A stretch of DNA of 64,000 nt from Candidatus Iainarchaeum sp. (GTDB lineage: Archaea > Iainarchaeota > Iainarchaeia > Iainarchaeales > UBA10219). How positions within the stretch are numbered: position 1 is the stretch's first letter; the number at the start of each line of letters is the position of its first letter. Location: NCBI GenBank assembly GCA_018304425.1, contig JAGVWE010000005.1, positions 1 to 64,000 on the forward strand, given 5' to 3'. The position numbers were made by a program, and so were the translations under genes. The notes below the pieces were generated by a model, which was not told where the DNA came from, did no database searches, and saw only the letters and a program-made list of their open reading frames with translations. Below, in pieces: positions 1 to 64,000 of this stretch.

Positions 1-1
1 C

Positions 2-82
2 GCCTACGTCCGCAACCAAGGCGATGCGTTCCAACGCACACTCGCCGACTTCTCCCACACAAAGGGAATCCCCACCCTTTAG
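2..82 (+). CDS. tnpA: Y1 transposase TnpA, C-terminal fragment (partial)
   Basis: Only the last 26 codons are in the window, ending at TAG 80-82 inside the terminal hairpin. The fragment contains AYVRNQGDAF. Its Tyr-x-x-x-Gln spacing matches the YxxxQ catalytic motif of IS200/IS605 Y1 HUH transposases, in which the Tyr attacks single-stranded DNA at the element ends. The stop codon overlapping the right-end hairpin is common in this family. TnpB is the alternative, but the YxxxQ motif close to the C-terminus favours TnpA. Whether an intact enzyme exists upstream cannot be seen. Confidence 0.65.
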   Translation, partial: AYVRNQGDAFQRTLADFSHTKGIPTL

Positions 83-89
83 GGTGGGG
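70..89. repeat. IS200/IS605 right-end hairpin
   Basis: A perfect inverted repeat of 9 bp (CCCCACCCT with AGGGTGGGG) and a 2-base loop. In IS200/IS605 elements such a hairpin near the cleavage site is bound by TnpA. Confidence 0.8.
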
Positions 90-97
90 AGGATGTC

Positions 98-526
98 AAA
101 ACAATAGTAGGTCAAGGCGTCCAGCAAGGAGTCGATTTCACGCTGCCAATGGATGGCCCCGTGTTTTGCCCGCGCGATTTCAGCCGGGTCGCGGTGCCAC
201 AACCGAACGTTTCGTTGGACGCGGAGCCGGTGGACTTTTGTGGCCATCTCGGTTTCCAAGGACTTGAGCTGGAGCGGGCTGGCGGTAGCCAACGCCTTTC
301 CAAAGGCCTGCCATTCCTTGATTGCCTGTATATGTCGTGCGGCATCCTGTCGGCTGCGGCCGGCAAAAATGGCTTCCTGGCGGAAATGCGCTTCAAGCGA
401 TTGCGCAACTCCAACCAACCGGCTCCTTCGCCCCCGAAACCGCTCCTGCAAATGTGTCTCGGTTTGCAGCCGTTTTCCCTGGGTGAAACCCTTCCTTGGC
501 TCGGGAATGGAAGAATGGACGCGCAT
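98..526 (-). pseudogene. Hypothetical protein gene interrupted by the IS element (3' part missing)
   Basis: An open frame of 143 codons starts at ATG 526 and reads as an ordinary helical, Arg/Gln/Glu-rich protein (segments IQAIKEWQAF, IHWQREIDSLLDAL). It runs into the IS right end near position 97 and then continues without a stop, antisense to the transposase tail, to the window edge. A TATA-like element sits about 28 bases before the ATG, as for the leaderless genes here. I read it as a small native gene whose 3' part was displaced by the insertion. Its function is not recognised. It could instead be a chance open frame; composition and promoter position argue against that. Confidence 0.5.
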
Positions 527-548
527 GAAAGAATTAACGCACTTGCCT

Positions 549-559
549 CTATTTAATCC
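549..559 (-). promoter_or_regulatory. TATA element for the interrupted minus-strand gene
   Basis: On the minus strand this reads GGATTAAATAG, centred about 28 bases before ATG 526, the spacing expected for a leaderless archaeal transcript. Confidence 0.5.
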
Positions 560-563
560 TTGC

Positions 564-1403
564 TCACAGGCAGGTGCCCACGCCCACCGTGAACAGGTCT
601 CTGGTTCCCGTGGCGAAGCCGAGGATGACGATGAACACCTTGATGTAGTCGTTGAGGTTTTTTTCCTTGACCTCTTTTTCGACGTAGAAGAGGATGACCG
701 CGATTAAAAACATCTTGACGATGGGAAAGGCCAGCGGCCCCCCCAAGTCGATGACCGCGCGGCTCACCACGTGCTGCTCGCCGCACTGGTAGAATTGCAT
801 GGCGACGAAGGTGGCCACGCCGTCCAGCGCCTGGCCCCCCACGGCCAAGACGTTGAGCTTGTTCCGGGAAAAGTCCTTCCACCAGGCCCGTTCAACGGCC
901 AGGCAAACGATGCCCGTCAGCACCGCGAAACCGAGGGCGATGCCGGCAAAGCCCTCCCAGGCCCTGAACCGCGTGAACTCGAACAAGACCACGGGCAGGG
1001 CCAGGCCAAGTCCGATGCCGCCCAGGATTTTGTAGAAGCTGAAGCCGGTCTTCGCCGCGGCAAAACGGGCGACGAAAAGCGAGAGGATGGTCAGCAGCCC
1101 GACCGCGATGTAGATGCCCGGCGTGTAGGTGTAGTAACCGAATTCCAGGGGGTTGAAGCTGCGGGGCAGCAGGCCCATGTCTTCGAGGACGCGGGCCGAG
1201 GAGCCGAACAAGATGAAGGGCAGGAGCGCGAGCATGAACTGGACGTTGAACTTCACGCCGCGCTTGTCGAGCTGGGGGTAAACGACTTTGAAGGCCACGA
1301 GCAAGAGGATGGCCGCGTACACCAGGGTGTTGACCAGGTTGTATCCGCCATGGCCGAGGGCCGGCTTCTCGAAGTAGTCCCGGATGAAGTCCGTGATTGG
1401 CAT
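564..1403 (-). CDS. DUF63 family membrane protein
   Basis: A 279-residue polytopic membrane protein of the archaeal DUF63 family (function unknown). The N-terminus MPITDFIRDYF followed by GHGGYNLVNTLVYA is the typical family opening. Six or more hydrophobic segments follow, with conserved-looking stretches around RFAAAKTGFSFYKILGGIG and GGQALDGVATFVA. The start at 1403 is chosen because the open frame extends much further upstream only as antisense of the methyltransferase gene, and because a TTAATAAAT element lies about 28 bases before this ATG. It is divergent from trm5 with a short shared promoter region. Confidence 0.82.
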   Translation of the reverse strand: MPITDFIRDYFEKPALGHGGYNLVNTLVYAAILLLVAFKVVYPQLDKRGVKFNVQFMLALLPFILFGSSARVLEDMGLLPRSFNPLEFGYYTYTPGIYIAVGLLTILSLFVARFAAAKTGFSFYKILGGIGLGLALPVVLFEFTRFRAWEGFAGIALGFAVLTGIVCLAVERAWWKDFSRNKLNVLAVGGQALDGVATFVAMQFYQCGEQHVVSRAVIDLGGPLAFPIVKMFLIAVILFYVEKEVKEKNLNDYIKVFIVILGFATGTRDLFTVGVGTCL

Positions 1404-1437
1404 AGGATATAAAGGCATTGCAAGCAATTTATTAACC

Positions 1438-2526
1438 ATGTCGATTTGCCTCCAAGTGGTTCCAAGCGAAGCCCAGAAGGCCATCGTCTTCCTCAAGGAA
1501 AACGGTTTGTTCGACGGGAACCTCAAGCCCGCGCACGCTGCCGGGGCCGTGTTCTTCCCGCTGGCCCGCAGGCCCTCGCAGGCCCAGGCGAAAAAGCTGA
1601 AGTCTTTGGCGCCGTCCGCGAAAACCGTGCAGTGGAAACTCGAGCGCTTGCATGTCCGCCCGCGCTCGCTGGAAGAGGCATTGGAGAGAAAGCTGTCGCC
1701 AGCCGAGCGCAAGGCCTTGATTGGCTCCTTTGACACCGTGGGAAGCCTGGCCGTCATAGAGGTGCCGGACGCGCTCAAGAAGAAAGCGGGGCTCATCGGC
1801 CGTGCCCTGCTGGAAGTCAATGCCGCGTTGGAGTCCGTGTACCAAATCGCGTCCGCTCACAAGGGAAAATTCCGCGTGCAAAAGATTTCCTGGCTCGCGG
1901 GAAAAAAACAGAAGCGCGCGCACTACAAGGAGGCCGGCTGCGAGTTCGTCGTCGACCTTGACAAGGTGTTCTTCAGTCCCCGCCTCTCCGGGGAACGCCT
2001 GCGCATCGCGCAACTCATCCAGCCAGGGGAAGTGGTTGGAGCGTTCTTTGCCGGGGTGGGGCCGTTTCCCATCTTGTTTGCCCGGCACTCGCCGATGGCG
2101 AAGGCCTATGCCGTCGAACTCAATCCAACTGCGGTCAAGAACCTGAAGGAGAACATCCGCCTCAACCACGTGGAAGACCGCGTCGAGCCCATCCTTGGTG
2201 ACGTGAACAAGGTCGTGCCAAAGCGCCTGCGCGGCCTATGCGACCGCGTCGTCATGCCCCTGCCCCATGGAGGGGAGGACTTCCTGGAAGCCGCTTTCCT
2301 CGCCCTCAAACCCGCCGGCGGGTTCATCCATTTCTACCAGTTCACGGACAAGCAAAACCCCTTGGCCGAGCCCCTGCGGCGCGTGGAAGCCGTGGCCCGG
2401 AAGTTCGGCCGCTCGGTCGAGGTTCGGGCCTGGCGCGTGGTGCGCAGCTTTTCCCCTGTCAAGGTGCAGGTCGTGCTGGACGTGGAAGTGCGGGCAAAGC
2501 CTAACAATTTAGGTAAGAATAAATAA
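1438..2526 (+). CDS. trm5: tRNA (guanine37-N1)-methyltransferase Trm5-type
   Basis: A 362-residue class I SAM methyltransferase of the Trm5/Taw2 family, which makes m1G37 in tRNA to prevent frameshifting. The catalytic half carries motif I as FFAGVGPFPI (residues about 203-212), then AVELNPTAVKNLKENI, LGDVNKVV and VVMPLPHGGEDFL, the last matching the family NLP/MPLP loop. The usual acidic residue before FAGVGPF is replaced by alanine. The N-terminal third (D1/D2-like) is less conserved. Assignment as Trm5 rather than the wyosine enzyme Taw2 is inferred from length and from the absence of a second copy in the window. The start at 1438 faces the divergent DUF63 gene. Confidence 0.82.
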   Translation: MSICLQVVPSEAQKAIVFLKENGLFDGNLKPAHAAGAVFFPLARRPSQAQAKKLKSLAPSAKTVQWKLERLHVRPRSLEEALERKLSPAERKALIGSFDTVGSLAVIEVPDALKKKAGLIGRALLEVNAALESVYQIASAHKGKFRVQKISWLAGKKQKRAHYKEAGCEFVVDLDKVFFSPRLSGERLRIAQLIQPGEVVGAFFAGVGPFPILFARHSPMAKAYAVELNPTAVKNLKENIRLNHVEDRVEPILGDVNKVVPKRLRGLCDRVVMPLPHGGEDFLEAAFLALKPAGGFIHFYQFTDKQNPLAEPLRRVEAVARKFGRSVEVRAWRVVRSFSPVKVQVVLDVEVRAKPNNLGKNK

Positions 2527-2548
2527 TGCATAAGACTTCTATCTTGCT

Positions 2549-3631
2549 ATGGTCCCGCTTCGTAGCGTGGTTTTTGTTGGGTTCTTGTTTTTGCTTGTTC
2601 TTGTCGCGGGTTGTGTGATGGGTGGCGGCGTTCCGCGTCCGGTGAAGCCTTTGCCTTTGGAGGGGGTTATGGGTCTGGTTAAGTCTTTGCCGGAGGTTCG
2701 CGCGCTTTTGGCCGAGTACCCCGATGCGGGGATTTATACGTTGTTTTGGTTTGAGGCCGCGGTTCAGAAGAACCTTGAGTCCATTCGGCGGGATTGCGGG
2801 GAGTCGTTTAAGGTTGCCAGTTACTACAAAGTCGACGTTTTTGATGGTGTTTTTGATGCTCCCCCCGTTGCCACTCTTTGGTTGGATGCCGCAACCCATG
2901 AAGTCGCGTGCGTGGTTAAGTCGCCAGGCATTGGCGGATTTTGTGGTAACTCCACGTATGCTCCATGCGTAATCGATGTGGATTGTGTGGGGGGAAGCAG
3001 TGGGCAGTGTGTAATGGACACGTGCCGAAGCACAGCTGAAGCCGCCCTGCGTATTCCTCAAAGTGTTAAGGAGGCAGAATGGTGCCAGATTGCGGACATC
3101 CGTGTTTCGGAATGCCTTTTCAGCATGGGTCACGATTACCCTCCCACTGTCAATTGCCTGTGCGTGGACAACCAGTGCCAGTGGGGGAGAGGCGTAAAGG
3201 TTGCGCCGCCTCCGGTGCCGCCCAACTTGGTCGCCTGTGAAACGCTCGACGAAAAAACATGCGGGACGCGGGTTGACTGCAAACCCGTTTACGGCGCCAG
3301 CCGCTGTGAATGCCAGCCGGACGGAAGCCAGCAGTGCACGACCGACACCGTGTTCAAGGGCTGCGAGGCGCCGGAACCGGATGAGGTCGGCATTGTCCGG
3401 GAATACTTCCATCAGCAGTGGTTCAGGGTCGCGGACGGCTGCGGAACCTTCAACCAGGAGACCTGTATGATGGAACCAGACCGGATTTATAGCCAAGGCA
3501 AAACCGAGAAGGGCTACGTGGTGGTCGTTGAAACGTATTGCGGCTTTTGGCCCCCCATGGATTCTGCGCCTCTTGAAACATTTACCTATTTGGTGAAATT
3601 TGACGGCACCATTGTCATGGAGCCGGAATAA
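2549..3631 (+). CDS. Cysteine-rich putative lipoprotein of unknown function
   Basis: A 360-residue exported protein. Residues 1-22 form a signal peptide with a lipobox-like LVAGC, suggesting lipid attachment at the Cys. The mature part has about 24 cysteines, many in spaced pairs (CGNSTYAPCVIDVDC, CLCVDNQC, CKPVYGASRCECQPDG), as in disulfide-rich extracellular domains. I recognise no family. Codon choice changes along the gene: the first ~280 bases favour T-ending codons (GTT, TTG, GGT) while the remainder uses the GC-ending codons of the neighbours, hinting at a mosaic or transferred 5' part. An AATAAATA element about 27 bases before ATG suggests a leaderless start. Confidence 0.7.
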   Translation: MVPLRSVVFVGFLFLLVLVAGCVMGGGVPRPVKPLPLEGVMGLVKSLPEVRALLAEYPDAGIYTLFWFEAAVQKNLESIRRDCGESFKVASYYKVDVFDGVFDAPPVATLWLDAATHEVACVVKSPGIGGFCGNSTYAPCVIDVDCVGGSSGQCVMDTCRSTAEAALRIPQSVKEAEWCQIADIRVSECLFSMGHDYPPTVNCLCVDNQCQWGRGVKVAPPPVPPNLVACETLDEKTCGTRVDCKPVYGASRCECQPDGSQQCTTDTVFKGCEAPEPDEVGIVREYFHQQWFRVADGCGTFNQETCMMEPDRIYSQGKTEKGYVVVVETYCGFWPPMDSAPLETFTYLVKFDGTIVMEPE

Positions 3632-3692
3632 ATCGGTTGCCTTCGCCGCCACCCAGGCACGTGCAGCTGCGGCAATTCCGCCGACACGTGGC

Positions 3693-3706
3693 TTTAAATT
3701 ATTTAT
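3693..3706 (+). promoter_or_regulatory. TATA element of adk
   Basis: TTTAAATTATTTAT ends 24 bases before ATG 3730, consistent with a leaderless or nearly leaderless adk transcript. Confidence 0.6.
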
Positions 3707-3729
3707 CCCCTTCAATCCAAGCGGTCTCC

Positions 3730-4380
3730 ATGAACATCGTCTTGTTGGGCCCACCGGGAACGGGTAAAGGAACCATCGCGCAGTTCCTGCACCGGGAGTA
3801 TGGCTTCGAACAACTCTCGACTGGCGACCTCCTCCGGAAAGAAGCCGCTGCTGGCACGCCGTTTGGCAAGCAGGTCGAGCCCATCATGAAGTCCGGTGCC
3901 TTGGTCAGCAACGAGTTGGTCGCGGAAATCGTGGCCTCGAACCTCGCGCGCTTGAAGGGGAAGAGCCTGGTCTTGGACGGCTTCCCACGGAACATGGAGC
4001 AGGCCGAGCTCTTCGAAAAAATCATGCGCGTGCACCAGGTAAAAATCGACCTGGCATTGAACGTGGACTCGAGCCGCGAGACGGTAGTCCGGAGGCTTTC
4101 CGCGCGGAGGCAGTGCCCGAAGTGCAACAAGGTCTACGGCGAGAACATCCCGCCCAGGAAGCCCGGCGTGTGTGACGCGTGCGGCGTGCCCTTGTTCCAG
4201 CGCGCGGACGACCAGCCCGAAGTAATCGAAAAGCGTTTCAGCATTTACCTGGAGTCCGCCAAGCCACTCCTCGCCTACTACCAGGGACAGGGCATCCTGA
4301 AAAACGTGGACGGCAACCAAAGCGTGGAGAGTGTTTTCCAGCAGGTTTCCGCGGTTTTAGGCCAGCAAAAAGGCTTATAA
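3730..4380 (+). CDS. adk: Adenylate kinase (zinc-binding LID type)
   Basis: A 216-residue adenylate kinase converting ATP + AMP to 2 ADP. The P-loop GPPGTGKGT is at residues 8-16, the AMP-site STGDLLR near 35 and DGFPRN near 84. The LID domain has four cysteines (CPKCNKVYG and CDACGVP), the structural zinc site of many Gram-positive bacterial and some archaeal enzymes. This is the bacterial-type fold rather than the trimeric archaeal AdkA. The in-frame extension upstream to 3637 is rejected because ATG 3730 gives the canonical MNIVLLGPPG start and lies about 27 bases after a TATA element. Confidence 0.95.
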   Translation: MNIVLLGPPGTGKGTIAQFLHREYGFEQLSTGDLLRKEAAAGTPFGKQVEPIMKSGALVSNELVAEIVASNLARLKGKSLVLDGFPRNMEQAELFEKIMRVHQVKIDLALNVDSSRETVVRRLSARRQCPKCNKVYGENIPPRKPGVCDACGVPLFQRADDQPEVIEKRFSIYLESAKPLLAYYQGQGILKNVDGNQSVESVFQQVSAVLGQQKGL

Positions 4381-4413
4381 ATTCTTTTAAGGCAGAATCC
4401 TAGGGGTATTTGA

Positions 4414-5706
4414 TTGGACGATTTGCGGGAACTGACTGGAAGCCCGGAAAAAAACGATTTCCTGCCCGTCCTCCTCATCCTGGCCCTGGTTGTGCTGGTC
4501 GGCTTCTTTTTGTTGACCACCCAGCCGGCCCAGCCCGTTCAACCACCGGCCGCCAAAGGACCGGAACCGGTCCCCGGGGCAACGGTGCCGCCAAGCGCGG
4601 AAGAGCCGAAGACCGTGGCCGAAACCCCTGCGCCTGTGCCCGAACCCGTTCGTGAGCAGCCGAGGCCGCAGCCGAGGCCAGAGCCGAGGCCCGCGCCCGA
4701 ACAAGCTTCCCTCCAAGCCGATTTGGTGGTGGACGCGATTAACATCCTGCCCCAACCTGTTACCCTAAAAGCGTTTCCCGTGGCCGTGAAGTACAGCAAT
4801 GCCGGCACCGGCAACGCGGCCGCCTTCCAGGTGAACGTGGAAGTGAAGAACAAGAAGGAAGTCGTGTTCACCCGGTCGTTTTCGTTGGAGGGCCTGGGCG
4901 CCAAGGCCTCCGCGGAAACCAAGTTCGAGTTGAGTCTCACCGATGCCGGCGACTATGCTTTGACTACCTGGGTGGACGCCGGCAACGGCGTAAGCGAAAC
5001 CAGCGAAGCCAACAACGAGCACCGGCAGGTGTTCCACGTCTACGGGGAACCGGACCTGGTGATTTCATTCTTGGACGTTGAACCCAACCCGCCCGCGGAA
5101 ATGCAGGAAACCTACGTCTCGTTGCGGGTGAAAAACATCAGCCCCCTGCCCGCGCCCAAGGGAACCTACGTGCGGCTGGAATTGCCGAACGCGGACACGA
5201 GGTACTTCGTGTTACGCATCCCCCAGGTCCTGCAAGCCGAGCAGGAATACGAGTTCCCCAAGATGCGGGTGCGGTTTTCCGGGAACTACGCGCAGATAAA
5301 CGCGTTGGTGGACTCCACGGGAGTCCTGCACGAAGACAACGAGGCCAACAACGAAGCCCACGTGGACGTGAACCCCTCCATTCCGGACGTCGAAATCGAT
5401 GGCGTGCGGGTGTCAGGGCCCTCCGAGCTCTCGGTGAAAGTGGCCAACAACTCCAATGCCTACCTCGCGGAAAAGTTCAGGGTCTTCCTCAAGGCGGACG
5501 ACCTGCTGTTTGGCGGGGTCGATAACACTTCTTTCCTGGTCGCGGAACGCTTTGACCCCGGCCAGGTCATCGAGTACAAGGTGCGGAACATTTCAGCGGC
5601 TCGCAAGCCGTATACCCTCTACGTGGTCGCGGACCCGGATGCCCAGGTCTTGGAGGGCAACGAGAACAACAACACCGTCAAAGTCCAGGTGCAGTTCCCC
5701 CAATAA
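4414..5706 (+). CDS. Membrane-anchored CARDB-domain surface protein
   Basis: A 430-residue protein with a TTG start preceded by AGGGG about 7 bases upstream. Residues 1-14 are polar, followed by one membrane segment (LPVLLILALVVLVGFFLL). A Pro/Glu/Arg-rich spacer follows (residues ~37-98, containing PRPQPRPEPRP). Three Ig-like CARDB domains come next, each opening with a DLVV- or EIDG-type strand and carrying the NEANNE or NENNN loop typical of CARDB (cell adhesion-related domain in bacteria and archaea). It is probably displayed outside the membrane and involved in adhesion or scaffolding. It begins a run of three exported proteins. The spacer DNA is a 12-bp tandem repeat described separately. 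Confidence 0.75.
   Translation: MDDLRELTGSPEKNDFLPVLLILALVVLVGFFLLTTQPAQPVQPPAAKGPEPVPGATVPPSAEEPKTVAETPAPVPEPVREQPRPQPRPEPRPAPEQASLQADLVVDAINILPQPVTLKAFPVAVKYSNAGTGNAAAFQVNVEVKNKKEVVFTRSFSLEGLGAKASAETKFELSLTDAGDYALTTWVDAGNGVSETSEANNEHRQVFHVYGEPDLVISFLDVEPNPPAEMQETYVSLRVKNISPLPAPKGTYVRLELPNADTRYFVLRIPQVLQAEQEYEFPKMRVRFSGNYAQINALVDSTGVLHEDNEANNEAHVDVNPSIPDVEIDGVRVSGPSELSVKVANNSNAYLAEKFRVFLKADDLLFGGVDNTSFLVAERFDPGQVIEYKVRNISAARKPYTLYVVADPDAQVLEGNENNNTVKVQVQFPQ
4657..4690 (+). repeat. 12-bp tandem repeat (CAGCCGAGGC core), three units
   Basis: Units start at 4657, 4669 and 4681. Read in codon phase 1 they encode QPRP/EPRP. The same DNA unit recurs in three other genes of the window in other phases. 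Confidence 0.7.
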
Positions 5707-5736
5707 CCGGCAAGGCGGTTCCCGGGCCGATTGGCA

Positions 5737-5752
5737 AGGCTTATATACTACT
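5737..5752 (+). promoter_or_regulatory. Promoter of the first tandem surface paralogue
   Basis: AAGGCTTATATACTAC, a strong TATA element, is nearly identical to the element at 7557-7572 before the paralogous gene. This suggests the promoter was duplicated with the gene. Confidence 0.6.
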
Positions 5753-5778
5753 TATAATCAATTATTTTGGGTAATCCC

Positions 5779-7530
5779 TTGGGTAAAAAGCTGTTCGTCG
5801 TCGCATTGGCGTTTTTGCTGGTTTTTTCGACGGTCTCGGCCGCGTTCTGGGATGATTTCTTCAAATGGTTCAATCCCACCGGCGAAGCCGCCAAGAAGAA
5901 AGCGTCTCCCCCGGCAGCCAAGCCGGAAGTCGTGAGCAAGGCCAACATCACGGACTTGAAGCTGGAGCCGGCAGGCGAGGTCGTTGGACAAATCAGGCCC
6001 GTTCGCTTGAGCGCAAAGGTTTCGGCCACGAAGGGCAGCGGCAAGGTGCTCGTCGTCCTGCGGCTGCAAAGCGAGGGAAAAACCCAGGGCAAGGACAGCC
6101 TGCTCTTGGACTTGCAGCAGACCAACCAACCCCAGACCGTCAGCGATGATGCCATGGCGGTAACTGGAACGGTGCGCGGCTTGGTGCGCGTATGGCAGAT
6201 TCCACCCAATGGCAAGCCCACGTTGCTGCGGGAAAAAAGCATTACCCGCAAGTTGGGTGCCGCGACCCCCAAGAACGCGACCACGGCCGTGACCCAGGTA
6301 ACGGTTACCAATCCATTCACCAGCCTGTCAAGCGCCGTGGCGGGTGCGGTGCGGCCCGTGCGCTTTGGCGCCACGGTCACCGCCACCGAGGGCAGCGGTC
6401 CCGTGCTGGCTATCCTGTTATTGGAGGACGCGCAAGGCGTCACCCACGGCAAAGAAGCCGAGTATCTGACCCTGCAAGCGAATGTCCCGCAAACCGTGAG
6501 CGATGACGTCCTGTCCTTGACCGGCAAGGTGAAGGCCAGGATACGGGTTTGGCAAATCAACCCCCGGGGCCCCAACAAGTTGTTGGTGGAAGAAAAATTC
6601 AGTCAAGACTTTGGCGGCCCAGGCGATGAAGCCACTGGCGCAGTGATGGGTGGTTCAGAGGCAGGGGACAGCGCAGCCGGAGGCCCGGACGAGGCCGGCG
6701 CACCCGAGCCAGGCCAAACAGGAACCGAGGCCCCGCCCGGTGGAACCCCCGTTCCGTCCACCCTGCCAACGCCTGGAACCACAACGCCTGGAACCAGTGT
6801 TCCGGAAGTCCCTGGCACGGTTCCCCCGGCAGCCACTCCACCGGCCCAGCAACCTGATGACCCGGCCACGGTTCTGACCCAGTTCAACGCCAACATGGCC
6901 GGCGAGTATTACGTTAAGTACACGGGCATGATGGTCCTGAGCAGTCCGGAAAACATGGCCGGCAGCCGAACCATGTACTCCAAGTCTTCCAAGTATTACA
7001 AGCACGGAAAAATGCGGGATGACACCGAGAGTTATGTTGAGGGCAAACCCTTTCGCTGGCGCATGTTTTACTCCATGAACCGGAATGACCCTGCCGTTAT
7101 ATGCCTTTCCAGCCAGGGAAGCAGGGAGTCCTGCCTCAAAGTGGATTCCAGCCAAGCAAAGCCACCGGCTAACACGCCTTCCGTTCCAACGGTTGCCGAA
7201 GCACAGGCCATGGTTGGAACGATAAGTGCTGCCATGGACCCGTCCCGTGTGATTTTGGGCGAGACCACGCAATGCGTTCGGTTTACTTTCACGGGCGGCC
7301 AAATCGCCAACGCCACCGGCGGCGTGTATTCTTCGGTGATGTGCGTCACCCACGACGGAATCCTGTTGTACAATGGCGCCGTGGATTCGCAGGGCCAGAA
7401 GTTAGTTGAACTGCAGGCCATCGCGTTCTCGCGCCGCGTGGCAGACCGGGACCTAGTGCCACCCAGGGCCCTAACTGGCACGGCCGGGGCCATGGATCTG
7501 CTTGGGGCTTGGGTGCGGGCCGCCCGCTGA
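5779..7530 (+). CDS. Exported protein with two copies of a novel repeat domain (tandem paralogue 1)
   Basis: About 583 residues from TTG 5779; TTG 5767 is an alternative start. The 5779 start makes the N-terminus align with the next gene. Residues 1-21 are a signal peptide, followed by FWDDFFKWFNPTGEAA, nearly identical to the paralogue at 7624. Residues ~57-158 and ~173-278 are two copies of a ~100-residue probable beta domain sharing a RPVR start, a KGSG or EGSG turn, PQTVSDD and a final RVWQI. A Thr/Pro/Gly-rich linker (residues ~280-375) leads to a C-terminal domain with paired cysteines. I do not recognise the repeat or the C-terminal domain; the latter loosely recalls LolA-like extracytoplasmic folds. 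Probable surface protein. Confidence 0.7.
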   Translation: MGKKLFVVALAFLLVFSTVSAAFWDDFFKWFNPTGEAAKKKASPPAAKPEVVSKANITDLKLEPAGEVVGQIRPVRLSAKVSATKGSGKVLVVLRLQSEGKTQGKDSLLLDLQQTNQPQTVSDDAMAVTGTVRGLVRVWQIPPNGKPTLLREKSITRKLGAATPKNATTAVTQVTVTNPFTSLSSAVAGAVRPVRFGATVTATEGSGPVLAILLLEDAQGVTHGKEAEYLTLQANVPQTVSDDVLSLTGKVKARIRVWQINPRGPNKLLVEEKFSQDFGGPGDEATGAVMGGSEAGDSAAGGPDEAGAPEPGQTGTEAPPGGTPVPSTLPTPGTTTPGTSVPEVPGTVPPAATPPAQQPDDPATVLTQFNANMAGEYYVKYTGMMVLSSPENMAGSRTMYSKSSKYYKHGKMRDDTESYVEGKPFRWRMFYSMNRNDPAVICLSSQGSRESCLKVDSSQAKPPANTPSVPTVAEAQAMVGTISAAMDPSRVILGETTQCVRFTFTGGQIANATGGVYSSVMCVTHDGILLYNGAVDSQGQKLVELQAIAFSRRVADRDLVPPRALTGTAGAMDLLGAWVRAAR

Positions 7531-7556
7531 GCGCTAATTCCCCCCCGTAACTGGAA

Positions 7557-7572
7557 AGGCTTATATATTACC
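7557..7572 (+). promoter_or_regulatory. Promoter of the second tandem surface paralogue
   Basis: AAGGCTTATATATTACCT matches the element at 5737-5752. Predicted transcription start is near 7592, leaving a short leader with the SD sequence GGAGGG before GTG 7624. Confidence 0.6.
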
Positions 7573-7623
7573 TGTCCATCTATTAGTACGGGCCTGTTTA
7601 AAGGTTTCATTGGAGGGATTTGC

Positions 7624-9375
7624 GTGGACAAAAGATTGCTCGTAGTCTCGTTAGCGTTTTTGCTGATAGCCTCAACGGTTTCGGCCGGCTGGTTAGAGGA
7701 CTTGTTCGGCTGGTTCAACCCCACAGGGGAAGCCGCAGCGGCTCAGAAAGTAACCGCAAAAGAAATTTCGGTGGTTGGAGCCAACCCCACCAAAGCCGCG
7801 CTAAGCGCGCCTGCCGTGGCGGCAACCGGCAGCCCCTTGGTCGTGAATTGCACGGGCGAGTCCACCATGCGGCCACCGAATAGCACCCTCCCATTTAAGG
7901 TTGAAATCGCTGTTAACGGAAAAGAAGACGCGCAGTTCACCGTGCCCCAAGTGTATGCAAGCGGCAGCACCTTCACGGCCCAAGCCACCTTGACGGGTTT
8001 CACGGCTGCATCAGCCGGAAGCACGGCAACCATTACCTGCACGCCCAAGAAGATACGCCAGGGCAGTGGAGTCAGCTTCCACAAGTCAACCGGCAAAGTC
8101 CAGTTCAGGAACGTAAAGCCGGACTTCGTGGTTTCAGCCGTTGACGCGCCCTACTTGAGCGGCCAGAAGAGCGCGAATCCCTTGCGGCTCGGCGAAGCCT
8201 TTGCCGTCAAGGTCACGGTAACCAACACCTCGGACGCGGCCTATAACGGCCCGCTCTCAGTAGAGGTGAAAGTGGGCAGCGACCCCACGCAGTACATAAA
8301 TGCAGTGGGAAGCGCTTCCCTTGCGGCAAGCCAGGGAACCTTTGATTTCATGGTGGACGCCGTGGCACCTGCTGCGCGGCCAGCCAACGTCTCAAGCCAG
8401 GAATGGAGCCAGCAACTGGTTGCCACGGTCAATCCTCCTGGAGAGTTGGCCATAGATGAATTGAAGAACGATTCCAAGAACTCGAAGACTGGTTCGGTCA
8501 GAGTCGGCAACGTGCCCCTTCCAGGGGGAGTAGGCCAGCCGCCTGGCAGCGGAGCCTATGACCTTGAAGCCCTGGTCACCCATACCCCGACCACGGACGC
8601 CGAGGGCAGGCAAGTCCTCACCTTCGACTTCAAGGTGAAAAACAACGGAACGCCTTTGAACCTGGACACCTTTGGCGGCGTCTATGTCAGGTACTTCATC
8701 ACCGGGGTGCCGGTTAGTGCGGTTAAGGTGCCAGTAGAACAGGTCAGCGCGGCCAGGCTGAGAAAGCCCTCCGGGCAAACCTATGGGTTAACAGGCTATT
8801 ATGGGCTGCAGCAGGCGCTTGCCCAGGCCAGCGACTACGCGACCCTGTTCTCCATTCAGGTGACAAGGCCCACTGGCAACACCGCAGCCATTTCGGCTCG
8901 GATGGTCATTGACCCCATGGGGGTCACGAGCGGCCAGGACTCAAGTCCAGCCAACAACGAGTTCACCGATGCGGTGGCCTATAACGCGCCACCCGTACAG
9001 GATTGCACGGCAACCAATACCTGTAAGGTGACCCAGGCAACGGCTACCAGTCCAGCGGTCGCGGCTTCAGGAGCCAAGACCGGCGTACTGCAGCCGGTCG
9101 CCTTGACCACGACCTTGAAGGCCACGACCGGCCAAGGACAGGTCATGGTGGTGACGGTCCTTGAAAGGACGAACGGAATCCTCTTGTCCAAGCAAATCGG
9201 CTTGGTCTCGTTGGCCGCGAACGCGGACACGCCGTTCACGGCGAGCCACTACACGACCCGCAGGGCCGGCAGGGCAACCGTTCGGGTGTGGACCTTGGAC
9301 GGAAAGCACAAGCTGGCCGAGCGTTCCCAGAGTTTCAACCTCGGCGGAACCGAGGAAGACTCGGACGCCACGTGA
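7624..9375 (+). CDS. Exported protein with CARDB-like domains and a C-terminal repeat domain (tandem paralogue 2)
   Basis: A 583-residue protein from GTG 7624, with SD GGAGGG seven bases upstream. The N-terminal 38 residues share about 26 identities with the preceding gene (signal peptide plus the WFNPTGEAA cassette). The middle has an Ig-like domain with paired Cys, a CARDB-like segment starting at VKPDFVVSAVD and a second starting at AYDLEALVTH. The last ~105 residues repeat the domain found twice in the neighbour (LQPVALTT, TGQGQVMVVTVL, RATVRVWTLDG). It appears to be a modular extracellular protein of the same system, with shared end modules and different middles. Function unknown; adhesion or envelope assembly is inferred from CARDB content only. 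Confidence 0.7.
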   Translation: MDKRLLVVSLAFLLIASTVSAGWLEDLFGWFNPTGEAAAAQKVTAKEISVVGANPTKAALSAPAVAATGSPLVVNCTGESTMRPPNSTLPFKVEIAVNGKEDAQFTVPQVYASGSTFTAQATLTGFTAASAGSTATITCTPKKIRQGSGVSFHKSTGKVQFRNVKPDFVVSAVDAPYLSGQKSANPLRLGEAFAVKVTVTNTSDAAYNGPLSVEVKVGSDPTQYINAVGSASLAASQGTFDFMVDAVAPAARPANVSSQEWSQQLVATVNPPGELAIDELKNDSKNSKTGSVRVGNVPLPGGVGQPPGSGAYDLEALVTHTPTTDAEGRQVLTFDFKVKNNGTPLNLDTFGGVYVRYFITGVPVSAVKVPVEQVSAARLRKPSGQTYGLTGYYGLQQALAQASDYATLFSIQVTRPTGNTAAISARMVIDPMGVTSGQDSSPANNEFTDAVAYNAPPVQDCTATNTCKVTQATATSPAVAASGAKTGVLQPVALTTTLKATTGQGQVMVVTVLERTNGILLSKQIGLVSLAANADTPFTASHYTTRRAGRATVRVWTLDGKHKLAERSQSFNLGGTEEDSDAT

Positions 9376-9382
9376 ATGCGAG

Positions 9383-9425
9383 GGGAATAGGCGACTATTC
9401 CCTTTCCCTTCTTTTTCTTTTTTTT
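9383..9425 (+). terminator. Hairpin plus T-rich terminator after the surface-protein block
   Basis: A perfect 8-bp stem (GGGAATAG/CTATTCCC) with a GCGA loop is followed by about 20 pyrimidines including an 8-T run. It lies just after the stop of the second paralogue and ends the plus-strand block facing the minus-strand SpoIIM-like gene. Confidence 0.65.
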
Positions 9426-9438
9426 AACGCACGACAGC

Positions 9439-10305
9439 CTAGGGCAGGAGGAGTCCTGGCACCACGTCTTCGAGGAACGCGGCCGCGAACAAGAGGAGCA
9501 GGGCAATCCCCAGGGTGAGCGCGACGTGACTGGTTATCTGGAGGAACCGCTGCCCGAACCACTGCTCGCGGGCCAGGGCCTTGTTCAGGATGCCACCTGC
9601 CATGGCGCCCAGGAAGTAAACGGCTGCCTCGGCCAGGGTGTGCGGCAGCACTGAGAGCATGATTAACGCGAACTGCGCCCAGGGGTCCAGGCCGGAGACG
9701 TAGACAATGTTTTCCGCCTGCGCGGCGAAGACGTGGCCCCACACCGAGGCATTCCAGACCACGATGAAGGTCGTGCCATACTCGAACAGCAAGGCGATGA
9801 GGAACGCGACCACGAGCACGCCGAAATTGTTTTGGAGTACGCTCCAGAAGAAGCCGCTGAAGTTCACGGCTTCCCCTACCGGGCTCCTGCCGCCCGGGCC
9901 GAAGGCGGACTGTTCGCCGAACAACCGGTAGGTCTGGTCATCGGGCAGCCACAGGGTGAGCAAGGCAAACACCAGGAAGATGCCGGCAAACGAGTAGAGG
10001 TAGGCCTTGAAGAGTTTCTTGTTGTCCTGGAAGAGGCTGGACAGGGTGACTGCCTGGCCGTGGGTGTTCAGTTCCGTGAAGGAGACTCCCTTGCGCTCGA
10101 CCACGGTCTCCCTGCCTTCGAGGAGCTCGGTCAAGGCAAACAGCCGGTCAATCATGGGAATCAAGGCAATGGAGGTGAAGAAGACCGAGACGATGCCGAT
10201 GTTGTTGGGGAAAATGAGGGAGGCAACGCCGATGCCGAGCAAGGCGTACAGGACGCCGGAGAAAAAAAAGCGGAGCGCCGGTTTTCCGAGCTGCGGCGGG
10301 GTCAT
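9439..10305 (-). CDS. SpoIIM/DUF95-like integral membrane protein
   Basis: A 288-residue polytopic protein with about six membrane segments. The sequence around FGVLVVAFLIALLFEYGTTFIVVWNASVWG and the late LPHTLAEAAVYFLGAMAGGIL resembles the stage II sporulation protein M (DUF95) family, widespread in archaea; its archaeal role is unknown. A soluble stretch of ~60 residues (ELLEGRETVVERKGVSFTEL onward) precedes the second half. It is divergent from the small membrane protein at 10359, and a single TATA element lies exactly midway between the two start codons. Confidence 0.75.
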   Translation of the reverse strand: MTPPQLGKPALRFFFSGVLYALLGIGVASLIFPNNIGIVSVFFTSIALIPMIDRLFALTELLEGRETVVERKGVSFTELNTHGQAVTLSSLFQDNKKLFKAYLYSFAGIFLVFALLTLWLPDDQTYRLFGEQSAFGPGGRSPVGEAVNFSGFFWSVLQNNFGVLVVAFLIALLFEYGTTFIVVWNASVWGHVFAAQAENIVYVSGLDPWAQFALIMLSVLPHTLAEAAVYFLGAMAGGILNKALAREQWFGQRFLQITSHVALTLGIALLLLFAAAFLEDVVPGLLLP

Positions 10306-10326
10306 GGCAACTACTGGAGCGCAACC

Positions 10327-10337
10327 ATTATATATTT
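10327..10337. promoter_or_regulatory. Symmetric TATA element shared by two divergent genes
   Basis: ATTATATATTT is near-palindromic and centred on 10332, which is 27 bases from ATG 10305 (minus) and 27 bases from ATG 10359 (plus). Both spacings fit leaderless initiation, so one box could serve either direction. Confidence 0.6.
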
Positions 10338-10358
10338 GTTTTGCGGTTAAACCCTGGT

Positions 10359-10820
10359 ATGCAGCGAGCGCAGCGAGCGAAGCAAGCGAAGCGAGCGAAA
10401 GCCAATTGGCTGGCCCTCGGCCTTGCCATTGCCCTGGTATGGGTCATGGCCGTGGAACTGGTTTCGCTTATGGGGCAAGGACCGTTCCCCGGTGCAAGTG
10501 CAGGGGCAACGCCCGCTAAAAACGCCGCCTTGTTCCCGGAACTCGCCGATGACCCGCAGGCCTTGGAATGGCGGCTCCACGGTTCCTTCAAGGACTTGGA
10601 GGGGCCGGACGGCTTTTACGCCTATGACCAGGCCGGGGAAAGGGTGTACAAGGTGGATGACTTGGTACTGGGGTTGGAGGAAGTCGGCCGCGTCGTGAAA
10701 GTCAAGAAAACCAGGAACCTCGCCGGCATGGCAGCGGGCGTCGAAGAAGAGTTAATGGTGGTGGACGAAAACGGGCGGCGCAAGGGCACCATCGAAGGCA
10801 ATGCCTACTACCCAGAATAA
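10359..10820 (+). CDS. Small single-pass membrane protein of unknown function
   Basis: A 153-residue protein. Residues 1-15 are an Arg/Lys/Ala/Gln-rich cytosolic start encoded by a degenerate GCGAGCGA repeat, followed by one membrane segment (LALGLAIALVWVMAVELVSLM). The rest is a soluble domain rich in Glu, Gly and Val with a DGFYAYDQAGERVYKVDDLV segment that reads as a compact beta domain. No family recognised. The ATG at 10359 is preferred over an upstream TTG because it lies 27 bases from the symmetric TATA element. It may be co-transcribed with the PfkB kinase 25 bases downstream. Confidence 0.65.
   Translation: MQRAQRAKQAKRAKANWLALGLAIALVWVMAVELVSLMGQGPFPGASAGATPAKNAALFPELADDPQALEWRLHGSFKDLEGPDGFYAYDQAGERVYKVDDLVLGLEEVGRVVKVKKTRNLAGMAAGVEEELMVVDENGRRKGTIEGNAYYPE
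10362..10400 (+). repeat. Degenerate GCGAGCGA/GCAAGCGA short tandem repeat in coding sequence
   Basis: Five imperfect 8-9 base units encode the basic N-terminus QRAQRAKQAKRAK. Slippage here would change the length or frame of the cytosolic tail. Confidence 0.6.
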
Positions 10821-10844
10821 AAGCTTTTTTCTCCTCATCCCTGC

Positions 10845-11750
10845 ATGCCTCAACTCGTTATCCTTGGCGCCGTGGCATTGGATGACATCAGAACCCCCTT
10901 TGGCCGGCGGAAAAACATTGCCGGCGGCAGCGCCTTCTATGCCTCGGTTGCGGCCTCTTTCTTCACCAAGCCCGGCCTGGTGGCCGTCGTGGGAAAGGAT
11001 TATCCGAGGGAACACCTTCGCTTCCTGGAATCGCGTGGCATCGACACGGCCGGCCTCGAAGTCGCGGCAGGAAATACTTTTCGGTGGAACGGCTTCTATG
11101 ACTTCGACTTGAACCAGGCCCACACCGTGAAAACGGAGTTGAATGTTTTCGCGGACTTCCAGCCCATGCTTCCCGAAGCCTACCGGCAGGCACCGTTCCT
11201 GTTCCTCGGCAACATCTCGCCCCAACTCCAGTTGGACGTGCTGGGCCAGATGCGAAAGCGGCCCAGGCTCGTCATGAGCGACACCATGGACTACTACATC
11301 AAGCGCGAGCGCAAGAACGTCTTGAAGGTCGTGAGAGAAGTCGACGTCGCCCTGATGAACGACGGCGAGGCGCGCATGCTGTTCAAGACCCCGAACCTCG
11401 TCAGGGCCGCGCGGGAAATCCTGAAGCTGGACTCGCGCATTGCCATCATCAAGAAGGGCGAGCACGGCGCGGTGCTGTTCTACGACAACCGTTTCTTCGC
11501 CGTGCCAGGGTATCCCCTGGAGACCGTGCGCGACCCAACCGGCGCGGGGGACTGTTTTGCGGGAGCCATGCTGGGTTACCTGGCGAAGACCCGGGATTTG
11601 AGCGAGAAAAACGTGCGCAAGGCCCTTGTTTATGGCTCGGTCGTGGCCAGCTTCAACGCCGAGGACTTCTCCTGCGACGCCTTGCGGGGTCTTTCCATGA
11701 CGGATATCCGCGGCCGCTATAACGAGTTCAAGCGGTTTGTCCAGTTTTGA
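10845..11750 (+). CDS. PfkB-family sugar/nucleoside kinase
   Basis: A 301-residue ribokinase-fold kinase. The N-terminal glycine-rich substrate site reads AGGSAFYASVAASFF (residues ~26-40). The C-terminal signature DPTGAGDCFAGAMLGYL (residues ~229-245) contains the anion hole GAGD with the catalytic Asp. EHGAVLFY matches the ATP-site strand. Family members phosphorylate sugars, nucleosides or sugar phosphates with ATP; the substrate here is not predictable from the sequence. The start ATG 10845 gives the standard MPQLVILGAVALDDI opening. It is followed after 60 bases by the promoter of the glycine cleavage operon. Confidence 0.85.
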   Translation: MPQLVILGAVALDDIRTPFGRRKNIAGGSAFYASVAASFFTKPGLVAVVGKDYPREHLRFLESRGIDTAGLEVAAGNTFRWNGFYDFDLNQAHTVKTELNVFADFQPMLPEAYRQAPFLFLGNISPQLQLDVLGQMRKRPRLVMSDTMDYYIKRERKNVLKVVREVDVALMNDGEARMLFKTPNLVRAAREILKLDSRIAIIKKGEHGAVLFYDNRFFAVPGYPLETVRDPTGAGDCFAGAMLGYLAKTRDLSEKNVRKALVYGSVVASFNAEDFSCDALRGLSMTDIRGRYNEFKRFVQF

Positions 11751-11813
11751 TGCAGCTCAACCAGCAAAGGCAAGGGTTTAAAATGGTTAGAGGACTTCTA
11801 CTGTAGGGCGTTT

Positions 11814-12911
11814 ATGGGTAAAAGGACTCCATTGTATGATGCGCATGTGCGGTATGGGGCGCACATCGTGGACTTCGCGGGCTTTGACATGCCCGTCTAT
11901 TACACCACGGTCATCGACGAGCACCACGCTACCCGCAACCAGGCCGGCTTGTTCGACACCAGCCACATGGGCGAGATACGCGTCAAGGGCCGGCAGGCGC
12001 TGGACCTCATCCAGGAAGTCGTTTCCCGGGATTGCTCGAAGCTCGTGGACGGCCAGGTCGCGTTGTGCGTGATGTGCAATGACCAGGGCGGCATCATGGA
12101 TGACTGCACGGTCAACCGGTTTGGCCCCCAGGACTACATGATGGTCGTTAACGCCGGAACCAAGGACAAGGACTTGAACCAGATTCTCAGCGTGCAGGCG
12201 GCCAGGAACCTCGATTGCCAGGTCATCGACGAAACCGATGACACCGCGAAACTCGACCTGCAGGGGCCCTTCGCGGAAGTCATCCTGCAGAAGATGGTGG
12301 ACATCAACCTGAACGTCATCAAGTACTATCGCTTCGCGCTCGGAAAACTGGACGGCGTGGACGCCATGCTTTCGCGTTCCGGTTACACGGGTGAGGACGG
12401 CTTCGAGATTTACTTTCCCGCCCAGTACGCGGAACGCATGTGGGAGAAGCTCTTTGAACTGGGCAGGGAACACGGCTTGAAGCCCTGCGGCCTTGGCGCG
12501 CGGGACACGCTTCGCACCGAGTCCGGCTACATGTTGTACGGCAACGACATCGACGAGTGCACTACGCCCCTGGAATGCGTGTACGGCTGGGTCGTGCACC
12601 TGGACAAGAAGTCCTTTGTCGGCAAGGCCGCGTTGGTCCGGCAGAAGCACGAGGGCATCAAGAAAAAGCTGGTGGGCTTCGAGATGCTGGACAAGGCCGT
12701 TGCACGGCACAATTACCTGTTGTACATGGCCAACCGCGAGGTTGGGAAGGTGACTTCCGGCTGCCCCTCTCCCACGCTGGGAAAGAACATCGGCATGGCC
12801 TATGTCTCCGAGGGCCTCGCCGAGGTGGGGAACACGGTGGACGTGCGCATCCGGGCCGAGTTCCACAAGGCCCGGATGGTTCCGATGCCGTTTTACAAGC
12901 GGAAGAAGTAG
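11814..12911 (+). CDS. gcvT: Glycine cleavage system T protein (aminomethyltransferase)
   Basis: A 365-residue tetrahydrofolate-dependent aminomethyltransferase. It takes the methylamine arm from the H protein, releasing ammonia and forming methylene-tetrahydrofolate. Diagnostic segments are RTPLYDAHVRYGAHIVDFAGFDMPVYY at the N-terminus (split here at family-typical positions), GLFDTSHMGEI, GYTGEDGFEIY and LGARDTLRTESGYMLYGNDI. Length is normal. It is the first gene of a tight same-strand run gcvT-gcvH-gcvPA-gcvPB-lplB-lplA. A GTTTAAAATGG element about 35 bases before ATG is the likely promoter. A C1-pterin system is implied; which pterin the organism uses cannot be told. Confidence 0.95.
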   Translation: MGKRTPLYDAHVRYGAHIVDFAGFDMPVYYTTVIDEHHATRNQAGLFDTSHMGEIRVKGRQALDLIQEVVSRDCSKLVDGQVALCVMCNDQGGIMDDCTVNRFGPQDYMMVVNAGTKDKDLNQILSVQAARNLDCQVIDETDDTAKLDLQGPFAEVILQKMVDINLNVIKYYRFALGKLDGVDAMLSRSGYTGEDGFEIYFPAQYAERMWEKLFELGREHGLKPCGLGARDTLRTESGYMLYGNDIDECTTPLECVYGWVVHLDKKSFVGKAALVRQKHEGIKKKLVGFEMLDKAVARHNYLLYMANREVGKVTSGCPSPTLGKNIGMAYVSEGLAEVGNTVDVRIRAEFHKARMVPMPFYKRKK

Positions 12912-12977
12912 CCGCGGGTAACGCTTAAAAAGGCTTGCTAAGTTCAATCATAACAGTCAAAAGGTGGGGGATTTCCA

Positions 12978-13367
12978 ATGGAGAATCCGAGGGAACTGAG
13001 ATATACCAAGGAACACGAGTGGGTGAAGATCGAGGGGGATACCGCGACCATGGGCATTTCGGATTACGCCCAGCACGCCCTGACCGACATCGTTTACGTG
13101 GAGCTGCCCAAGGAGGGCCGCGAGTTCAAGCAATTCGAGAGCATTGCCGTCGTCGAATCCGTGAAATCGGTTTCGGACGTCTATGCGCCGCTCAGCGGCA
13201 AGGTCACTGAGCTTAACAAGGCAGTTACGGAGAAACCCGAACTCGTCAACAAGGAACCGTTCACGGCCGGCTGGCTGTTCAGGTTCAAGGCCAAGGACTT
13301 GAATGAATTGAACAACCTCATGACCGCCGAACAATACGATGCCTATCTTGCATCGCTCAAGCATTGA
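12978..13367 (+). CDS. gcvH: Glycine cleavage system H protein (lipoyl carrier)
   Basis: A 129-residue lipoyl-carrier protein that shuttles the aminomethyl group between P, T and L proteins. The lipoylation site is Lys63 in ESVKSVSDVYAP, in the correct hairpin context after SIAVVE. The N-terminal ELRYTKEHEWVKIEGD and the C-terminal EQYDAYL are family hallmarks. Its lipoate presumably comes from the ligase pair encoded at the end of the same run, since no lipoate synthase is seen here. GGTGGGG lies upstream as the SD region. The L protein (dihydrolipoamide dehydrogenase) is not in this window. Confidence 0.95.
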   Translation: MENPRELRYTKEHEWVKIEGDTATMGISDYAQHALTDIVYVELPKEGREFKQFESIAVVESVKSVSDVYAPLSGKVTELNKAVTEKPELVNKEPFTAGWLFRFKAKDLNELNNLMTAEQYDAYLASLKH

Positions 13368-13400
13368 ATATTTTCGCTTAGCGTTCACAGTGGGGATGGC

Positions 13401-14741
13401 TTGGACTACGTTCCGAACACGGAGAAGGAAAGCCGGGAAATGCTTCAAGCCATCGGCGTGAAATCCGTTGACGAGCTGTTCCAGGACATCCCGGCCGCGA
13501 AGAAAGTAAAGGGCTTGCTGAACGTTTCCACCGAAATGAGCGAGGTCGAGGTCACACAGTTGCTGACCGACCTTGGCGCCAAGAACGCCAACGCGGCCAC
13601 GCACGCCATCTTCCTGGGGGCGGGGGCGTATAACCACTTCACGCCCAGCGCCGTGCCCTACCTGGCCTTCCGCGGCGAGTTCTACACCGCTTACACGCCT
13701 TACCAGGCCGAGGTTTCGCAGGGCACCTTGCGGGCCATCTTCGAGTTCCAGACCCACATCACGGAATTGACCGGGCTCGAGGTCTCCAATGCTTCCGTCT
13801 ACGACGGCTCCACGGCCCTGGGCGAAACCATTGCCGGCGCCTGGCAGGTCAACCAGCGCAAGCAACTCGTGATTTCCAAGACCGTGCACCCCCATTACCG
13901 GGAAGTCATCCGCACCTATTGCTGGTCGAAAGGCGTTGAAGTCGTCGAAGTCGGCTATAAAGACGGCAAGACCGACTGGGATTCCTTGAAAGCCGTGGTT
14001 TCGGACAAGACCTCGGCGGTCATGGTGCAGAGCCCGAACTTCTTCGGCTGCATCGAGGAAGTCGACCAGGCCGCGGAAATCGCGCACGCGAAGGGCGCGG
14101 TGCTCGTAACCACTGTGACGGAAGGCAGTTCTTTGGGCTTGCTGGAGGCCCCGGGAAAACTGGGCGCCGACTTCGTGGTCGGGGAAGGACAGGGCTTCGG
14201 CATCCCCATGATGTACGGCGGCCCCTATCTGGGCTTCATGGCCACGAAGAAGGAATACGTCCGCACCCTGCCAGGGCGCCTCGTCGGAAAAACCGTGGAC
14301 AGCGAGGGCAAGGAAGGCTATGTCATGACCCTGCAGGCGCGCGAGCAGCACATCCGCCGCGAGCGAAGCGTTTCCAACATCTGTACGAACACCGGCTTGA
14401 TCGCCTTGATGGCCACCATTTACCTTTCACTGGTCGGCAGGCAGGGCCTGCAGCGCGTGGCCCAGCAGTCTTTCCAGAAGGCCCACTACGCCCACGCCCA
14501 GCTATGCAAAATCAGGGGCGTGCAACCGCTGTTCAACCAGCCCTTCTACAACGAGTTCGCCCTGCGCGTGCCCGATGCGAAGAAGGCCAGCGAAGCCATG
14601 ATGGAGGCCGGCATCATTCCTCCACTGGACCTGGGGGCGTATTACCCGGAACTGAAGAATTGCCTGCTCGTCTGCTGCACGGAAATGAACTCCAAAGCCC
14701 AAATCGACCACCTGGCGAAAGTCCTGGAGGGCTGCCGATGA
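13401..14741 (+). CDS. gcvPA: Glycine dehydrogenase (decarboxylating) subunit 1
   Basis: A 446-residue N-terminal half of the split P protein, as in archaea and many Gram-positives. With subunit 2 it forms the PLP enzyme that decarboxylates glycine and passes methylamine to GcvH. Seen are YVPNTEKESREML, GAGAYNHFTPSAVPY, TPYQAEVSQGTL, EFQTHITELTGLEVSNAS and the RREKATSN-like region RRERSVSNICTNTG. The TTG start at 13401 follows GGGGATGG at SD distance. The TGA overlaps the next ATG (ATGA), indicating translational coupling with gcvPB. Confidence 0.94.
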   Translation: MDYVPNTEKESREMLQAIGVKSVDELFQDIPAAKKVKGLLNVSTEMSEVEVTQLLTDLGAKNANAATHAIFLGAGAYNHFTPSAVPYLAFRGEFYTAYTPYQAEVSQGTLRAIFEFQTHITELTGLEVSNASVYDGSTALGETIAGAWQVNQRKQLVISKTVHPHYREVIRTYCWSKGVEVVEVGYKDGKTDWDSLKAVVSDKTSAVMVQSPNFFGCIEEVDQAAEIAHAKGAVLVTTVTEGSSLGLLEAPGKLGADFVVGEGQGFGIPMMYGGPYLGFMATKKEYVRTLPGRLVGKTVDSEGKEGYVMTLQAREQHIRRERSVSNICTNTGLIALMATIYLSLVGRQGLQRVAQQSFQKAHYAHAQLCKIRGVQPLFNQPFYNEFALRVPDAKKASEAMMEAGIIPPLDLGAYYPELKNCLLVCCTEMNSKAQIDHLAKVLEGCR

Positions 14742-16198
14742 GCGATGTCAAGCTCATTTACGAGCGCAGCGTTCCCGGGCGCACCAGCAACCACATCACG
14801 CTGAAAGTGGATGTGCCCCTGACCGAGGTCAAGCAGGCCATTCCCGCCAAATACCTGCGCAAGGAACTCGGCCTCCCGGAAGTGAACGAAGTCGACGTCA
14901 TCCGGCACTACATCGGCCTGTCAAAGCTCAACTACGGCGTGGACAACGGCTTTTATCCCCTGGGCAGCTGCACCATGAAGTACAACCCGAAAGTCAATGA
15001 CGCGATGGCCGCGTTGCCAGGTCATGGTCTTATCCATCCCATGCAGCCCGTCGAGATGTCCCAGGGCGCGTTGCAATTGATGTACGAATTGGAGAAGGAC
15101 CTAGCCGAAATCACGGGCATGGCCCGCCTGACGCTCCAGCCAGCTGCAGGCGCGCACGGAGAATTGACCGGCATCATGACTGCCAAAAAGTATTTCGAGC
15201 ACAAGGGGGAGGGCGTGCAGCGGAACACCGTCCTCGAACCGGATTCCTCTCACGGCACCAACCCGGCTTCCGCGAACATGTGTGGTTTCAAGGTCGTGGA
15301 AGTCAAGTCCAACAAGAACGGCTCGGTTGATTTGGATGACTTGCGCGCGAAAATGAGCGAGAACGTGGCCGTGTTCATGCTCACGAACCCGAACACCCTG
15401 GGCTTGTTTGACCCCACCATCGAGGAAATCGCGAAAATAGTGCACGCGAAGGGCGGCCTCATGTACTGCGATGGCGCCAACCTCAACGCCAACGTCGGCA
15501 TCGTCCGCCCCGGGGACTTGGGATTCGACATCATCCAGTTGAACCTGCACAAGACGTTTTCAACCCCCCACGGCGGCGGGGGCCCCGGTTCAGGCCCAGT
15601 AGGCGTTAAAAGCCATCTGGTGCCCTTCCTGCCCAAGCCTTCCGTCGAAAAGGTGGGCGAAAAATACACCCTGGACTACAATAAACCGCATTCCATCGGC
15701 CGGGTCAAGGCTTTCCAGGGCAACTATGGCATTTTATCGAGGGCCTACACCTATATCAAGTCCCTGGGACGCGAGGGGCTACGTAAAGTCGGGGAAAACG
15801 CGGTCTTGAACGCCAATTACATGATGGCCCGGCTCCGGAAACACTATCACTTGGCGTACGACCGGGTGTGCCAGCACGAGTTCGTGTTAAGCGATGAAGG
15901 CATGCCCAATGGCGTAACCACCATGGACATCGCGAAGCGGCTGCTCGACTACGGCTTCCACTCCCCCACCATTTACTTTCCCCTCATCGTGCACGGCGCC
16001 ATCATGATTGAACCAACTGAAACCGAGAGCAAGCAGACCCTGGATGCCTTCATTGAAACCATGGTCCGGATTCACGGGGAAGCCCAGTCCAACCCGGGCC
16101 TGGTGAAGGGCGCGCCGCACACCACCTTCGTGAAGCGCTTGGACGCCGTGAAGGCCGCCCGCGAGCCAGTGCTGCGCTGGCAGCCCCCGGGGAAGTGA
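14738..16198 (+). CDS. gcvPB: Glycine dehydrogenase (decarboxylating) subunit 2
   Basis: A 486-residue C-terminal half of the split P protein with the PLP site: the Schiff-base Lys lies in NLHKTFSTPHGGGGPG (residues ~271-286). Other hallmarks are FYPLGSCTMKYNPKVN, EPDSSHGTNPASANM and CDGANLNANVGI. The start at 14738 overlaps the gcvPA stop; longer in-frame extensions upstream lie inside gcvPA and are rejected. It ends four bases before the small lipoate-ligase subunit gene. Confidence 0.95.
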   Translation: MSDVKLIYERSVPGRTSNHITLKVDVPLTEVKQAIPAKYLRKELGLPEVNEVDVIRHYIGLSKLNYGVDNGFYPLGSCTMKYNPKVNDAMAALPGHGLIHPMQPVEMSQGALQLMYELEKDLAEITGMARLTLQPAAGAHGELTGIMTAKKYFEHKGEGVQRNTVLEPDSSHGTNPASANMCGFKVVEVKSNKNGSVDLDDLRAKMSENVAVFMLTNPNTLGLFDPTIEEIAKIVHAKGGLMYCDGANLNANVGIVRPGDLGFDIIQLNLHKTFSTPHGGGGPGSGPVGVKSHLVPFLPKPSVEKVGEKYTLDYNKPHSIGRVKAFQGNYGILSRAYTYIKSLGREGLRKVGENAVLNANYMMARLRKHYHLAYDRVCQHEFVLSDEGMPNGVTTMDIAKRLLDYGFHSPTIYFPLIVHGAIMIEPTETESKQTLDAFIETMVRIHGEAQSNPGLVKGAPHTTFVKRLDAVKAAREPVLRWQPPGK

Positions 16199-16202
16199 GG
16201 AC

Positions 16203-16496
16203 ATGCAAGGTCATTCCGTGTACAAGATTCCCCAGGGGAAGCTCGTCAAAATCGAGCTCGACTTCGACCCGAAAGGAAAACTCATCGAGGCCGTGAAAGT
16301 GACTGGCGACTTCTTCATTTACCCTGAAGATTCCATTCGCATGATTGAGAACCGGTTCATGGGCCTGCCGCTCGACAAAAAATTCATGGCGGAAAGCCTT
16401 TCGGGGTTCCTCGCGGAAAACGAGATCCAGGTGTTCGGCTTTTCGCCCGAGGACCTGGCGCACGCCATCCTGATGGCGGCAGGAATGGAAAAGTGA
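16203..16496 (+). CDS. lplB: Lipoate-protein ligase accessory domain (LplB / CTD protein)
   Basis: A 97-residue protein matching the C-terminal domain of lipoate-protein ligase A as a separate polypeptide, the arrangement known from Thermoplasma, where both parts are needed to adenylate and transfer lipoate. Recognisable features are KIPQGKLVKIELDFD, VKVTGDFFIYPEDSI, then a helical region with FMGLPLDKKF. It sits between gcvPB and the catalytic ligase gene with 4-base gaps on each side. GTGAGGACATG provides a GTGAGG SD-like site. Order in the genome is accessory domain first, catalytic domain second, the reverse of the fused protein. Confidence 0.85.
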   Translation: MQGHSVYKIPQGKLVKIELDFDPKGKLIEAVKVTGDFFIYPEDSIRMIENRFMGLPLDKKFMAESLSGFLAENEIQVFGFSPEDLAHAILMAAGMEK

Positions 16497-16500
16497 GAAC

Positions 16501-17256
16501 GTGGAATTCAGGTTCATCCTCGACGATTACGTGAAGCCGGCCATGAACATGGCCATAGACGAGGCCCTCTTGAAGAATTGCCTGGCCTACGGCAAGCCCA
16601 CGGTGCGCTTTTACCGGTGGAAGCCCCGTGCGGTGACGATTGGCTACTTCCAGAGCCTCGAACAGGAAGTGGACACCGCGAAATGCGCGGCCGAAGGCAT
16701 TGACTGCATCCGGCGAAGCACGGGAGGGGGAGCGGTCTACCATGACTCGGAGTTGACCTACAGCTTTGTCTGCCCCCTGGACTCGGGCCTGGTGCCCAAG
16801 AACATCCTGGACTCCTACCGGAAGGTCTGCGGGGCCCTGGTCCACGGTTTGAGGGAGCTGGGCTTGCAGGCCGCCTTCGTGCCCTTGAACGACCTCATCG
16901 TGAACGGGCGGAAGGTGTCCGGCAACGCCCAGACCCGGAAAGAGAAAACCATCCTCCAGCACGGCACCCTGCTCATCGACGTGGACGTGGACAAGATGTT
17001 TTCCCTGCTGAAGGTGCCCAACGAGAAAATCCGGGACAAGCTGATTTCCGACGTAAAACAGCGCGTGACCTCCGTCAACCAGGAGGCCGGCAAAAAGTAT
17101 TCCTATTTCGAGGTCGCGGCCGCCATCCGCAAGGGCTTCGAGGAAAACTTCCACGCCCGCCTCGTCGAAGAGCCCCTGACCCCGGAAGAACGGCAGCTGG
17201 CCGAAAAAATCGCGGTCGAAAAGTTCTTGAAACCCGATTGGACGCGGATGCGGTGA
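16501..17256 (+). CDS. lplA: Lipoate-protein ligase, catalytic subunit
   Basis: A 251-residue BPL/LplA-fold ligase that activates lipoate with ATP and attaches it to GcvH. Motifs: NMAIDEALL, RRSTGGGAVYHDSELTYSF (the RRxxGGGxVxHD lipoate pocket, residues ~78-96), DLIVNGRKVSGNAQTRK with the catalytic Lys, and the TLLIDVD strand. It uses GTG 16501 immediately after the accessory gene. As last gene of the glycine cleavage run it points to dependence on scavenged or externally supplied lipoate. It lacks its own C-terminal domain, which is supplied by the preceding gene. Confidence 0.92.
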   Translation: MEFRFILDDYVKPAMNMAIDEALLKNCLAYGKPTVRFYRWKPRAVTIGYFQSLEQEVDTAKCAAEGIDCIRRSTGGGAVYHDSELTYSFVCPLDSGLVPKNILDSYRKVCGALVHGLRELGLQAAFVPLNDLIVNGRKVSGNAQTRKEKTILQHGTLLIDVDVDKMFSLLKVPNEKIRDKLISDVKQRVTSVNQEAGKKYSYFEVAAAIRKGFEENFHARLVEEPLTPEERQLAEKIAVEKFLKPDWTRMR

Positions 17257-17317
17257 GCCCCGGGGACGGCTCAACCCTTAAAAACGTTTGTGCATTCAAA
17301 GGCATTGGAGTGATGGC

Positions 17318-18577
17318 ATGGCGGAAGCGTATAAAGTGAAGGACCTCTCATTGGCCGAGCAGGGCAAGATGAACATCGAGTTCGCGGAAGGGCACATGCA
17401 AGCCCTTTTGGAGGTCAAGAAACGCTTTGCCAAGGAAAAGCCTTTCAAGGGCCTGACCATTGGCATGGCACTCCACGTCACCAAGGAGACCGCGGTCCTG
17501 GTGCGCACCCTGGTGGCAGGCGGGGCCAAGGTGGCCATCACCGGCTGCAACCCCCTCTCCACCCAGGACGACGTCGCGGCTGCCCTGGCCAAGGAAGGCG
17601 TCAACGTCTTCGCCTGGAAGGGCGAGACCAAGCAAGAGTATTACGATAACCTCCAACGCGTCCTCGACTTCAACCCGGATGCAACCGTCGACGACGGCTG
17701 TGACCTGATTTCCGAAATCCACAAGAACCGCACCGACCTGCTGGGCAAGCTCGTGGTGGGCACCGAGGAAACCACTACCGGGGTCAACCGCTTGAAGGCC
17801 ATGGAAGCCGCCAAGGCCTTGAAGTACCCGGTCATCGCCGTGAACGACAACCGCACCAAGCACTTGTTCGACAACTATTATGGCACCGGGCAGAGCACGC
17901 TCGACGGAATCCTCCGCGCGACTTCGGTCATGCTGGCGGGGAAAATCCTGGTCGTCATCGGCTACGGCGAGTGCGGAAAGGGAGTGGCTGCGCGCGGCAA
18001 AGGCATGGCCTGTGAAGTCATCGTGTGCGAGGTCGACCCCGTGCGCGCGCTGCAGGCCCGCATGGACGGCTTCCGCGTCATGCCCATGGCCGAGGCCGCC
18101 AAGCTCGGCGACATCTTCGTTGCCGTTACCGGCAACAAGCACGTCATCTCCATGGCCCACCTGTCCGCGATGAAGGAGGGCGCCATCGTGGCGAACTCCG
18201 GGCACTTCGACAACGAAATCGACATGGCTTCGCTCAACCAGCAAGCCAAGGGCAAGCGCCGCGTGCGCTGGCAGCTGGACGAGTACACGCTCAAGAACGG
18301 CCGCAAGGTCTTCGTCTGCGGCGAAGGCCGCCTGGTCAACCTGGCCGCGGCGGAAGGCCATCCCTCCGTGGTCATGGCCTTGTCCTTTTGCGGGCAGGCC
18401 CTCGCCCTGGAATATGGGGTCAAGAAGAAGGGCAAATTGGGCCCCGGCGTGCACGTGCTGCCCAAGGAAATCGACGACGCCATCGCCAGCCTCCAATTGA
18501 AGGCCCTGGGCGTCAAGCACGACGCGCTCACCAAGGAACAGCACAAGTACATGACGGGCTGGGAAGAGGGCACGTAA
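17318..18577 (+). CDS. ahcY: Adenosylhomocysteinase
   Basis: A 419-residue NAD-dependent S-adenosylhomocysteine hydrolase that clears the by-product of SAM-dependent methylation to adenosine and homocysteine. Seen are TVDDGCDLISEIH, GTEETTTGVNRLKAM, NDNRTKHLFDNYYGTGQST (substrate and catalytic residues), the NAD fold as GYGECGKGVAARGKGM, then CGEGRLVNLAAAEGHPS. The NAD motif usually reads GYGWCGKG or GYGWVGRG; Glu at the Trp position is unusual. TTGGAG precedes ATG 17318 at SD distance. It is separated by ~60 bases from the lipoate ligase with its own A/T-rich element (CCTTAAAAACG). Confidence 0.94.
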   Translation: MAEAYKVKDLSLAEQGKMNIEFAEGHMQALLEVKKRFAKEKPFKGLTIGMALHVTKETAVLVRTLVAGGAKVAITGCNPLSTQDDVAAALAKEGVNVFAWKGETKQEYYDNLQRVLDFNPDATVDDGCDLISEIHKNRTDLLGKLVVGTEETTTGVNRLKAMEAAKALKYPVIAVNDNRTKHLFDNYYGTGQSTLDGILRATSVMLAGKILVVIGYGECGKGVAARGKGMACEVIVCEVDPVRALQARMDGFRVMPMAEAAKLGDIFVAVTGNKHVISMAHLSAMKEGAIVANSGHFDNEIDMASLNQQAKGKRRVRWQLDEYTLKNGRKVFVCGEGRLVNLAAAEGHPSVVMALSFCGQALALEYGVKKKGKLGPGVHVLPKEIDDAIASLQLKALGVKHDALTKEQHKYMTGWEEGT

Positions 18578-18592
18578 ACCGTTTTCCGCCCT

Positions 18593-19306
18593 TTACTTCA
18601 CCGCGTCCCACATGATTTCGTCTTTGGGGTTGACCTTCAGGCCCTGCGCCGAGATGTCGAGGGGGTGAATCTTTTTCGAGTGGTTGGTGCCCCGCATCTT
18701 GCGCACGAAGAGGCTGCGGAAGGGCGGCGTGAAGTACAACGCGACCACCCCGTCGGCGACGAATTCCTCGACGCCGAACGCGCTCATGACGTGCTTGTCT
18801 CCCCGGACTTCCGCGGTCAAGAGAGTCGTGCAGTCCAGGTCTTTTAAAGCATCAACGAACTTGTAGAGGGTGCCGCGGAGCTTGCCTTCCTCGCGGATCC
18901 AGACCCCGAAAGCCGTGGTGGAGTCAATGACGATGCGCTTGGCGCCGAGTTCCTTCACCATGGCGGAAATGACTTCGAGTTCGGCCTCGATTTGGTCCTC
19001 GATGTTGGCCGGGTCCCCGCTGACCCCGAGGTTGAGGCGGTAAATCTTCATCAGGCCGGCGTCCTGGAGGGGCTTGATGTCCCAGTTGAAGTTCTGCATG
19101 TCCCAGGCCAGGTTCTTGAGGTTGGTTTCCAGGGTCACGTAGAGGCCGGGTTCGTTGAATTGCTTGGCTCCATTGTAAATGAATTGCATGGCGAAAATGG
19201 ATTTCCCACAGCCGGTTCCCCCGCTGACCAGGATGGAGGCCCCCTTGGGGATGCCTCCTTGGACGAGGTCGTCAAAGCCGGGAATGCCTGTTTTCACGCG
19301 CTCCAT
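18593..19306 (-). CDS. KaiC-domain (RecA-fold) ATPase
   Basis: A 237-residue single KaiC-domain ATPase: VKTGIPGFDDLVQGGIPKG, Walker A SGGTGCGKSIF (residues ~29-39), LYVTLET and Walker B RIVIDSTTAF. The C-terminal part, with LYFTPPFRSLFVRKMRGTNHSKKIHPLDI, matches archaeal KaiC-like proteins thought to act in signalling or archaellum-type regulation. No archaellum genes are nearby. It converges with ahcY and is divergent from scpA across a ~115-base region carrying A/T-rich elements for both directions. The specific role is unknown. Confidence 0.82.
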   Translation of the reverse strand: MERVKTGIPGFDDLVQGGIPKGASILVSGGTGCGKSIFAMQFIYNGAKQFNEPGLYVTLETNLKNLAWDMQNFNWDIKPLQDAGLMKIYRLNLGVSGDPANIEDQIEAELEVISAMVKELGAKRIVIDSTTAFGVWIREEGKLRGTLYKFVDALKDLDCTTLLTAEVRGDKHVMSAFGVEEFVADGVVALYFTPPFRSLFVRKMRGTNHSKKIHPLDISAQGLKVNPKDEIMWDAVK

Positions 19307-19422
19307 TTGCCTGCACCAGCGCTACATACAACGCATTAGGCCTTTTTAAGCCTTTTCATGGCGGGGATTGGTAAATCGAACCCCAAACCTTTAAATAAGC
19401 GGCCCGCCTAATCCAAGGGCCT

Positions 19423-20244
19423 ATGGAGCGGATGGAGTTGCCGGACAACCTCGAACCAGAGACCCCGGAGTCGCCGGAGGACTTCTCGGAGCCCGAAGCC
19501 AAGCCCGATTACACGGCGCAGACCCCGATGAACGGGGGCCGCGTGGACCTGGTGCAGTTGATTGACCAGCCGGCCTGGAAGACCATTCTCATTGATCTCG
19601 TGAAGAGCAACCAGATGGACCCCTGGAACATCGACATCGCGGACCTCGCGCAAAAGTACCTCGCGAAGGTCCAGGGCCTGAGCGGCAACGACCTGCGGTT
19701 GCCTGCGAACGCCATCCTGTGCAGCGCCCTGCTGTTGAAGTTCAAGTCCCGCGTGCTCAAGCTTTCCTCGATTGAAGAACTCGACCCCGAGGAGGCCGCG
19801 CTCCTCCAGCAGCAGGAACAGGCGGCCACGGAAGAGAAAAAGTTTTTCGACGAGTACTTTCCGGACTTGAAGCTCGAGCACAAGGTCCGCGAGGGCAAGG
19901 TCTCCTTGGATGCCTTGGTGGACCTCATCGAGGGCATGCTGGAGAAAACCAAGTCCAAGGGCTCGGACAAGCGCCTCATCGAGCAGCCGGACTTCAAGAT
20001 TCCCACGCAGGACTACAACCTGGACAAGAAAATGGCGGAACTGTTCAAGCTCATCCAGAAGTCGGTGGACAACACCGGCCTGACCTTGTTCTCGCGCGTG
20101 GTCGCGGGCAAGGAAGTCATGCAAATCGTCGACACTTTCATCCCCCTGCTGTTCCTAGCCAACAAGCAGCAGGTCAACATCTGGCAAGACGAATTCTTCG
20201 GCGAAATCTTCATCGCCCTCAACAAGGAAAAGGTCGCGGCTTGA
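19423..20244 (+). CDS. scpA: Segregation and condensation protein ScpA (kleisin)
   Basis: A 273-residue kleisin that bridges SMC heads in the SMC-ScpAB complex. The N-terminal conserved block is VDLVQLIDQPAWKTILIDLVKSNQMDPWNIDIADLA (broken here into family positions 41-75). ALLLKFKSRVL follows, then an acidic linker and a C-terminal winged helix ending NIWQDEFFGEIFIAL. The first ~35 residues are an acidic Pro/Glu-rich extension. A CTTTAAATAAG element about 28 bases before ATG fits a leaderless start. Its partner ScpB is encoded 13 kb away; the SMC gene is outside the window. Confidence 0.88.
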   Translation: MERMELPDNLEPETPESPEDFSEPEAKPDYTAQTPMNGGRVDLVQLIDQPAWKTILIDLVKSNQMDPWNIDIADLAQKYLAKVQGLSGNDLRLPANAILCSALLLKFKSRVLKLSSIEELDPEEAALLQQQEQAATEEKKFFDEYFPDLKLEHKVREGKVSLDALVDLIEGMLEKTKSKGSDKRLIEQPDFKIPTQDYNLDKKMAELFKLIQKSVDNTGLTLFSRVVAGKEVMQIVDTFIPLLFLANKQQVNIWQDEFFGEIFIALNKEKVAA

Positions 20245-20319
20245 GCGGCGAGCCGAGCCTTTTAAACCCCCGGGGCAAGCATTAAAAGCGTGTTAGCCGC
20301 CTAGTATATACGTTTTCTT

Positions 20320-20844
20320 ATGGCTGAAGCAAGGAAGCAGGTCAAGGCGCTGAAGAAGAAGCTGGCCGTCGAGGAAAAGGAGACCAAGAAGGCCCGGCAG
20401 GCGGTCAAGCGCGTGCGCAAGCAGGCGGCCAGGAAAATCGCGGCCGAGAAAAAGAAGAAGGTGCGCGTCAAAAAGGTGGTCCGAATTGTGCGCAAGAAGG
20501 GCCTCGGCACCTACCAGTACTTCATGCGCCAGCAGTTGAGGGAAGGGAAAACCTTCGAGCAGGCCGCGCGCGCGTGGAAGAAGTTCAAGGCCTACGTGAA
20601 GAAAGGCAGGCTGCCGACCAAGATTGTGCGGGCCAAGCCCCAAGTCCGAGTGGTCACGCGCACCAGGGTGAAAACCGTTCGGGTGCCGGTTCCCTCGACC
20701 GAGGCCGGCATGTTCAAGAACTTGTTGCACGAATTGCGGGAAGTCAAGAAAAGAGTCCAGGAAAAACCGGTGCCTGCCGAGGCAGCAGCCGAGGCCGCAG
20801 CCGAGGCCCTTCGGGCCGGGGCAAGGCCTAAACCGCTGGGGTGA
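20320..20844 (+). CDS. Highly basic coiled-coil protein, possible nucleic-acid binder
   Basis: A 174-residue, very Lys/Arg-rich protein. Residues 1-65 are a charged helix (repeating KKLAVEEKETKKAR type), followed by GTYQYFMRQQLREGKTFEQA and ARAWKKFKAYVKKG. This compact segment has the aromatic, Phe-Met and late Trp-Lys-Lys spacing that loosely recalls HMG-box-like or MC1-like DNA-binding modules; this is a resemblance only. The C-terminus has an AEAAAEAAAEAL run encoded by a 12-bp repeat. Its stop overlaps the start of the next small gene (GTGA). Position behind scpA suggests, but does not prove, a chromosome-related role. Confidence 0.6.
   Translation: MAEARKQVKALKKKLAVEEKETKKARQAVKRVRKQAARKIAAEKKKKVRVKKVVRIVRKKGLGTYQYFMRQQLREGKTFEQAARAWKKFKAYVKKGRLPTKIVRAKPQVRVVTRTRVKTVRVPVPSTEAGMFKNLLHELREVKKRVQEKPVPAEAAAEAAAEALRAGARPKPLG
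20774..20807 (+). repeat. 12-bp tandem repeat (CAGCCGAGGC core), three units
   Basis: Units at 20774, 20786 and 20798 encode AEA/AEAA in codon phase 2. Same DNA unit as at 4657, 21297 and 56526. Confidence 0.7.
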
Positions 20845-21023
20845 GCGAGGAAGAACAGGCCTTTGGATTGGTTAAGCTCTACTTGGCGGACGTGGCCAGG
20901 CACGGCTTCAAGCGCGGGCTGGACCTGGACCAGGTAATAAACGCCTACTTGTATGCCTTGGGCCGGGTCAAGCGCAGGGAAATCGAGGCAGTGGAAGTCC
21001 TGCACGCCGCCCAAAAACACTGA
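20841..21023 (+). CDS. Small hypothetical protein, coupled to the basic protein
   Basis: A 60-residue protein starting at GTG 20841, which overlaps the preceding TGA (GTGA). It is predicted helical: an acidic start (SEEEQAFGLVKLYLADVARH), then LDLDQVINAYLYALGRVKRREIEA. No family recognised. The overlap and shared strand suggest it is made together with the basic protein upstream. Codon use matches the neighbours, supporting a real gene despite its length. Confidence 0.55.
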   Translation: MSEEEQAFGLVKLYLADVARHGFKRGLDLDQVINAYLYALGRVKRREIEAVEVLHAAQKH

Positions 21024-21041
21024 ATCCTTAAGGTGAGTGCG

Positions 21042-22634
21042 CTAATAGGAGTGCTCGCGGCGCCTGGCCCGGAAGGAGCTGTTCGAGCGGGGCGACGGGT
21101 GTTTCTGGTGGAAGCCCTTGCCTCTCCCCGAGCCCCCAAACCTGGATCCCCCATGACCTCCATGCCCCTGGTAACCGCGTCCCTCCCCAGAGTCCTGGGC
21201 CGCCTCATTGTGGCGGCTGCCATATCCTTCGCCACGGGAAGGTCCGCCATAGCCCTGGCTGCGGCCACTTGCCCCGGCCCCTGCATGGGAGCCATACCCT
21301 CGGCTAGGGCCTCGGCTGGGGCCGTGGGAGCCGCTCCCCCCATGGCCTCCGCCATAGGAGCTTCTGCCCCCGTGTGAAAACCGGCTTCCGCCTGGGCGCT
21401 TATGGAATCCGCCGCCGTGACTGCGGGGCCCGCGGCCGCTGTATCCGCCGTGCCCCCGGTCTTCTCCTCCCTCGTCGTGGTAGGCAACTGGGGAGGGGTT
21501 CTGGATTTCCTTGAGCGCTTCCGGGAACTGTTCCGCAACCTTGTTGAGGTCTCCCTGCTCGATTCTTCCCTCGAAGAAGCTTCGGATGGGGCGCAGGTAG
21601 GAATAGTCCTGTTCGGACACCAGGGAAATGGCTTCCCCGGCTTTTCCCGCGCGCGCCGTCCGCCCGACGCGGTGGATATAGTTATCGAGCTGGTCCGGAA
21701 TCTCGTAGTTGTAGACGTGCGTGACGAAGTCGATGTGCAGTCCCCTCGAGGCCACATCCGTTGCCACCAGCACGCGAAACTTGAATTCCTTGAATTCCTC
21801 GACGATGCGTTCCCGCTTGTTCTGCGGCAGGTCTCCATTCAGGTACTTGGCCTTGATGCCGTACCTTCCCAGGGAGCGGGCCAGGTTCTCCGAGCCGCGC
21901 TTGGTGCGGCAAAAAATCAGGGCCAACTCGTGGCCCGAGGCCTTCAACAGCAGGGCGAGCGCCGTGGGCTTTTCCCGGCCGTTGACCAGGTAATAGGTCT
22001 GCTTGAGTTGCCGGCCCTTGATGTCCGCGTCCACCCTGAACTCCAAGGGGTCGTTCAGGTACTTGTGGCCCAGCTTGACCACTTCCCTTGGCATGGTGGC
22101 GCTCAACAACATGGTTTGCCGCTGTTTGGGCACGTAGGAAAGGATTCTTTCCAGGTCTTCAATGAAACCCATGTCCAGCATCCGGTCTGCTTCGTCCAAG
22201 ACCACGATTTTCACGCGGTCCAGGCGGAGGCTCCCCCGCTGGATGAGGTCCAGCACCCTTCCAGGGGTCCCAACCACGATGTCCGCCTGCTTGGCAGCCT
22301 GGATTTGGGGGATCAAGCCCGCGCCGCCATAAACCGTGGCAGTAAACAGCTGGCCTTCGCCGATTTTGTCGAATTCCTTGCCGATTTGCTGGGCAAGTTC
22401 ACGCGTGGGAGCGAGCACCATGGCCTTCACATAGCCTTCCTTGGTGGTGGAGTGCACGATGGGCACGGCAAAACCCAGGGTCTTACCCGAGCCGGTCTCC
22501 GATTCCGCAATCAAGTCGCGGCCTTGCAGCACGGCGGGGATGATTTGCTCCTGTATTTCCGTCGGGGTTACGATCCCCATTTCCTTTAGCTTGTTAACTA
22601 ATCCTTCGTTTAGATTCATTTCCGAAAAATTCAT
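21042..22634 (-). CDS. DEAD-box RNA helicase with Gly/Arg/Ser-rich tail
   Basis: A 530-residue ATP-dependent RNA helicase. The Q motif is at the N-terminus (TPTEIQEQIIP), Walker A SETGSGKT near residue 50, then PTRELAQQ, VGTPGRVLDL, VLDEADRM near 146, LSATMP, the RecA2 motifs LIFCRTKRGSENLA and VATDVASRGLHI, and HRVGRTARAG near 325. Residues ~385-530 are a low-complexity tail rich in Gly, Ser, His and RGG-like steps, a probable RNA-binding region as in CsdA/DeaD-type cold-shock helicases. GAGGTAAGAG is the SD before ATG 22634. An A/T-rich leader of about 60-100 bases precedes it, suggesting regulation at the RNA level. Confidence 0.92.
   Translation of the reverse strand: MNFSEMNLNEGLVNKLKEMGIVTPTEIQEQIIPAVLQGRDLIAESETGSGKTLGFAVPIVHSTTKEGYVKAMVLAPTRELAQQIGKEFDKIGEGQLFTATVYGGAGLIPQIQAAKQADIVVGTPGRVLDLIQRGSLRLDRVKIVVLDEADRMLDMGFIEDLERILSYVPKQRQTMLLSATMPREVVKLGHKYLNDPLEFRVDADIKGRQLKQTYYLVNGREKPTALALLLKASGHELALIFCRTKRGSENLARSLGRYGIKAKYLNGDLPQNKRERIVEEFKEFKFRVLVATDVASRGLHIDFVTHVYNYEIPDQLDNYIHRVGRTARAGKAGEAISLVSEQDYSYLRPIRSFFEGRIEQGDLNKVAEQFPEALKEIQNPSPVAYHDEGGEDRGHGGYSGRGPRSHGGGFHKRPGGSRFSHGGRSSYGGGHGGSGSHGPSRGPSRGYGSHAGAGASGRSQGYGGPSRGEGYGSRHNEAAQDSGEGRGYQGHGGHGGSRFGGSGRGKGFHQKHPSPRSNSSFRARRREHSY
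21297..21318 (-). repeat. 12-bp repeat (CAGCCGAGGC core), two units
   Basis: Inside the helicase tail on its coding strand, in codon phase 3, encoding PSRGPSRG. It is the third reading frame for the same DNA unit found at 4657, 20774 and 56526. Confidence 0.6.
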
Positions 22635-22694
22635 TTTCTCTTACCTCAATGCAATTAAATCAAGAATTAGCCTTTTGCCGCCATAAACCGGGCA

Positions 22695-22712
22695 AATTGA
22701 ACTAATTGAACT
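22695..22712. repeat. Perfect 9-bp tandem repeat in the divergent helicase/transporter promoter region
   Basis: AATTGAACT occurs twice in a row. It lies ~60 bases upstream of the helicase start and ~30 bases before the TATA element of the plus-strand transporter, so it could be an operator; no binder is known. Confidence 0.45.
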
Positions 22713-22742
22713 GACTTAATACCCATTACTTGAAAGCGAACA

Positions 22743-22750
22743 TTTATATA
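22743..22750 (+). promoter_or_regulatory. TATA element of the CorA-like gene
   Basis: TTTATATA centred 27 bases before ATG 22773, indicating a leaderless transcript. Confidence 0.65.
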
Positions 22751-22772
22751 CCTATTTTGCACCCCTTCTTAT

Positions 22773-23885
22773 ATGGTGAGCCGGAGGAAGTCCATGGTAG
22801 CCGTTCAGCCAGTTCAGTTCATGCCAGCCGTTTCATCGAAGGGCGAGGAACGGTCGGCCTTTTGCGTGGCCCTCCCAGGCACGGGCGACGTGGTCAAAAT
22901 CGAGTCCGAGGACTGCTCGGACTTCGCCGACCTGGTGGCCAAGTCCACGATTTCCTGGGTGGACTACTGGGCCTATGACATGGCCAAGGATGGCAGGGAA
23001 GCCGTGCTGGCATTGGGTTTCAGCGAAAAAATCGTCAACCTCCTGTTTGACGGCCGCACGCAAGGCTATGAAGACCTCGACACGGAACTGGGCTTGGTGC
23101 TTCCCGCCGTGAACGTGGAGGGCCTGGAAGTCGTGGTGAGCCCGCTGCTTATCCTCATCCGCCGCAACGTCGTGGTAACCGTGCACGGCCGCGCCGTGAC
23201 CCGGCTCGTGAAGCTCAGGCGTTACGCGGAAACCTTCATGCGCAAGATTCCCAAGCACATCCCCTCGACGGACAAGCAGACCCTGGTCCTGGTGCGGATC
23301 GTGGACGAAAACAACGGCCGGAACTTCGACCACCTCCGCGAAATCGAGGAACAAGGGGATGCCCTGAGCAAGCACCTCATGGACCCGAAGACCCCGAGGC
23401 GCACGCTGGGCCCCAAGATTTACAAGATGAAGCACGCGCTCATCACCTATTTGAGCACCCTGTGGGTGAGCCTGGACGTGCTCAACACGCTGCGCCTGGG
23501 CGACGCCGAACAGATAACCGATGACCCCCAGCTGCTGGCCCGCGTGGGCGTCTTGAGCGACGACGTCAACCGCCAAATCCAGTTGAGCGAGCACATGTCC
23601 GAGGTCCTGGCCTCGGGCCTCGAAGTCCTGCAAAGCATTTACAACAACCAGTTGCAGGTCCTGAACAACCGCATGGCCCTGGTCATGACCTACCTGACCG
23701 TGCTCGGAACCGCGGTGCTGGTCCCGAACACGCTGGCCACCATTTTCAGCAACCCCGCCTTCAACATGCAACCCAAAGACATCGGTTGGTACACGGTTTT
23801 GCTGGTGGTCTCCACCCTGGCCTCGAGTTACGCCGCCTATTGGTGGACCAAGAAGCAGGGCGCCATGCCCAAGAACTCCGACTAA
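22773..23885 (+). CDS. CorA-like divalent cation transporter lacking the GMN motif
   Basis: A 370-residue protein with CorA architecture: a large soluble N-terminal domain (residues 1-~245), a long helix (IQLSEHMSEVLASGLEVLQSIYNNQLQVLNNRM) entering the pore, and two C-terminal membrane segments ending in WWTKKQGAMPKNSD. CorA channels carry Mg2+ or related ions. Where the family has YGMNF after the first membrane helix, this protein reads PNTLATIFSNPAFN, so the GMN selectivity motif is absent. Other CorA superfamily branches also vary here, so the cation is unknown. Its stop overlaps the convergent metallopeptidase stop. Confidence 0.78.
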   Translation: MVSRRKSMVAVQPVQFMPAVSSKGEERSAFCVALPGTGDVVKIESEDCSDFADLVAKSTISWVDYWAYDMAKDGREAVLALGFSEKIVNLLFDGRTQGYEDLDTELGLVLPAVNVEGLEVVVSPLLILIRRNVVVTVHGRAVTRLVKLRRYAETFMRKIPKHIPSTDKQTLVLVRIVDENNGRNFDHLREIEEQGDALSKHLMDPKTPRRTLGPKIYKMKHALITYLSTLWVSLDVLNTLRLGDAEQITDDPQLLARVGVLSDDVNRQIQLSEHMSEVLASGLEVLQSIYNNQLQVLNNRMALVMTYLTVLGTAVLVPNTLATIFSNPAFNMQPKDIGWYTVLLVVSTLASSYAAYWWTKKQGAMPKNSD

Positions 23886-24262
23886 GCTGGTTGCCGGTGG
23901 GCCACGTATTGCTGGTACATTTCCTCGACCTGTCGGTGGCTCACGTAATGCTTGTGGTGCCGGAAGCCCCCGCCAAAGTTGTGGGGCACGTGCATGAGCT
24001 CGTGGATCAGCGTGCGCAGGCGGTCCTCCGGGGATTGCCGGAGGAACTTCTCCGAAACCAGTTCGATGACGTACAACGGGGAAAGCCCGGCGCCGACCTG
24101 CAGGGCCTTCGGCAGGCCATGGATGCGGGCAATCGTTCGTTTGGTCTTCGAGCCCTGGCTGAGGATGCAGTACACGCGCCCGGAAACGATGTGGGCAAAC
24201 CCGAGCTCCTGGGCCACCTGCCTGGCCCGCTCCGTCCACTCCTGGGAAAACGCGTAACGCAT
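23882..24262 (-). CDS. Small single-domain metallopeptidase-like protein
   Basis: A 126-residue protein with the zinc-protease motif HELMH (in TLIHELMHVPHNFGGGFRHHKH) and additional downstream His residues that could be the third ligand. It resembles predicted archaeal/phage small metallopeptidases (COG4900-like). There is no signal peptide, so it is probably cytosolic. The N-terminal half (ERARQVAQELGFAHIVSGRVYCILSQGSKTKRTIARIHGLP) is also seen in those proteins. A GTTTAAAAACG element 27 bases before ATG 24262 indicates a leaderless start. Substrate unknown. Confidence 0.68.
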   Translation of the reverse strand: MRYAFSQEWTERARQVAQELGFAHIVSGRVYCILSQGSKTKRTIARIHGLPKALQVGAGLSPLYVIELVSEKFLRQSPEDRLRTLIHELMHVPHNFGGGFRHHKHYVSHRQVEEMYQQYVAHRQPA

Positions 24263-24348
24263 CGCAATGGGCTAGAGGCTTAACGTTTTTAAACATTAAG
24301 CATGCAAAGATGTGCATCGCTTACGGATTTTTGCGGTGACAAACCCGA

Positions 24349-25833
24349 ATGAAAAAGAAAAGCGGCGTTTCAAGGCGTCGAAAACGCCCCGCCAAACGCA
24401 AGCAGGCAAGCCATCCCTCCTACCGGACGCCCCAACGCTATTTGCGGCCCCGCTGGAAGTACCTGAGCCAGGACAACGCGGGAACCCTTTACATCGATGA
24501 CGTCAGCGTGAAGCTGCTCGCCAAAAAATACGGTACGCCGCTCTACGTCTTCATCGAGAAGGAAGTCCGCTCCCGCCTGAAGCGCTTCATGCGCGCCTTC
24601 CCCTACCCCAAGCTTCGGCCGCAGTATGCGGGGAAGATAAACGCCAACCTCGAGATATTGCGCATCGCGCGCGAGGAGGGCTTCGACCTAGACGCGAGCA
24701 CGGTCGGCGAAATCATTCTCGGCTTGTTGGCCGACTTCGAGCCCAAGCAGATTACCTTCACCAACCTCTACAAGACCGAGCAGGACATCATCTTTGCCAC
24801 GAAGGTCGGGGTCATGGCGATAACGGCGGACAGCATGGAGGAACTGCAGCGCATGGAGGCGGCGGGCCAGCGCATTCGGCAGAAAATCCGCGCGTTCATC
24901 CGCCTCAACCCCCTCATCACCCTCGGCAAGTACACCACGCGCGACCAGCAATATGGGATTCCGGCCAACATGACCAAAAAAGCCGTTGACTTCGCCATCA
25001 AGTCCAAGTGGATTGACCTCATCGGCTTCCACTTCCACGGCAGCTACATCTACGACCCCAAGGTGTACTTGATTGCCGCCCAGCGCCTTCTCAAGTGGAT
25101 GAAATACTGCCAGGAGCACAACTGCAAGATAAAGTACATTGACCTCGGCGGTGGCTTCCCCTACGACTATGCGGGGCACGAGTTCTTCGACCCCGAGGAC
25201 ATGGGGGAACAGTTCGTGGAGGACTTCGAAGAGCTCTTGGCCAAGTACAAGCTTCCGAAGCCCACCCTCATCTTCGAGCCCGGCAAGTTCATCTGCGCCA
25301 ATGCGGGGCTGGGCCTCGTAACCGTGGTCAGCGTCAAGCAGGTCGGCAAGAAGAAGATGGCGATAACGGACGGCAGCACCTATTCCTTCCTGCCGGACCC
25401 CATGATTTACAAGCAGTATTATGACATCCTGCCAGCCACCAAGATGGCGCGCAAGCCCACCGAAAAATACGCCATCACGGGCCGGAGCTGCGACGTCATC
25501 GACAAGCTCGGCTTGAACCGCTCGCTGCCCAAGCTCGAAGAAGACGACATCCTCGCCATCACCGACTGCGGGGCCTACAGCAGCGTGCTGGCCAGCAACT
25601 TCAACACCCTCAAGCGTGCGCCCATGGTGCTCCTCACCATTGACGGCAAGCTCAAGCTCATCCGGAGAAGGGATCGGTACAGCGAGATGTTTGCCCCCGA
25701 ACTCGACGTCCTCAAGTACGCGGACCCCCACGAGCTCAAGAAACTCTACCTCTTGACCGTGAACGTCGACAAGATCTGGAAAGGCAGCCCCAACGGCAAG
25801 GGCTCCAAGAAACAGGTCGCGGGCGGCGGATAA
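24349..25833 (+). CDS. lysA: Diaminopimelate decarboxylase-like fold type III PLP decarboxylase
   Basis: A 494-residue alanine-racemase-fold decarboxylase. The PLP Lys is in YAGKINANLEIL (residues ~88-99). GFHFHGS, DLGGGFPYDY and FEPGKFICANAG are the usual PLP-phosphate and active-site segments, and GRSCDVIDKL holds the catalytic Cys across the dimer. Meso-diaminopimelate decarboxylation to lysine is the likeliest reaction, but related enzymes use carboxynorspermidine, ornithine or arginine, and the usual GPLCES(G/T)D motif is altered. The first ~40 residues are a Lys/Arg-rich extension not typical of the family. No other lysine genes lie nearby. Confidence 0.78.
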   Translation: MKKKSGVSRRRKRPAKRKQASHPSYRTPQRYLRPRWKYLSQDNAGTLYIDDVSVKLLAKKYGTPLYVFIEKEVRSRLKRFMRAFPYPKLRPQYAGKINANLEILRIAREEGFDLDASTVGEIILGLLADFEPKQITFTNLYKTEQDIIFATKVGVMAITADSMEELQRMEAAGQRIRQKIRAFIRLNPLITLGKYTTRDQQYGIPANMTKKAVDFAIKSKWIDLIGFHFHGSYIYDPKVYLIAAQRLLKWMKYCQEHNCKIKYIDLGGGFPYDYAGHEFFDPEDMGEQFVEDFEELLAKYKLPKPTLIFEPGKFICANAGLGLVTVVSVKQVGKKKMAITDGSTYSFLPDPMIYKQYYDILPATKMARKPTEKYAITGRSCDVIDKLGLNRSLPKLEEDDILAITDCGAYSSVLASNFNTLKRAPMVLLTIDGKLKLIRRRDRYSEMFAPELDVLKYADPHELKKLYLLTVNVDKIWKGSPNGKGSKKQVAGGG

Positions 25834-25905
25834 GGCCGTTAGACGGCCCCGCACCGGAAACCACCCCTCCAAGGGCTTTTTAACGGTTTGAGCTCCTAGG
25901 CTTCT

Positions 25906-27018
25906 ATGGCCTTGCGCGTCATCCTCCACCTGGACCTGGACTCGTTCTTCGCCTCCTGCGAGGAGCAGCGGAACCCCGCCCTGAAAGGCAAGCCCGTGGT
26001 CATCTGCAACTACACACGTGGCCTGGACAGCGGGGCCGTGACCACCGCGAACTACGTGGCCCGCAAGCTCGGCATCAAGTCCGGGATGCCGGTTTCCTTC
26101 GCCAGGCGCGCGGCAAAGAATGCCGTGGACGCGGTTTTCCTGCCGACCGACATCGATTACTATTCCCAGGTCTCCGACCAAGTCATGCAACTCCTCCAAG
26201 CGTACGCCGACGCCTTTGAACCGGCCAGCATCGACGAGGCTTTCCTGGAGGTCACGCAGCGCCTGCAAGGCGACTTCGGGAAAGCAGAGGCCCTGGGACG
26301 CGAACTCAAGGCCCGCATCCTGGAAAAAACCGGCCTCACCTGCTCGGTTGGCATTGCCTCCAACAAGCTCTTGGCCAAGACCGCGTCCGACTTCCGAAAA
26401 CCCGACGGCTTGACGGTAGTGCAACCAGGCAGGGAAGCCGAGTTCCTGGCGCCCCTCCAAGTAGGCAAGCTGTTGTACGTGGGCGCAAAAACCGAGGAAG
26501 TTTTGACGGGACACGGCATCCAAACTATCGGGCAACTGGCGGCCCTACCCCTGGCCACCCTCATAGCCTGGTTCGGGGAAAGCCGGGGCCACTACTTCCA
26601 CTTGGCCGCCCAGGGCCTGGACGACAGCCCTGTTGCCCCGCCCGCCGACTCGCAGCAGATTTCCCGCATTGGCACCCTGTCCGAGAACACGGCGGACTTC
26701 GAAAAAATCGCGGCCTTCACGGACAAGCTCTGCGAGGACGTCATCGCGCGTGCCCGTGACCGGGGAGTCTTGTTCAAGTCCATTGGCTTCATTGCCGTGG
26801 CCAGTGACCTCAAGGCCTTGACGCGGAACAAAACCCTCGAAGAACCCACTGAAAGCCTTCCAATTCTCCAGCAGACCGTGCGGGGCCTGCTCCAATCGTT
26901 TCTCGGCCAACACCCGGGCACGGTGCTGCGGCGGGCCGGCGTCCGGGTGGCGGGCTTCGTGGACCCGGCAGCGGCAGCCCAACCCAAGCCCCAAAAGCAC
27001 CTCGGAGACTTCGTTTAA
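25906..27018 (+). CDS. dinB: Y-family DNA polymerase IV
   Basis: A 370-residue translesion polymerase. The catalytic carboxylates are in HLDLDSFFAS (residues ~8-17) and SIDEAFLEVT (residues ~106-115). CSVGIASNKLLAKTASDFRKPDGLTVV is the palm motif region, followed by thumb helix-hairpin-helix elements and a little-finger domain. The C-terminus ends QKHLGDFV, which fits a PIP box (Qxx-aliphatic-xx-aromatic-aromatic/aliphatic) for binding PCNA. A CTTTTTAACGG element ~27 bases before ATG suggests a leaderless mRNA. Confidence 0.93.
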   Translation: MALRVILHLDLDSFFASCEEQRNPALKGKPVVICNYTRGLDSGAVTTANYVARKLGIKSGMPVSFARRAAKNAVDAVFLPTDIDYYSQVSDQVMQLLQAYADAFEPASIDEAFLEVTQRLQGDFGKAEALGRELKARILEKTGLTCSVGIASNKLLAKTASDFRKPDGLTVVQPGREAEFLAPLQVGKLLYVGAKTEEVLTGHGIQTIGQLAALPLATLIAWFGESRGHYFHLAAQGLDDSPVAPPADSQQISRIGTLSENTADFEKIAAFTDKLCEDVIARARDRGVLFKSIGFIAVASDLKALTRNKTLEEPTESLPILQQTVRGLLQSFLGQHPGTVLRRAGVRVAGFVDPAAAAQPKPQKHLGDFV

Positions 27019-27043
27019 AAAAGGGTCGGAATCCATTTCCTGG

Positions 27044-27634
27044 ATGCGGCCTGACACCAAATATTACCACTACTTTTTTGCGGCCCTCTGGCTGGCCGTG
27101 GCCTTCGGCGTCCAGTACCTGGTGCCGGAGGACCCCCTGAAAATAGTGGCGTTCGTGAGCGGGTATGCCTCGATTGGCCTGGCCATCATCGTGTTCGCGG
27201 TATGCCTTTCGCCGTTGAGCCGCGTCCTCCGCCACCCGTTCGTCACCAGCCTGCTGGCCAACCGCCGCTACATCGGCTTGTGGGGCTGCGCTTTTGCTTG
27301 GACGCACGTGGCATTGGCGGTCGCTCACCTCTTGGGGGGAGACCTGGGCCTCATTTTCCAGCCCGACGGCTTCATGCTCTTGTTGGGCTTGCTGGCCTTG
27401 ACCATTGTCACGGCCCTGGCCTTGACTTCCAGTGATGGCATGGTGCGGTTGCTGGGCGGGCAAAACTGGAAGCGCCTGCACTCGCTCGTCTACGTGGCCG
27501 TCCTCCTGGTGGCCGTGCACGCCTTCAATATCGGCAAGGTCGTGTTCGCGACAGACTGGGCCAAGTGGGCGCTGGTCGGGGTTGTCGTGTTGGTTGCATT
27601 GTTCAAGGCCCGACACCAGTTCAAATTCTTTTGA
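27044..27634 (+). CDS. Ferric-reductase-like transmembrane protein (MsrQ/FRD family)
   Basis: A 196-residue protein with five or six membrane helices. His residues sit in helix positions typical of heme-binding ferric-reductase-like domains (GCAFAWTHVALAVAHLLGG and LHSLVYVAVLLVAVHAFNIG, each with a spaced His pair). MsrQ-type proteins pass electrons from quinone or flavin through heme b to a partner; the usual partner MsrP is not seen here. A CGTTTAAAAAAGG element lies ~27 bases before ATG. Function beyond membrane electron transfer is inferred. Confidence 0.72.
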   Translation: MRPDTKYYHYFFAALWLAVAFGVQYLVPEDPLKIVAFVSGYASIGLAIIVFAVCLSPLSRVLRHPFVTSLLANRRYIGLWGCAFAWTHVALAVAHLLGGDLGLIFQPDGFMLLLGLLALTIVTALALTSSDGMVRLLGGQNWKRLHSLVYVAVLLVAVHAFNIGKVVFATDWAKWALVGVVVLVALFKARHQFKFF

Positions 27635-27639
27635 ACCGC

Positions 27640-27660
27640 CTTTTTGCCTTCGGCAAAAAG
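27640..27660 (+). terminator. Hairpin after the ferric-reductase-like gene
   Basis: A perfect 9-bp stem, CTTTTTGCC/GGCAAAAAG, with a TTC loop, 5 bases after the stop. No long U-tract follows, so it may act as an mRNA 3'-end structure rather than a classical terminator. Confidence 0.5.
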
Positions 27661-27776
27661 CCTGGGGAAAAGTTCAACGCAACACAATTCAAATTGCTTT
27701 GAAGTCTCCAAACCAAATTATTTAAATCGCGAGACCCTAATTCGTTCAATCAGCTCATGTGCTGGGGGAGTGAAAA

Positions 27777-28220
27777 ATGACTTGTGGAATATGCAATCAT
27801 GCAGTTGAATCGGTGAAGGCGCAGCCCCAATGGTTTGCGCTGGGCTTTTTGGTCATGGGTGCCTTGCAGTATTATTTCCTGGGCCCCTATGGACCCATGC
27901 GTGCACCTGACAACCCCGTTATCATCAACGACTGGGTTTTCGCCTTCCTGTTCTCACTGGCTACAGGGGCTTTCCTGGCCCTGTGGAAGCAGCGGCAGGG
28001 CGGCCCAAAAACCTGTGCCACGGCGGGAGGCGTCGGTGGCTTCTTGGCCGTCTGGGGCGCGACCTGCCCCTTTTGCAGCCTGTTTCTCTTGACCTGGCTG
28101 GGCGTGCCGGCGGGAGCCGGCGCTTTGAGTGCGCCCTTCCTGGAGCCCTACATCGACGTCATACGGTTGATTGCCTTGGGCCTGATGTTCTACGGCATGA
28201 AGCTCCTCGCAAAGCACTGA
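27777..28220 (+). CDS. Four-helix membrane protein with two CxxC motifs
   Basis: A 147-residue protein with about four membrane segments. A CGIC motif occurs at residues 3-6 and a second (ATCPFCSLF) lies near the middle of a hydrophobic segment. This arrangement resembles small membrane redox or metal-handling proteins, but I recognise no family. SD GGGAGTGA precedes ATG at 6-7 bases, and AAATTATTTAAATC ~55 bases upstream is a likely TATA element. Proximity to the heme membrane protein suggests a possible redox link (inference). Confidence 0.6.
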   Translation: MTCGICNHAVESVKAQPQWFALGFLVMGALQYYFLGPYGPMRAPDNPVIINDWVFAFLFSLATGAFLALWKQRQGGPKTCATAGGVGGFLAVWGATCPFCSLFLLTWLGVPAGAGALSAPFLEPYIDVIRLIALGLMFYGMKLLAKH

Positions 28221-28255
28221 CCCCTCAGAAAGAGTGGGGGCCGAGGGTTCGGCTC

Positions 28256-28897
28256 CTACTTTTTTCTTTCCCTTTCCTGGAGGAGCAGTTTTCCAAGGGA
28301 CGTGAGGGTCAAGGCGATTCTTCCTTTTTCCCGGTTGACTTCGACGAGGCCGAGTTCCTTGAGGCCCTGATTTTTTTCGTTGCCGTACAAGTGGTAGTTG
28401 ACGAGGCTGGGCCCCAGCTTCAGCTGCTTGCTTATTGCTTCGAGGGACGAAATGCGTCCCTGCGTTTTCAGAAGCCGCATGATGTCGAGTTTCTTGTCGG
28501 AAAGCAGGTCATAGTACGAGAACTTGAGGACCGGGAACACGATGAGCTTGTCATCCATGAACTCGAAGGCCTTCAAGCCGTTGACAAAGCAGGCGCTGAG
28601 CGCCGCGCAGCCGAAGGTTCCCATCGTGGAACTAAGGTTGACCATTAGGGGCTTGCCTTTTTCCTTGGCCTTCACGTGGGCGAAGGCCGCGAAGGTTTCC
28701 TCCAGGGAATTCTCGTCCTCGATGGTCTCGATTTCCACGGGGATCTTGAAGCGTGCCAGTTCCCTTTTCGCCGCCTCCGCGTTTCCAAGGGCGTTGAGGG
28801 GCGAGAGGAGGATGATTTTCTCGGTGGGAAACTCCCGGATGCCCGCGAACAGCGGTTCGGGGTCCTCCTGGAAGGGCGCGAGGATGGTGTGCTTCAT
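28256..28897 (-). CDS. CARF-like sensor domain with winged-helix DNA-binding domain (HFX_2341/DUF6293-like regulator)
   Basis: A 213-residue protein. The N-terminal ~125 residues are Rossmann-like, with IILLSPLNAL, a middle EDENSLEETFAAF helix and VNLSSTMGTFGCAALSACF, a nucleotide-loop pattern typical of CARF-like domains that bind cyclic oligoadenylate or related ligands. The C-terminal ~80 residues are a winged helix (LDIMRLLKTQGRISSLEAISKQL, then a basic wing). The layout is that of Csa3/DUF6293 regulators, yet no CRISPR array or cas gene is visible in this window. Two TTGAA-n3-TTCAA-type dyads directly upstream are candidate autoregulatory operators. Confidence 0.68.
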   Translation of the reverse strand: MKHTILAPFQEDPEPLFAGIREFPTEKIILLSPLNALGNAEAAKRELARFKIPVEIETIEDENSLEETFAAFAHVKAKEKGKPLMVNLSSTMGTFGCAALSACFVNGLKAFEFMDDKLIVFPVLKFSYYDLLSDKKLDIMRLLKTQGRISSLEAISKQLKLGPSLVNYHLYGNEKNQGLKELGLVEVNREKGRIALTLTSLGKLLLQERERKK

Positions 28898-28930
28898 ACC
28901 CCTCTTTCCCCACGGAACTTATTAAGAATT

Positions 28931-28965
28931 TATTTGAATAATTCAACTTTATTTGAACTGTTCAG
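28931..28965. promoter_or_regulatory. Paired dyad operator between the CARF-HTH gene and the small zinc protein
   Basis: TTGAATAATTCAA (28934-28946) is a perfect 5-3-5 dyad. TTGAACTGTTCAG (28953-28965) is a second, one-mismatch copy, 19 bases away centre to centre. They lie 35-70 bases upstream of the regulator start and 20-50 bases upstream of the divergent gene, suitable for controlling both. Confidence 0.55.
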
Positions 28966-28983
28966 GCAGGCTATTTTAGCCTA

Positions 28984-29151
28984 ATGCCCTCTTATTGGGA
29001 GCGCATGCCCGCAAAAAACCTTTTCGCCTGCCCTGAGTGCGGCCTCTTCTACCCAGTGGAGGCGCTCGCCAAAAAGTGCGCGGCCTGGTGCAGGGTGCAT
29101 CCCGGCACCTGCGACCCCGGCATCATCGGGCAAGCGGTTAAAAAACGTTAG
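28984..29151 (+). CDS. Small archaeal zinc-finger protein
   Basis: A 55-residue protein with CPECGLFY, KKCAAWCRVHPGTCDPGIIG and a final AVKKR. The pattern matches short, conserved archaeal proteins with a CxxCG zinc knuckle, a KCxxWC pair and a last Cys before a basic end; their function is unknown. The second Met (residue 8, MPAKNLF) is an equally plausible start. It is divergent from the CARF-HTH-like regulator and shares its operator region, so it may be regulated by it. It ends 23 bases before the aminopeptidase gene. Confidence 0.65.
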   Translation: MPSYWERMPAKNLFACPECGLFYPVEALAKKCAAWCRVHPGTCDPGIIGQAVKKR

Positions 29152-29174
29152 GGGTTCGTGCTTACTGTGATTCC

Positions 29175-30683
29175 ATGAAACTCCGGCTCTCCACCCAGAC
29201 CCTTTCCGACCCCCTCTCCTTCAAGGGCGATGCTCTGGTCCTCGGCTTGTTCAACGACGGAAAGCTCTCCCGGGAAGCAGACGCCATCGATGTGGCCGTG
29301 CACGGCGAACTCAAGGCGGCCCTGGCCAAAAAAGAGTTCACAGGGGATGTATCGCAGGCCATTTCGGTAACGACTTCCGGCAAGTTTCCCTTTCGCCGCG
29401 CGGTTTTCGTGGGCCTGGGCGACCAAGCCAAGTGCTCGCTGGAAACCCTGCGACGGGCCTCGGCCCAAGCCACCTTGTCCGCGAAGGGCCTGGGCTACAA
29501 GGCAGTTGGCACCACCCTCCACCAGTGCAACGTCGCCGGCGCCTCCACTGCCGACCGGGTGCGTGCCGTAGCCGAAGCCGCCGCGTTATCCGTCTACCAG
29601 TTCACGCAGTACAAGACCCTGGACTTGGAGAAAATCAAGGAACTGGATGAGGTCACGCTGCTCTTGCCACACGCGGACGCAGCCCTCAAAAAAGCCGTCG
29701 AAGAGGCCTCCATGGTATGCGATTCCGTTTACCTCGTGCGCGACCTGGTCAACACCCCGGCGGCCAGCAAGCGTCCGGCCGACCTCGCCAAACGCATTGC
29801 GGTAGAGGCGAAGAAGGTCGGAGTCAAGGCCATGGTCTTCGACCAGAAGCAGATTACGAAGATGGGCATGAATGGGTTGCTGGGCGTCAACAAGGGCAGC
29901 GCCCACGAGCCCCGCTTCGTCGTGCTGGAGTACAGGGGCGCTGGCGCCAAGAAGAAAGTCGCGCTCGTCGGGAAAGGGATTACGTTTGACTCGGGAGGAA
30001 TCAATCTCAAGCCCTGGCCGGCCATGCGGTACATGAAGGAAGACATGTCCGGCGCCGCCACCGCCGCAGGAACGGTTCTGGCCGCTGCAAAGCTCGGCCT
30101 GCCCCTGCACCTCTTGGCCGTGATGGCGTTCACCGAGAACATGCCGGCCGCCGACGCCTCCAAGCCAGGGGACGTGGTCAAGGCCTTGAACGGGAAAACC
30201 ATTGAGATCATTCACACCGACGCGGAGGGGCGCGTGATTCTGGCGGACGCCTTGAGCTATGCGGAAAAGCAGAAGCCGGACTGCATCGTCGACCTTGCCA
30301 CCCTCACGGGCGCGGTAGTCGTCGCGCTCGGCAGCTATTACACGGGCGTCATGGGCAACGACCAGAAGCTTGCCGAGCAACTCATTCAAGCCGGCCAAGC
30401 CACCGGGGAATGGGTGTGGCAACTGCCGCTTCCCGACGAGTACAAGGAATGGACGAAGAGCGAGGTCGCGGACGTGGGCAACATTTCAAAGGTCGAGGGC
30501 CAGGCAGGGGCCATTATCGGCGCGGCCTTCTTGAGCTATTTCGTGGAAAAAACCCCGTGGGCGCACCTGGACATCGCGGGAACGGCCTTCCTGGAAGCGC
30601 CGGACCAGTTCAGGCCCTACCTGCAAAAGGGCGGCACCGGCTGCGGGGTAAGGCTCCTCATCGATTGGCTGAAGGGACAGTAG
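29175..30683 (+). CDS. pepA: M17 leucyl aminopeptidase
   Basis: A 502-residue cytosolic dinuclear-metal aminopeptidase that removes N-terminal residues from peptides. Residues of the metal site are visible in GKGITFDSGGINLKP (Lys and Asp), YMKEDMSGAA (Asp) and HTDAEGRVILADAL (Asp, Glu, Arg). The family signature reads NTDAEGRL; here Asn is replaced by His. The N-terminal macrodomain-like half (residues 1-~165) is typical. ATLTGAVVVALG and AWVWQLPLP-like WVWQLPLPDEY complete the fold. GTGATTCCATG gives an SD-like site. Confidence 0.93.
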   Translation: MKLRLSTQTLSDPLSFKGDALVLGLFNDGKLSREADAIDVAVHGELKAALAKKEFTGDVSQAISVTTSGKFPFRRAVFVGLGDQAKCSLETLRRASAQATLSAKGLGYKAVGTTLHQCNVAGASTADRVRAVAEAAALSVYQFTQYKTLDLEKIKELDEVTLLLPHADAALKKAVEEASMVCDSVYLVRDLVNTPAASKRPADLAKRIAVEAKKVGVKAMVFDQKQITKMGMNGLLGVNKGSAHEPRFVVLEYRGAGAKKKVALVGKGITFDSGGINLKPWPAMRYMKEDMSGAATAAGTVLAAAKLGLPLHLLAVMAFTENMPAADASKPGDVVKALNGKTIEIIHTDAEGRVILADALSYAEKQKPDCIVDLATLTGAVVVALGSYYTGVMGNDQKLAEQLIQAGQATGEWVWQLPLPDEYKEWTKSEVADVGNISKVEGQAGAIIGAAFLSYFVEKTPWAHLDIAGTAFLEAPDQFRPYLQKGGTGCGVRLLIDWLKGQ

Positions 30684-30691
30684 GCCGCGCC

Positions 30692-30922
30692 TCACTTTGT
30701 TTCCACAACCTTGATGCAATTCACCGGGCACACGCCTTCCGCGTCCTTGCAGGTTTCGAGGTCTTCTTCGCCGATTTCTTTTTCTTGCAAGTCCTTGGCG
30801 TTGTCCGCGCCAATCAGGTCCGCCTTGTCCCCGGCCTGCGCGAAGTGCTTGGGGCACGCGGCCACGCAGGCAAAGGCGCCGATGCAGAGGCTCTTGTCGT
30901 AGGAAACCTTGTATCTCGCCAT
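30692..30922 (-). CDS. Monocluster ferredoxin with a missing second cysteine
   Basis: A 76-residue ferredoxin. The cluster-binding loop reads CIGAFACVAACP, C-x5-C-x3-CP, where the canonical loop is CxxCxxCxxxCP; the second ligand position is Ala. The distal Cys is in CPVNCIKVV. Pyrococcus ferredoxin has Asp at the equivalent position and can hold a 3Fe-4S cluster; with Ala, a stable 3Fe-4S cluster is likely (inference). Two extra Cys (CKDAEGVC) may form a disulfide. It converges with the aminopeptidase gene with an 8-base gap. Confidence 0.85.
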   Translation of the reverse strand: MARYKVSYDKSLCIGAFACVAACPKHFAQAGDKADLIGADNAKDLQEKEIGEEDLETCKDAEGVCPVNCIKVVETK

Positions 30923-30978
30923 TTTGGTTCGATAGGTTAAAGTAATGAAAGTGGTTAATATACTTTATTGGTGGGTGC

Positions 30979-31089
30979 ATGGGGGAAACCCGGGAGTGCC
31001 CGCGCTGTGGGACAGCTTTTGACGAGATTTCGGGCAGCAGGCAGCGGAGCCGCTGCCCCCACTGTGGTTACTATGATGATTGCTGTTGA
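30979..31089 (+). CDS. Tiny double zinc-knuckle protein
   Basis: A 36-residue protein, MGETRECPRCGTAF then a short linker and CPHCGYYDDCC. Two CxxCG knuckles make a complete four-Cys zinc ribbon, as in many archaeal small zinc-ribbon proteins. A TTAATATAC element ~18-23 bases upstream and GGTGGG next to the ATG support expression. Function unknown; it may join larger complexes through its ribbon. Confidence 0.55.
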   Translation: MGETRECPRCGTAFDEISGSRQRSRCPHCGYYDDCC

Positions 31090-31160
31090 GCAAGCGGAAG
31101 CTGGGCATGGTTAATTCCCCGTTGACGGGGGAAAAGCAGTTGGAGAGCAATTCAATCGAT

Positions 31161-31379
31161 TTATTGGGGCATGACGTAGTAGCCTGCCGCTTTCTCCCGT
31201 GCCAGTCTCTTGATGACCTTCTTGTTGCAGAGGTTGGTCAAGAGGTTGGTTACCAGGCCTTTCGGCAGGTTTGCCTTGTCGCCAATCTGGTCAGCGGATT
31301 TCACGTGGGATTCGTCCACGGCGCCGATGTCCTTCATGGCGTTCACAATCTTCTCTTCTTGTGGGCTCAAGTCAACCAT
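31161..31379 (-). CDS. Small winged-helix regulator-like protein
   Basis: A 72-residue protein: LSPQEEKIVNAMKDIGAVDE, then HVKSADQIGDKANLPKGLVTNLLTNL and a short wing AREKAAGYYVMPQ. This is a compact winged helix with a recognition helix around residues 38-52. The ATG at 31379 is chosen because GGAGGG lies 8 bases before it; a 23-residue in-frame extension upstream lacks this. It is the sort of small archaeal HTH protein that acts as a local repressor or as a basal-machinery partner; the target is unknown. Confidence 0.65.
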   Translation of the reverse strand: MVDLSPQEEKIVNAMKDIGAVDESHVKSADQIGDKANLPKGLVTNLLTNLCNKKVIKRLAREKAAGYYVMPQ

Positions 31380-31519
31380 GTTTTCCCTCCAGTAAAACAA
31401 GTCAAAACGGCAGTCAATCGCCGTAATATAACCCATTCTATCATGCAAGGACTTAAAAAAGCATCTGTACCCCCATACAATGGTTTTAAGGGCTTTAGAG
31501 GCCGATTCAAGGGGTTTTA

Positions 31520-32320
31520 ATGGATTCCATCCCTTGCCGGGTGAACCAGTTCTATGAACGCTACCCCTACCCGTCCCTGGCCCATTTCCGGGGCCGCTAT
31601 GACCCTGCCAGGCATTCAGACCGCATCCTCGCCCATTTGGGCCTCACGGCCCGCGACTTTGGCCCGGGCCAGCGCATCCTGGACATCGGGTGTGGCACCG
31701 GAGAAATAAGCTGTTCCCTGGCCTTCCACGGCGCGCAAGTGACCGCTCTCGACCTCTGCAGGGCTTCCCTGCAACGCGCCCGGGAAACCGCGGAACGGCA
31801 CGGCATCCAATCCATTTCCTTTGTCCGCGCCGATCTCCATTGCTTGCCACTTTCTACCTCCTTTGACCACGTCTTCTCCCTGGGCGTACTCCACCATTGC
31901 CCGGACAGCGGCCAAGCATTTTCCCACGTGGCACGGAGAGTCAGGCCAGGGGGACTCCTGACCCTGGGCCTCTACAGCGTGTTCGGCAAGCTGGTGGACC
32001 GCCTGCAACGGCAGTTGTTCTTCTGCCTGGGCGGCAGGGACCAAGAGAACCGGATCGAGGCAGCTGCTCGGTTCCTGCAAGGCATTCCCCCCTCGGACCT
32101 CGAACGCACGTATTTGGCGGACAAGCATGTGCACCCCCACGAAACCTATGTCTCAGCGCAAACCGTTTTGGGCTGGTTCAAGGCAGCCGACATTGAATTT
32201 GTGGGGGCCAGCTCCTCCCTGAACCCGGCGCAGCCCCTGCTCAGCGAGTTGACCTGGCTGGGGAAACGGAAAGCCTTCTACTTGGTTTCGGGCAGAAAAC
32301 GCGAGACACAGTCTTTTTAA
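31520..32320 (+). CDS. SAM-dependent methyltransferase
   Basis: A 266-residue class I methyltransferase. The start NQFYERYPYPS is characteristic of a widespread group (YPYP-type). Motif I is ILDIGCGTGEIS (residues ~53-64), then ALDLCRASLQRARE, VRADLHCLPL and GVLHHCPDSGQAF, and a C-terminal helical cap. The substrate is unknown; related proteins modify small molecules, lipids or quinone precursors. GGTTTTAAGGGCTTTAGAGG upstream serves as the A/T element and places a leaderless ATG at 31520. Confidence 0.82.
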   Translation: MDSIPCRVNQFYERYPYPSLAHFRGRYDPARHSDRILAHLGLTARDFGPGQRILDIGCGTGEISCSLAFHGAQVTALDLCRASLQRARETAERHGIQSISFVRADLHCLPLSTSFDHVFSLGVLHHCPDSGQAFSHVARRVRPGGLLTLGLYSVFGKLVDRLQRQLFFCLGGRDQENRIEAAARFLQGIPPSDLERTYLADKHVHPHETYVSAQTVLGWFKAADIEFVGASSSLNPAQPLLSELTWLGKRKAFYLVSGRKRETQSF

Positions 32321-32343
32321 ACCTGAAGTGAATTGATTAATAC

Positions 32344-33300
32344 ATGTACTTCGAGTTGGTGGCCCTCCTGGTCTCCATTGCCGTGCTGGCGAAGAGCAGC
32401 GAGATAGTCATTGATGCCTGCATCAAGATTTCCGAGTTCTACCAGGTTTCCCAGTTGGCAGTCGGCTTCATCCTCATCGCCTTTGCCACTTCCATCCCGG
32501 ACTTCGCGGTCTCGGTGATGGCCGCCTTTTCGGGCAACACGGCCATGGCCATCGGGGATGCTTTGGGTAGCAGCATCGCCAACATCTCCCTGGTCCTGGG
32601 TGCGGGGGCCCTGCTGCGCACCATCAACGTGAAGCGCGAGAAAATCATCGAAAGCGCGGAACTCCTCCTCCTCATCAGCTTGCTGCCCCTCATCATTTTG
32701 CCCCGCAACCGGGTGGGCTTCTTCGAGGGCCTCATCTTCATCCTGATTTTCTTCTTGTACTGCTTTTTCGTGGTCAAGGAACGGATTACCCTCCAAGTGA
32801 AGGACGGCGTGACCAAGAAAGAAGTCCATAAGTCCATGCTGTGGTTTGTCCTGGGCATGGTCGTCGTGGTGGTGGCGGCCAAGTTCACGGTCGACTACGG
32901 CGTGAAAATCGCGGACCTCATCGGGGTCGCGCCCGCGCTCATCGGCATGACAGTCATCGCCTTCGGCACCACCCTGCCCGAGCTCATGATTGACCTCACC
33001 GCCCTCCGAAGGGGTTACACCTCACTGGCCATCGGCGACATCCTGGGCAGCACCGTCATCAACCTGACCCTGGTCATGGGAACCGCGCTCCTCATCAAGG
33101 AAACCGTGGTCGACTTCCAGGTGTTCCTGCTGCCACTCGTGACCCTCCTCCTCGTGAACTCGCTGTTGACCTATGCCCTGCTCAAGCACGAGGGCATCCG
33201 CAAGCAGTTCGGCCTCATCTTCATCCTGATTTACGTCGTCTTCCTCCTCATCGAGTTCATGCATTGCCTGGAATGCTTTGAGACCGGCATCCTGGGATAA
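32344..33300 (+). CDS. Sodium/calcium exchanger family (CaCA) antiporter
   Basis: A 318-residue polytopic protein with the two inverted alpha-repeats of the CaCA superfamily: AFATSIPDFAVSVMAAFSG with GDALGSSIANISLVLG, and AFGTTLPELMIDLTALRRG with GDILGSTVINLTLVMG. The acidic and polar residues in these repeats form the cation site; TTLPE keeps the Glu while the first repeat has Asp (SIPDF). Ten membrane helices are expected, five per half. It probably exports Ca2+ or a similar ion in exchange for Na+ or H+. The TATA-like CTTTTTAAACC overlaps the upstream stop. Confidence 0.9.
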   Translation: MYFELVALLVSIAVLAKSSEIVIDACIKISEFYQVSQLAVGFILIAFATSIPDFAVSVMAAFSGNTAMAIGDALGSSIANISLVLGAGALLRTINVKREKIIESAELLLLISLLPLIILPRNRVGFFEGLIFILIFFLYCFFVVKERITLQVKDGVTKKEVHKSMLWFVLGMVVVVVAAKFTVDYGVKIADLIGVAPALIGMTVIAFGTTLPELMIDLTALRRGYTSLAIGDILGSTVINLTLVMGTALLIKETVVDFQVFLLPLVTLLLVNSLLTYALLKHEGIRKQFGLIFILIYVVFLLIEFMHCLECFETGILG

Positions 33301-33342
33301 GCCTTAATAACCGGAAAGCATTAACCTTACCAGTGAGCCCCC

Positions 33343-33951
33343 ATGGAAGGAAAGTTCCTCAAGAAGGCGCTGGAAGCCGCTTTGTTCATGTCCCCTGGAG
33401 TCATCTCCTTGCATGAGTTGGCGCGCATCGGCGAAACCAATGTCGCGGAGGCCCGGGTGGCCTTGAACGAGTTGATGCACGAATACGAGGAACGCGATTC
33501 AGCTTTAATCATCGCGGAAGAAGAAACCGGCCTGCGCATGAAGGTGAAGCCGGAACTCGAGGACAAGGTAAGCCACCTGGCCAACATCCCGAGCTTCCAC
33601 CAAGGCGTTTTGAAGACCCTGGCCTACATCGCCTACAAGCAGCCGGTGACGCAGGCGCAGGTCATCCATTTCCGCAATTCCAAGGCCTATGAGCACATCA
33701 AAATCCTCAAGGAAAAGGGCTTCATCCGCAAGGAAAAGGCCGGCATCACCTACAAATTGTTCACGACCAAGAAATTCCACGATTACTTCGGGAAGAACCT
33801 GGCCCCCAAGCAACCCGGGCAAAGCGACGAACAGGCAACCGCCCAGTTCGCGCAGGCCACGGGCGCGCCGGTAGAGCCGGCCGAACCAGTCGGAGAAGCA
33901 GTCCCTGAGCCAGTCCAGCCACAGCCGCCCTCCGAACCCGTCAATCAGTGA
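33343..33951 (+). CDS. scpB: Segregation and condensation protein ScpB
   Basis: A 202-residue partner of ScpA in the SMC condensin. Two winged-helix domains occupy residues 1-~150: FLKKALEAALFMSPGVISLHELARI and later QGVLKTLAYIAYKQPVTQAQVIHFR with NSKAYEHIKILKEKGFIRKEKAG. The last ~50 residues are a Pro/Glu/Gln/Ala-rich disordered tail (APVEPAEPVGEAVPEPVQPQPP). Its stop overlaps the convergent Hsp20 gene by a few bases. scpA lies 13 kb upstream, so the complex is encoded at two sites. Confidence 0.86.
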   Translation: MEGKFLKKALEAALFMSPGVISLHELARIGETNVAEARVALNELMHEYEERDSALIIAEEETGLRMKVKPELEDKVSHLANIPSFHQGVLKTLAYIAYKQPVTQAQVIHFRNSKAYEHIKILKEKGFIRKEKAGITYKLFTTKKFHDYFGKNLAPKQPGQSDEQATAQFAQATGAPVEPAEPVGEAVPEPVQPQPPSEPVNQ

Positions 33952-34493
33952 ACCCTTACCGCTTTTCCGTTGCGCGTGGGGTGCTCGGTTTTCAAGCCGA
34001 TTTCGAGGATGCCGTTCTTGTACAGGGCTTTCACGGAGCCGGCAGCGATTCTTTCGCCGAACTCGATTTCCTTGTAATAGGGGGTGTCGCCTTCCACCTG
34101 CACCGTGACCGCGGACTTGGCCACCCTGACCTTCAAGTCCTCCCGTCGGATGCCCGGCAATTCCACGGAAATCGTGGCTTGCTCGCCTTGCCGGTTCACG
34201 TCCACCAGTGGCTGCCAGGCCCCGCCTTCCTGGCGTGCGCCGGACTGCCCTCCGGTGGGTATGCCGAGGGGTGCCCCGACTCGGGGCTTGACGTTGCCGA
34301 ATTCCTCTATCCTTGGCCGGCCATCCGCGTCAAACCGCATGCTGAAGCCGAACAAGACCGGGTTCCTTCCATCCAGGGCCTCAAAGCCCTCGACTTCCAT
34401 GAGTTCCTGCATCAACTCATCCATTAATTCTTCGAGGCGCTCGAAGCGCGAGAAATCCCTTTCCTTCCTGGCCTGGTTGGCGTTCGCGGGCAT
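33945..34493 (-). CDS. Small heat shock protein Hsp20
   Basis: A 182-residue alpha-crystallin-domain chaperone. The N-terminal ~95 residues are helical and Gly-rich. The crystallin domain runs from PLVDVNRQGEQATISVELPGIRREDLKV through YYKEIEFGERI to GILEIGLKT (residues ~97-173). Such proteins bind unfolding polypeptides and form oligomers. The ATG at 34493 is preferred over 34511 because AGGGTGA lies 6 bases upstream and avoids a longer overlap with rnhB. It is encoded just after rnhB on the same strand. Confidence 0.88.
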   Translation of the reverse strand: MPANANQARKERDFSRFERLEELMDELMQELMEVEGFEALDGRNPVLFGFSMRFDADGRPRIEEFGNVKPRVGAPLGIPTGGQSGARQEGGAWQPLVDVNRQGEQATISVELPGIRREDLKVRVAKSAVTVQVEGDTPYYKEIEFGERIAAGSVKALYKNGILEIGLKTEHPTRNGKAVRVH

Positions 34494-34498
34494 GTCCG

Positions 34499-35161
34499 TC
34501 ACCCTTTCCACGAGTGCAGCTTTTTCTGGAACCGTTCGTTGAGCAGGCGCTGGTTGGTGTCCCAGCTTTTCCGCACAAAGTCCGGCAGCTTATTGTTTTG
34601 TTGCAGCCAATTTTTTATAAAGCGGATGGTGACTTCGTCGTGCGGGTAGCCGGAGCCCATCTCGCCATAGGTTTTCGCCAGCTTCTTTATTTCCTCGTCG
34701 CGCTCGACCTTGGCGATGACCGAGGCCGCGCCACAAATGGGGTAATTCAGGTCCGCCTTGTGCTCGGAAACGATTTTGACCGAGAAATCGCAGTAGCGTT
34801 CGATGCGTTTGCCGAAGTTTTCCTGGATGACGTCCGGGGCATCCACGTAGACCACGTCCGGCTTGACGTGGAGGTTATTCAGCAGCCAGCCGATGCGCAT
34901 GGCCTCGATTTCGTTGAGGCTCTGCCGCTCGCGGAGTTCATCTATTTCCTGGGCCGCGATCTGCGTGGAAAGGGTTTCCCGGCACAGGGCCTTGATTTGG
35001 GGGTAAAACGCCTCCCTCTTGGCCGGGGAAAGCAGTTTGGAATCGGTTACCCCCATTTCCACGAGCCGTTCCTCGTCTCCCTTCTCGATGGAGGCAACCG
35101 CGAGCACCATGGGGCCAATCGCGGGCCCGCGCCCGGCCTCGTCAATGCCCGCTATCAGCAT
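34499..35161 (-). CDS. rnhB: Ribonuclease HII
   Basis: A 220-residue archaeal RNase HII that cuts the RNA strand of RNA-DNA hybrids, including single ribonucleotides. Catalytic acids are in MLIAGIDEAGRGPAIGPMVL (Asp7, Glu8), in the YVDAPDV strand (Asp ~101), and further downstream after NYPICGAASVIAKVERDEEI. The family ends with the SGYPHDEVTIRFI segment seen here. An open frame continues far upstream in the same phase but there it is only the antisense of the eL33 and membrane-protein region, so the start is set at 35161. Confidence 0.93.
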   Translation of the reverse strand: MLIAGIDEAGRGPAIGPMVLAVASIEKGDEERLVEMGVTDSKLLSPAKREAFYPQIKALCRETLSTQIAAQEIDELRERQSLNEIEAMRIGWLLNNLHVKPDVVYVDAPDVIQENFGKRIERYCDFSVKIVSEHKADLNYPICGAASVIAKVERDEEIKKLAKTYGEMGSGYPHDEVTIRFIKNWLQQNNKLPDFVRKSWDTNQRLLNERFQKKLHSWKG

Positions 35162-35270
35162 AATAACCCCAGTTAAGTCAAGGGGGCTTGCTTTATTAAA
35201 GGTTTTGCACGCCAAACAATTTAGGCAAAACCAATTCGCGTTTTTGCGTTTTTTTGAGGGTGAATCAAGC

Positions 35271-35618
35271 ATGAAGGCAATCTTTCTCAGTTTCGCGCGC
35301 GGCGTCGCGACCATGAACCCCAGGAAATGGGTCATGGAGGTTCCGGGAATCACGTCGGCTGCCCAGGCCGCGCCCTTGGCCGGCCAAAAAGTCATCTGGA
35401 CCTCCAGTGGCGGCAAGAAAATCGTGGGCAAAGTGATGGGCGCCCACGGCGACACGGGCCACATCATCGCGAACTTCAAGAAAGGCCCGCCCCACACCGT
35501 GCGCGGCCACAAAGCAGAACTCCGCGACAAGCCCGGCTTCGGCAGGAAAGGCGCGGCCAAAGCCCCTTCGGCGGCCAAGCCGGCAGCCAACCCCCATGCG
35601 GGGGCCAAGAAGAAATAG
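35271..35618 (+). CDS. rpl35ae: Large-subunit ribosomal protein eL33 (L35Ae) with Lys/Ala tail
   Basis: A 115-residue protein. Residues 1-88 align by eye with archaeal L35Ae: short first strand, FARGVATMNPRKWVMEV, AAPLAGQKVIWTSSGGKKIV, GKVMGAHGDTGHIIANFKKG and a final GHKAEL. The typical archaeal protein ends here; this one adds ~27 residues rich in Ala, Lys and Pro. GAGGGTGA eight bases before ATG 35271 fixes the start; Met at 35313 is less likely. It is a single gene flanked by minus-strand genes on both sides. Confidence 0.78.
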   Translation: MKAIFLSFARGVATMNPRKWVMEVPGITSAAQAAPLAGQKVIWTSSGGKKIVGKVMGAHGDTGHIIANFKKGPPHTVRGHKAELRDKPGFGRKGAAKAPSAAKPAANPHAGAKKK

Positions 35619-35625
35619 CCGTTTT

Positions 35626-36438
35626 TTACGGGAGCCAGTTCCACTTCTTTTTCGCCAGCGTGTAAAGGCCTAGATACGCGAGCGTCGTCCCGATTGCAGC
35701 GCTTGTGCCGGCGTAAACACCCATGGCCTGATATGCGAAGTAAACGGTCAGGCAATACACCAGCATCCCGCCCAAGCCGATGGGCAGGTTCTTGATGATG
35801 GGATGGGTTTGCTTGCCTCCATACGCGTGGTGCACGATGAGGAGCGTGGGCCAGGTGGTGATGCCGAAGGCGGAAAACAACCCAGCCCACTCGGAGCCCA
35901 CGGTGTAAGCGGCTTCGGTGACGGCCAGGACAATGGCTCCAGCCAAGGCAGCCCGGAAGGCCAATACCTGGGGCGTGAGCCGGATGCGTTGGCTGATTTT
36001 GGTGTTGCGAATTTCCTTGAACAGGTAGGTGAAAATGAACAGGGACAAGAGGAGCGCCAGGGGCGCGGTGACAATCGTGAATTCGATTGGGCGCAGTGCG
36101 AAGGCCGCGGCCAGGTAGCCGAGTAGGGAGCCAGCCAGCGAGAGAACCAAGCCATGCTTCCGGGTTCGCTTCGATACCTGGTAGTAACAATACACCCCGG
36201 CCTGCACGGCCAGCATGCCTGCGAGCACAAAGACCGCGCTCTTCGCCGCGAATTCCGGGCCCTGCTCCAGCCCGAAGAAGAACAAGCCGATGGCGCTTCC
36301 CTGAGGCAGGCCTGCGATGATGCCGGCCAGGCGCGGGTTGATGCGCTCGGCGATGGCCGTAGTAATCAGGACAGTGGCCACCGCGACCACGAATTTGAGG
36401 ACGAAAAGCGCGTAGAGCATGCTGATTGTGGGAGCCAT
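35626..36438 (-). CDS. Polytopic membrane protein (DUF3147-like)
   Basis: A 270-residue protein with eight to ten hydrophobic segments and a repeated topology (AGLPQGSAIGLFFFGLEQG, later FSAFGITTWPTLLIVHHAYGG). It resembles small multi-TM proteins of the DUF3147 type, of unknown function. The ATG at 36438 places an ATTAAA element at -29 to -24, as in the other leaderless genes; ATG 36459 is the alternative. It is divergent from the GerM-like gene with two A/T elements packed in ~35 bases. Confidence 0.6.
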   Translation of the reverse strand: MAPTISMLYALFVLKFVVAVATVLITTAIAERINPRLAGIIAGLPQGSAIGLFFFGLEQGPEFAAKSAVFVLAGMLAVQAGVYCYYQVSKRTRKHGLVLSLAGSLLGYLAAAFALRPIEFTIVTAPLALLLSLFIFTYLFKEIRNTKISQRIRLTPQVLAFRAALAGAIVLAVTEAAYTVGSEWAGLFSAFGITTWPTLLIVHHAYGGKQTHPIIKNLPIGLGGMLVYCLTVYFAYQAMGVYAGTSAAIGTTLAYLGLYTLAKKKWNWLP

Positions 36439-36440
36439 AA

Positions 36441-36468
36441 GCATTAAATTTGCATTCATCGTTTAATG
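36441..36468. promoter_or_regulatory. Overlapping divergent TATA elements
   Basis: GCATTAAATT (36441-36450) is ~27 bases before ATG 36473 on the plus strand. CATTAAACG on the minus strand (36460-36468) is ~27 bases before ATG 36438. Each box lies in the other gene's 5' end, so initiation in the two directions is probably mutually exclusive. Confidence 0.5.
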
Positions 36469-36472
36469 GTGC

Positions 36473-36979
36473 ATGCGTGCCTGGCTTTTGGCAATAGCCC
36501 TCGTGGTGTTGGCCTTGGTGTTTGGTATGACGAAATCAGCGGTGCAAAAAATCAGGGTGGCGGTCATCAAACCGGCGGGGGATGTCGGGATCGCGCTCGA
36601 GCAGTGCCCTGGCGTGGTCGCCTTCCATGAATCGCCTGCCGCCTTCCCTGAAGGGGATGCGCTGCGGGCCGCGCTCGCGGAATTGCTTGGCCTGTATAGG
36701 AATCCCCTGTTTCAGGGAATGAACTTTGTCCGGCCCATCGAAGACGGCGCGCTTGATTTTGAGAAGGTCCGCGTCACGGACGGCGTGGCCAACGTCTACC
36801 TAGTCGGCGACCGCTTGTGGGCCGGGAATTACTGCGAAGACCGTTACCTTGAAGCCCAGTTTTATTTTACCGTGACCCAATTTCCCGGCGTGAACGGCGT
36901 CAAGGTGTACGTAAACGGCGACCTCATGGGTGAAGGCAAGTCAGGCTGGAGATATTTTACCGACCGGTATAACGAATGA
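36473..36979 (+). CDS. Exported GerM-domain-like protein
   Basis: A 168-residue protein with an N-terminal signal or anchor segment (WLLAIALVVLALVFGM). The rest resembles a GerMN domain: a LRAALAELLGLYRNPLFQGMNF helix, DGVANVYLVGDRLWAGNYC and a late GVNGVKVYVNGDLMG strand pair. Two Cys may pair outside the cell. GerM domains occur in spore proteins and widely in exported proteins; the role here is unknown. Leaderless start predicted from GCATTAAATT. Confidence 0.55.
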   Translation: MRAWLLAIALVVLALVFGMTKSAVQKIRVAVIKPAGDVGIALEQCPGVVAFHESPAAFPEGDALRAALAELLGLYRNPLFQGMNFVRPIEDGALDFEKVRVTDGVANVYLVGDRLWAGNYCEDRYLEAQFYFTVTQFPGVNGVKVYVNGDLMGEGKSGWRYFTDRYNE

Positions 36980-37047
36980 CTCGGTCGCTTAGGGCAGCCT
37001 GAATGGCAGGGCCGCAAGAAAAAGAAAAAGGAGAAGGTTTACCGCGG

Positions 37048-37956
37048 TTAAGCGGTAACCTCTATGTTAAGTCTCTTTTTGAGTTCGCGGTAGCGGTTTC
37101 GGATGGTGACTTCGGTTACACCCGCCACGTTGGCGACCTCTTTCTGGGTCCGGCGCTCGCCCTTCAGCAGGCCCGCGATATAGACGGCTGCGGCCGCCAC
37201 ACCGGTCGGGCCGCGGCCTGAAATCAGGCCGTTGCCAATGGCTTCCTCGAGGATGCGCCTGCCCTCTTCCTGCACCTCTCCCGAGAGGTTCAGCTCGGAG
37301 GCGAACCTGGGGATGTAGTGGATGGGGTTGGTCAGGGGCACGTCGAGCTTGAGCTCGCGGACCAGGAACCGGTAGGTCCTGCCGATTTCCTTCTTCGTGA
37401 GACCGGATGCCTCGGCCATCTCGTTCAGGGTGCGGGGCACGTTGTAGGTCCTGCACACCGTGTAGAGCACGGCCGCAACAACCGCTTCGATGAGGCGGCC
37501 GCGGATGAGGCCCTTCTTCACCGTCTTACGGTAGAGCAGCGCAGCCGCTTCAACCAGTTGCTCGGGGATGTTCAGGTAACTGGCCACCCTCCGCAACTCG
37601 GTGAGCGCGATGCTCAGGTTCCGCTGCATGGAAGAGCTGATGCTGGCCCGCTTATGCCACTTGATGAGCCTATACATCTGGGCGCGGCTCTTGCTGGACA
37701 GCTTGTTGCCCCGCAAGTCGGTGCCGCGCCGGTCAATCATGGTGACCAGGCCCTTGTTGAGTTTCACGTACTTCATGGGGGAACCCGTGCGGGCTCTTTC
37801 CTCGAACTGGTCGGAGTCAAAGCTCCTCCATTCCTTGCCCACGTCGACAATCTCGTCCGACAACACCAAACCACAGCTGTCGCACGTGATTTCTCCGCGC
37901 TCCTCGTCGCGGTTCACCTTGAACGAGTTGCATTCAGGGCACTTCGTGCTAGTCAT
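37048..37956 (-). CDS. tfb: Transcription initiation factor TFB
   Basis: A 302-residue archaeal TFIIB homologue that recruits RNA polymerase to TBP-bound promoters. The N-terminal zinc ribbon is CPEC (residues 6-9) with CDSC (residues ~25-28). The B-reader/linker has EWRSFDSDQFEERARTGSP. Two cyclin folds follow, with LIRGRLIEAVVAAVLYTVCR and GRGPTGVAAAAVYIAGLL as the repeat signatures and a final HTH in EVTIRNRYRELKK. AAGGTGGTG precedes ATG 37956. Two TATA elements further upstream give a leader of 70-100 bases, unlike the leaderless genes nearby. Confidence 0.96.
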   Translation of the reverse strand: MTSTKCPECNSFKVNRDEERGEITCDSCGLVLSDEIVDVGKEWRSFDSDQFEERARTGSPMKYVKLNKGLVTMIDRRGTDLRGNKLSSKSRAQMYRLIKWHKRASISSSMQRNLSIALTELRRVASYLNIPEQLVEAAALLYRKTVKKGLIRGRLIEAVVAAVLYTVCRTYNVPRTLNEMAEASGLTKKEIGRTYRFLVRELKLDVPLTNPIHYIPRFASELNLSGEVQEEGRRILEEAIGNGLISGRGPTGVAAAAVYIAGLLKGERRTQKEVANVAGVTEVTIRNRYRELKKRLNIEVTA

Positions 37957-38052
37957 TACACCACCTTTCCGGATATGCTGGTTGAAACCGATTTGACGCC
38001 GATGTCCTACACCTCTTCGATTGAAGGAAGTAGAATAAAGCGAATGGGAACT

Positions 38053-38086
38053 AATATAAATAGCCCACCACCATCTATTTAAAGCT
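38053..38086 (-). promoter_or_regulatory. Two TATA elements upstream of tfb
   Basis: On the minus strand CTTTAAATAG (38077-38086) and TATTTATATT (38053-38063) are about 100 and 125 bases before the tfb start. Two initiation sites and a structured leader are possible. Confidence 0.45.
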
Positions 38087-38128
38087 TTCGGTACATCACT
38101 GCGGTGAAAAAGAGTCAAGGCCTTATTT

Positions 38129-38623
38129 TCAGGCCTTTTCGGCTTTTTTGGCCTTTTTTGCCTTGGAAGCGCTTGCTTTTGCCTGCTTTGTAGCTGCCGC
38201 GGCTTCTGCGGCCTTTTCTGCCTCGGGGGCGAGCACGGCTTGCACCACGCCGACCTGGCCAGGCCGGGAGGTTACCCGGGCTTTAACGGTTTTATCGCCT
38301 AATTTGACGCTGATGATGGCCCCCTTGGTCATGATGTTCTGCCGGGCAAAGTGTCGGTTGGCTTCGTTGCCGGAAACCGTGACAATGACGCCTTTAACGG
38401 TTTTACCGGTCTTTTGGTCGGTAACCGCGGCTTCCCGGGCTTTCCGGGCCTTGTGCTTGACTACCAGGCCCCGGGCTTGGACTACCAGGGTTTCTGGCTC
38501 CTGGGCAATGGTCGTGGCCGCAAAGTCTCCGCCCTTCCACGCCAGTTTCTTGTCGCAGCGGTTCTTCGCGTAGTTGATGCCACCGGAAGCGAGTTTATTG
38601 CTTTTCATATGCCATTGCGTCAT
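38129..38623 (-). CDS. rps8e: Small-subunit ribosomal protein eS8 with Ala/Lys-rich tail
   Basis: A 164-residue protein. The start MTQWHMKSNKLASGG aligns with the archaeal S8e opening (MQWxxRSxRKxTGG). The middle has NEANRHFARQNIMTKGAI, and the C-terminal core VTSRPGQVGVVQAVL is the classical S8e signature. About 35 additional residues follow, rich in Ala, Lys and Glu, where typical archaeal eS8 ends. GGAGG lies ten bases before ATG 38623. It is upstream of tfb on the same strand with ~170 bases between them. Confidence 0.88.
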   Translation of the reverse strand: MTQWHMKSNKLASGGINYAKNRCDKKLAWKGGDFAATTIAQEPETLVVQARGLVVKHKARKAREAAVTDQKTGKTVKGVIVTVSGNEANRHFARQNIMTKGAIISVKLGDKTVKARVTSRPGQVGVVQAVLAPEAEKAAEAAAATKQAKASASKAKKAKKAEKA

Positions 38624-38679
38624 TATAACGTTCCTCCAACCCAGTTAAAACGGCTTAAAAAGCCATTGCCCTTCTTTTA

Positions 38680-39231
38680 ATGGCCATGCGATTAAAAGAA
38701 TTTGAACACGGGGCCCTGGCCTATGCCGCAGGGCACGCATCCATCAATTGTATGGACACAACAATAAAAAACCTATCGGCTGCCGGGGAAGGCCTTGCCT
38801 CCTTTGTCCAACTTATTGCGCTTAAGCCCTTGGCCTCGGAAAGCCAGCTTTTGCAGGCAGCTGACCAAACAATTAACGCTTTCCTGGACAAAAGCAACTT
38901 TGTTAACCAGCCTGGGTTAGAATTCCTGCTCCGGGTCTCGGGCCGCAAGCAATTGGCTGCTGCCCTCGACCTCCTGCAAGTTCGGGAGGGCTTCAACGAC
39001 TGCGTGCTCATGGCCTGTGCTGCAGGAGGCCCGAACGCAGCCAAGCGCGCCTTCCAGGCAGCCTGCAAGAGCCTGTCCTTCGTCGAAGAACCCGGGCTGC
39101 TCGCCGAAAGCGCCCGGAGAAACCAGGCCTTCCTGCTCCAGGCCTATGGCCTCAACAAGGACGCGCTGAAAGTCGCCTCGCTTGAGCAGCTCGTCAATGA
39201 GAAGATTGCGTTGGTGTCGCTCGAGAGCTGA
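38680..39231 (+). CDS. cgi121: KEOPS complex subunit Cgi121
   Basis: A 183-residue protein of the Cgi121/TPRKB family, the KEOPS subunit that binds the tRNA 3' end and the Bud32 kinase for t6A37 synthesis. The diagnostic piece is LEFLLRVSGRKQLAAALDLL (residues ~86-105), matching the LExLLyxsGxRQIxxAi signature, preceded by a LQAADQTINAFL helix. A CTTAAAAAG element ~24-30 bases before the ATG supports a leaderless start; Met at 38686 is equally possible. Sequence similarity is moderate, so some uncertainty remains. Confidence 0.72.
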   Translation: MAMRLKEFEHGALAYAAGHASINCMDTTIKNLSAAGEGLASFVQLIALKPLASESQLLQAADQTINAFLDKSNFVNQPGLEFLLRVSGRKQLAAALDLLQVREGFNDCVLMACAAGGPNAAKRAFQAACKSLSFVEEPGLLAESARRNQAFLLQAYGLNKDALKVASLEQLVNEKIALVSLES

Positions 39232-39300
39232 CTTAAGACCTATTCTTACTTGTAAGAAACGCTTAAATAGTTGTTTGAGCACATATGGTTAGGTGATGTG

Positions 39301-39549
39301 ATGGCAACCATCGTTGAGACCACGAAGATGTCCACCAAGGGACAGATAATCATCCCGAAGCAAACCAGGCGCTTCACGGACTCGAGCACGGAAACAGTTT
39401 TTACCGTGGTGCCGCTCGACCGGGACACGATTATCCTCCGGAAGGTCGACCCGCACAAAGTGGTCGCCGAATTTCAGAAAATCAGACGTCAAATAAAGGA
39501 CAAACTTTCCGAGGCCGAAATAAATGAAATCGTCCACCGTGCCCGGTAA
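39301..39549 (+). CDS. AbrB-family antitoxin
   Basis: An 82-residue swapped-hairpin AbrB (MazE/VapB type) protein: TKMSTKGQIIIPKQTRRF is the DNA-binding motif, followed by TVFTVVPLDRDTIILRKVD and a C-terminal helix that should clamp the toxin. GGTGATGTG just before ATG 39301 is a near-perfect SD, so upstream TTG starts are rejected. Its 3' end overlaps the PIN-domain toxin gene by 26 bases, the standard arrangement of an autoregulated toxin-antitoxin operon. Confidence 0.85.
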   Translation: MATIVETTKMSTKGQIIIPKQTRRFTDSSTETVFTVVPLDRDTIILRKVDPHKVVAEFQKIRRQIKDKLSEAEINEIVHRAR

Positions 39550-39982
39550 GCCACACGTCGTATTTGACACCAATGTCCTGGTCTCGACCCTCCTCGGCAA
39601 ACAGGGGCACTCGGCCAAATTGTTCGAACAGTTTCTTCTGGGGAAGATCGCATGCTTCACGTCCACTGAAATGCTGGACGAACTCGAGGGTGTGCTGGGA
39701 CGCGAGGAAATAACCAGTCGAACGGACAAGGTAGCACGAACTTTTCTGTTGATGCAATACCGGCGGTTGACCGTGCTCGTCAAGCCAAAGACGGCAATAA
39801 AACGCGTAAAAGAAGACCCGACGGACGACAAGTTCCTGGAGTGCGCAGTCGAAGCCGATGCCCGTTACCTAGTGAGTGGCGACAAGCACTTGACAAGCCT
39901 GAAAAAGTACAAGCACATCCAAATCTTGACCCCGGCAGAAGCAGAAAAAAAACTCTGGCCCCTATTTTGGCCAAAGAATTAA
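39524..39982 (+). CDS. PIN-domain toxin (VapC-like ribonuclease)
   Basis: A 152-residue PIN nuclease. Acidic catalytic residues are in HVVFDTNVLVSTLLG (Asp ~15), LDELEGVL (Glu), DPTDDKFLECA (Asp pair) and ARYLVSGDKHLTSL (Asp ~125), the pattern of the PIN_3 putative toxin group. It probably cleaves RNA when released from the AbrB antitoxin encoded in the overlapping gene. It ends 25 bases before a hypothetical gene with its own promoter. Confidence 0.85.
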   Translation: MKSSTVPGKPHVVFDTNVLVSTLLGKQGHSAKLFEQFLLGKIACFTSTEMLDELEGVLGREEITSRTDKVARTFLLMQYRRLTVLVKPKTAIKRVKEDPTDDKFLECAVEADARYLVSGDKHLTSLKKYKHIQILTPAEAEKKLWPLFWPKN

Positions 39983-40007
39983 TAAGTGGCAAAGCATTGG
40001 TTCTTGC

Positions 40008-40658
40008 ATGTCGGGCCCCGCTCAATCAAACAGGGGAAGCGAAAGACGAAGTGCTCGCCGAAGCGAGCGCCGGATTCGGCGACTCGAGGCCTTTCGTGCC
40101 TTGGCTGGGCAAGTCGATGTCCTCTGGCGGCGGCAGTTGGCTGCGATTGAACCGCTCACGAAATTCGCCGTGCGACAGGCCCTGCGGTTGCCCTTTGAAT
40201 TCGAGTACAAGGAGCGAACCAAAGCGGACCGTAACCATATCCGGGCCACGAGCGCTAACATGGCGGGTTTCATTTTGATGGAAGCCTGCACCGGAATTAG
40301 CGACCCGAGAAAGCGCCAAGCAGTCAAGTCTATAATGCGGAAGTTGCCCGCTGAAATCCGCGACCTGTCTCCGGACGCCCTGGAAGAACGGGTGCGCCAA
40401 ATGGGGGGAATGGAAACAGTCGAAGACCTGTATCAAGCCTACAGAAAACTGGCTAAAAAGTACCGCTTTATTCAACGCATGCCAGAGTGCCAGCGGGTAG
40501 TAAGTCATGTCCTGGATATCTGGGCGCAGAATGGAAAATTAACCCCTGCGGAGGCAGCCACTGCACACAGCAGGATGTCGAACATTTATCATGTGCTCTA
40601 TAACGGCTTACGGGACGCCGCCCACTGCCTTAATCGCATGCGCGACGCCCCAGGGTAG
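40008..40658 (+). CDS. Hypothetical helical protein
   Basis: A 216-residue protein of unknown family. The first ~25 residues are Arg/Ser-rich (RRSARRSERRIRR). The rest is predicted almost all helical, with segments such as FAVRQALRLPFEFEYKERTK, MRKLPAEIRDLSPDALEERV and a late RMSNIYHVLYNGLRDAAHCL. There is no signal peptide or membrane segment. A GAATTAATAAG element at -32 to -22 relative to ATG 40008 indicates its own leaderless transcript, so it is probably not part of the toxin-antitoxin operon. Confidence 0.55.
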   Translation: MSGPAQSNRGSERRSARRSERRIRRLEAFRALAGQVDVLWRRQLAAIEPLTKFAVRQALRLPFEFEYKERTKADRNHIRATSANMAGFILMEACTGISDPRKRQAVKSIMRKLPAEIRDLSPDALEERVRQMGGMETVEDLYQAYRKLAKKYRFIQRMPECQRVVSHVLDIWAQNGKLTPAEAATAHSRMSNIYHVLYNGLRDAAHCLNRMRDAPG

Positions 40659-40666
40659 ACGAACGG

Positions 40667-42958
40667 TTATTCGTTTGGCCCCGTCCACTTCGCCGTCAGC
40701 ACGGCGCGGATGGCCTTCGCTTTTTTCGGCCCCATCTTCTCGACTTCCTGCAATTCTCCGTCGGAGGCCTGCACCAGTTTTTCAATCGAGCCGAACTTCT
40801 TGAGCAGGGCACGCGCCATGGAGGGGCCCACCAGGGGCAAACTCTCCATGATGAACAACTGTTGTTCGGGCAAGGTCAAGCCCTTTCGTCCCACGCGCAA
40901 GCGGATGTCCCTTCCTTCGTTGAGCTGCTCGCGCTTGGCGGTTACATACAAGAAGTCCGCGGTTTCTTCCGCGTTGCGCGTGAACAAGACCGGCAACCGG
41001 TAATGCAAGGCGATGGTGGTCAACGCGCCCACGACCGCGTTCTTGTGGATGTTCCGGGAACTGTAAAGGTCTTCCGGCTTGCCCTCGATGAGGAGTAAGG
41101 GCATCTCGTAGTTCGAGGACATCTTGAGGCACTGGTCGAACAGCCGGCCATCCAACATGCTGTTCAGGAAGTCTTCGACGGTCTTGCGCTCGACGACGAT
41201 TTGGTCGGTCAAGACGTAGTCTCCCACTTCCAGCTGCTGGACTTTAATCAAGGCGTTCTTGGCTGCCAGTTCTTCGAGGACGCTGGACTGCTGTTCGCGG
41301 GTGTCAACGTAAATCAAGACCTTTTCATGGACTTCCTGGGTGTACGGCAGGAGGGTGGCTTGCCGGTCCAGGGCGGCATCCGGCAAAGCCGCGGCCTGTT
41401 CGCCGAAGTCGTTGCGGAGCTTGTGCAGGGTTTTCTGCATGCGCCGCTCCTTGTGCACGCTCACCCAGTAAAACGTTTCATCGCGCGTGCCCTTCGCCAG
41501 CAGGATGACCACCTTCCCGGTGGCAAACCGGCCGGTGCGCCCGCGCCGCTGAATGGTTCGAATCTCGGAGGGCACGCTCTCATAGAACACCACCAAGTCC
41601 ACGGCGGGAATGTCAAGGCCTTCCTCGGCCACGGACGTTGCAACCAGCACATTAAAGGCCCCGGCCTTGAATTCCTGGATGGCCCGGGTCTGCTCCTTCT
41701 GCGTCATGCCCTTGTCCTTCTCGCCTTTCGTGGCCTGGCCGACGAAGCGCAGGGGCCGCAGGCCCTCCCGCTTGCCCAGCTCTTCCACCAATTTCTTCGC
41801 CGAGTCCCGGTAGTGGTTGAAGACAATGGCCCGGCTTTCCGGGTTTTCCCTGAACTGCTTTTCCAGGATTTCCACGAGCTTCGCGAGTTTGGGGTGGGTG
41901 ACGTTCTGCTGGTGCAGTTTTTCCGTCAAGGCCCGCGCCGCTTGAATGCTGTCATGCTTCCAGGTGAACCCCAGGGCCTTGGAGGCGCTGGACTTGCCAA
42001 GCCCGTCCTCCATGCGCCCAAAGTAATCGTGCAACGAGGAAATGCCCTGCGTCTCCAAAAGCGTGTGCGCGTGGCTGACCTTCAACAACGCGGCCAGGCG
42101 GGAGGCCGCCGCGTACACCAGGGGGTTGTTCTTGGCCTTGGAACCGATGTCCCGGCGGATAAGCGCCTGGAGCTCCAGCAGCTGCCTTTTGCCGTAATAA
42201 CTGGAGTTAATAGTCTTGGCGTAGCCGCACTTTTTCAGGAACAGCAGCTGTTCCTTGAGGAACACCTCCAAGTGCTTCTTGATTTCCAGGAACTCCTTGG
42301 GCAATTCGACGAGTTCCCATTTGACGTTGATTTCCTTCGTGTAGGGCTGTACATCCAGGTCCTTCGCGGTCTTGACCTCGATGTTCTGGATGAACAGGTT
42401 CTTGCACACGTCCTGGATTTTTGCCTCGTCGCTGCCGGGAGAGGCAGTCAACGCGAGAATCAAGGGAGACCTGCATTGCCGCAGGTAGTGCTGCGCGATG
42501 AAGACATACGTGTAGTCCTTGACGCTTCGATGGGCTTCGTCGAAAATCAGCAAGCCCACGCCTTCGAGGGAAATCCGGCCGGTGACCAAGTCGTTTTCAA
42601 TGGTCTGGGGCGTGGCGCTGATAAGGGTCGCGTTCCGCCAGATTTCCTCGCGTTCCTTGGGCGGCACCGAACCGGTCAACAACCCGATTTTTTCTTCGGC
42701 CACGTTCATGAACTTCTTGAACGAGGCCTCGTGCTGGACGGCGAGTGGTTTCGTGGGGGCCAGGAAAACGATTTTCTTTTCCGGCTGCTTGGACAGCACG
42801 TGCGCGCTCACCAAGGCCGCGACCACCGTCTTTCCCAACGCGGTGGGGGCAACGACCAGGGTGTTGCCTTTGTCGGCCACGCGCGCGGCCAGCACTTCCT
42901 GGTATAGGCGGGTCTCCATTGTCTCAGGCTTGATTAAGGCATGCTGCACGAATCCCAT
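40667..42958 (-). CDS. hef: Hef-type helicase-nuclease (XPF/FANCM family)
   Basis: A 763-residue archaeal Hef. The SF2 helicase half has Walker A APTALGKT near residue 40, IFDEAHR near 142, TASPGS, and the C-terminal SVAEEGLDIPAVDLV and QRRGRTGR motifs. The ERCC4 nuclease half has YVDTREQQSS and GDYVLTDQIVVERKTVEDF near residue 580 (the catalytic V-ERK). Tandem helix-hairpin-helix elements close the protein (LPLVGPSMARALLKKFGSIEKL). It processes stalled forks and branched DNA, usually with PCNA. The start at 42958 is preferred over 42973. An ATTTAAAT element lies ~35 bases upstream. Confidence 0.95.
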   Translation of the reverse strand: MGFVQHALIKPETMETRLYQEVLAARVADKGNTLVVAPTALGKTVVAALVSAHVLSKQPEKKIVFLAPTKPLAVQHEASFKKFMNVAEEKIGLLTGSVPPKEREEIWRNATLISATPQTIENDLVTGRISLEGVGLLIFDEAHRSVKDYTYVFIAQHYLRQCRSPLILALTASPGSDEAKIQDVCKNLFIQNIEVKTAKDLDVQPYTKEINVKWELVELPKEFLEIKKHLEVFLKEQLLFLKKCGYAKTINSSYYGKRQLLELQALIRRDIGSKAKNNPLVYAAASRLAALLKVSHAHTLLETQGISSLHDYFGRMEDGLGKSSASKALGFTWKHDSIQAARALTEKLHQQNVTHPKLAKLVEILEKQFRENPESRAIVFNHYRDSAKKLVEELGKREGLRPLRFVGQATKGEKDKGMTQKEQTRAIQEFKAGAFNVLVATSVAEEGLDIPAVDLVVFYESVPSEIRTIQRRGRTGRFATGKVVILLAKGTRDETFYWVSVHKERRMQKTLHKLRNDFGEQAAALPDAALDRQATLLPYTQEVHEKVLIYVDTREQQSSVLEELAAKNALIKVQQLEVGDYVLTDQIVVERKTVEDFLNSMLDGRLFDQCLKMSSNYEMPLLLIEGKPEDLYSSRNIHKNAVVGALTTIALHYRLPVLFTRNAEETADFLYVTAKREQLNEGRDIRLRVGRKGLTLPEQQLFIMESLPLVGPSMARALLKKFGSIEKLVQASDGELQEVEKMGPKKAKAIRAVLTAKWTGPNE

Positions 42959-43094
42959 GGGCTTCCCACACACCCTAGGCGGTAAACGGATTTAAATCCT
43001 TGGAGACCTCATTTCCGGTGCGAATCCGTCCGTTAAAGTGGTTTTACGCCCGGAAAAGCCTTTTTGCGGCGTTTTTCGGCTTAAAACCAGCTAA

Positions 43095-43105
43095 TTTTAT
43101 ATATT
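43095..43105 (+). promoter_or_regulatory. TATA element of the histone gene
   Basis: TTTTATATATTTG, a strong consensus box centred ~27 bases before ATG 43126, indicates a leaderless, probably strongly expressed histone mRNA. Confidence 0.65.
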
Positions 43106-43125
43106 TGTTGGCGTACAGTAGTTTC

Positions 43126-43344
43126 ATGGCTGAACGCATCCTTCCCTTGGCCGCCGTGGACCGCATCATCCGCAAGGCGGGCGCAGGCCGGGTCAGCGAG
43201 GACGCCGTCGAAGCCCTCGCCGAGTTGTTGGAAGAAATCGGCGTCAAAATCTCGCAACAGGCCGCGGAATTCTCCAAGCACGCAAACCGCAAGACGGTCA
43301 CCGCCGCGGACATCAAGCTGGCCAACAAGAACCCGCTTCCCTAA
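43126..43344 (+). CDS. Archaeal histone
   Basis: A 72-residue HMf-type histone fold without tails: [33 protein letters not shown] then a central helix and [14 protein letters not shown]. These dimerise and wrap DNA. Positions such as the RKAG(A)xRVS loop, the Arg after it and the KTVTAxD loop contact DNA in known members, and all are present. It is placed between hef and a CMP-kinase-like gene; the TATA element at 43095-43105 drives it alone. Confidence 0.94.
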
Positions 43345-43350
43345 ACGGGA

Positions 43351-43947
43351 CTAGCAGACGAATCGTTGCGTTTTCAGCCACTTTTCGAGCGCGTCCACGC
43401 AGGCCTCGAACACTTGTTTCTCGTTTAGCTTGTCCGTGTCCAGCACCAGGCTGAAGGGCTTCAAGTCCTTTCCGAGTTCGAAGCCGTAGATTTTCCGGTA
43501 AATGGTCGCGGTCTTCTCGTCGCGCTCCGCGAGCTTGGCCTGGACTTCCTTTTCGTCCAGTTTGTCGCGGCCAGCCACTCTCTTGGCCCGCACGTCCAGC
43601 GAGGTCTTCAACCACACCTTGAACGCGTTCCCCTTGAACAGCCAGGGCATGGTCCAGGAGTCGAGTACGACGTCGCCGGCTTTGGCAATCCTCAGCAACT
43701 CGGCGTCGAGGGCCTGGTCCATGGAGGAGTCCTTCAAGCGCCGCTCCAAATAGGCCTTGCCTTCCCTGCTCTCCCACCAACCGGTGTTGGCCTTGGCTTC
43801 GTCTGCCTTGAGTTCGGAGGCCGTCCGCTCCTGGAGCTGGCGCAGCAACCCCGAGGCGTGCACGCACTTCAAGCCCTGCTTTTTGGCCAGCCGCTCGGCC
43901 AACGTGGACTTACCGCTGCCCGCAAAACCGGAAACGATGACGATCAT
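43351..43947 (-). CDS. Cytidylate-kinase-like P-loop kinase
   Basis: A 198-residue kinase. The P loop GFAGSGKST is at residues 7-15, followed by a helix and LDSWTMPWLFKG as the Walker-B-like strand. RAKRVAGRDKL is a possible LID region, and KIYGFEL and VLDTDKL are features of archaeal CMP kinases and related AAA_18 proteins. Reaction: probably phosphorylation of CMP or a related nucleotide, but the archaeal cmk signature is incomplete, so the substrate is uncertain. It is convergent with the histone gene. Confidence 0.75.
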   Translation of the reverse strand: MIVIVSGFAGSGKSTLAERLAKKQGLKCVHASGLLRQLQERTASELKADEAKANTGWWESREGKAYLERRLKDSSMDQALDAELLRIAKAGDVVLDSWTMPWLFKGNAFKVWLKTSLDVRAKRVAGRDKLDEKEVQAKLAERDEKTATIYRKIYGFELGKDLKPFSLVLDTDKLNEKQVFEACVDALEKWLKTQRFVC

Positions 43948-44039
43948 CGAAATCGTCAGGATGTAGCGTCAAACCTGCTTAAATGCCTTTGGCGGGCAAA
44001 ACAGGAAGCTTTAATAACCCCCCAAGCAATAACTACTAT

Positions 44040-44366
44040 ATGGTTGAAACCACGGTAGGCGCCAAATCGAGAAAGTCCGGTCCTTGGCAGGCCGCCTTGA
44101 AGGAGGTTGGAAGAACCGTGGGCCCGTTTTTGGGGCTTGGTGCGCAGGCAGCAGTGATGCGGCGCAGGGCCATGGGAGAAGCGACTCCACGAAGTCGAAT
44201 TCCAAAGTCCATGGCAATGCCGCCCCTGGCAAAGGCTACACTCAACCGGGCAAAGGCCTTGGAACGCATTAGACTATTGGAGCGGAATGCTCGCCTGAAA
44301 AGGGCACGCCGCGAAGAAGCACGCCGCACAGGAAGGACGGGAGCAACCCGCAGCCGGGCTCGCTAG
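44040..44366 (+). CDS. Small basic hypothetical protein
   Basis: A 108-residue protein, strongly basic, with a short hydrophobic stretch (VGPFLGLGAQAAVM) near residue 30 and an Arg/Ala-rich helical C-terminus (LERNARLKRARREEARRTGR). It may bind nucleic acid or associate with ribosomes; no family recognised. A GCTTTAATAACC element ~30 bases before ATG suggests a leaderless gene. It converges with panB. Confidence 0.45.
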   Translation: MVETTVGAKSRKSGPWQAALKEVGRTVGPFLGLGAQAAVMRRRAMGEATPRSRIPKSMAMPPLAKATLNRAKALERIRLLERNARLKRARREEARRTGRTGATRSRAR

Positions 44367-44388
44367 GCGCTCGCTAGGCCTTCAGTTT

Positions 44389-45180
44389 TTAGGGAAACTT
44401 TTTCTGCTTGACGTCCTGCTTGTAGGCCTGCACGGCTTTCAGGATGTCTGCGCCCAGGTGCGCGTATTCCTTGGCAAAGCTCGGCGGCTTGCAGAAGCTG
44501 CTGGTGATGCCCAGCAAGTCGTGCAAGACCAGGACCTGACCGTCGCAGTCCTTTCCCGCGCCGATGCCAATGGTCGGGCACCTGATTGCTTCGGTAATCT
44601 TCTTCGCGGCCTCGGGCACCACTCCCTCCAACACCAGCGAGAAAATGCCGGCCTGGTCCAGCGCCTTCGCGTCTTCCACCATTTGCCGGACGCTGTCCTC
44701 GGTCTTGCCTTGGACCTTGTAACCGCCCATGGCATGCACGCTCTGCGGCTTCAACCCCAGGTGGCCTTGCACGGGGATGCCTGCGTTGAGAATCGCCTTT
44801 ATTTTGTCCACGTGCTCGCGCCCGCCCTCGAGTTTGACGGCGTGCATGCCGCCTTCTTTCACGAAGCGGCCGGCGTTGGTCACGGCCTGCTCGACGCTCG
44901 CTTGATAAGACATAAAGGGCAGGTCGCCAATCAACAGCGCCTGCTTGGCGCCCCGCGCCACGGCCTTGCAGTGGTGCAGCATTTCTTGCATGGTCACGGG
45001 CAGCGTGGACTCATAGCCTAGCACGACGTTGCCCAGGCTGTCGCCCACCAAAATCATCTCGATGCCGGCCTCGTCCACCAGCCGCGCGGTCGGGTAATCA
45101 TAAGCCGTGAGCATGGTCAAGGGTTCCTTGCCCTTGAGGGCCAAAACCCGGGGGGCGGTCATGCGGGAAACGGGGTTCAT
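44389..45180 (-). CDS. panB: 3-methyl-2-oxobutanoate hydroxymethyltransferase
   Basis: A 263-residue PanB, which adds a hydroxymethyl group from methylene-tetrahydrofolate (or an archaeal pterin) to ketoisovalerate, giving ketopantoate for coenzyme A. Signatures: LTAYDYPTARLVDEAGIEMILVGDSLG (Mg and substrate site, with the GDS), GDLPFMSY, VKLEGG, GHLGLKPQSVHAMGGYKVQG and IGIGAGKDCDGQVLVLHDLLG. The keto acid could come from the branched-chain genes 2-5 kb away, and the C1 unit from the glycine cleavage system; both links are inference. Confidence 0.94.
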   Translation of the reverse strand: MNPVSRMTAPRVLALKGKEPLTMLTAYDYPTARLVDEAGIEMILVGDSLGNVVLGYESTLPVTMQEMLHHCKAVARGAKQALLIGDLPFMSYQASVEQAVTNAGRFVKEGGMHAVKLEGGREHVDKIKAILNAGIPVQGHLGLKPQSVHAMGGYKVQGKTEDSVRQMVEDAKALDQAGIFSLVLEGVVPEAAKKITEAIRCPTIGIGAGKDCDGQVLVLHDLLGITSSFCKPPSFAKEYAHLGADILKAVQAYKQDVKQKKFP

Positions 45181-45260
45181 GCAAGGAATGGGCTGGGAGA
45201 GGGTTAAAAAGATACGGCTTTAGGAAAATTAATATAGTGGTTTAACGTTGATTAATCCAC

Positions 45261-45596
45261 ATGCTTCCACGGAGATTAAAGTATGTTCGAGGGGGGCCTA
45301 ACACGCGGCGAATGACTTGGCTTGGCACTGATTATAGTACGCTTCATAAAACGGCGATAGCGACTCGCCGCCAATTTAGAGTGAACCCGGGTGCGACTGG
45401 AACTGCGGACCATATTACAAGGCACGGCGCCGCGGCAAGCGCCGAAATCACCAGGGCCAGGAAATTCATTGAGTTGGCTGAAGCGCGTTTGAAGGCGCCT
45501 GGTGTGCCTGATGCTGAAAAAGACCGCTTGCGCGTCATGATCCGCGAGCATCGAATCGTAATTACAGACAATGAAGTGGAGTTGCGGAAGAAATAA
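45261..45596 (+). CDS. Hypothetical protein
   Basis: A 111-residue basic protein. The N-terminal half has few hydrophobic blocks (RRMTWLGTDYSTLHKTAIATRR). The C-terminal ~60 residues form likely helices (AEITRARKFIELAEARLKAP, then a RVMIREHRIVITDNEVELRK end). No family recognised. An ATTAATATAG element ~30 bases before ATG supports transcription. It faces a small winged-helix gene and lies next to a DUF3800 gene in a lower-GC patch, so it may belong to an accessory island. Confidence 0.45.
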   Translation: MLPRRLKYVRGGPNTRRMTWLGTDYSTLHKTAIATRRQFRVNPGATGTADHITRHGAAASAEITRARKFIELAEARLKAPGVPDAEKDRLRVMIREHRIVITDNEVELRKK

Positions 45597-45619
45597 GCCG
45601 GGCAGCATTTTTTTGCTGG

Positions 45620-45880
45620 CTAACGCACCAATTCCATCATCTTCACGGCCCGCCCGTTCACGACCTTGAGCTTGCATTTGACGGCCTCCGAGCGTTGCAG
45701 GGCGCGGATGACGCCGTGCACCTTGCCCGGGCTCCACTTGAGTTCCTTCGCGGCCTGGTAGGCGGACAGGGGGCCTTTTTCTTGGAGGAGGAACATGAGC
45801 CTCCACTTGGGCATTTTTCGCATTTCTTTATAGATTCTGCGAGTTAGTTGAATTTGTGCGTTCAAATTTATCAAATACAT
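45620..45880 (-). CDS. Winged-helix regulator-like protein
   Basis: An 86-residue protein. After an N-terminal helix, KMPKWRLMFLLQEKGPLSAYQ and AAKELKWSPGKVHGVIRALQ form a winged helix with the recognition helix in the second segment and a basic wing (VKCKLKVVNGRAVKMMELV). The ATG at 45880 is ~25 bases after TTTTTAACC; Met at 45826 is an alternative if the N-terminal ~18 residues are not translated. It is divergent from the DUF3800 gene with ~45 bases between starts, so it is a candidate regulator of it. Confidence 0.6.
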   Translation of the reverse strand: MYLINLNAQIQLTRRIYKEMRKMPKWRLMFLLQEKGPLSAYQAAKELKWSPGKVHGVIRALQRSEAVKCKLKVVNGRAVKMMELVR

Positions 45881-45926
45881 TAAGCGATTAAGGGGTTAAA
45901 AACGCTTTGTTATGCTGTTATAGTAA

Positions 45927-46649
45927 ATGGATTACCTTTATCTTGACGAAAGCAATGTGCCTCGGTTGGACGTGATTAATCCCTCATCGCCTTATTTTAT
46001 AATGGGCGGCTGTATTGCGTCAGAATCCGATTATGGTGAAATTTGCCAGGCCTTGGAAGCGTTTATCCATAAGGAATTTCCGGAAATTCGGGGCTTGGCT
46101 GGGTTCAGGCTCCATGCATCCTACATGTATAATGCACGGGACGTATTCTCTGGCATGAACGCGGCAGAACTCCGCGGAAAAGTCACGCGATTTTATCGCC
46201 TGATTAATGGCTTGCCAATTCAATTAGTGGCAACCGCAATTCACAAGGAAAAACTGGTGGCAAAATACCCGTTGCCGCAAGACCCATACAATTTGGCGTT
46301 TCTGTACACGTGTGAGCGATTCCAGAGGCATTTAGCGGAACGTACGAAAACTGTTGGCCAGCCAGTTCTCGAATCACGTGGGCCAGGCTTGGATAAACTT
46401 TATCGTAGCAAGCTGGAAAGCTTTTTGTCAATGGGAACCAAGTGGACTTCGTTGCCGCTTGTCGCCAAACCTGAATTCAAGACCTGTATTGAGAGGCCGC
46501 CGTTGCAGGTGGCTGATTTTGTTTGTTACGCCATCCACAAGTCATTAAACAAGAGTGAGCCGCAACTCTTCAATTCAATTAAATCAAAATTCAGACAAAA
46601 CCAACGAGGCGTGATAGACGGATTCGGTCTGATTATATATCCAAAATAA
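45927..46649 (+). CDS. DUF3800 domain protein
   Basis: A 240-residue protein with the DUF3800 start MDYLYLDESN (the conserved LDESG-like strand, Asp6), a middle FRLHASYMYNARD and a late PPLQVADFVCYAIHKSL segment with the conserved Gln-x-x-Asp. DUF3800 has an RNase-H-like layout and is frequent in phages, mobile elements and defence loci, with unknown biochemical activity. Codons are richer in A/T than in all neighbours, suggesting horizontal transfer. It shares a short intergenic region with the divergent winged-helix gene. Confidence 0.75.
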   Translation: MDYLYLDESNVPRLDVINPSSPYFIMGGCIASESDYGEICQALEAFIHKEFPEIRGLAGFRLHASYMYNARDVFSGMNAAELRGKVTRFYRLINGLPIQLVATAIHKEKLVAKYPLPQDPYNLAFLYTCERFQRHLAERTKTVGQPVLESRGPGLDKLYRSKLESFLSMGTKWTSLPLVAKPEFKTCIERPPLQVADFVCYAIHKSLNKSEPQLFNSIKSKFRQNQRGVIDGFGLIIYPK

Positions 46650-46753
46650 GCAGTAGAGCGGCGGTTTCGCCTAGAGAAGGTTTCCGCCACCCAGGGTTGC
46701 CCCCAATATAACATGTTTCTATCCAATATTTAATGCTTGCGTCGGGATTGCCC

Positions 46754-46760
46754 TATAAAG
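46754..46760 (+). promoter_or_regulatory. TATA element of the MGMT gene
   Basis: TATAAAG at -30 to -24 relative to ATG 46784; a second TATATAGG nearer the start is too close to serve. Confidence 0.55.
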
Positions 46761-46783
46761 TTCGCCTATATAGGAAACTAACT

Positions 46784-47089
46784 ATGTCTAACTCCTTTGC
46801 TGAAAAAGTCTACGTCGCCATGCGCCGTATCCCCCGCGGCAAGGTAACTACCTACAAGGCACTCGCCAAAGCGGTCGGCCACCCCAAGGCGGCCCGCGCG
46901 GTGGGCAACGCGTGCAACCGTAACCCGGACGCGCCGCGCACCCCCTGCCACCGCGTGATTGCCTCAGATGGTAGCCTGGGCGGCTACGCGCACGGGTTGA
47001 AGAAGAAGGTTGCCCTGCTCAAGCGCGAGGGCGTCATCGTTTCCCGCGGAAAAATTGATTTAAAGGAGTTCGGTTATTGGTTTAAGTGA
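46784..47089 (+). CDS. ogt: Methylated-DNA-[protein]-cysteine S-methyltransferase (catalytic domain only)
   Basis: A 101-residue protein equal to the C-terminal MGMT domain. The active-site motif PCHRVI with the acceptor Cys is present, followed by SDGSLGGYAHGLKKKVALLKREG. The helix-turn-helix RGKVTTYKALAKAVGHPKAARAVGNA (in two parts) gives DNA binding with the arginine finger. It removes O6-alkyl groups from guanine by suicide transfer. It has no N-terminal domain, like other short archaeal and ATL-type proteins, but unlike ATL proteins keeps the Cys. Confidence 0.9.
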   Translation: MSNSFAEKVYVAMRRIPRGKVTTYKALAKAVGHPKAARAVGNACNRNPDAPRTPCHRVIASDGSLGGYAHGLKKKVALLKREGVIVSRGKIDLKEFGYWFK

Positions 47090-47094
47090 ATCCC

Positions 47095-48015
47095 ATGCAG
47101 GAAGCCAAGTTCATCTGGATGGATGGCAAGTTCGTCAAGTGGAAGGACGCGAAAGTCCACGTCCTCACGCATGCCCTCCAATATGGCACGGCCGTCTTCG
47201 AGGGCATCCGCTGCTACAAGACGGACAAGGGCCCGGCCATTTTCAAGTTGCACGACCACCTGACCCGGCTAAAGGATTCGGCGCATATCCTGGGGTTTGG
47301 CTTCCCGCATTCCGTTGACGAACTCAAGAAGGTCGTGGTCAAGCTCGTGGCCAAGAACGGCTTGAAAGAATGTTACATCCGGCCCCTGGTCTACCTGCCC
47401 TACGGCAAGATGGGCCTCAACATTGTGGGCATGAAACCCAAGACCATGGTGGCCGCGTTTCCCTGGGATGCCTACCTTGGAAAAACCGGCGAAGAAAAGG
47501 GCATCCGCGCCAAGGTCTCCTCGTTCCTGCGCCCCCAGGTGGACAGCACCATGAACGACGCGAAGACCGCCGGCAACTACGTGAATAGTGTATTGGCCAA
47601 GCAGGAGGCCGTGCAGTCGGGCTTTGACGAAGCCATCATGTTGGACGCCAACGGCTATGTCGCGGAAGCCAGCGCGGAAAACATTTTCATCTTCCGCCAT
47701 GGCTCGCTGTGGACTCCTCCGACCTCGATTGCCTTGGAGGGCATGACGCGCAAAACGGTTTTCGACCTGGTCAACGCCGGCATCGTCAACGCCTTCATCA
47801 AGGAAGAGGTCTTCACCCGCGACGACGTCTACTCGGCGGACGAATGCTTTTTGACGGGCACGGCCGCGGAGATAACGCCCGTCGTCGAAGTCGACAACCG
47901 CAAAATCGGCTCCGGCAAGCCCGGCAACTACACCAAGCAACTCCAGCAGGCCTACCGGGATGTCACGCACGGCAAGGTCAAGCAGTTCCTGGACTGGCTG
48001 ACGTTCGTCAAATAG
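47095..48015 (+). CDS. ilvE: Branched-chain amino acid aminotransferase
   Basis: About 306 residues; fold type IV PLP transaminase interconverting Leu, Ile, Val and their keto acids with glutamate. Hallmarks: KFIWMDGKFVKWKDAKVHVLTHALQYGTAVFEGIR (in parts), YIRPLVYLPYGKMGLN, the PLP Lys in NDAKTAGNYVNSVLAKQEA, EASAENIFIF and GTAAEITPVVEVD. Start: ATG 47095 has GTGA about 6 bases upstream; GTG 47086, which overlaps the MGMT stop, is an alternative giving three extra residues. It is the first of three genes related to branched-chain metabolism. Confidence 0.94.
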   Translation: MQEAKFIWMDGKFVKWKDAKVHVLTHALQYGTAVFEGIRCYKTDKGPAIFKLHDHLTRLKDSAHILGFGFPHSVDELKKVVVKLVAKNGLKECYIRPLVYLPYGKMGLNIVGMKPKTMVAAFPWDAYLGKTGEEKGIRAKVSSFLRPQVDSTMNDAKTAGNYVNSVLAKQEAVQSGFDEAIMLDANGYVAEASAENIFIFRHGSLWTPPTSIALEGMTRKTVFDLVNAGIVNAFIKEEVFTRDDVYSADECFLTGTAAEITPVVEVDNRKIGSGKPGNYTKQLQQAYRDVTHGKVKQFLDWLTFVK

Positions 48016-48058
48016 CGGCCCTCAAGGATTTAAAATCCCTTTCCGACCCAGTTCTGTC

Positions 48059-49141
48059 ATGTACTACTCTGGCGAGTACCGGCAATCGCCCTTGAGTTTC
48101 TCGCCAGCGGCTGCTCGCACGGTTTCCTGGTCGCAGGAGGCCAGCGGCATCCAAGCCGTTGTAGCCCTTGACAGCCTGGCCCTGGGCCCGGCCCTGGGAG
48201 GCACCCGGGCCCGAAAATATGCTTCCCTGGACGAAGCCGAAGCCGATGCCCAGGCCCTCGCCGCTGCCATGAGCTACAAGGCCGCGCTGGCCGGCCTGCC
48301 CCTGGGCGGCGGCAAGGCCGTGATTGACGCGGACTTGAAGGGGTTGGACGTGAAAGAACGGGCTGCCTTTTTCGCTGACTTCGGGCAATTCGTTGACTCG
48401 CTAAAGGGCGCCTACATTACGACCGAGGATTCGGGGACGACGACGGAGGACATGGCCTGCATCCGGCAAGGCACGCGCTACGTGGTGGGCTTGCCCGAGA
48501 AAATGGGGGGCAGCGGGAGCCCTTCGCCCTATACCGCGCTCGGCGTCCTGCAGGGCATGAAGGCCTGCGCGAAAAAAGTGTTTGGAAAGGAATCACTGGC
48601 TGGCCGGACGGTGGCCGTGCAAGGCGTGGGCAGCGTGGGCCGTGAATTGGTGGCTTTGTTGGTGCAGGCCGGGGCTCATGTGGTGTGCGCCGACCTCATC
48701 AAGGCCCGCGTGCAGGAAGCGAAGAAAAAATTCGGCGTCCAGGTGGTCGCGCCCGAAGAAATTCATTCGGTGGAAGCCGATGTATTCGCGCCGTGCGCGT
48801 TGGGTGACGCGTTGAACGCGAAAACAGTTGAGGCACTGGCCTGCAAAATCGTGTGCGGTGCGGCCAACAACCAGCTGGCTTCCCAGGAAGCCGGAGAGGC
48901 CTTGCACGAGCAGGGCATCTTGTATGCTCCGGACTATTTGGTGAACGCGGGTGGCCTCATCGCGGTTTCGGCGGAGCCCGTGGTTTCCGGCAAGGCCTTT
49001 GACCGGGCAGCGGTTTTGGAAAGAGTGCAGGCGATTGGCGCGCGCACCGAAGAACTCTTGCGGTTCGCTGAGGAAAGCGTGTTGAGCCCGGCGTGGGCGG
49101 CCCGGGTGCTGGCCGAGCAACGGTTGGGGGGAGTGCCTTGA
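48059..49141 (+). CDS. ldh: Leucine dehydrogenase family protein
   Basis: A 360-residue member of the Glu/Leu/Phe/Val dehydrogenase family, NAD(P)-dependent oxidative deamination of branched amino acids. The catalytic Lys is in GLPLGGGKAVID, with YITTEDSGTTTEDM and a Rossmann motif VAVQGVGSVGRELVALL. PCALGDALNAKTV and LVNAGGLIAV match leucine dehydrogenases. Length and motifs favour Leu/Val over Glu dehydrogenase. A GATTTAAAATCC element 27 bases before ATG starts a new leaderless unit that continues into the KARI-like gene with a TTGA overlap. Confidence 0.85.
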   Translation: MYYSGEYRQSPLSFSPAAARTVSWSQEASGIQAVVALDSLALGPALGGTRARKYASLDEAEADAQALAAAMSYKAALAGLPLGGGKAVIDADLKGLDVKERAAFFADFGQFVDSLKGAYITTEDSGTTTEDMACIRQGTRYVVGLPEKMGGSGSPSPYTALGVLQGMKACAKKVFGKESLAGRTVAVQGVGSVGRELVALLVQAGAHVVCADLIKARVQEAKKKFGVQVVAPEEIHSVEADVFAPCALGDALNAKTVEALACKIVCGAANNQLASQEAGEALHEQGILYAPDYLVNAGGLIAVSAEPVVSGKAFDRAAVLERVQAIGARTEELLRFAEESVLSPAWAARVLAEQRLGGVP

Positions 49142-50100
49142 AGGTGTTAAAGGGTCGCAAACCCTCGTTAAAGCCCTTGAAGGGCAAAACCATTGCCGTC
49201 ATCGGCTTTGGCCCGCAAGGCCGCGTGCAAGCCGAGTTGCTCAAGCGCCAGGGGTTCAAAGTCATCGTGGGCCTGCGCAGGGGAAAGTCTTGGAAGGAAG
49301 CCGAAAAAGCCAGGCACCAGGTGATGACCATCACCGCAGCCACGCTCGCAGCGGACCTCCTCCTGGTGCTGGTCGCGGATACCGCGCACCGGGAAGTCCT
49401 GGACAAGCACATCGTTCCCTTCCTGCGGCCAGGCCAGACCGTGGTCTTCGCGCAAGGTTATTCGGTGGCGTTCAACGAGGTACATCTGCCCTGGTTCGTG
49501 GATGTCATCCTCCTCGCGCCGGGAGTCCCCGCCAAGGAGATGCTGGTGCCGACGGGGAAAGCATTGAGCGCAAGGGCATCGGTTGGCATCGGCAACAATT
49601 TTTCGGGGAAGGCCTCGCAGACTGCGAAGGCCTTGTGCGAAGCCCTGGGCTTCCCACGCCGGAACCTGTTGTGGTCGAGCTTCCGCGAGGAAGGCATCAC
49701 GGACTTGTTCTCCGAGCAGGGACCCATCGTCGGCGGCCTGATAGAGCTCATGAAAGCCAGCTTTGAGACGCTGGTGAATGCAGGGTATTCCCCGGAAGTC
49801 GCCTACTCTTGTTGCGTTCTAGAACCCTATTACGTGGCGCGCTTGGTTCACGAGCAGGGCATCCATGGCATGCTCTCGCGCGTGAGCGAGACCGCCAAGT
49901 ACGGAGCCCTGACGGTTGGCCCCAAAATCATCGGCCGGGAAGTGCGACGGGAGATGCGGAAGGCCTTGAAACGCATCGAGTCCGGGGAGTTCATGGGGGA
50001 ACTCCAGCGGAACCGCTTCAAGTTGCCCGAGCTCCTGGACCGGGAAGCCCGGTCGGAAATCGAGAAAACCCGGCGAAAACTCGTTTCGGGCAAGGCGTAG
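49138..50100 (+). CDS. Ketol-acid reductoisomerase-like protein lacking catalytic residues
   Basis: A 320-residue KARI homologue from TTG 49138 (SD GGGGAG upstream, stop of the previous gene overlapped). The N-terminal NADPH fold is well kept (AVIGFGPQGRVQAELL). In the C-terminal knotted region D189 and E193 (ITDLFSEQ) and E229 remain, and SETAKYGALTVGPKI matches the family. But the catalytic His of the SHGFNI motif is Gln106, the PKGPG Lys is lost (reads LAPGVPA), and the first Glu of FECxHE is Cys225. A classical isomeroreductase reaction is therefore unlikely, while metal and cofactor binding may persist. No ilvB or ilvD is nearby. Confidence 0.72.
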   Translation: MKVLKGRKPSLKPLKGKTIAVIGFGPQGRVQAELLKRQGFKVIVGLRRGKSWKEAEKARHQVMTITAATLAADLLLVLVADTAHREVLDKHIVPFLRPGQTVVFAQGYSVAFNEVHLPWFVDVILLAPGVPAKEMLVPTGKALSARASVGIGNNFSGKASQTAKALCEALGFPRRNLLWSSFREEGITDLFSEQGPIVGGLIELMKASFETLVNAGYSPEVAYSCCVLEPYYVARLVHEQGIHGMLSRVSETAKYGALTVGPKIIGREVRREMRKALKRIESGEFMGELQRNRFKLPELLDREARSEIEKTRRKLVSGKA

Positions 50101-50142
50101 CTTTTTAACCCTTTTTTGCCCCAAATGGGTTTGCGGGAAACC

Positions 50143-50799
50143 ATGAAAATCTTCTTGGATACGGCCAACGTCGAGCAAATACGCAAGGCCGTGGAATGGG
50201 GCATCCTGGATGGAGTTACCACCAACCCAACCCTCATCGCCAAAGAAGGCCGGGATTTCAGGCAAGTCATCCAGGAAATCTGCTCGATTTGCAAGGGGGA
50301 CATCAGCGCCGAAGTCGTGAGCACGGACGCCGCCGGCATGATTAAGGAGGGCCTGGAATACAGCAAGTACGCCAAGAACGTGGTCATCAAGTGCCCGATG
50401 ACCGCGGAGGGCTTGAAGGCCACCAAGGCCTTGGCCGACAAGGGCATCAAGGTGAACGTGACGCTTGTTTTTTCCGCTAACCAGGCTTTGCTGGCGGCAA
50501 AAGCCGGGGCAACCTATGTCAGCCCCTTCGTGGGTCGCTTGGATGACGCGGGCCAGGACGGCATGGAACTGGTTGGGGAAATCTGCCAGATTTTCCGGAA
50601 TTACGGTTTCAAGACCCAGGTGCTGGCTGCGAGCATCCGGCACCCGATGCACGTCGTGCAGGCCGCGAAATTGGGCGCGCACGTGGCCACGCTGCCCTTC
50701 GAGGTCCTCGAGAAGATGCTTCGCCATCCGTTGACGGACAAGGGGCTGAAGGCTTTCCTCGACGACTGGGAAAAGTTCAAGCACTTGCCCAGGAAATGA
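50143..50799 (+). CDS. tal: Transaldolase, small (FSA/TalC) type
   Basis: A 218-residue TIM-barrel Schiff-base aldolase: [43 protein letters not shown] with the catalytic Lys, [31 protein letters not shown] and ASIRHPMHV. It moves dihydroxyacetone units between sugar phosphates (pentose phosphate branch), or acts as a fructose-6-phosphate aldolase. Its stop is overlapped by an upstream alternative start of the transketolase gene, and co-transcription with the two transketolase halves is very likely. Confidence 0.94.
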
Positions 50800-50828
50800 T
50801 TGTGCTTATCATAGGGATTCGTGGTCAC

Positions 50829-51668
50829 ATGAGTGAAACGCGCGTGCAGCTAATCGAGCGGCTCAAGAAGATTGCCCACCGCATGCGCGTGCACATCCTG
50901 AACATGACTTACTGGGCCAACTCCGGGCACCCCGGAGGCAGCATGTCGGCAACGGACATCGTGGCCACGCTTTACTTCCACCAGATGAAGCACGACCCCC
51001 AGAACCCAAAATGGGCTGACCGCGACCGCTTCGTCTTGAGCAAGGGCCACTGCACGCCCGTGCTCTACGCGGCCCTGGCCGAGGCAGGGTACATCCCGGT
51101 CGAAGAGCTTAAAACCTTCCGGCAGGTCAATTCAAGGCTGCAGGGGCATCCCAACCTCTTGAAATGCCCGGGAGTCGAGGCCAGCACGGGAACCCTTGGA
51201 CAGGGCCTGTCCATGGCCGTGGGCATGGCATTGGCCGCCAAACTCGACCAAAAGCCTTGGAGGGTGTACTGCATGCTGGGCGACGGCGAGAGCCAGGAGG
51301 GACAGATTTGGGAGGCCGCCATGTCGGCCGCGCACTACAAGCTGGACAACCTCGTGGCCATCCTGGACTGGAACAAGTTCCAGATTGATGGAGCCGTCGA
51401 AAACGTCATGAATATCATGCCCATGCTGGACAAGTTCAAGGCCTTCGGCTGGAACGTGGCCGAAATCGATGGACACGATTACAACCAAATACTGGACGTG
51501 CTCGAGAAAGCCGAATCCAGCGGCCAGCGGCCTTTCTTCATCCAGGCCAACACCTCGAAGGGAAAAGGGGTTTCGTTCACGCAGGACAAGGGAGACTATC
51601 ACGGGCGCGCGCTCACCAAGGAAGAGATGCAGCGCGCCATGACCGAGTTGGGTGAGAAATTTGGGTAG
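50829..51668 (+). CDS. tktA: Transketolase, N-terminal subunit
   Basis: A 279-residue thiamine-diphosphate-binding half of a split transketolase. GHPGGSMSATDIVATLY, FVLSKGHCTPVLYA, GTLGQGLSMAVGMALAAK and the TPP/Mg motif GDGESQEGQIWEAAMSAAHYKLDNL are present. The protein must pair with the C-terminal subunit encoded next. ATG 50829 fits the usual family start; ATG 50796, which overlaps the transaldolase stop, would add 11 hydrophobic residues. It is involved in non-oxidative pentose phosphate interconversion. Confidence 0.94.
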   Translation: MSETRVQLIERLKKIAHRMRVHILNMTYWANSGHPGGSMSATDIVATLYFHQMKHDPQNPKWADRDRFVLSKGHCTPVLYAALAEAGYIPVEELKTFRQVNSRLQGHPNLLKCPGVEASTGTLGQGLSMAVGMALAAKLDQKPWRVYCMLGDGESQEGQIWEAAMSAAHYKLDNLVAILDWNKFQIDGAVENVMNIMPMLDKFKAFGWNVAEIDGHDYNQILDVLEKAESSGQRPFFIQANTSKGKGVSFTQDKGDYHGRALTKEEMQRAMTELGEKFG

Positions 51669-52659
51669 CCTCGAACAGCCGAAGCCGGTTGGCCCCCTGA
51701 AAGTGGGTGACGCCAAAGCCATGCGCGACGCGTACGGCGAGACCCTCGTTGCGCTCGGCGCGAAAGACAAAAACGTGGTCGTCCTTGATGCCGACCTCTC
51801 CGGTTCCACCAAGACAGGGCTGTTCGCCAAGAAGTTCCCCGACCGTTTCTTCAACTTCGGCATTGCCGAGCAAAACATGTTGGGCGCGGCCACGGGCCTG
51901 GCGTTGAGCGGCAAAACCGTGTTTGCTTCCACTTTCGCCATGTTTGCCACGACCCGGGCCTTGGACCAGTTCCGCAATGCCTTGGCTTTTTCCAAGGCCA
52001 ACGTGAAAGTCGTGGTAACGCATGCCGGCCTGATGACCGGGCCGGATGGCGCCAGCCACCAGAGCCTCGAAGACCTGGCCGTGGCGCGCACCCTGCCGAA
52101 CCTGACCGTCATCGCGCCCGCGGACGCGGTCGAGACCAGCCAAGTCATCGAGCTCGCGGCGCGGGAAAGGGGACCGTTCTACGTGCGATTAGTGCGGGAG
52201 AAAACGCCGCTCCTCTACGATGAAAAATATCGGTTCAAGCTCGGCAAAGCCAGCGTCCTCCAAGACGGAAGAGATTTGATGGTGTTCGCGATTGGCCCCA
52301 TGGTGGCCGAGGCGTTAAAGGCACGCGGGTTGTTGAAGGCCCAGGGGTTTGACATCGGAGTGGTAAACACCGCGTCCATCAAACCGTTTGACGCGCAAAC
52401 CGTGGTCAAGTACGCGAAACGCGATGGCTTCCTGTTCACGGTCGAAGACCACTCGGTGTTGGGCGGGCTGGGCTCGGTGGTGTGCGAAGTGCTGGCAAGA
52501 GAACAACCGGCCTATGTTTACCGGCATGGCACCCATGACCTTTTCGGCGAGTCCGGGGAATCCAAGCCCCTTTACAAGAAATATGAGTTGGACGCGGAAG
52601 GCATTGCCTTGCACGTCAAGAAGGCACTGACATACAAGCAGAAGGTCTTGCGTAGATGA
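51661..52659 (+). CDS. tktB: Transketolase, C-terminal subunit
   Basis: About 332 residues covering the pyrimidine-binding and C-terminal domains. Catalytic Glu is in FFNFGIAEQNMLGAATGLAL; also FASTFAMFATTRALDQ, HAGLMTGPDGASHQSLEDLAVAR, and FTVEDHSVLGGLGSVV in the last domain. TTG 51661 is favoured because TTGGGTGAG lies just upstream; GTG 51652 is the alternative. It overlaps the end of the N-terminal subunit gene, so the two halves are coupled. Its TGA is overlapped by the next ATG (ATGA). Confidence 0.94.
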   Translation: MGSLEQPKPVGPLKVGDAKAMRDAYGETLVALGAKDKNVVVLDADLSGSTKTGLFAKKFPDRFFNFGIAEQNMLGAATGLALSGKTVFASTFAMFATTRALDQFRNALAFSKANVKVVVTHAGLMTGPDGASHQSLEDLAVARTLPNLTVIAPADAVETSQVIELAARERGPFYVRLVREKTPLLYDEKYRFKLGKASVLQDGRDLMVFAIGPMVAEALKARGLLKAQGFDIGVVNTASIKPFDAQTVVKYAKRDGFLFTVEDHSVLGGLGSVVCEVLAREQPAYVYRHGTHDLFGESGESKPLYKKYELDAEGIALHVKKALTYKQKVLRR

Positions 52660-53294
52660 AGCTGATTCTGGCCCGGCACGGGCAAACCCAGTGGAACCGG
52701 GAGAAGCGGTTGCAGGGAAGAAGGGACTCGCCCCTCACCTCCGTGGGCCAAAGCCAGGCCCGCCTCCTGGCCAGGCTGGCGGTCCGGGAAAAACCCATTG
52801 CAGTGGTTTCAAGCGACTTGCAGCGCGCGGTTTCAACGGCTTCCCTGGCAACCAAGCAGCTGGGCGTGAAGCTATTGAAGAAGCATGCCTTGCGGGAGAT
52901 TGGCTATGGCAGGCTCGAGGGCCTGGCCCTCGCGGAAATAGAGGAATCCTTTCCCGGGGTGTGGCCCCGGCGCCAAAAAGACCGGTTTCGCTTCCGGGTG
53001 CCGGGCGGGGAAAACTACGTGGACGTTGCCCAGCGCTTGAAGCCCTTCTGTTCCTGGCTGGCGAACCGGTTTGGCGATGAAACGGTTTTGGTGGTCGGGC
53101 ACGGGAACACGAACCGCGTGCTCATGGGCTTGCTGCTGCGTTACCCTCATCGGAAGTGGCTGGACATCCATCAACCCAATTACGTCGTCTACTTCCTGGA
53201 AGTGAAAAACGGGAGAGTCAGGCGCTTGGAGCACCTCACCCTGGGCCACCACCGAAAGCAGGCCGGGTTGTACAAGGTGAAGTGGTGGCAATGA
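52656..53294 (+). CDS. Histidine phosphatase (phosphoglycerate-mutase-like)
   Basis: A 212-residue histidine phosphatase: catalytic LARHGQTQWN (His8), the RAVSTASLAT helix, the ALREIGYGRLEGL Glu, and the second His in VLVVGHGNTNRVL. These proteins dephosphorylate or isomerise phospho-sugars, phosphoserine, cobalamin intermediates and others; the transketolase context suggests a phospho-sugar or phosphoglycerate. ATG overlaps the stop of the transketolase gene and its own TGA overlaps the next ATG, so the run is tightly coupled. Confidence 0.86.
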   Translation: MKLILARHGQTQWNREKRLQGRRDSPLTSVGQSQARLLARLAVREKPIAVVSSDLQRAVSTASLATKQLGVKLLKKHALREIGYGRLEGLALAEIEESFPGVWPRRQKDRFRFRVPGGENYVDVAQRLKPFCSWLANRFGDETVLVVGHGNTNRVLMGLLLRYPHRKWLDIHQPNYVVYFLEVKNGRVRRLEHLTLGHHRKQAGLYKVKWWQ

Positions 53295-53995
53295 CGGAAA
53301 AGCCCAGACCAGTGGATGACGCGGAACGGCAGTTGCTGCAGTGGATGAACGGCTTGGAGGGATTTCTCAGCAGCACCGATGCCCTCACCCTCTACCGGAC
53401 GGCCAAGGCCCTGCCGGCAGGCGCAACCATCGTTGAAATCGGTTCGTTCAAGGGCAAGTCCACGGTTTGCCTGGCCCTGGGCTTGAAGGCAGCTGGAAAC
53501 GCTTCGGCCCGCGTGTATGCCGTGGACCCCTTTGAAGGCAAGGGCAGTGGCATCGACGTTCCCCCCACCTTTGAGGCATTCCAGCAAAACGTGAAAGCCT
53601 CGGGCGTGGAGCCCTGGGTGGTGCCCCAGCGGATGACTTCCGAGGCAGCGGCTGGCCAATGGACTAAACCCATTCACTTGCTGTGGATTGATGCCTTGCA
53701 CGAGTACCCGTTTGCCGTGCAAGACCTCCGGCTGTGGAAGCCCTTCCTGGTCGCGGGCGGCAAGCTGTTGATGGATGACTTGTTCGAGGGCTGGAACGAA
53801 GGCGTGTGCCGCGCCTTCAAAGAGGAAGTCGTTTTTTCACGCGAATTCGACGAGGTCAGCTTGAGCCATTGCCTGGGGCAAGCCACCAAGCAAGGGTGCA
53901 GCTGGCCAACCCTGGTGCTCCGGTCGGTTTACTGGTTTGCCTGGATTACCCGCAAGCGGTGGAGGCGCGCCCTGCCTGCCTGGCTGGGCCGTTGA
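53291..53995 (+). CDS. Class I SAM methyltransferase (Methyltransf_24-like)
   Basis: A 234-residue methyltransferase. Motif I is IVEIGSFKGKSTVCLALGL, followed by VYAVDPFEGKG, LLWIDALHEYPFAVQDLRLW and GGKLLMDDLF. It is a paralogue of the methyltransferase at 61447-62208, which reads IVEIGSYHGASTCCLA at the same place. Such proteins often act with glycosyltransferases on surface sugars or lipids; the substrate is unknown. The longer frame upstream is inside the phosphatase gene and is rejected. It is last in the coupled run before tRNA-Trp. Confidence 0.82.
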   Translation: MTEKPRPVDDAERQLLQWMNGLEGFLSSTDALTLYRTAKALPAGATIVEIGSFKGKSTVCLALGLKAAGNASARVYAVDPFEGKGSGIDVPPTFEAFQQNVKASGVEPWVVPQRMTSEAAAGQWTKPIHLLWIDALHEYPFAVQDLRLWKPFLVAGGKLLMDDLFEGWNEGVCRAFKEEVVFSREFDEVSLSHCLGQATKQGCSWPTLVLRSVYWFAWITRKRWRRALPAWLGR

Positions 53996-54002
53996 AATGG
54001 GT

Positions 54003-54010
54003 TTTTATAC
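54003..54010 (+). promoter_or_regulatory. Promoter TATA element of tRNA-Trp
   Basis: TTTTATAC lies 28-35 bases before the mature tRNA 5' end, suitable for direct transcription of the tRNA gene. Confidence 0.5.
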
Positions 54011-54037
54011 CCTGCCCCAATCATATACTATCCGCTT

Positions 54038-54110
54038 GGGGTCATAGCATAACCCGGCAGTGCGACCGGCTCCAGACCGGTTGATGGGGGTTCAAATCCC
54101 TCTGACCCCA
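54038..54110 (+). tRNA. trnW: tRNA-Trp (anticodon CCA), intronless
   Basis: A 73-nt cloverleaf. The 7-bp acceptor stem GGGGTCA pairs with TGACCCC, with discriminator A at 54110. The D stem is GCA/TGC (47-49 with 61-63). The anticodon stem ACCGG/CCGGT flanks loop CTCCAGA, so the anticodon CCA is at 54072-54074. The T stem GGGGG/CCCTC (one G-T pair) has loop TTCAAAT. CCA is not encoded. Many archaeal tRNA-Trp genes have an intron that guides methylation; this one has none. Confidence 0.93.
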
Positions 54111-54151
54111 CTCGAAAACCTTTATTAACCAGTTAATCGTTGGGTAATAGC

Positions 54152-54505
54152 ATGGCACCGGATATCATCAAGTGCGAGTTGTGTGGCCGGCCGGCCAGCG
54201 CCTTGCCCAAAATCCAGTACTGGCGGGCCGATGACAATAGCATCATCTGCGACCACTGCCATGAACGCGTGGCCAAGCAGATCGGGAACGAGGGCAAGGA
54301 AGTCATCCAGGAAGCCGAAGCCCCTGAAGCCCCCTACACCGGCGACAAATTCGATTACAAGGTTGCGGCGTTTTCCTCGGAAGAGGACTTGAAGGCGCTG
54401 GGCCGCAGGGGCTGGAAACTGGTTTCCGCCGTGGCCCAACCCGGCAGCCTGCTGGGCAAGGGCGGCCCCGAAATCAAGTTGTTCCTGCGGAAAAAACTCA
54501 AGTGA
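54152..54505 (+). CDS. Zinc-ribbon hypothetical protein
   Basis: A 117-residue protein. The N-terminal 40 residues hold CELCG and CDHCH knuckles 24 residues apart, a likely zinc site. The C-terminal part (FDYKVAAFSSEEDLKALGRRGWKLVSAV with a late LLGKGGPEIKLFLRKKL) resembles small beta-alpha domains with a WKLV core, as in DUF4177-type proteins. Function unknown. A TTTATTAACC element 28 bases before ATG 54152 indicates a leaderless mRNA. It overlaps the next gene (ATGA). Confidence 0.65.
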   Translation: MAPDIIKCELCGRPASALPKIQYWRADDNSIICDHCHERVAKQIGNEGKEVIQEAEAPEAPYTGDKFDYKVAAFSSEEDLKALGRRGWKLVSAVAQPGSLLGKGGPEIKLFLRKKLK

Positions 54506-54696
54506 TGGTTATGACGTGGAAGAAAGCGGCGAAAGTGAGTTCGATTGCGACCGTGGTGTCGCTGGTCGTTAGCCTGGGTTTCGACTACGGGTATGCGCGG
54601 ACCCTCGACATCAACGAGGCCATCCTGCGTTCCATCGTGTTCTGTATCGCCTTTGGCGGCGTCTACTGGATGCTCGAAAAAAAGTCCAAGCTGTGA
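54502..54696 (+). CDS. Small two-helix membrane protein
   Basis: A 64-residue protein with two membrane segments (VSSIATVVSLVVSLGFDYGY and ILRSIVFCIAFGGVYWML) and a basic C-terminus KKSKL. Start at ATG 54502 overlaps the stop of the zinc-ribbon gene; Met at 54511 is an alternative. No family recognised. It is encoded between the zinc-ribbon protein and the alcohol dehydrogenase and is presumably co-transcribed. Confidence 0.6.
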   Translation: MMVMTWKKAAKVSSIATVVSLVVSLGFDYGYARTLDINEAILRSIVFCIAFGGVYWMLEKKSKL

Positions 54697-54700
54697 ACGC

Positions 54701-55825
54701 ATGGCCTACGCGGAATTCCGGTTGCCCACCCAAACGGTTTTCGGGCGCGGCTGCTTCAAGCAGTTAGGCGAACAAGTCACGCGCTTCAATCCCAGGCGCG
54801 TCCTGGTGGTCACGGGCCGCAAGGCCATGCAACGAACCGGCAAACTGTTCGACGCCGTGCAGCAGCTGCGCAAATTCCATCCGGTGGTCTTCGAGGGCGT
54901 GGAAGAAAACCCCTCCATTGAAACCGTGGACGAGTGCGCGCACCTTGCCCGGGAATGCAAGGCCGACTTGGTGATAGGCTTGGGCGGCGGCAGCCCCCTG
55001 GACGTCGCAAAAGCCGCGGCCATCCTGGCCACGCACACGGGCAGCGTCCTCGATTACCTGGATGGCCGAAGGCCGTTAAAGCGGTCGGGCCTGCCCTTCA
55101 TCGCGGTTCCGACCACGGCTGGCACGGGCAGCGAGGCCACGAAGGCAGCCGTGATTACTGACCGCTGCGCGCGCGTCAAGAAAGTCCTGAAAAGCGATTG
55201 GATGTTTCCCTCAGTCGCGCTCGTCGACCCCTTGCTCACCGTGAGCTGCCCCAAGTTCGTTACGGCCGCGGCAGGCTTTGACGCGTTTACGCACGCCCTC
55301 GAAGGTTACGTCTGCCTGAAAGCCACGAAGTTGACCGATGCCATCAACGAACGCGCCATGGAACTCGTGTGGGACAACCTCTCGCGGGCCTGGCGCCGGC
55401 CACGGGATTTTGTGGCACGGGAGGCCGTGATGTTGGGTGCGAACCTGGCCGGCATGACGATTGCTTCGACGGGAGTGGGCGCCTGCCATGCCGTTGCCCA
55501 CTCGATTGGCGGCAAGTTCAACGTCTCCCACGGCGAGACCAACGCGCTCCTCTTGCCGCACGTCGTGGACTACAATCTGGGCGCGGCGCGGAAAAAGTAT
55601 GCGGTTGTCGCCGAGTTGGTGGGGGGAAAGCACGCAAACGACTTGCCGCGCCTCATCGGCCGGGCAACGAAAAAGACTGGCTTGCGCGCGCACCTGTCCG
55701 AGCTGGGCGTGGCCCAAACCGACTTGGCGGCCATCGCCCGCGACAGCTTCCGGGGCAGCATGGCAGTAAACCCACGGAAGGCCACGCGGGCAGGGATTGT
55801 ACGCATGCTTAAAGGTGCCCTATAA
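54701..55825 (+). CDS. Iron-containing alcohol dehydrogenase
   Basis: A 374-residue group III dehydrogenase. NAD(P) site GLGGGSPLDVAKAAA (residues ~88-102) and AVPTTAGTGSEATKAAV. Metal ligands are the Asp in FDAFTHALEGYV with the following His, the His in GACHAVAHSIGGKF, and the late SHGETNALLLPHVV. It oxidises or reduces short alcohols, diols or aldehydes; substrate unknown. ATG 54701 is the start, not the in-frame extension over the membrane gene. The TAA overlaps the next ATG. Confidence 0.92.
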   Translation: MAYAEFRLPTQTVFGRGCFKQLGEQVTRFNPRRVLVVTGRKAMQRTGKLFDAVQQLRKFHPVVFEGVEENPSIETVDECAHLARECKADLVIGLGGGSPLDVAKAAAILATHTGSVLDYLDGRRPLKRSGLPFIAVPTTAGTGSEATKAAVITDRCARVKKVLKSDWMFPSVALVDPLLTVSCPKFVTAAAGFDAFTHALEGYVCLKATKLTDAINERAMELVWDNLSRAWRRPRDFVAREAVMLGANLAGMTIASTGVGACHAVAHSIGGKFNVSHGETNALLLPHVVDYNLGAARKKYAVVAELVGGKHANDLPRLIGRATKKTGLRAHLSELGVAQTDLAAIARDSFRGSMAVNPRKATRAGIVRMLKGAL

Positions 55826-56268
55826 TGGCTAAGCACAGTCCTTACAAGCCGTTCGTCATTAGCACCAATCACGCGGAAGAACAAGTGCAGGCAATCGGGC
55901 AAAGGGGCTCGTTGAGTGTCGGCCTTGAGACCTCTGCTGCGGCCGTTGGTTCACTGGATGGTTCCATCGGGAACCTGCAATTCAGGCGTTTTTGGGCTGA
56001 ACTGGCTCGGGGTCTGGAAGCGCGTGGCATCCGGGTCCACTACCTGGTTCCGGATTCGCTGGACCGGAAAATGACTCGATGGCGGGCAAGTGAAGCACGT
56101 GCCGCAACAAGGAAGGGGTCTATTCGAGAACACCCAGTTCCCAAATTGTCAACGGCCGAAGCACGAAATCTTTCGCGGCAAATTGCTGGTGTGCGCCGCT
56201 TCCGCCGGGCACAAAAAGTTAAGAAAATCGGGGGCCGGATAGCCAGGACCCTGCGTCGGTGGCTTTGA
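55825..56268 (+). CDS. Hypothetical basic protein
   Basis: A 147-residue protein. A first half with few charges (SLSVGLETSAAAVGSLDGSI) precedes an Arg-rich C-terminal half (MTRWRASEARAATRKGSIRE, then RRFRRAQKVKKIGGRIARTL). There is no signal peptide. AAAGGTG seven bases upstream of ATG 55825 and the TAATG overlap with the dehydrogenase gene indicate coupled translation. Possibly RNA- or DNA-binding by composition; no family recognised. It converges with cysS. Confidence 0.5.
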   Translation: MAKHSPYKPFVISTNHAEEQVQAIGQRGSLSVGLETSAAAVGSLDGSIGNLQFRRFWAELARGLEARGIRVHYLVPDSLDRKMTRWRASEARAATRKGSIREHPVPKLSTAEARNLSRQIAGVRRFRRAQKVKKIGGRIARTLRRWL

Positions 56269-56272
56269 GCGT

Positions 56273-57703
56273 TTAAGCCACTTTCCGCCACTTCACGCCG
56301 TCCCTGGTGTCGTCCAGTTCGATGCCCAGGGCGCGGAGCTTGGCGCGGAACTCGTCGGACTTCTTGAAGTCCTTGGCCTTGCGGGCGGCCTCGCGTTCGT
56401 CGAGGAGCTTCTTGGCTTCGGCGGGTAACTCGGCCTTGGCGCGCTCGAACGAAAAACAGTTGAACACCTGGTTTATTTCCCGCAGGAAGTCCAGCAAGGC
56501 CTTGGCGTCCTTTTCCGACAACGCGGTCTCGGCTGTCGCCTCGGCTGCTGCCTCGGCTGCTGCCTCGGCCAACAGCTTGTTGGCTTCGCTGACGAAGTTG
56601 AACAAGGTCGCGAACGCGTTCGGAGTGTTGAAGTCCGCGTCCATGTGCTCGGTGAAGGCGGTCCGGGTCTCATTCACCAGGTGGAGGGCTGCAGGGTGGT
56701 CCTTGCCTCCCTTGACTTCTTGGAGGGCCTCGATGAGGCGGTTGAATTTTTCCAGGCCAGCCTTGGCCTGGGCCATGGCGTCCTCGCTGAAGTCGATGCG
56801 GGAACGGTAGTGCACGTTGGCGATGAAGAAGCGGAAAACCTTGGGGTCGTACCTGGCTAGGAGTTCGGGGATGGTGATGTAGTTGCCCAAACTCTTGGAC
56901 ATCTTCTCGCCTTTCACGTTCAAAAAGCCGGTGTGCAGCCAGTACTTGACGAAGGGGGCTTTGCCGAAGGCGGCCTCGCTTTGCGCGATTTCGTTCTCGT
57001 GGTGGGGGAAAATCAGGTCAATGGCCCCGCCGTGGATGTCCAGTTGCTCGCCCAGGTGCTTGCGCGCCATGACACTGCATTCAATGTGCCAGCCCGGCCT
57101 TCCCTGGCCCCAGGGGCTCTCCCAGGAGGGCTCCCCGGGCTTGGCCTTCTTCCACAACGCGAAGTCCGTGACGTTTTCCTTCTCGTACTTGTCGGTTTCC
57201 ACGCGCGTGCCGGTGACGCGCTTGTCCAGCTTGATGCCGGAGAGCCGGCCATAGCCCTTGAATCTGGTCACGGAATAGTAGACGCCGTCTTCGGTCTCGT
57301 AGGCGAACCCGTTTTTTTCCAGGGCCTGGATGGTGTCAATGATTTCCTTGATGTGTTCGGTGACACGCGGGTTTTCGTTCGCGGGCTTGATGCCGAGCGC
57401 GTCCATGTCCTTGAAGAAGAGCTTGATGTTTTTTTCGGCGAGCTCGAAAATCGTTATTCCCTGCTCGTTGGCGCGCTTGATCATGTCGTCGTGGACGTCG
57501 GTGAGGTTGACGACGTAACGCACCTTGTAACCGGAATATTCCAGGTAGCGGCGGATGACGTCGAAGGCCGTGTAGGTGCGCGCGTGACCGATGTGCCCGG
57601 GCCCGTACACCGTGGGGCCGCAGACGTACATGCGAACTTCCCGGTCCTTCAAGGGCTTGAAGTCCTCCAACTGCTTGGACAAGGTGTTCTGGACGCGAAG
57701 CAT
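56273..57703 (-). CDS. cysS: Cysteinyl-tRNA synthetase
   Basis: A 476-residue class I synthetase. MYVCGPTVYGPGHIGHARTY includes the zinc Cys and HIGH motif, GWHIECSVMARKHLG more zinc ligands, HHENEIAQSEA the zinc His, and GEKMSKSLGN the KMSKS loop. The C-terminal helical bundle contains an AEAAAEAAAEATAETA insertion (residues ~374-390) from a 12-bp DNA repeat. ATG 57703 is chosen; GTG 57712 would add three residues. Presence of CysRS means the organism need not depend on the SepRS/SepCysS route. Confidence 0.95.
   Translation of the reverse strand: MLRVQNTLSKQLEDFKPLKDREVRMYVCGPTVYGPGHIGHARTYTAFDVIRRYLEYSGYKVRYVVNLTDVHDDMIKRANEQGITIFELAEKNIKLFFKDMDALGIKPANENPRVTEHIKEIIDTIQALEKNGFAYETEDGVYYSVTRFKGYGRLSGIKLDKRVTGTRVETDKYEKENVTDFALWKKAKPGEPSWESPWGQGRPGWHIECSVMARKHLGEQLDIHGGAIDLIFPHHENEIAQSEAAFGKAPFVKYWLHTGFLNVKGEKMSKSLGNYITIPELLARYDPKVFRFFIANVHYRSRIDFSEDAMAQAKAGLEKFNRLIEALQEVKGGKDHPAALHLVNETRTAFTEHMDADFNTPNAFATLFNFVSEANKLLAEAAAEAAAEATAETALSEKDAKALLDFLREINQVFNCFSFERAKAELPAEAKKLLDEREAARKAKDFKKSDEFRAKLRALGIELDDTRDGVKWRKVA
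56526..56571 (-). repeat. 12-bp tandem repeat (CAGCCGAGGC core), four units inside cysS
   Basis: Units start at 12-base intervals on the cysS coding strand in codon phase 2, encoding AEAAAEAAAEA. It shares the 20-base string GCCGAGGCAGCAGCCGAGGC with the basic protein gene at 20774-20807. Confidence 0.75.
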
Positions 57704-57850
57704 GGAATCCACGCAATTATAGAGAAACAGGTTAATAAGGGTTAACGGGGGCAGGGAAGCCCTGTTTGCCGGTATCTATAGCCTTTTAAGGAATAAGGGG
57801 TCACTAGGTGGATATGCAAGAATCCCGTAACGCATCCCTTTCCTTTCCGA

Positions 57851-57897
57851 GAAGGGATTTACTTTGCCTCTCCCATTAGAAGGGATTTAGTTTGTCT
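57851..57897 (+). promoter_or_regulatory. Direct-repeat operator upstream of the HTH gene
   Basis: GAAGGGATTTACTTTGCCT (57851-57869) and GAAGGGATTTAGTTTGTCT (57879-57897) match at 17 of 19 positions and are 28 bases apart. An inverted partial copy (ATCCCTT, 57834-57840) precedes the first. The second copy abuts the TTG start of the regulator, so autorepression is plausible. Confidence 0.6.
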
Positions 57898-57899
57898 AC

Positions 57900-58220
57900 T
57901 TGATTAGGGAAGGCTACTTCAAGTCCAGGGCCCTGATGCTGGTTTTCGAGGCACTGGCCACGGTGCCGGATGCCAGCCCCGTGCTTATCCGGCAATTGAC
58001 CGGGCTCCCCGAGCGAACCACTCGCCACTCACTGGCACGCCTAGCCAGGCTAGGCCTCCTCCAAACCGTTCCCGACTACTCGGACTTGCGCGCAAAAAAG
58101 TTCAAGCTAAATGAACCGCCTGGAATCGACTTGCTTGCGTTTGGGGTCCCGCAGGCGTTCCAACAAGGGTCGGGTCACCCGTTGGTGGCGTTCGGCAAAC
58201 CGGGTGGGTCTCGGGGTTGA
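57900..58220 (+). CDS. Winged-helix regulator (ArsR/MarR-like)
   Basis: A 106-residue protein from TTG 57900. ALMLVFEALATVPDASPVLI, RQLTGLPERTTRHSLARLAR and LGLLQTVPDYSDLRAKKFKL form a winged helix with the recognition helix around residues 36-50. The C-terminal ~30 residues (GVPQAFQQGSGHPLVAFG) look unstructured. The TTG is directly next to the second copy of a 19-bp direct repeat, supporting autoregulation. Ligand and other targets unknown. It is isolated between cysS (minus) and a small zinc protein (minus). Confidence 0.6.
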   Translation: MIREGYFKSRALMLVFEALATVPDASPVLIRQLTGLPERTTRHSLARLARLGLLQTVPDYSDLRAKKFKLNEPPGIDLLAFGVPQAFQQGSGHPLVAFGKPGGSRG

Positions 58221-58274
58221 GCCAGCCATGCATTAAATGGCGTTTAACTCCTTAATAAAAGTAGGCTGACCGGA

Positions 58275-58502
58275 CTATTCCTCTTCCACTTCTTCGGCTG
58301 CGCCGAACTCTTCCGCGATTTCTTCGTCGAAGTACTTTTCTTTTTCGGTGACTAGCTTGAATTTGCCATTGTCCACCTTGATGACCAAATCGACTGTGCA
58401 CTCGGGGCACTGGAGGAGGTCGTCTTCCTCGTAGTCGTTGACGCTCAAGTCAAAGCCCTCCTTGCACTCAGGGCACTTGACTTTCATGTTGGGTGTGCGC
58501 AT
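58275..58502 (-). CDS. Small acidic zinc-ribbon protein
   Basis: A 75-residue protein (70 if Met at 58487 is the start). CPECKEGF and CPECTVDL make a four-Cys zinc ribbon, followed by a VKVDNGKFKLV strand and a very acidic tail (YFDEEIAEEFGAAEEVEEE). The overall plan recalls LysW-type carrier proteins, but these end in EDWGE, which is absent, so an amino-group-carrier role is not supported. TTTATAAACC ~35 bases upstream is the likely TATA element. Confidence 0.6.
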   Translation of the reverse strand: MRTPNMKVKCPECKEGFDLSVNDYEEDDLLQCPECTVDLVIKVDNGKFKLVTEKEKYFDEEIAEEFGAAEEVEEE

Positions 58503-58585
58503 GTATAGATTTTTATTCCACTCAACTGGTTTATAAATCTTCGCCGATTTTGCCCTTTAACGGGAACGAATGACCGATTTTGGGC

Positions 58586-59200
58586 TCAAAAATAGCCTGA
58601 AAACAGGCCCACCACGGCCAAGACCAGGGCCAGCACCACGAGGTTCTTGAGCGTGCCACCCGGCCCCGTGGCGGCAATGACGGCATACCAGACGAACAGG
58701 GATTCCAGGGCCAACAACAAGCCGATTCCCAGGAACAGGAAACCCAGGCCCAGGGAAAAGAAGTCCGAGCTCAAGGGCACCCGTTGAGCGATTGCCTGCA
58801 GGTCCTGGAGGGAGGAAGCCTGTTGCACGCCCTTCAACTCGGCGAACAAACCCGGCAACAACAGGAACGCTACCAGGAAGGACAGTACCACGAGCACCGC
58901 ATTGAACAACCGCGTCAAGGAAAGCGCGCTCAGAAGGCCCACGAACTTGCCTTGCACGGCCTTTCCCTTCAAGAGGTACAATAACACGTAGAGGAAGGCC
59001 GTGGAAACAATCCAGAACACGACGTCCTTGGCGGCATCCACTACGGGCTTGGTGGAAATCGGTGCCCTCAACAGGGCAGCCAACCCCACCAGCACGAGGG
59101 TGGGCAGCACGACCAGGGCCAGGGAAACCACGAGGTTGGGGTGGGCCAGGCAGTCCTTGGCGGTCTTGCCTGGATGGAAAAAAGCGTTCAAGGGGTTCAT
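58586..59200 (-). CDS. Yip1-like membrane protein
   Basis: A 204-residue protein with five membrane segments and the start NPLNAFFHPGKTAKDCLAHP, typical of Yip1/DUF1282 archaeal proteins, which begin with a short amphipathic region before the first helix. The last segments, FVWYAVIAATGPGGTLKNLVV and a terminal VGLFSGYF, also fit. Function in archaea unknown. ATG 59200 is chosen over TTG 59209. It lies just after tyrS on the same strand. Confidence 0.68.
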   Translation of the reverse strand: MNPLNAFFHPGKTAKDCLAHPNLVVSLALVVLPTLVLVGLAALLRAPISTKPVVDAAKDVVFWIVSTAFLYVLLYLLKGKAVQGKFVGLLSALSLTRLFNAVLVVLSFLVAFLLLPGLFAELKGVQQASSLQDLQAIAQRVPLSSDFFSLGLGFLFLGIGLLLALESLFVWYAVIAATGPGGTLKNLVVLALVLAVVGLFSGYF

Positions 59201-59235
59201 GGACGTCAACTATATGGCTTTACAGGTATTTAAAG

Positions 59236-60204
59236 CTATTTTTCGAAGGCCTTCCGCACCGGGGCCAGCACCCGCGCGGTTTCAAACGCTACCGCGTTCT
59301 TCAAGTCCAGGGGGTGCAGTTTCTTTTCCGCGAAAGCGGCTTCGAGTTCCTGCATGGAGGCAAACTCCGCGTTGCCGCCGAACTTGGCAGGCCGCTCGAC
59401 CCTCAGTTTTCCCAGGCGCGGGAACAAGACGTACTTCGCGATTTCCATCACGGGGTTGTCTTCCACGGTTCCTTCTGGGCAGTAGGCCTTGACGAGCTTC
59501 TTCTTGATGGCTTCCTCGGAGTCCCGCACCGAAATCATGGAGTCCGGGATGCTGGAACTCATCTTCTTGCCGGGACCCAACAAGGAGTTCACGAGCGGAG
59601 TATGAACGCAGCCGAACACCGGATAATTAATCGCGTGCATGGTCTCGCGGCCCAGCATGTGGATTTTCCGCTGCTCGATGCCGGCCTGCGCGACGTCCAC
59701 CTTCAAGTGCTTGATGTCCGCAATCTGCATCAAGGGGTAAATCATCTGGCACACGTGCGCGTTCTCGAAGTCGCGCGCGACTTCCTGCATGGAGCGCATG
59801 GCGCGGTTCAAGGTCGTGGCAATCGACAACTTCAACACGTCTTCGACGTATTCGGGGGTCTGCTGGAAGTCGCTGCCCAAAACGAATTCCGGGTCCTCAA
59901 GGCCGAGCTTCGCGAACTGCTTCTGGTCGAGCTTGGCCATGGCACTGATTTCCTCCTTCGAACCCTTGCGGTTGAGCATGGCGTGCCAGTCGGCCAACAA
60001 AATCTTGACGTGGAAGCCGGCCTTCTCCAAGTCCATAAGCTTGGTAACCGTTACCATGTGGCCCAGGTGCACTTCCCCTGAAGTCTCGTAGCCGCAATAG
60101 GTTATGGGCTTCTTCTTGGTCTCCAAGACTTTCCGGATGTCTTCCTCGGTGACAAGCTCCACGGTGTTGCGCCGGATGAGTTCGAGGCGCTCGGAGAGGT
60201 TCAT
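59236..60204 (-). CDS. tyrS: Tyrosyl-tRNA synthetase (archaeal type)
   Basis: A 322-residue class Ic synthetase. The HIGH-like motif is VHLGHM (residues ~46-51), YCGYETSG and QMIYPLMQIADIKHLKVDVAQAG bind Tyr, and GKKMSSSIPDSMI is the KMSKS loop. The short C-terminal domain is archaeal. A CTTTTATTAGC element is 24-33 bases before ATG 60204, which supports this start over 60213 or 60222. Head-to-head with ribL, about 100 bases apart. Confidence 0.95.
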   Translation of the reverse strand: MNLSERLELIRRNTVELVTEEDIRKVLETKKKPITYCGYETSGEVHLGHMVTVTKLMDLEKAGFHVKILLADWHAMLNRKGSKEEISAMAKLDQKQFAKLGLEDPEFVLGSDFQQTPEYVEDVLKLSIATTLNRAMRSMQEVARDFENAHVCQMIYPLMQIADIKHLKVDVAQAGIEQRKIHMLGRETMHAINYPVFGCVHTPLVNSLLGPGKKMSSSIPDSMISVRDSEEAIKKKLVKAYCPEGTVEDNPVMEIAKYVLFPRLGKLRVERPAKFGGNAEFASMQELEAAFAEKKLHPLDLKNAVAFETARVLAPVRKAFEK

Positions 60205-60308
60205 GCAATCCATGAGAGCCAATGAGCTAATAAAAGTTAGCCCAATTTGCCCGCTATTTAAGGTTCTACGGGTGAGAGATTTAAACCCTCTCCAGGCTAC
60301 TGTTTGCT

Positions 60309-60734
60309 ATGGCCCGCAAAACCGTGCTCGCCTTCGGCACCTTCGACCTGCTGCACCCCGGGCACCTCAGCTACCTTCGGCAGGCCAAGCGGTTGGGTCG
60401 GCGGCTTACCGTCATCGTGGCCCGCGACGTCAACGTGCAGCGCATCAAGCACCGGAAGCCCTTGTTCGACGAGCGGCAGCGGCTGGCCATGGTGCGGGCC
60501 CTCAAAAAAGTGGACCAAGCCGTGCTCGGCTTTGCCGACGACCTCTACAAGTCGGTGGCGAGGTTCAAGCCGGACGTGATTGCCCTGGGCTACGACCAGG
60601 GGCCTTCCACGGCCGTCATCAGGCGGGAGCTGGCCAAGCGGGGCCTGCACCCCCGCATCGCCCGGTGCAAGCCCTTCAAGCCCCGAAAGCACAAGTCCAC
60701 CCACTTAAAGCAGCGGCTCCGGGGAGGCAACTGA
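60309..60734 (+). CDS. ribL: FMN adenylyltransferase (archaeal FAD synthetase)
   Basis: A 141-residue nucleotidyltransferase with GTFDLLHPGHLSYLRQAK (HxGH motif), VIVARDVNVQRIKHRKPLFDE and the late YDQGPSTAVIRREL with Cys/Arg residues typical of RibL. It transfers AMP from ATP (or CTP) to FMN, giving FAD. Closely related cytidylyltransferases use glycerol phosphate or similar, so substrate assignment rests on length and the C-terminal region. The last ~20 residues are basic. Confidence 0.85.
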   Translation: MARKTVLAFGTFDLLHPGHLSYLRQAKRLGRRLTVIVARDVNVQRIKHRKPLFDERQRLAMVRALKKVDQAVLGFADDLYKSVARFKPDVIALGYDQGPSTAVIRRELAKRGLHPRIARCKPFKPRKHKSTHLKQRLRGGN

Positions 60735-60773
60735 AGGACAAAGATTATTAAGGCCCGTAAATACGTAAATGAT

Positions 60774-61442
60774 ATGCCGGAACCGCCAAAACCGGAATCC
60801 ATGAAAAAACCGGGTGGGCCAAAAAATTCGTTTCTCCGCGGCCTATTGGCACGAGACGCCGCGAAAGAACGACCACTCATGCCCGAAGAAAAACGGCGAC
60901 GTCTCGTACTTGCTGCACGCCGGAACCGCTTGGCCGAGCAGTTCAAGGCACTGGAATTCTATCACGACGAGAACCGCGTGAAACCCTGGATGGCCCAGCA
61001 GTTGGGCGGGCTCCGGGCTGACGTAAGGCATTGCGGGGCTTTCATGCCCTCCCATGGCCAGACCACGATTTTTCCCCTGGAAACCGGCATCCGGCAAACC
61101 CTGGCCCACCTCGCTGACCTCGAGCGGGAGCTGCAGCAAGTGGAACCCAATGGCATGACCCAGGAACAAGCAAGGACGCGCCTGGCCCTGGCCAAGGCGC
61201 CACTTGAGCGGGTGCTGCACTTGTTGGAGGGCTGCCAGGCCTATGCGGAGGAAGTGGAGGCCAGGCAGCAGGATGACCTTGAAAGAGCCGATGCAAAAAT
61301 GGCGGAGGCCAGGGCGCATTTCATTGGCTCCGGGTTTCCGGAAGCCGCCTTGAAGGAACTGACAACTCTGATCCGGCGGCATGTGCCTGAAAACCTTCGC
61401 ATAACCAGGAGCTTTCGGGCACCTGAAAACTTCCAGGTCTAG
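60774..61442 (+). CDS. Hypothetical helical protein
   Basis: A 222-residue protein. The start is Pro/Lys-rich (PEPPKPESMKKPGGPK). Amphipathic helices follow (KRRRLVLAARRNRLAEQFKAL and LAHLADLERELQQVEPNGMT), with a central VRHCGAFMPSHGQTTIFPL stretch and a RRHVPENLRITRSF end. A coiled coil over residues ~105-180 is likely. There is no membrane segment. A GATTATTAAGG element 27 bases before ATG indicates a leaderless mRNA. No family recognised. Confidence 0.55.
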   Translation: MPEPPKPESMKKPGGPKNSFLRGLLARDAAKERPLMPEEKRRRLVLAARRNRLAEQFKALEFYHDENRVKPWMAQQLGGLRADVRHCGAFMPSHGQTTIFPLETGIRQTLAHLADLERELQQVEPNGMTQEQARTRLALAKAPLERVLHLLEGCQAYAEEVEARQQDDLERADAKMAEARAHFIGSGFPEAALKELTTLIRRHVPENLRITRSFRAPENFQV

Positions 61443-61446
61443 GCAT

Positions 61447-62208
61447 TCACGGCGTGGCTGTTTTTTTCTGGCAGAAGAAAGTCCAGCTGACTTCATCGCC
61501 GGGAAAGTCGAAGCGCCCGAAGTGGTGGTAGGCTGGGTTGTCCAAGACGAAGTCGTTGACTGCCGCGCAGACCTCGAACTCGGCAGGCGAAAAATCGTGG
61601 AAGACAATCCAGCCGTCCTTGCACACGAATGGCTCCCATTCCAGGAAATCGGTTTTGGCGCCGACATAGGAGTGGTCGCCGTCGATGAAGAGCAGCCTGA
61701 TTTTCTGGTCGCGTGGCCAGCGCCTGGCCGCCGGCTGCGAGAAGTCCCGGCAGACCTCCACCCAGGCGGTCACGCCCGCCGTGCGGAGGTTTTCTTCGAG
61801 GGCCTGTCCCCGGTGCATGAGTTGGGGGTCAACGGCATACACTTTTTCGCGGTTCGCTGCCTTGGAGCCCGCTGCCAGGCAACAGGTGGAGGCCCCATGG
61901 TAGCTCCCGATTTCCACGATGGCCCCTTGCCCGGAACCGTTTCGGGCCAGGTCGTAGAGGAAGCAACCGGTTTCAAGGGACACCAGGAACCGCATGCTGG
62001 GCGCCAGCCGCTCGATGACTTCGTGGATGAACTGGGCGTGAGGGCGGTGGTGTTGCAGGGGCAGCTTTTCAAAGAAGCCCGGGTGCGTGGCAAAAAAGAG
62101 GGAACGCAGCAGGCTCCGGGCAAGCTCGTTTCTCCCGGTGCCGAAGAGGGGCCGGAGCGCGTGCTTGGCGGCCAGCAAAAAAGCCATTCCCGTGGATGCA
62201 GAACCCAT
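61447..62208 (-). CDS. Class I SAM methyltransferase (Methyltransf_24-like)
   Basis: A 253-residue methyltransferase with IVEIGSYHGASTCCLAAG, KVYAVDPQLMHRGQ, LLFIDGDHSYVGAKTDFLEW and GWIVFHDFSPAEF. The DGDH and HDF motifs are typical of Methyltransf_24 proteins found with glycosyltransferases in surface-polysaccharide loci. It follows two glycosyltransferase genes by 26 bases on the same strand. GAAGGTA precedes ATG 62208. A paralogue sits at 53291-53995. Confidence 0.82.
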   Translation of the reverse strand: MGSASTGMAFLLAAKHALRPLFGTGRNELARSLLRSLFFATHPGFFEKLPLQHHRPHAQFIHEVIERLAPSMRFLVSLETGCFLYDLARNGSGQGAIVEIGSYHGASTCCLAAGSKAANREKVYAVDPQLMHRGQALEENLRTAGVTAWVEVCRDFSQPAARRWPRDQKIRLLFIDGDHSYVGAKTDFLEWEPFVCKDGWIVFHDFSPAEFEVCAAVNDFVLDNPAYHHFGRFDFPGDEVSWTFFCQKKTATP

Positions 62209-62234
62209 TCAAGTACCTTCCGTGAATCATGCTT

Positions 62235-63329
62235 TTAAATTCGTTCCCGTGAACCGGAACCAGCCGCTTCCTCGTAGACGGCTTTCAGTTTCCGCCGGAT
62301 TTCGTCGGGATTGAATTGCTGGTCAAACCGTTTCCGGCTTTCCCGGCCCATGCGCGTACACAAAGCCCTTGATTCAACGAGTTGCTTCAGGCCCACGTAA
62401 ACGGATTCCGCGTCCCCGGGCCGGCAGACGAAACCGTTTCTTCCATCCGTGATTTTTTCACCCAGGCCCTGCACGTCCGAGACCACGAGGGGCAAGCCAT
62501 AGAACAGGGCCTCCACGGCCGCCACCCCAAACCCCTCCCACCGCGAGGGCATGCAGTAGGCGTCCGCCTCCGCAAACAAGGAGTGCACGCGGGCCAAGTC
62601 CACGTCAAAGTAGGCCTGGATGGCCGGGTTGGACTGGATGGCTTGCAGGGCTTGCAGGGGAACGTTGGCTTGGCGGGTGACCAGGGAGAGGCGCAGGCCA
62701 CCCACTTCCCGGGAAAGCCGCTCAAAGGCCGCCAAGAGCTCCAACCCGCCCTTCCGCTCGAAGTCGCGGCCGACGAACAGGAGGTGGAAGCCCTCGTGTT
62801 TTTTCCGGGGCAAGGGCATTGGCTCGAGGAGGCAGGGAATGACTGCAATCTTCGATTCCTCTACCTTCACCCGGCGCAACAGCGTCTGCTTGGAGTGCTC
62901 GGAGTGCAAGACTATTTTCTTGCAGCGCGGCAAGGCCAGCAGCTTTTCCGCAATCCGTTTTCCCAGGGGGGTAAAGGGGGCGTCGCCCCACAACTGGTCC
63001 ACGTTGATGATGCCGGGTTTTTCCGCGAAAACGATGTGGTTGGATTCCACCAAGTCCATTTCCTTGAGTCGGGGAGAGAGGGTCACGAAGGCGCGGGGGA
63101 ACCGCCACCAAATCTCGCCGAACGGGCGGTGCAGCAGGCAAAACAAGTCCGTGGGGCTGAACTCCCACACGGGTAGGGCGTGTGCGGGGTCAACGCAGCC
63201 CTGCAGCCTTGGATGCGACAAATAGCTCTCCGGATAGAAGTATTCCACGTCCTTGGGCGGCTTGGAGAACATGGCGCGCAAGTAGGTGGGGGAGCCCATG
63301 GCCGCGGTGTTGGCCACGAAGACCTTCAT
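62235..63329 (-). CDS. Glycosyltransferase family 4 protein
   Basis: A 364-residue GT-B glycosyltransferase. The N-terminal domain begins MKVFVANTAAMGSPTYLRAMF. The C-terminal donor domain has LLFVGRDFERKGGLELLAAF and the EX7E motif in SRWEGFGVAAVEALFYGLPL, with SDVQGLGE. It transfers a nucleotide-activated sugar to an unknown acceptor, probably a surface glycan or glycolipid. ATG 63329 overlaps the TGA of the preceding glycosyltransferase gene (ATGA). A longer upstream frame in the same phase is antisense of nothing useful and is rejected. Confidence 0.88.
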   Translation of the reverse strand: MKVFVANTAAMGSPTYLRAMFSKPPKDVEYFYPESYLSHPRLQGCVDPAHALPVWEFSPTDLFCLLHRPFGEIWWRFPRAFVTLSPRLKEMDLVESNHIVFAEKPGIINVDQLWGDAPFTPLGKRIAEKLLALPRCKKIVLHSEHSKQTLLRRVKVEESKIAVIPCLLEPMPLPRKKHEGFHLLFVGRDFERKGGLELLAAFERLSREVGGLRLSLVTRQANVPLQALQAIQSNPAIQAYFDVDLARVHSLFAEADAYCMPSRWEGFGVAAVEALFYGLPLVVSDVQGLGEKITDGRNGFVCRPGDAESVYVGLKQLVESRALCTRMGRESRKRFDQQFNPDEIRRKLKAVYEEAAGSGSRERI

Positions 63330-64000
63330 TGAACCGCCTCGGCGTAGACTCTTCGGAGGATGGGCTGGACGGCTTCCGGTGAATAGTTCGCCTGGATTTT
63401 TTCCAGCGCGGCCCTTCCCATGCGCCTCCGTTTCTGGGCATCGGCGAGCAGGGCTTCCAAGGCGTTTCGCAGGCCCGGAACATCCCCGGGTTCGGTCAAA
63501 AACCCTTCCCTGCCTTCTTCGACCATTTCCGGAATAGCGCACATCCGCGAGCTGATGACCGGCAAGCCAAAGGACAGGGCTTCGAGGACGGCATAGGGCC
63601 CGGCGTCGGCCAGGGTGGGCAGGCAAAAGAAATCGGCTTGCCGGTAGAGGCCGAGCAAGGCCGGACGGTCTTGCACGTAAGGGCGGAGTTCGAGGTTCTT
63701 CACGCCCGCAAACTCGTAACGAATTTTTTCCGCGTCATGCATTAAGCCGGCTACGACCAATTTAGCCCGGTTTTTTTCCCCAAACCCCTTGAAGGCTTCG
63801 AGGAGACAGCGGCCACCCTTGCGCTCGAAGTTGTTGCCCACGAAGAGGATGACCGGTACCGGGTTGTCGGGAATGGACTGGGGCTGGGGCCGGACCATCG
63901 GATGCACGAGCGTCATTTTTTCTTCGGGATACGGCAAGCGGTTCGCCAGTTCCTTGAACGCCCACTTGGTGTGCGGCATCAACTGCTTGACGTTGGGGCT
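63326..64000 (-). CDS. Glycosyltransferase family 4 protein, C-terminal part (cut by window edge)
   Basis: 224 residues are visible; the N-terminus lies beyond the window end. The donor domain has VILFVGNNFERKGGRCLLEAF, LRPYVQDRPALLGLYRQADF and PTLADAGPYAVLEALSFGLPV. At the EX7E site the first Glu is replaced by Asp. It is similar to, and overlaps by 4 bases with, the next glycosyltransferase gene, so the two are translated together and likely act in one glycan pathway with the methyltransferase downstream. Confidence 0.86.
   Translation of the reverse strand, partial: SPNVKQLMPHTKWAFKELANRLPYPEEKMTLVHPMVRPQPQSIPDNPVPVILFVGNNFERKGGRCLLEAFKGFGEKNRAKLVVAGLMHDAEKIRYEFAGVKNLELRPYVQDRPALLGLYRQADFFCLPTLADAGPYAVLEALSFGLPVISSRMCAIPEMVEEGREGFLTEPGDVPGLRNALEALLADAQKRRRMGRAALEKIQANYSPEAVQPILRRVYAEAVQ

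Follow-up and report, generated by a model that had tools for sequence, protein, structure and literature searches.

We propose that two adjacent genes of Candidatus Iainarchaeum sp., here called A and B, encode two proteins, secreted or held at the surface, which form an ancient tandem pair with common holding parts and different heads, a reading to which we assign a probability of about 0.6. Both genes lie in the window, the whole 64,000-nucleotide stretch of contig JAGVWE010000005.1 that was analysed (Table 1). In this small-genome archaeon, they would act as structural proteins next to a third exported protein that carries CARDB domains. Each gene would have a TATA/BRE promoter of its own, of the ordinary type, and a Sec-type signal peptide would direct each product to export. 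Common holding or docking parts would be formed by the aromatic segment that both proteins carry after the signal peptide and by one or two Ig-like repeat domains, and the variable parts would be the working heads: in A, a putative ligand-binding half-barrel resembling LolA/RseB at the tip of a flexible linker, and in B, a probable string of CARDB/Ig-like domains of the adhesion type.

Gene A runs from a signal peptide and N-terminal cassette through two repeat domains and a Pro/Thr/Gly-rich linker to a LolA-like C-terminal domain. In gene B, the cassette is followed by an Ig/CARDB-like middle and a single repeat domain at the C-terminus. The two genes thus have in common a promoter box, the cassette, and a domain of ~110 residues; beyond these, BLAST returned no credible similarity between them. 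The preliminary description of this DNA had named the same three shared elements, all of which were confirmed, the cassette and the domain copies far above chance, and had correctly stated that the middle parts differ. It had overlooked that the promoter box is a genome consensus, that the C-terminus of A is a separate conserved module, and that an exported CARDB gene lies upstream. Hydropathy analysis places the strong hydrophobic segment of both proteins at the N-terminus only.

Table 1. Features of the A/B locus and related sequences, with positions in the window unless another contig is given.
Feature	Position	Strand	Remarks
Promoter box AAGGCTTATAAA before upstream CARDB gene	4370-4381	+	1 mismatch
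Upstream exported CARDB protein	4414-5706	+	PF07705, E 4.7e-28, 3 stretches
Promoter box AAGGCTTATATA (BRE/TATA) of gene A	5736-5747	+	
Gene A	5779-7530	+	583 aa, TTG start; ORF could open at 5767
Cassette of A	5779-5892	+	Signal peptide ending STVSA, then AFWDDFFKWFNPTGEAA
Repeat domain copy 1 (gene A)	5932-6258	+	
Repeat domain copy 2 (gene A)	6277-6618	+	Structure predicted
Low-complexity Gly/Ala/Pro/Thr/Glu linker of A	6619-6876	+	Read from sequence
Predicted LolA/RseB/LprG-like half-barrel of A	6877-7530	+	Several homologues in same order are lipoproteins
Promoter box AAGGCTTATATA of gene B	7556-7567	+	
Probable Shine-Dalgarno of gene B	7613-7619	+	GGAGGGA region; putative, from sequence
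Gene B	7624-9375	+	583 aa, GTG start
Cassette of B	7624-7737	+	Signal peptide ending STVSA, then GWLEDLFGWFNPTGEAA
Middle of B	7744-9000	+	Probably three Ig/CARDB-like domains
Repeat domain copy 3 (gene B)	9013-9351	+	
Two tandem lipoproteins with LolA-like domain	L002:1408-2214, 2225-3031 (G000:C1, ~316.7-318.3 kb)		

The exact 12-bp box AAGGCTTATATA occurs twice in the 1.48-Mb genome, before A and before B, within a 20-bp stretch that is 90% identical between the two genes. Copies with one mismatch number 17, compared with 1 for the reversed control, and most of them lie ~16-70 nt 5' of an ORF, one of the 17 being the box at 4370 in front of the upstream CARDB gene; AAGGCTTATATA is therefore the usual TATA/BRE element of this genome. 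What had been described as a duplicated promoter is thus an identical box in both places, but one that mostly reflects the consensus of the organism. The exact match may have been inherited from the duplication, and no special explanation is necessary. For the start of A, the TTG at 5779, not the position at 5767, aligns with the GTG at 7624 of B. Gene A may be leaderless or nearly so.

The cassettes of A and B are identical at 26 of 38 residues (BLAST E 1e-13), in agreement with the count of about 26 given earlier, and cleavage of the signal was judged by eye to fall after VSA. Within the cassette, WFNPTGEAA is invariant while the flanking residues vary, a pattern that would suit a sortase-type retention or sorting tag, FxWFNPTGEAA, marking exported proteins for an anchoring or processing enzyme. 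The 11 residues that precede WFNPTGEAA in A, with a helical hydrophobic moment at the 97th percentile, point the same way, but in B the corresponding moment does not stand out (80th percentile). If a dedicated machinery read the tag, more clients would also be expected, whereas the segment was absent from the rest of the genome and from 86 relatives of the phylum, and the search for further proteins combining a signal peptide with WFNPTGEA, proposed in the preliminary description along with the tag itself, yielded none beyond A and B. The three exact WFNPTGEA matches in genome_contigs are bacterial, stand in unrelated contexts, are internal or fragmentary, and correspond to about the number expected by chance. 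We consider such an enzyme-read tag very doubtful, and a segment confined to two genes is unlikely to serve generally as a sorting tag. It could plausibly form a helix at the membrane interface or prolong the export signal. Matches to the cassette profile outside A and B were almost only signal-peptide-like hydrophobic stretches, and FKIFNPTGEAF, at the aspS/rpsO gene end (L014), is a chance overlap in a protein that is not exported.

The signal peptide and the aromatic segment might also constitute one uncleaved membrane anchor, from which A and B would hang by their N-termini. Neither protein has a C-terminal anchor or a lipobox, and the aromatic stretch directly follows the hydrophobic core, which would fit this arrangement; however, the VSA/A and VSA/G junctions look, by eye, suited to cleavage by signal peptidase I, and we regard an uncleaved anchor as possible, though rather unlikely. 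Within the reading that we prefer, a secreted or surface-held pair, A and B could even be freely secreted, given that neither has a C-terminal anchor.

The three copies of the repeat domain are related at pairwise identities of 44, 35, and 32% (E 7e-29, 3e-17, and 1e-9). Their bit scores of 88, 58, and 38 exceed the maximum of 26 obtained in 100 shuffles per pair, which bears out the earlier claim that the domain occurs twice in A and once at the end of B. The domain has no match in Pfam and nothing credible in NCBIfam. A profile built from the three copies, a search suggested in the preliminary description, recovered only those copies from the genome itself, 74 other genomes of the order, and 86 genomes of the phylum, so that the label of an undescribed domain is upheld at this scope. 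A pattern scan of genome_contigs and viral_contigs, of a kind that reaches mainly close relatives, found none, and no counterpart of protein A was found in phages. Sequence matches in the PDB were marginal, to a ciliary protein over ~30 residues, and were judged to be due to chance.

Structure prediction of one copy, likewise proposed at the outset, gave a confident result. AlphaFold modelled copy 2, on the three-row alignment, as a seven-strand Ig-like sandwich (pLDDT 87, pTM 0.80); this was the only copy folded, and the fold of copies 1 and 3 is taken from homology. The best PDB matches found with Foldseek were the Ig-like domains of GH2 glycosidases, ApaG, and the Wzt C-terminal domain (E 5e-5 to 1e-3), and TM-scores against Ig-like structures were mostly 0.5-0.75. 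The sequence identity to these three is only ~3-17%, with no evidence of a common function. A fold search among viral structures returned only weak, generic sandwich matches. On the strength of the AlphaFold model, the repeat domain is predicted to adopt a known and very common fold, the Ig-like sandwich, and its sequence defines a new family.

CARDB (PF07705), an Ig-like domain of the adhesion type, is encoded by both B and its upstream neighbour at 4414-5706, and the repeat domain could conceivably be a diverged member of that family, with which it shares a similar length, the predicted fold, and the neighbourhood. However, none of the three copies matches the CARDB profile at E values up to 10, profile comparison with the three upstream CARDB domains does not rise above the reversed control, and in structure the domain comes closest to GH2 Ig-like and ApaG folds. 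We therefore regard a CARDB origin as improbable.

The head of B is closer to CARDB. Protein B as a whole matches the Pfam family at E 5.6e-5, with 23.7 bits against a cut-off of 22.7; the pieces of its middle, taken singly, fall below this cut-off. The second piece has weak profile similarity to the upstream CARDB domains, and the first domain contains a possible C76-C139 disulfide. The upstream protein comprises an N-terminal hydrophobic segment (~residues 16-34, by hydropathy), a Pro/Glu-rich linker, and three CARDB domains.

Other genes surround the locus. Positions 2549-3631 encode a Cys-rich probable lipoprotein (LVAGCVMGGG lipobox) with no Pfam match. On the opposite strand, positions 9439-10305 encode a SpoIIM-family membrane protein (PF01944, E 5.8e-10), with homologues in nearly all relatives and a second copy on contig C1. 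Relatives do not preserve the order of the genes around adk and SpoIIM. Further downstream, at 11814-16198, lies a row of genes that we take to be a glycine cleavage system (GcvT, GcvH, GcvPA, GcvPB).

The C-terminal 217 residues of A are homologous to two tandem lipoproteins encoded elsewhere in the genome (tblastn E 7e-13 and 2e-6). Homologues, several of them with lipoboxes, also occur sporadically elsewhere in the phylum, in nine other genomes, which places this LolA-like family in 10 of 87 phylum genomes. A model built from eight sequences (pLDDT 79) matches RseB, LprG, and LolA in Foldseek with E 4e-7 to 1e-4 and a probability of 1.00; the TM-scores are low (0.3-0.48), and the fold call rests on the combined Foldseek score. 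The module is thus predicted to resemble the half-barrel of these lipoprotein carriers, but it differs from them in having no Pfam match and no lipobox, and in being joined to Ig-like domains. The head of A probably binds a lipid, a lipidated protein, or a hydrophobic peptide. A bolder proposal would see A and B as an envelope device of two parts: lineage-specific Ig-like domains would hold a LolA/RseB-like head that senses or carries lipids or lipidated proteins at the archaeal cell envelope, and FxWFNPTGEAA would serve as a new membrane-interface anchor; we hold this to be a long shot.

The preliminary description had correctly recognised exported modular paralogues with an undescribed domain, but had also presented them as a surface system diversifying by shuffling, and this part finds no support as a process of the present. 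For the three pairs of domain copies, identical codons at identical residues number 18, 19, and 11, against 18.2, 14.6, and 12.6 expected; the cassettes have 14, against 9.7 expected from codon usage. Silent sites are at or near saturation between the copies, so the duplications are old, and nothing points to conversion or exchange in recent times. In A the repeat domain stands close to the N-terminus, whereas B carries it at the C-terminal end, and this difference makes a past rearrangement likely. A system still swapping domains among A, B, and other genes, in the manner of VARTIG, would fit the different order of the shared parts, the adjacency of the genes, and the restriction of the domain family to this genome. 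Codon choice between the copies is nevertheless saturated, in a comparison within one genome of the family, and the genome holds no further copies with which to recombine. Active shuffling is accordingly highly improbable, and the locus cannot be used to argue for a diversification mechanism at work.

The old tandem pair that we favour adds a new Ig-like sequence family, so far in one archaeal genome, and links this orphan family to a predicted LolA-like fold of lipoprotein carriers, which turns up here and there across the phylum and has no Pfam entry. Most surface proteins of such small-genome archaea lack annotation, and the A/B locus offers concrete domains for study.

Two known arrangements invite comparison. 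In VARTIG of Thermococcales, a hypervariable C-terminal Ig domain recombines between strains (PMC8416519). The gene arrangement is alike, an Ig-domain gene being followed by another gene with Ig domains, but the copies described here are old and no string of small membrane proteins lies downstream. Makarova et al. (2021) also reported that many archaeal loci encode several Ig-domain proteins whose organisation is different but overlapping (PMC8416519). Here, too, exported Ig-fold/CARDB proteins stand side by side, and their domain organisation differs but overlaps, although the present locus comprises only 2-3 genes, has a repeat domain without sequence relatives, and carries a LolA-like head. 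The A/B locus most likely belongs to this known kind, in which archaeal loci encode Ig-fold surface proteins whose architectures overlap.
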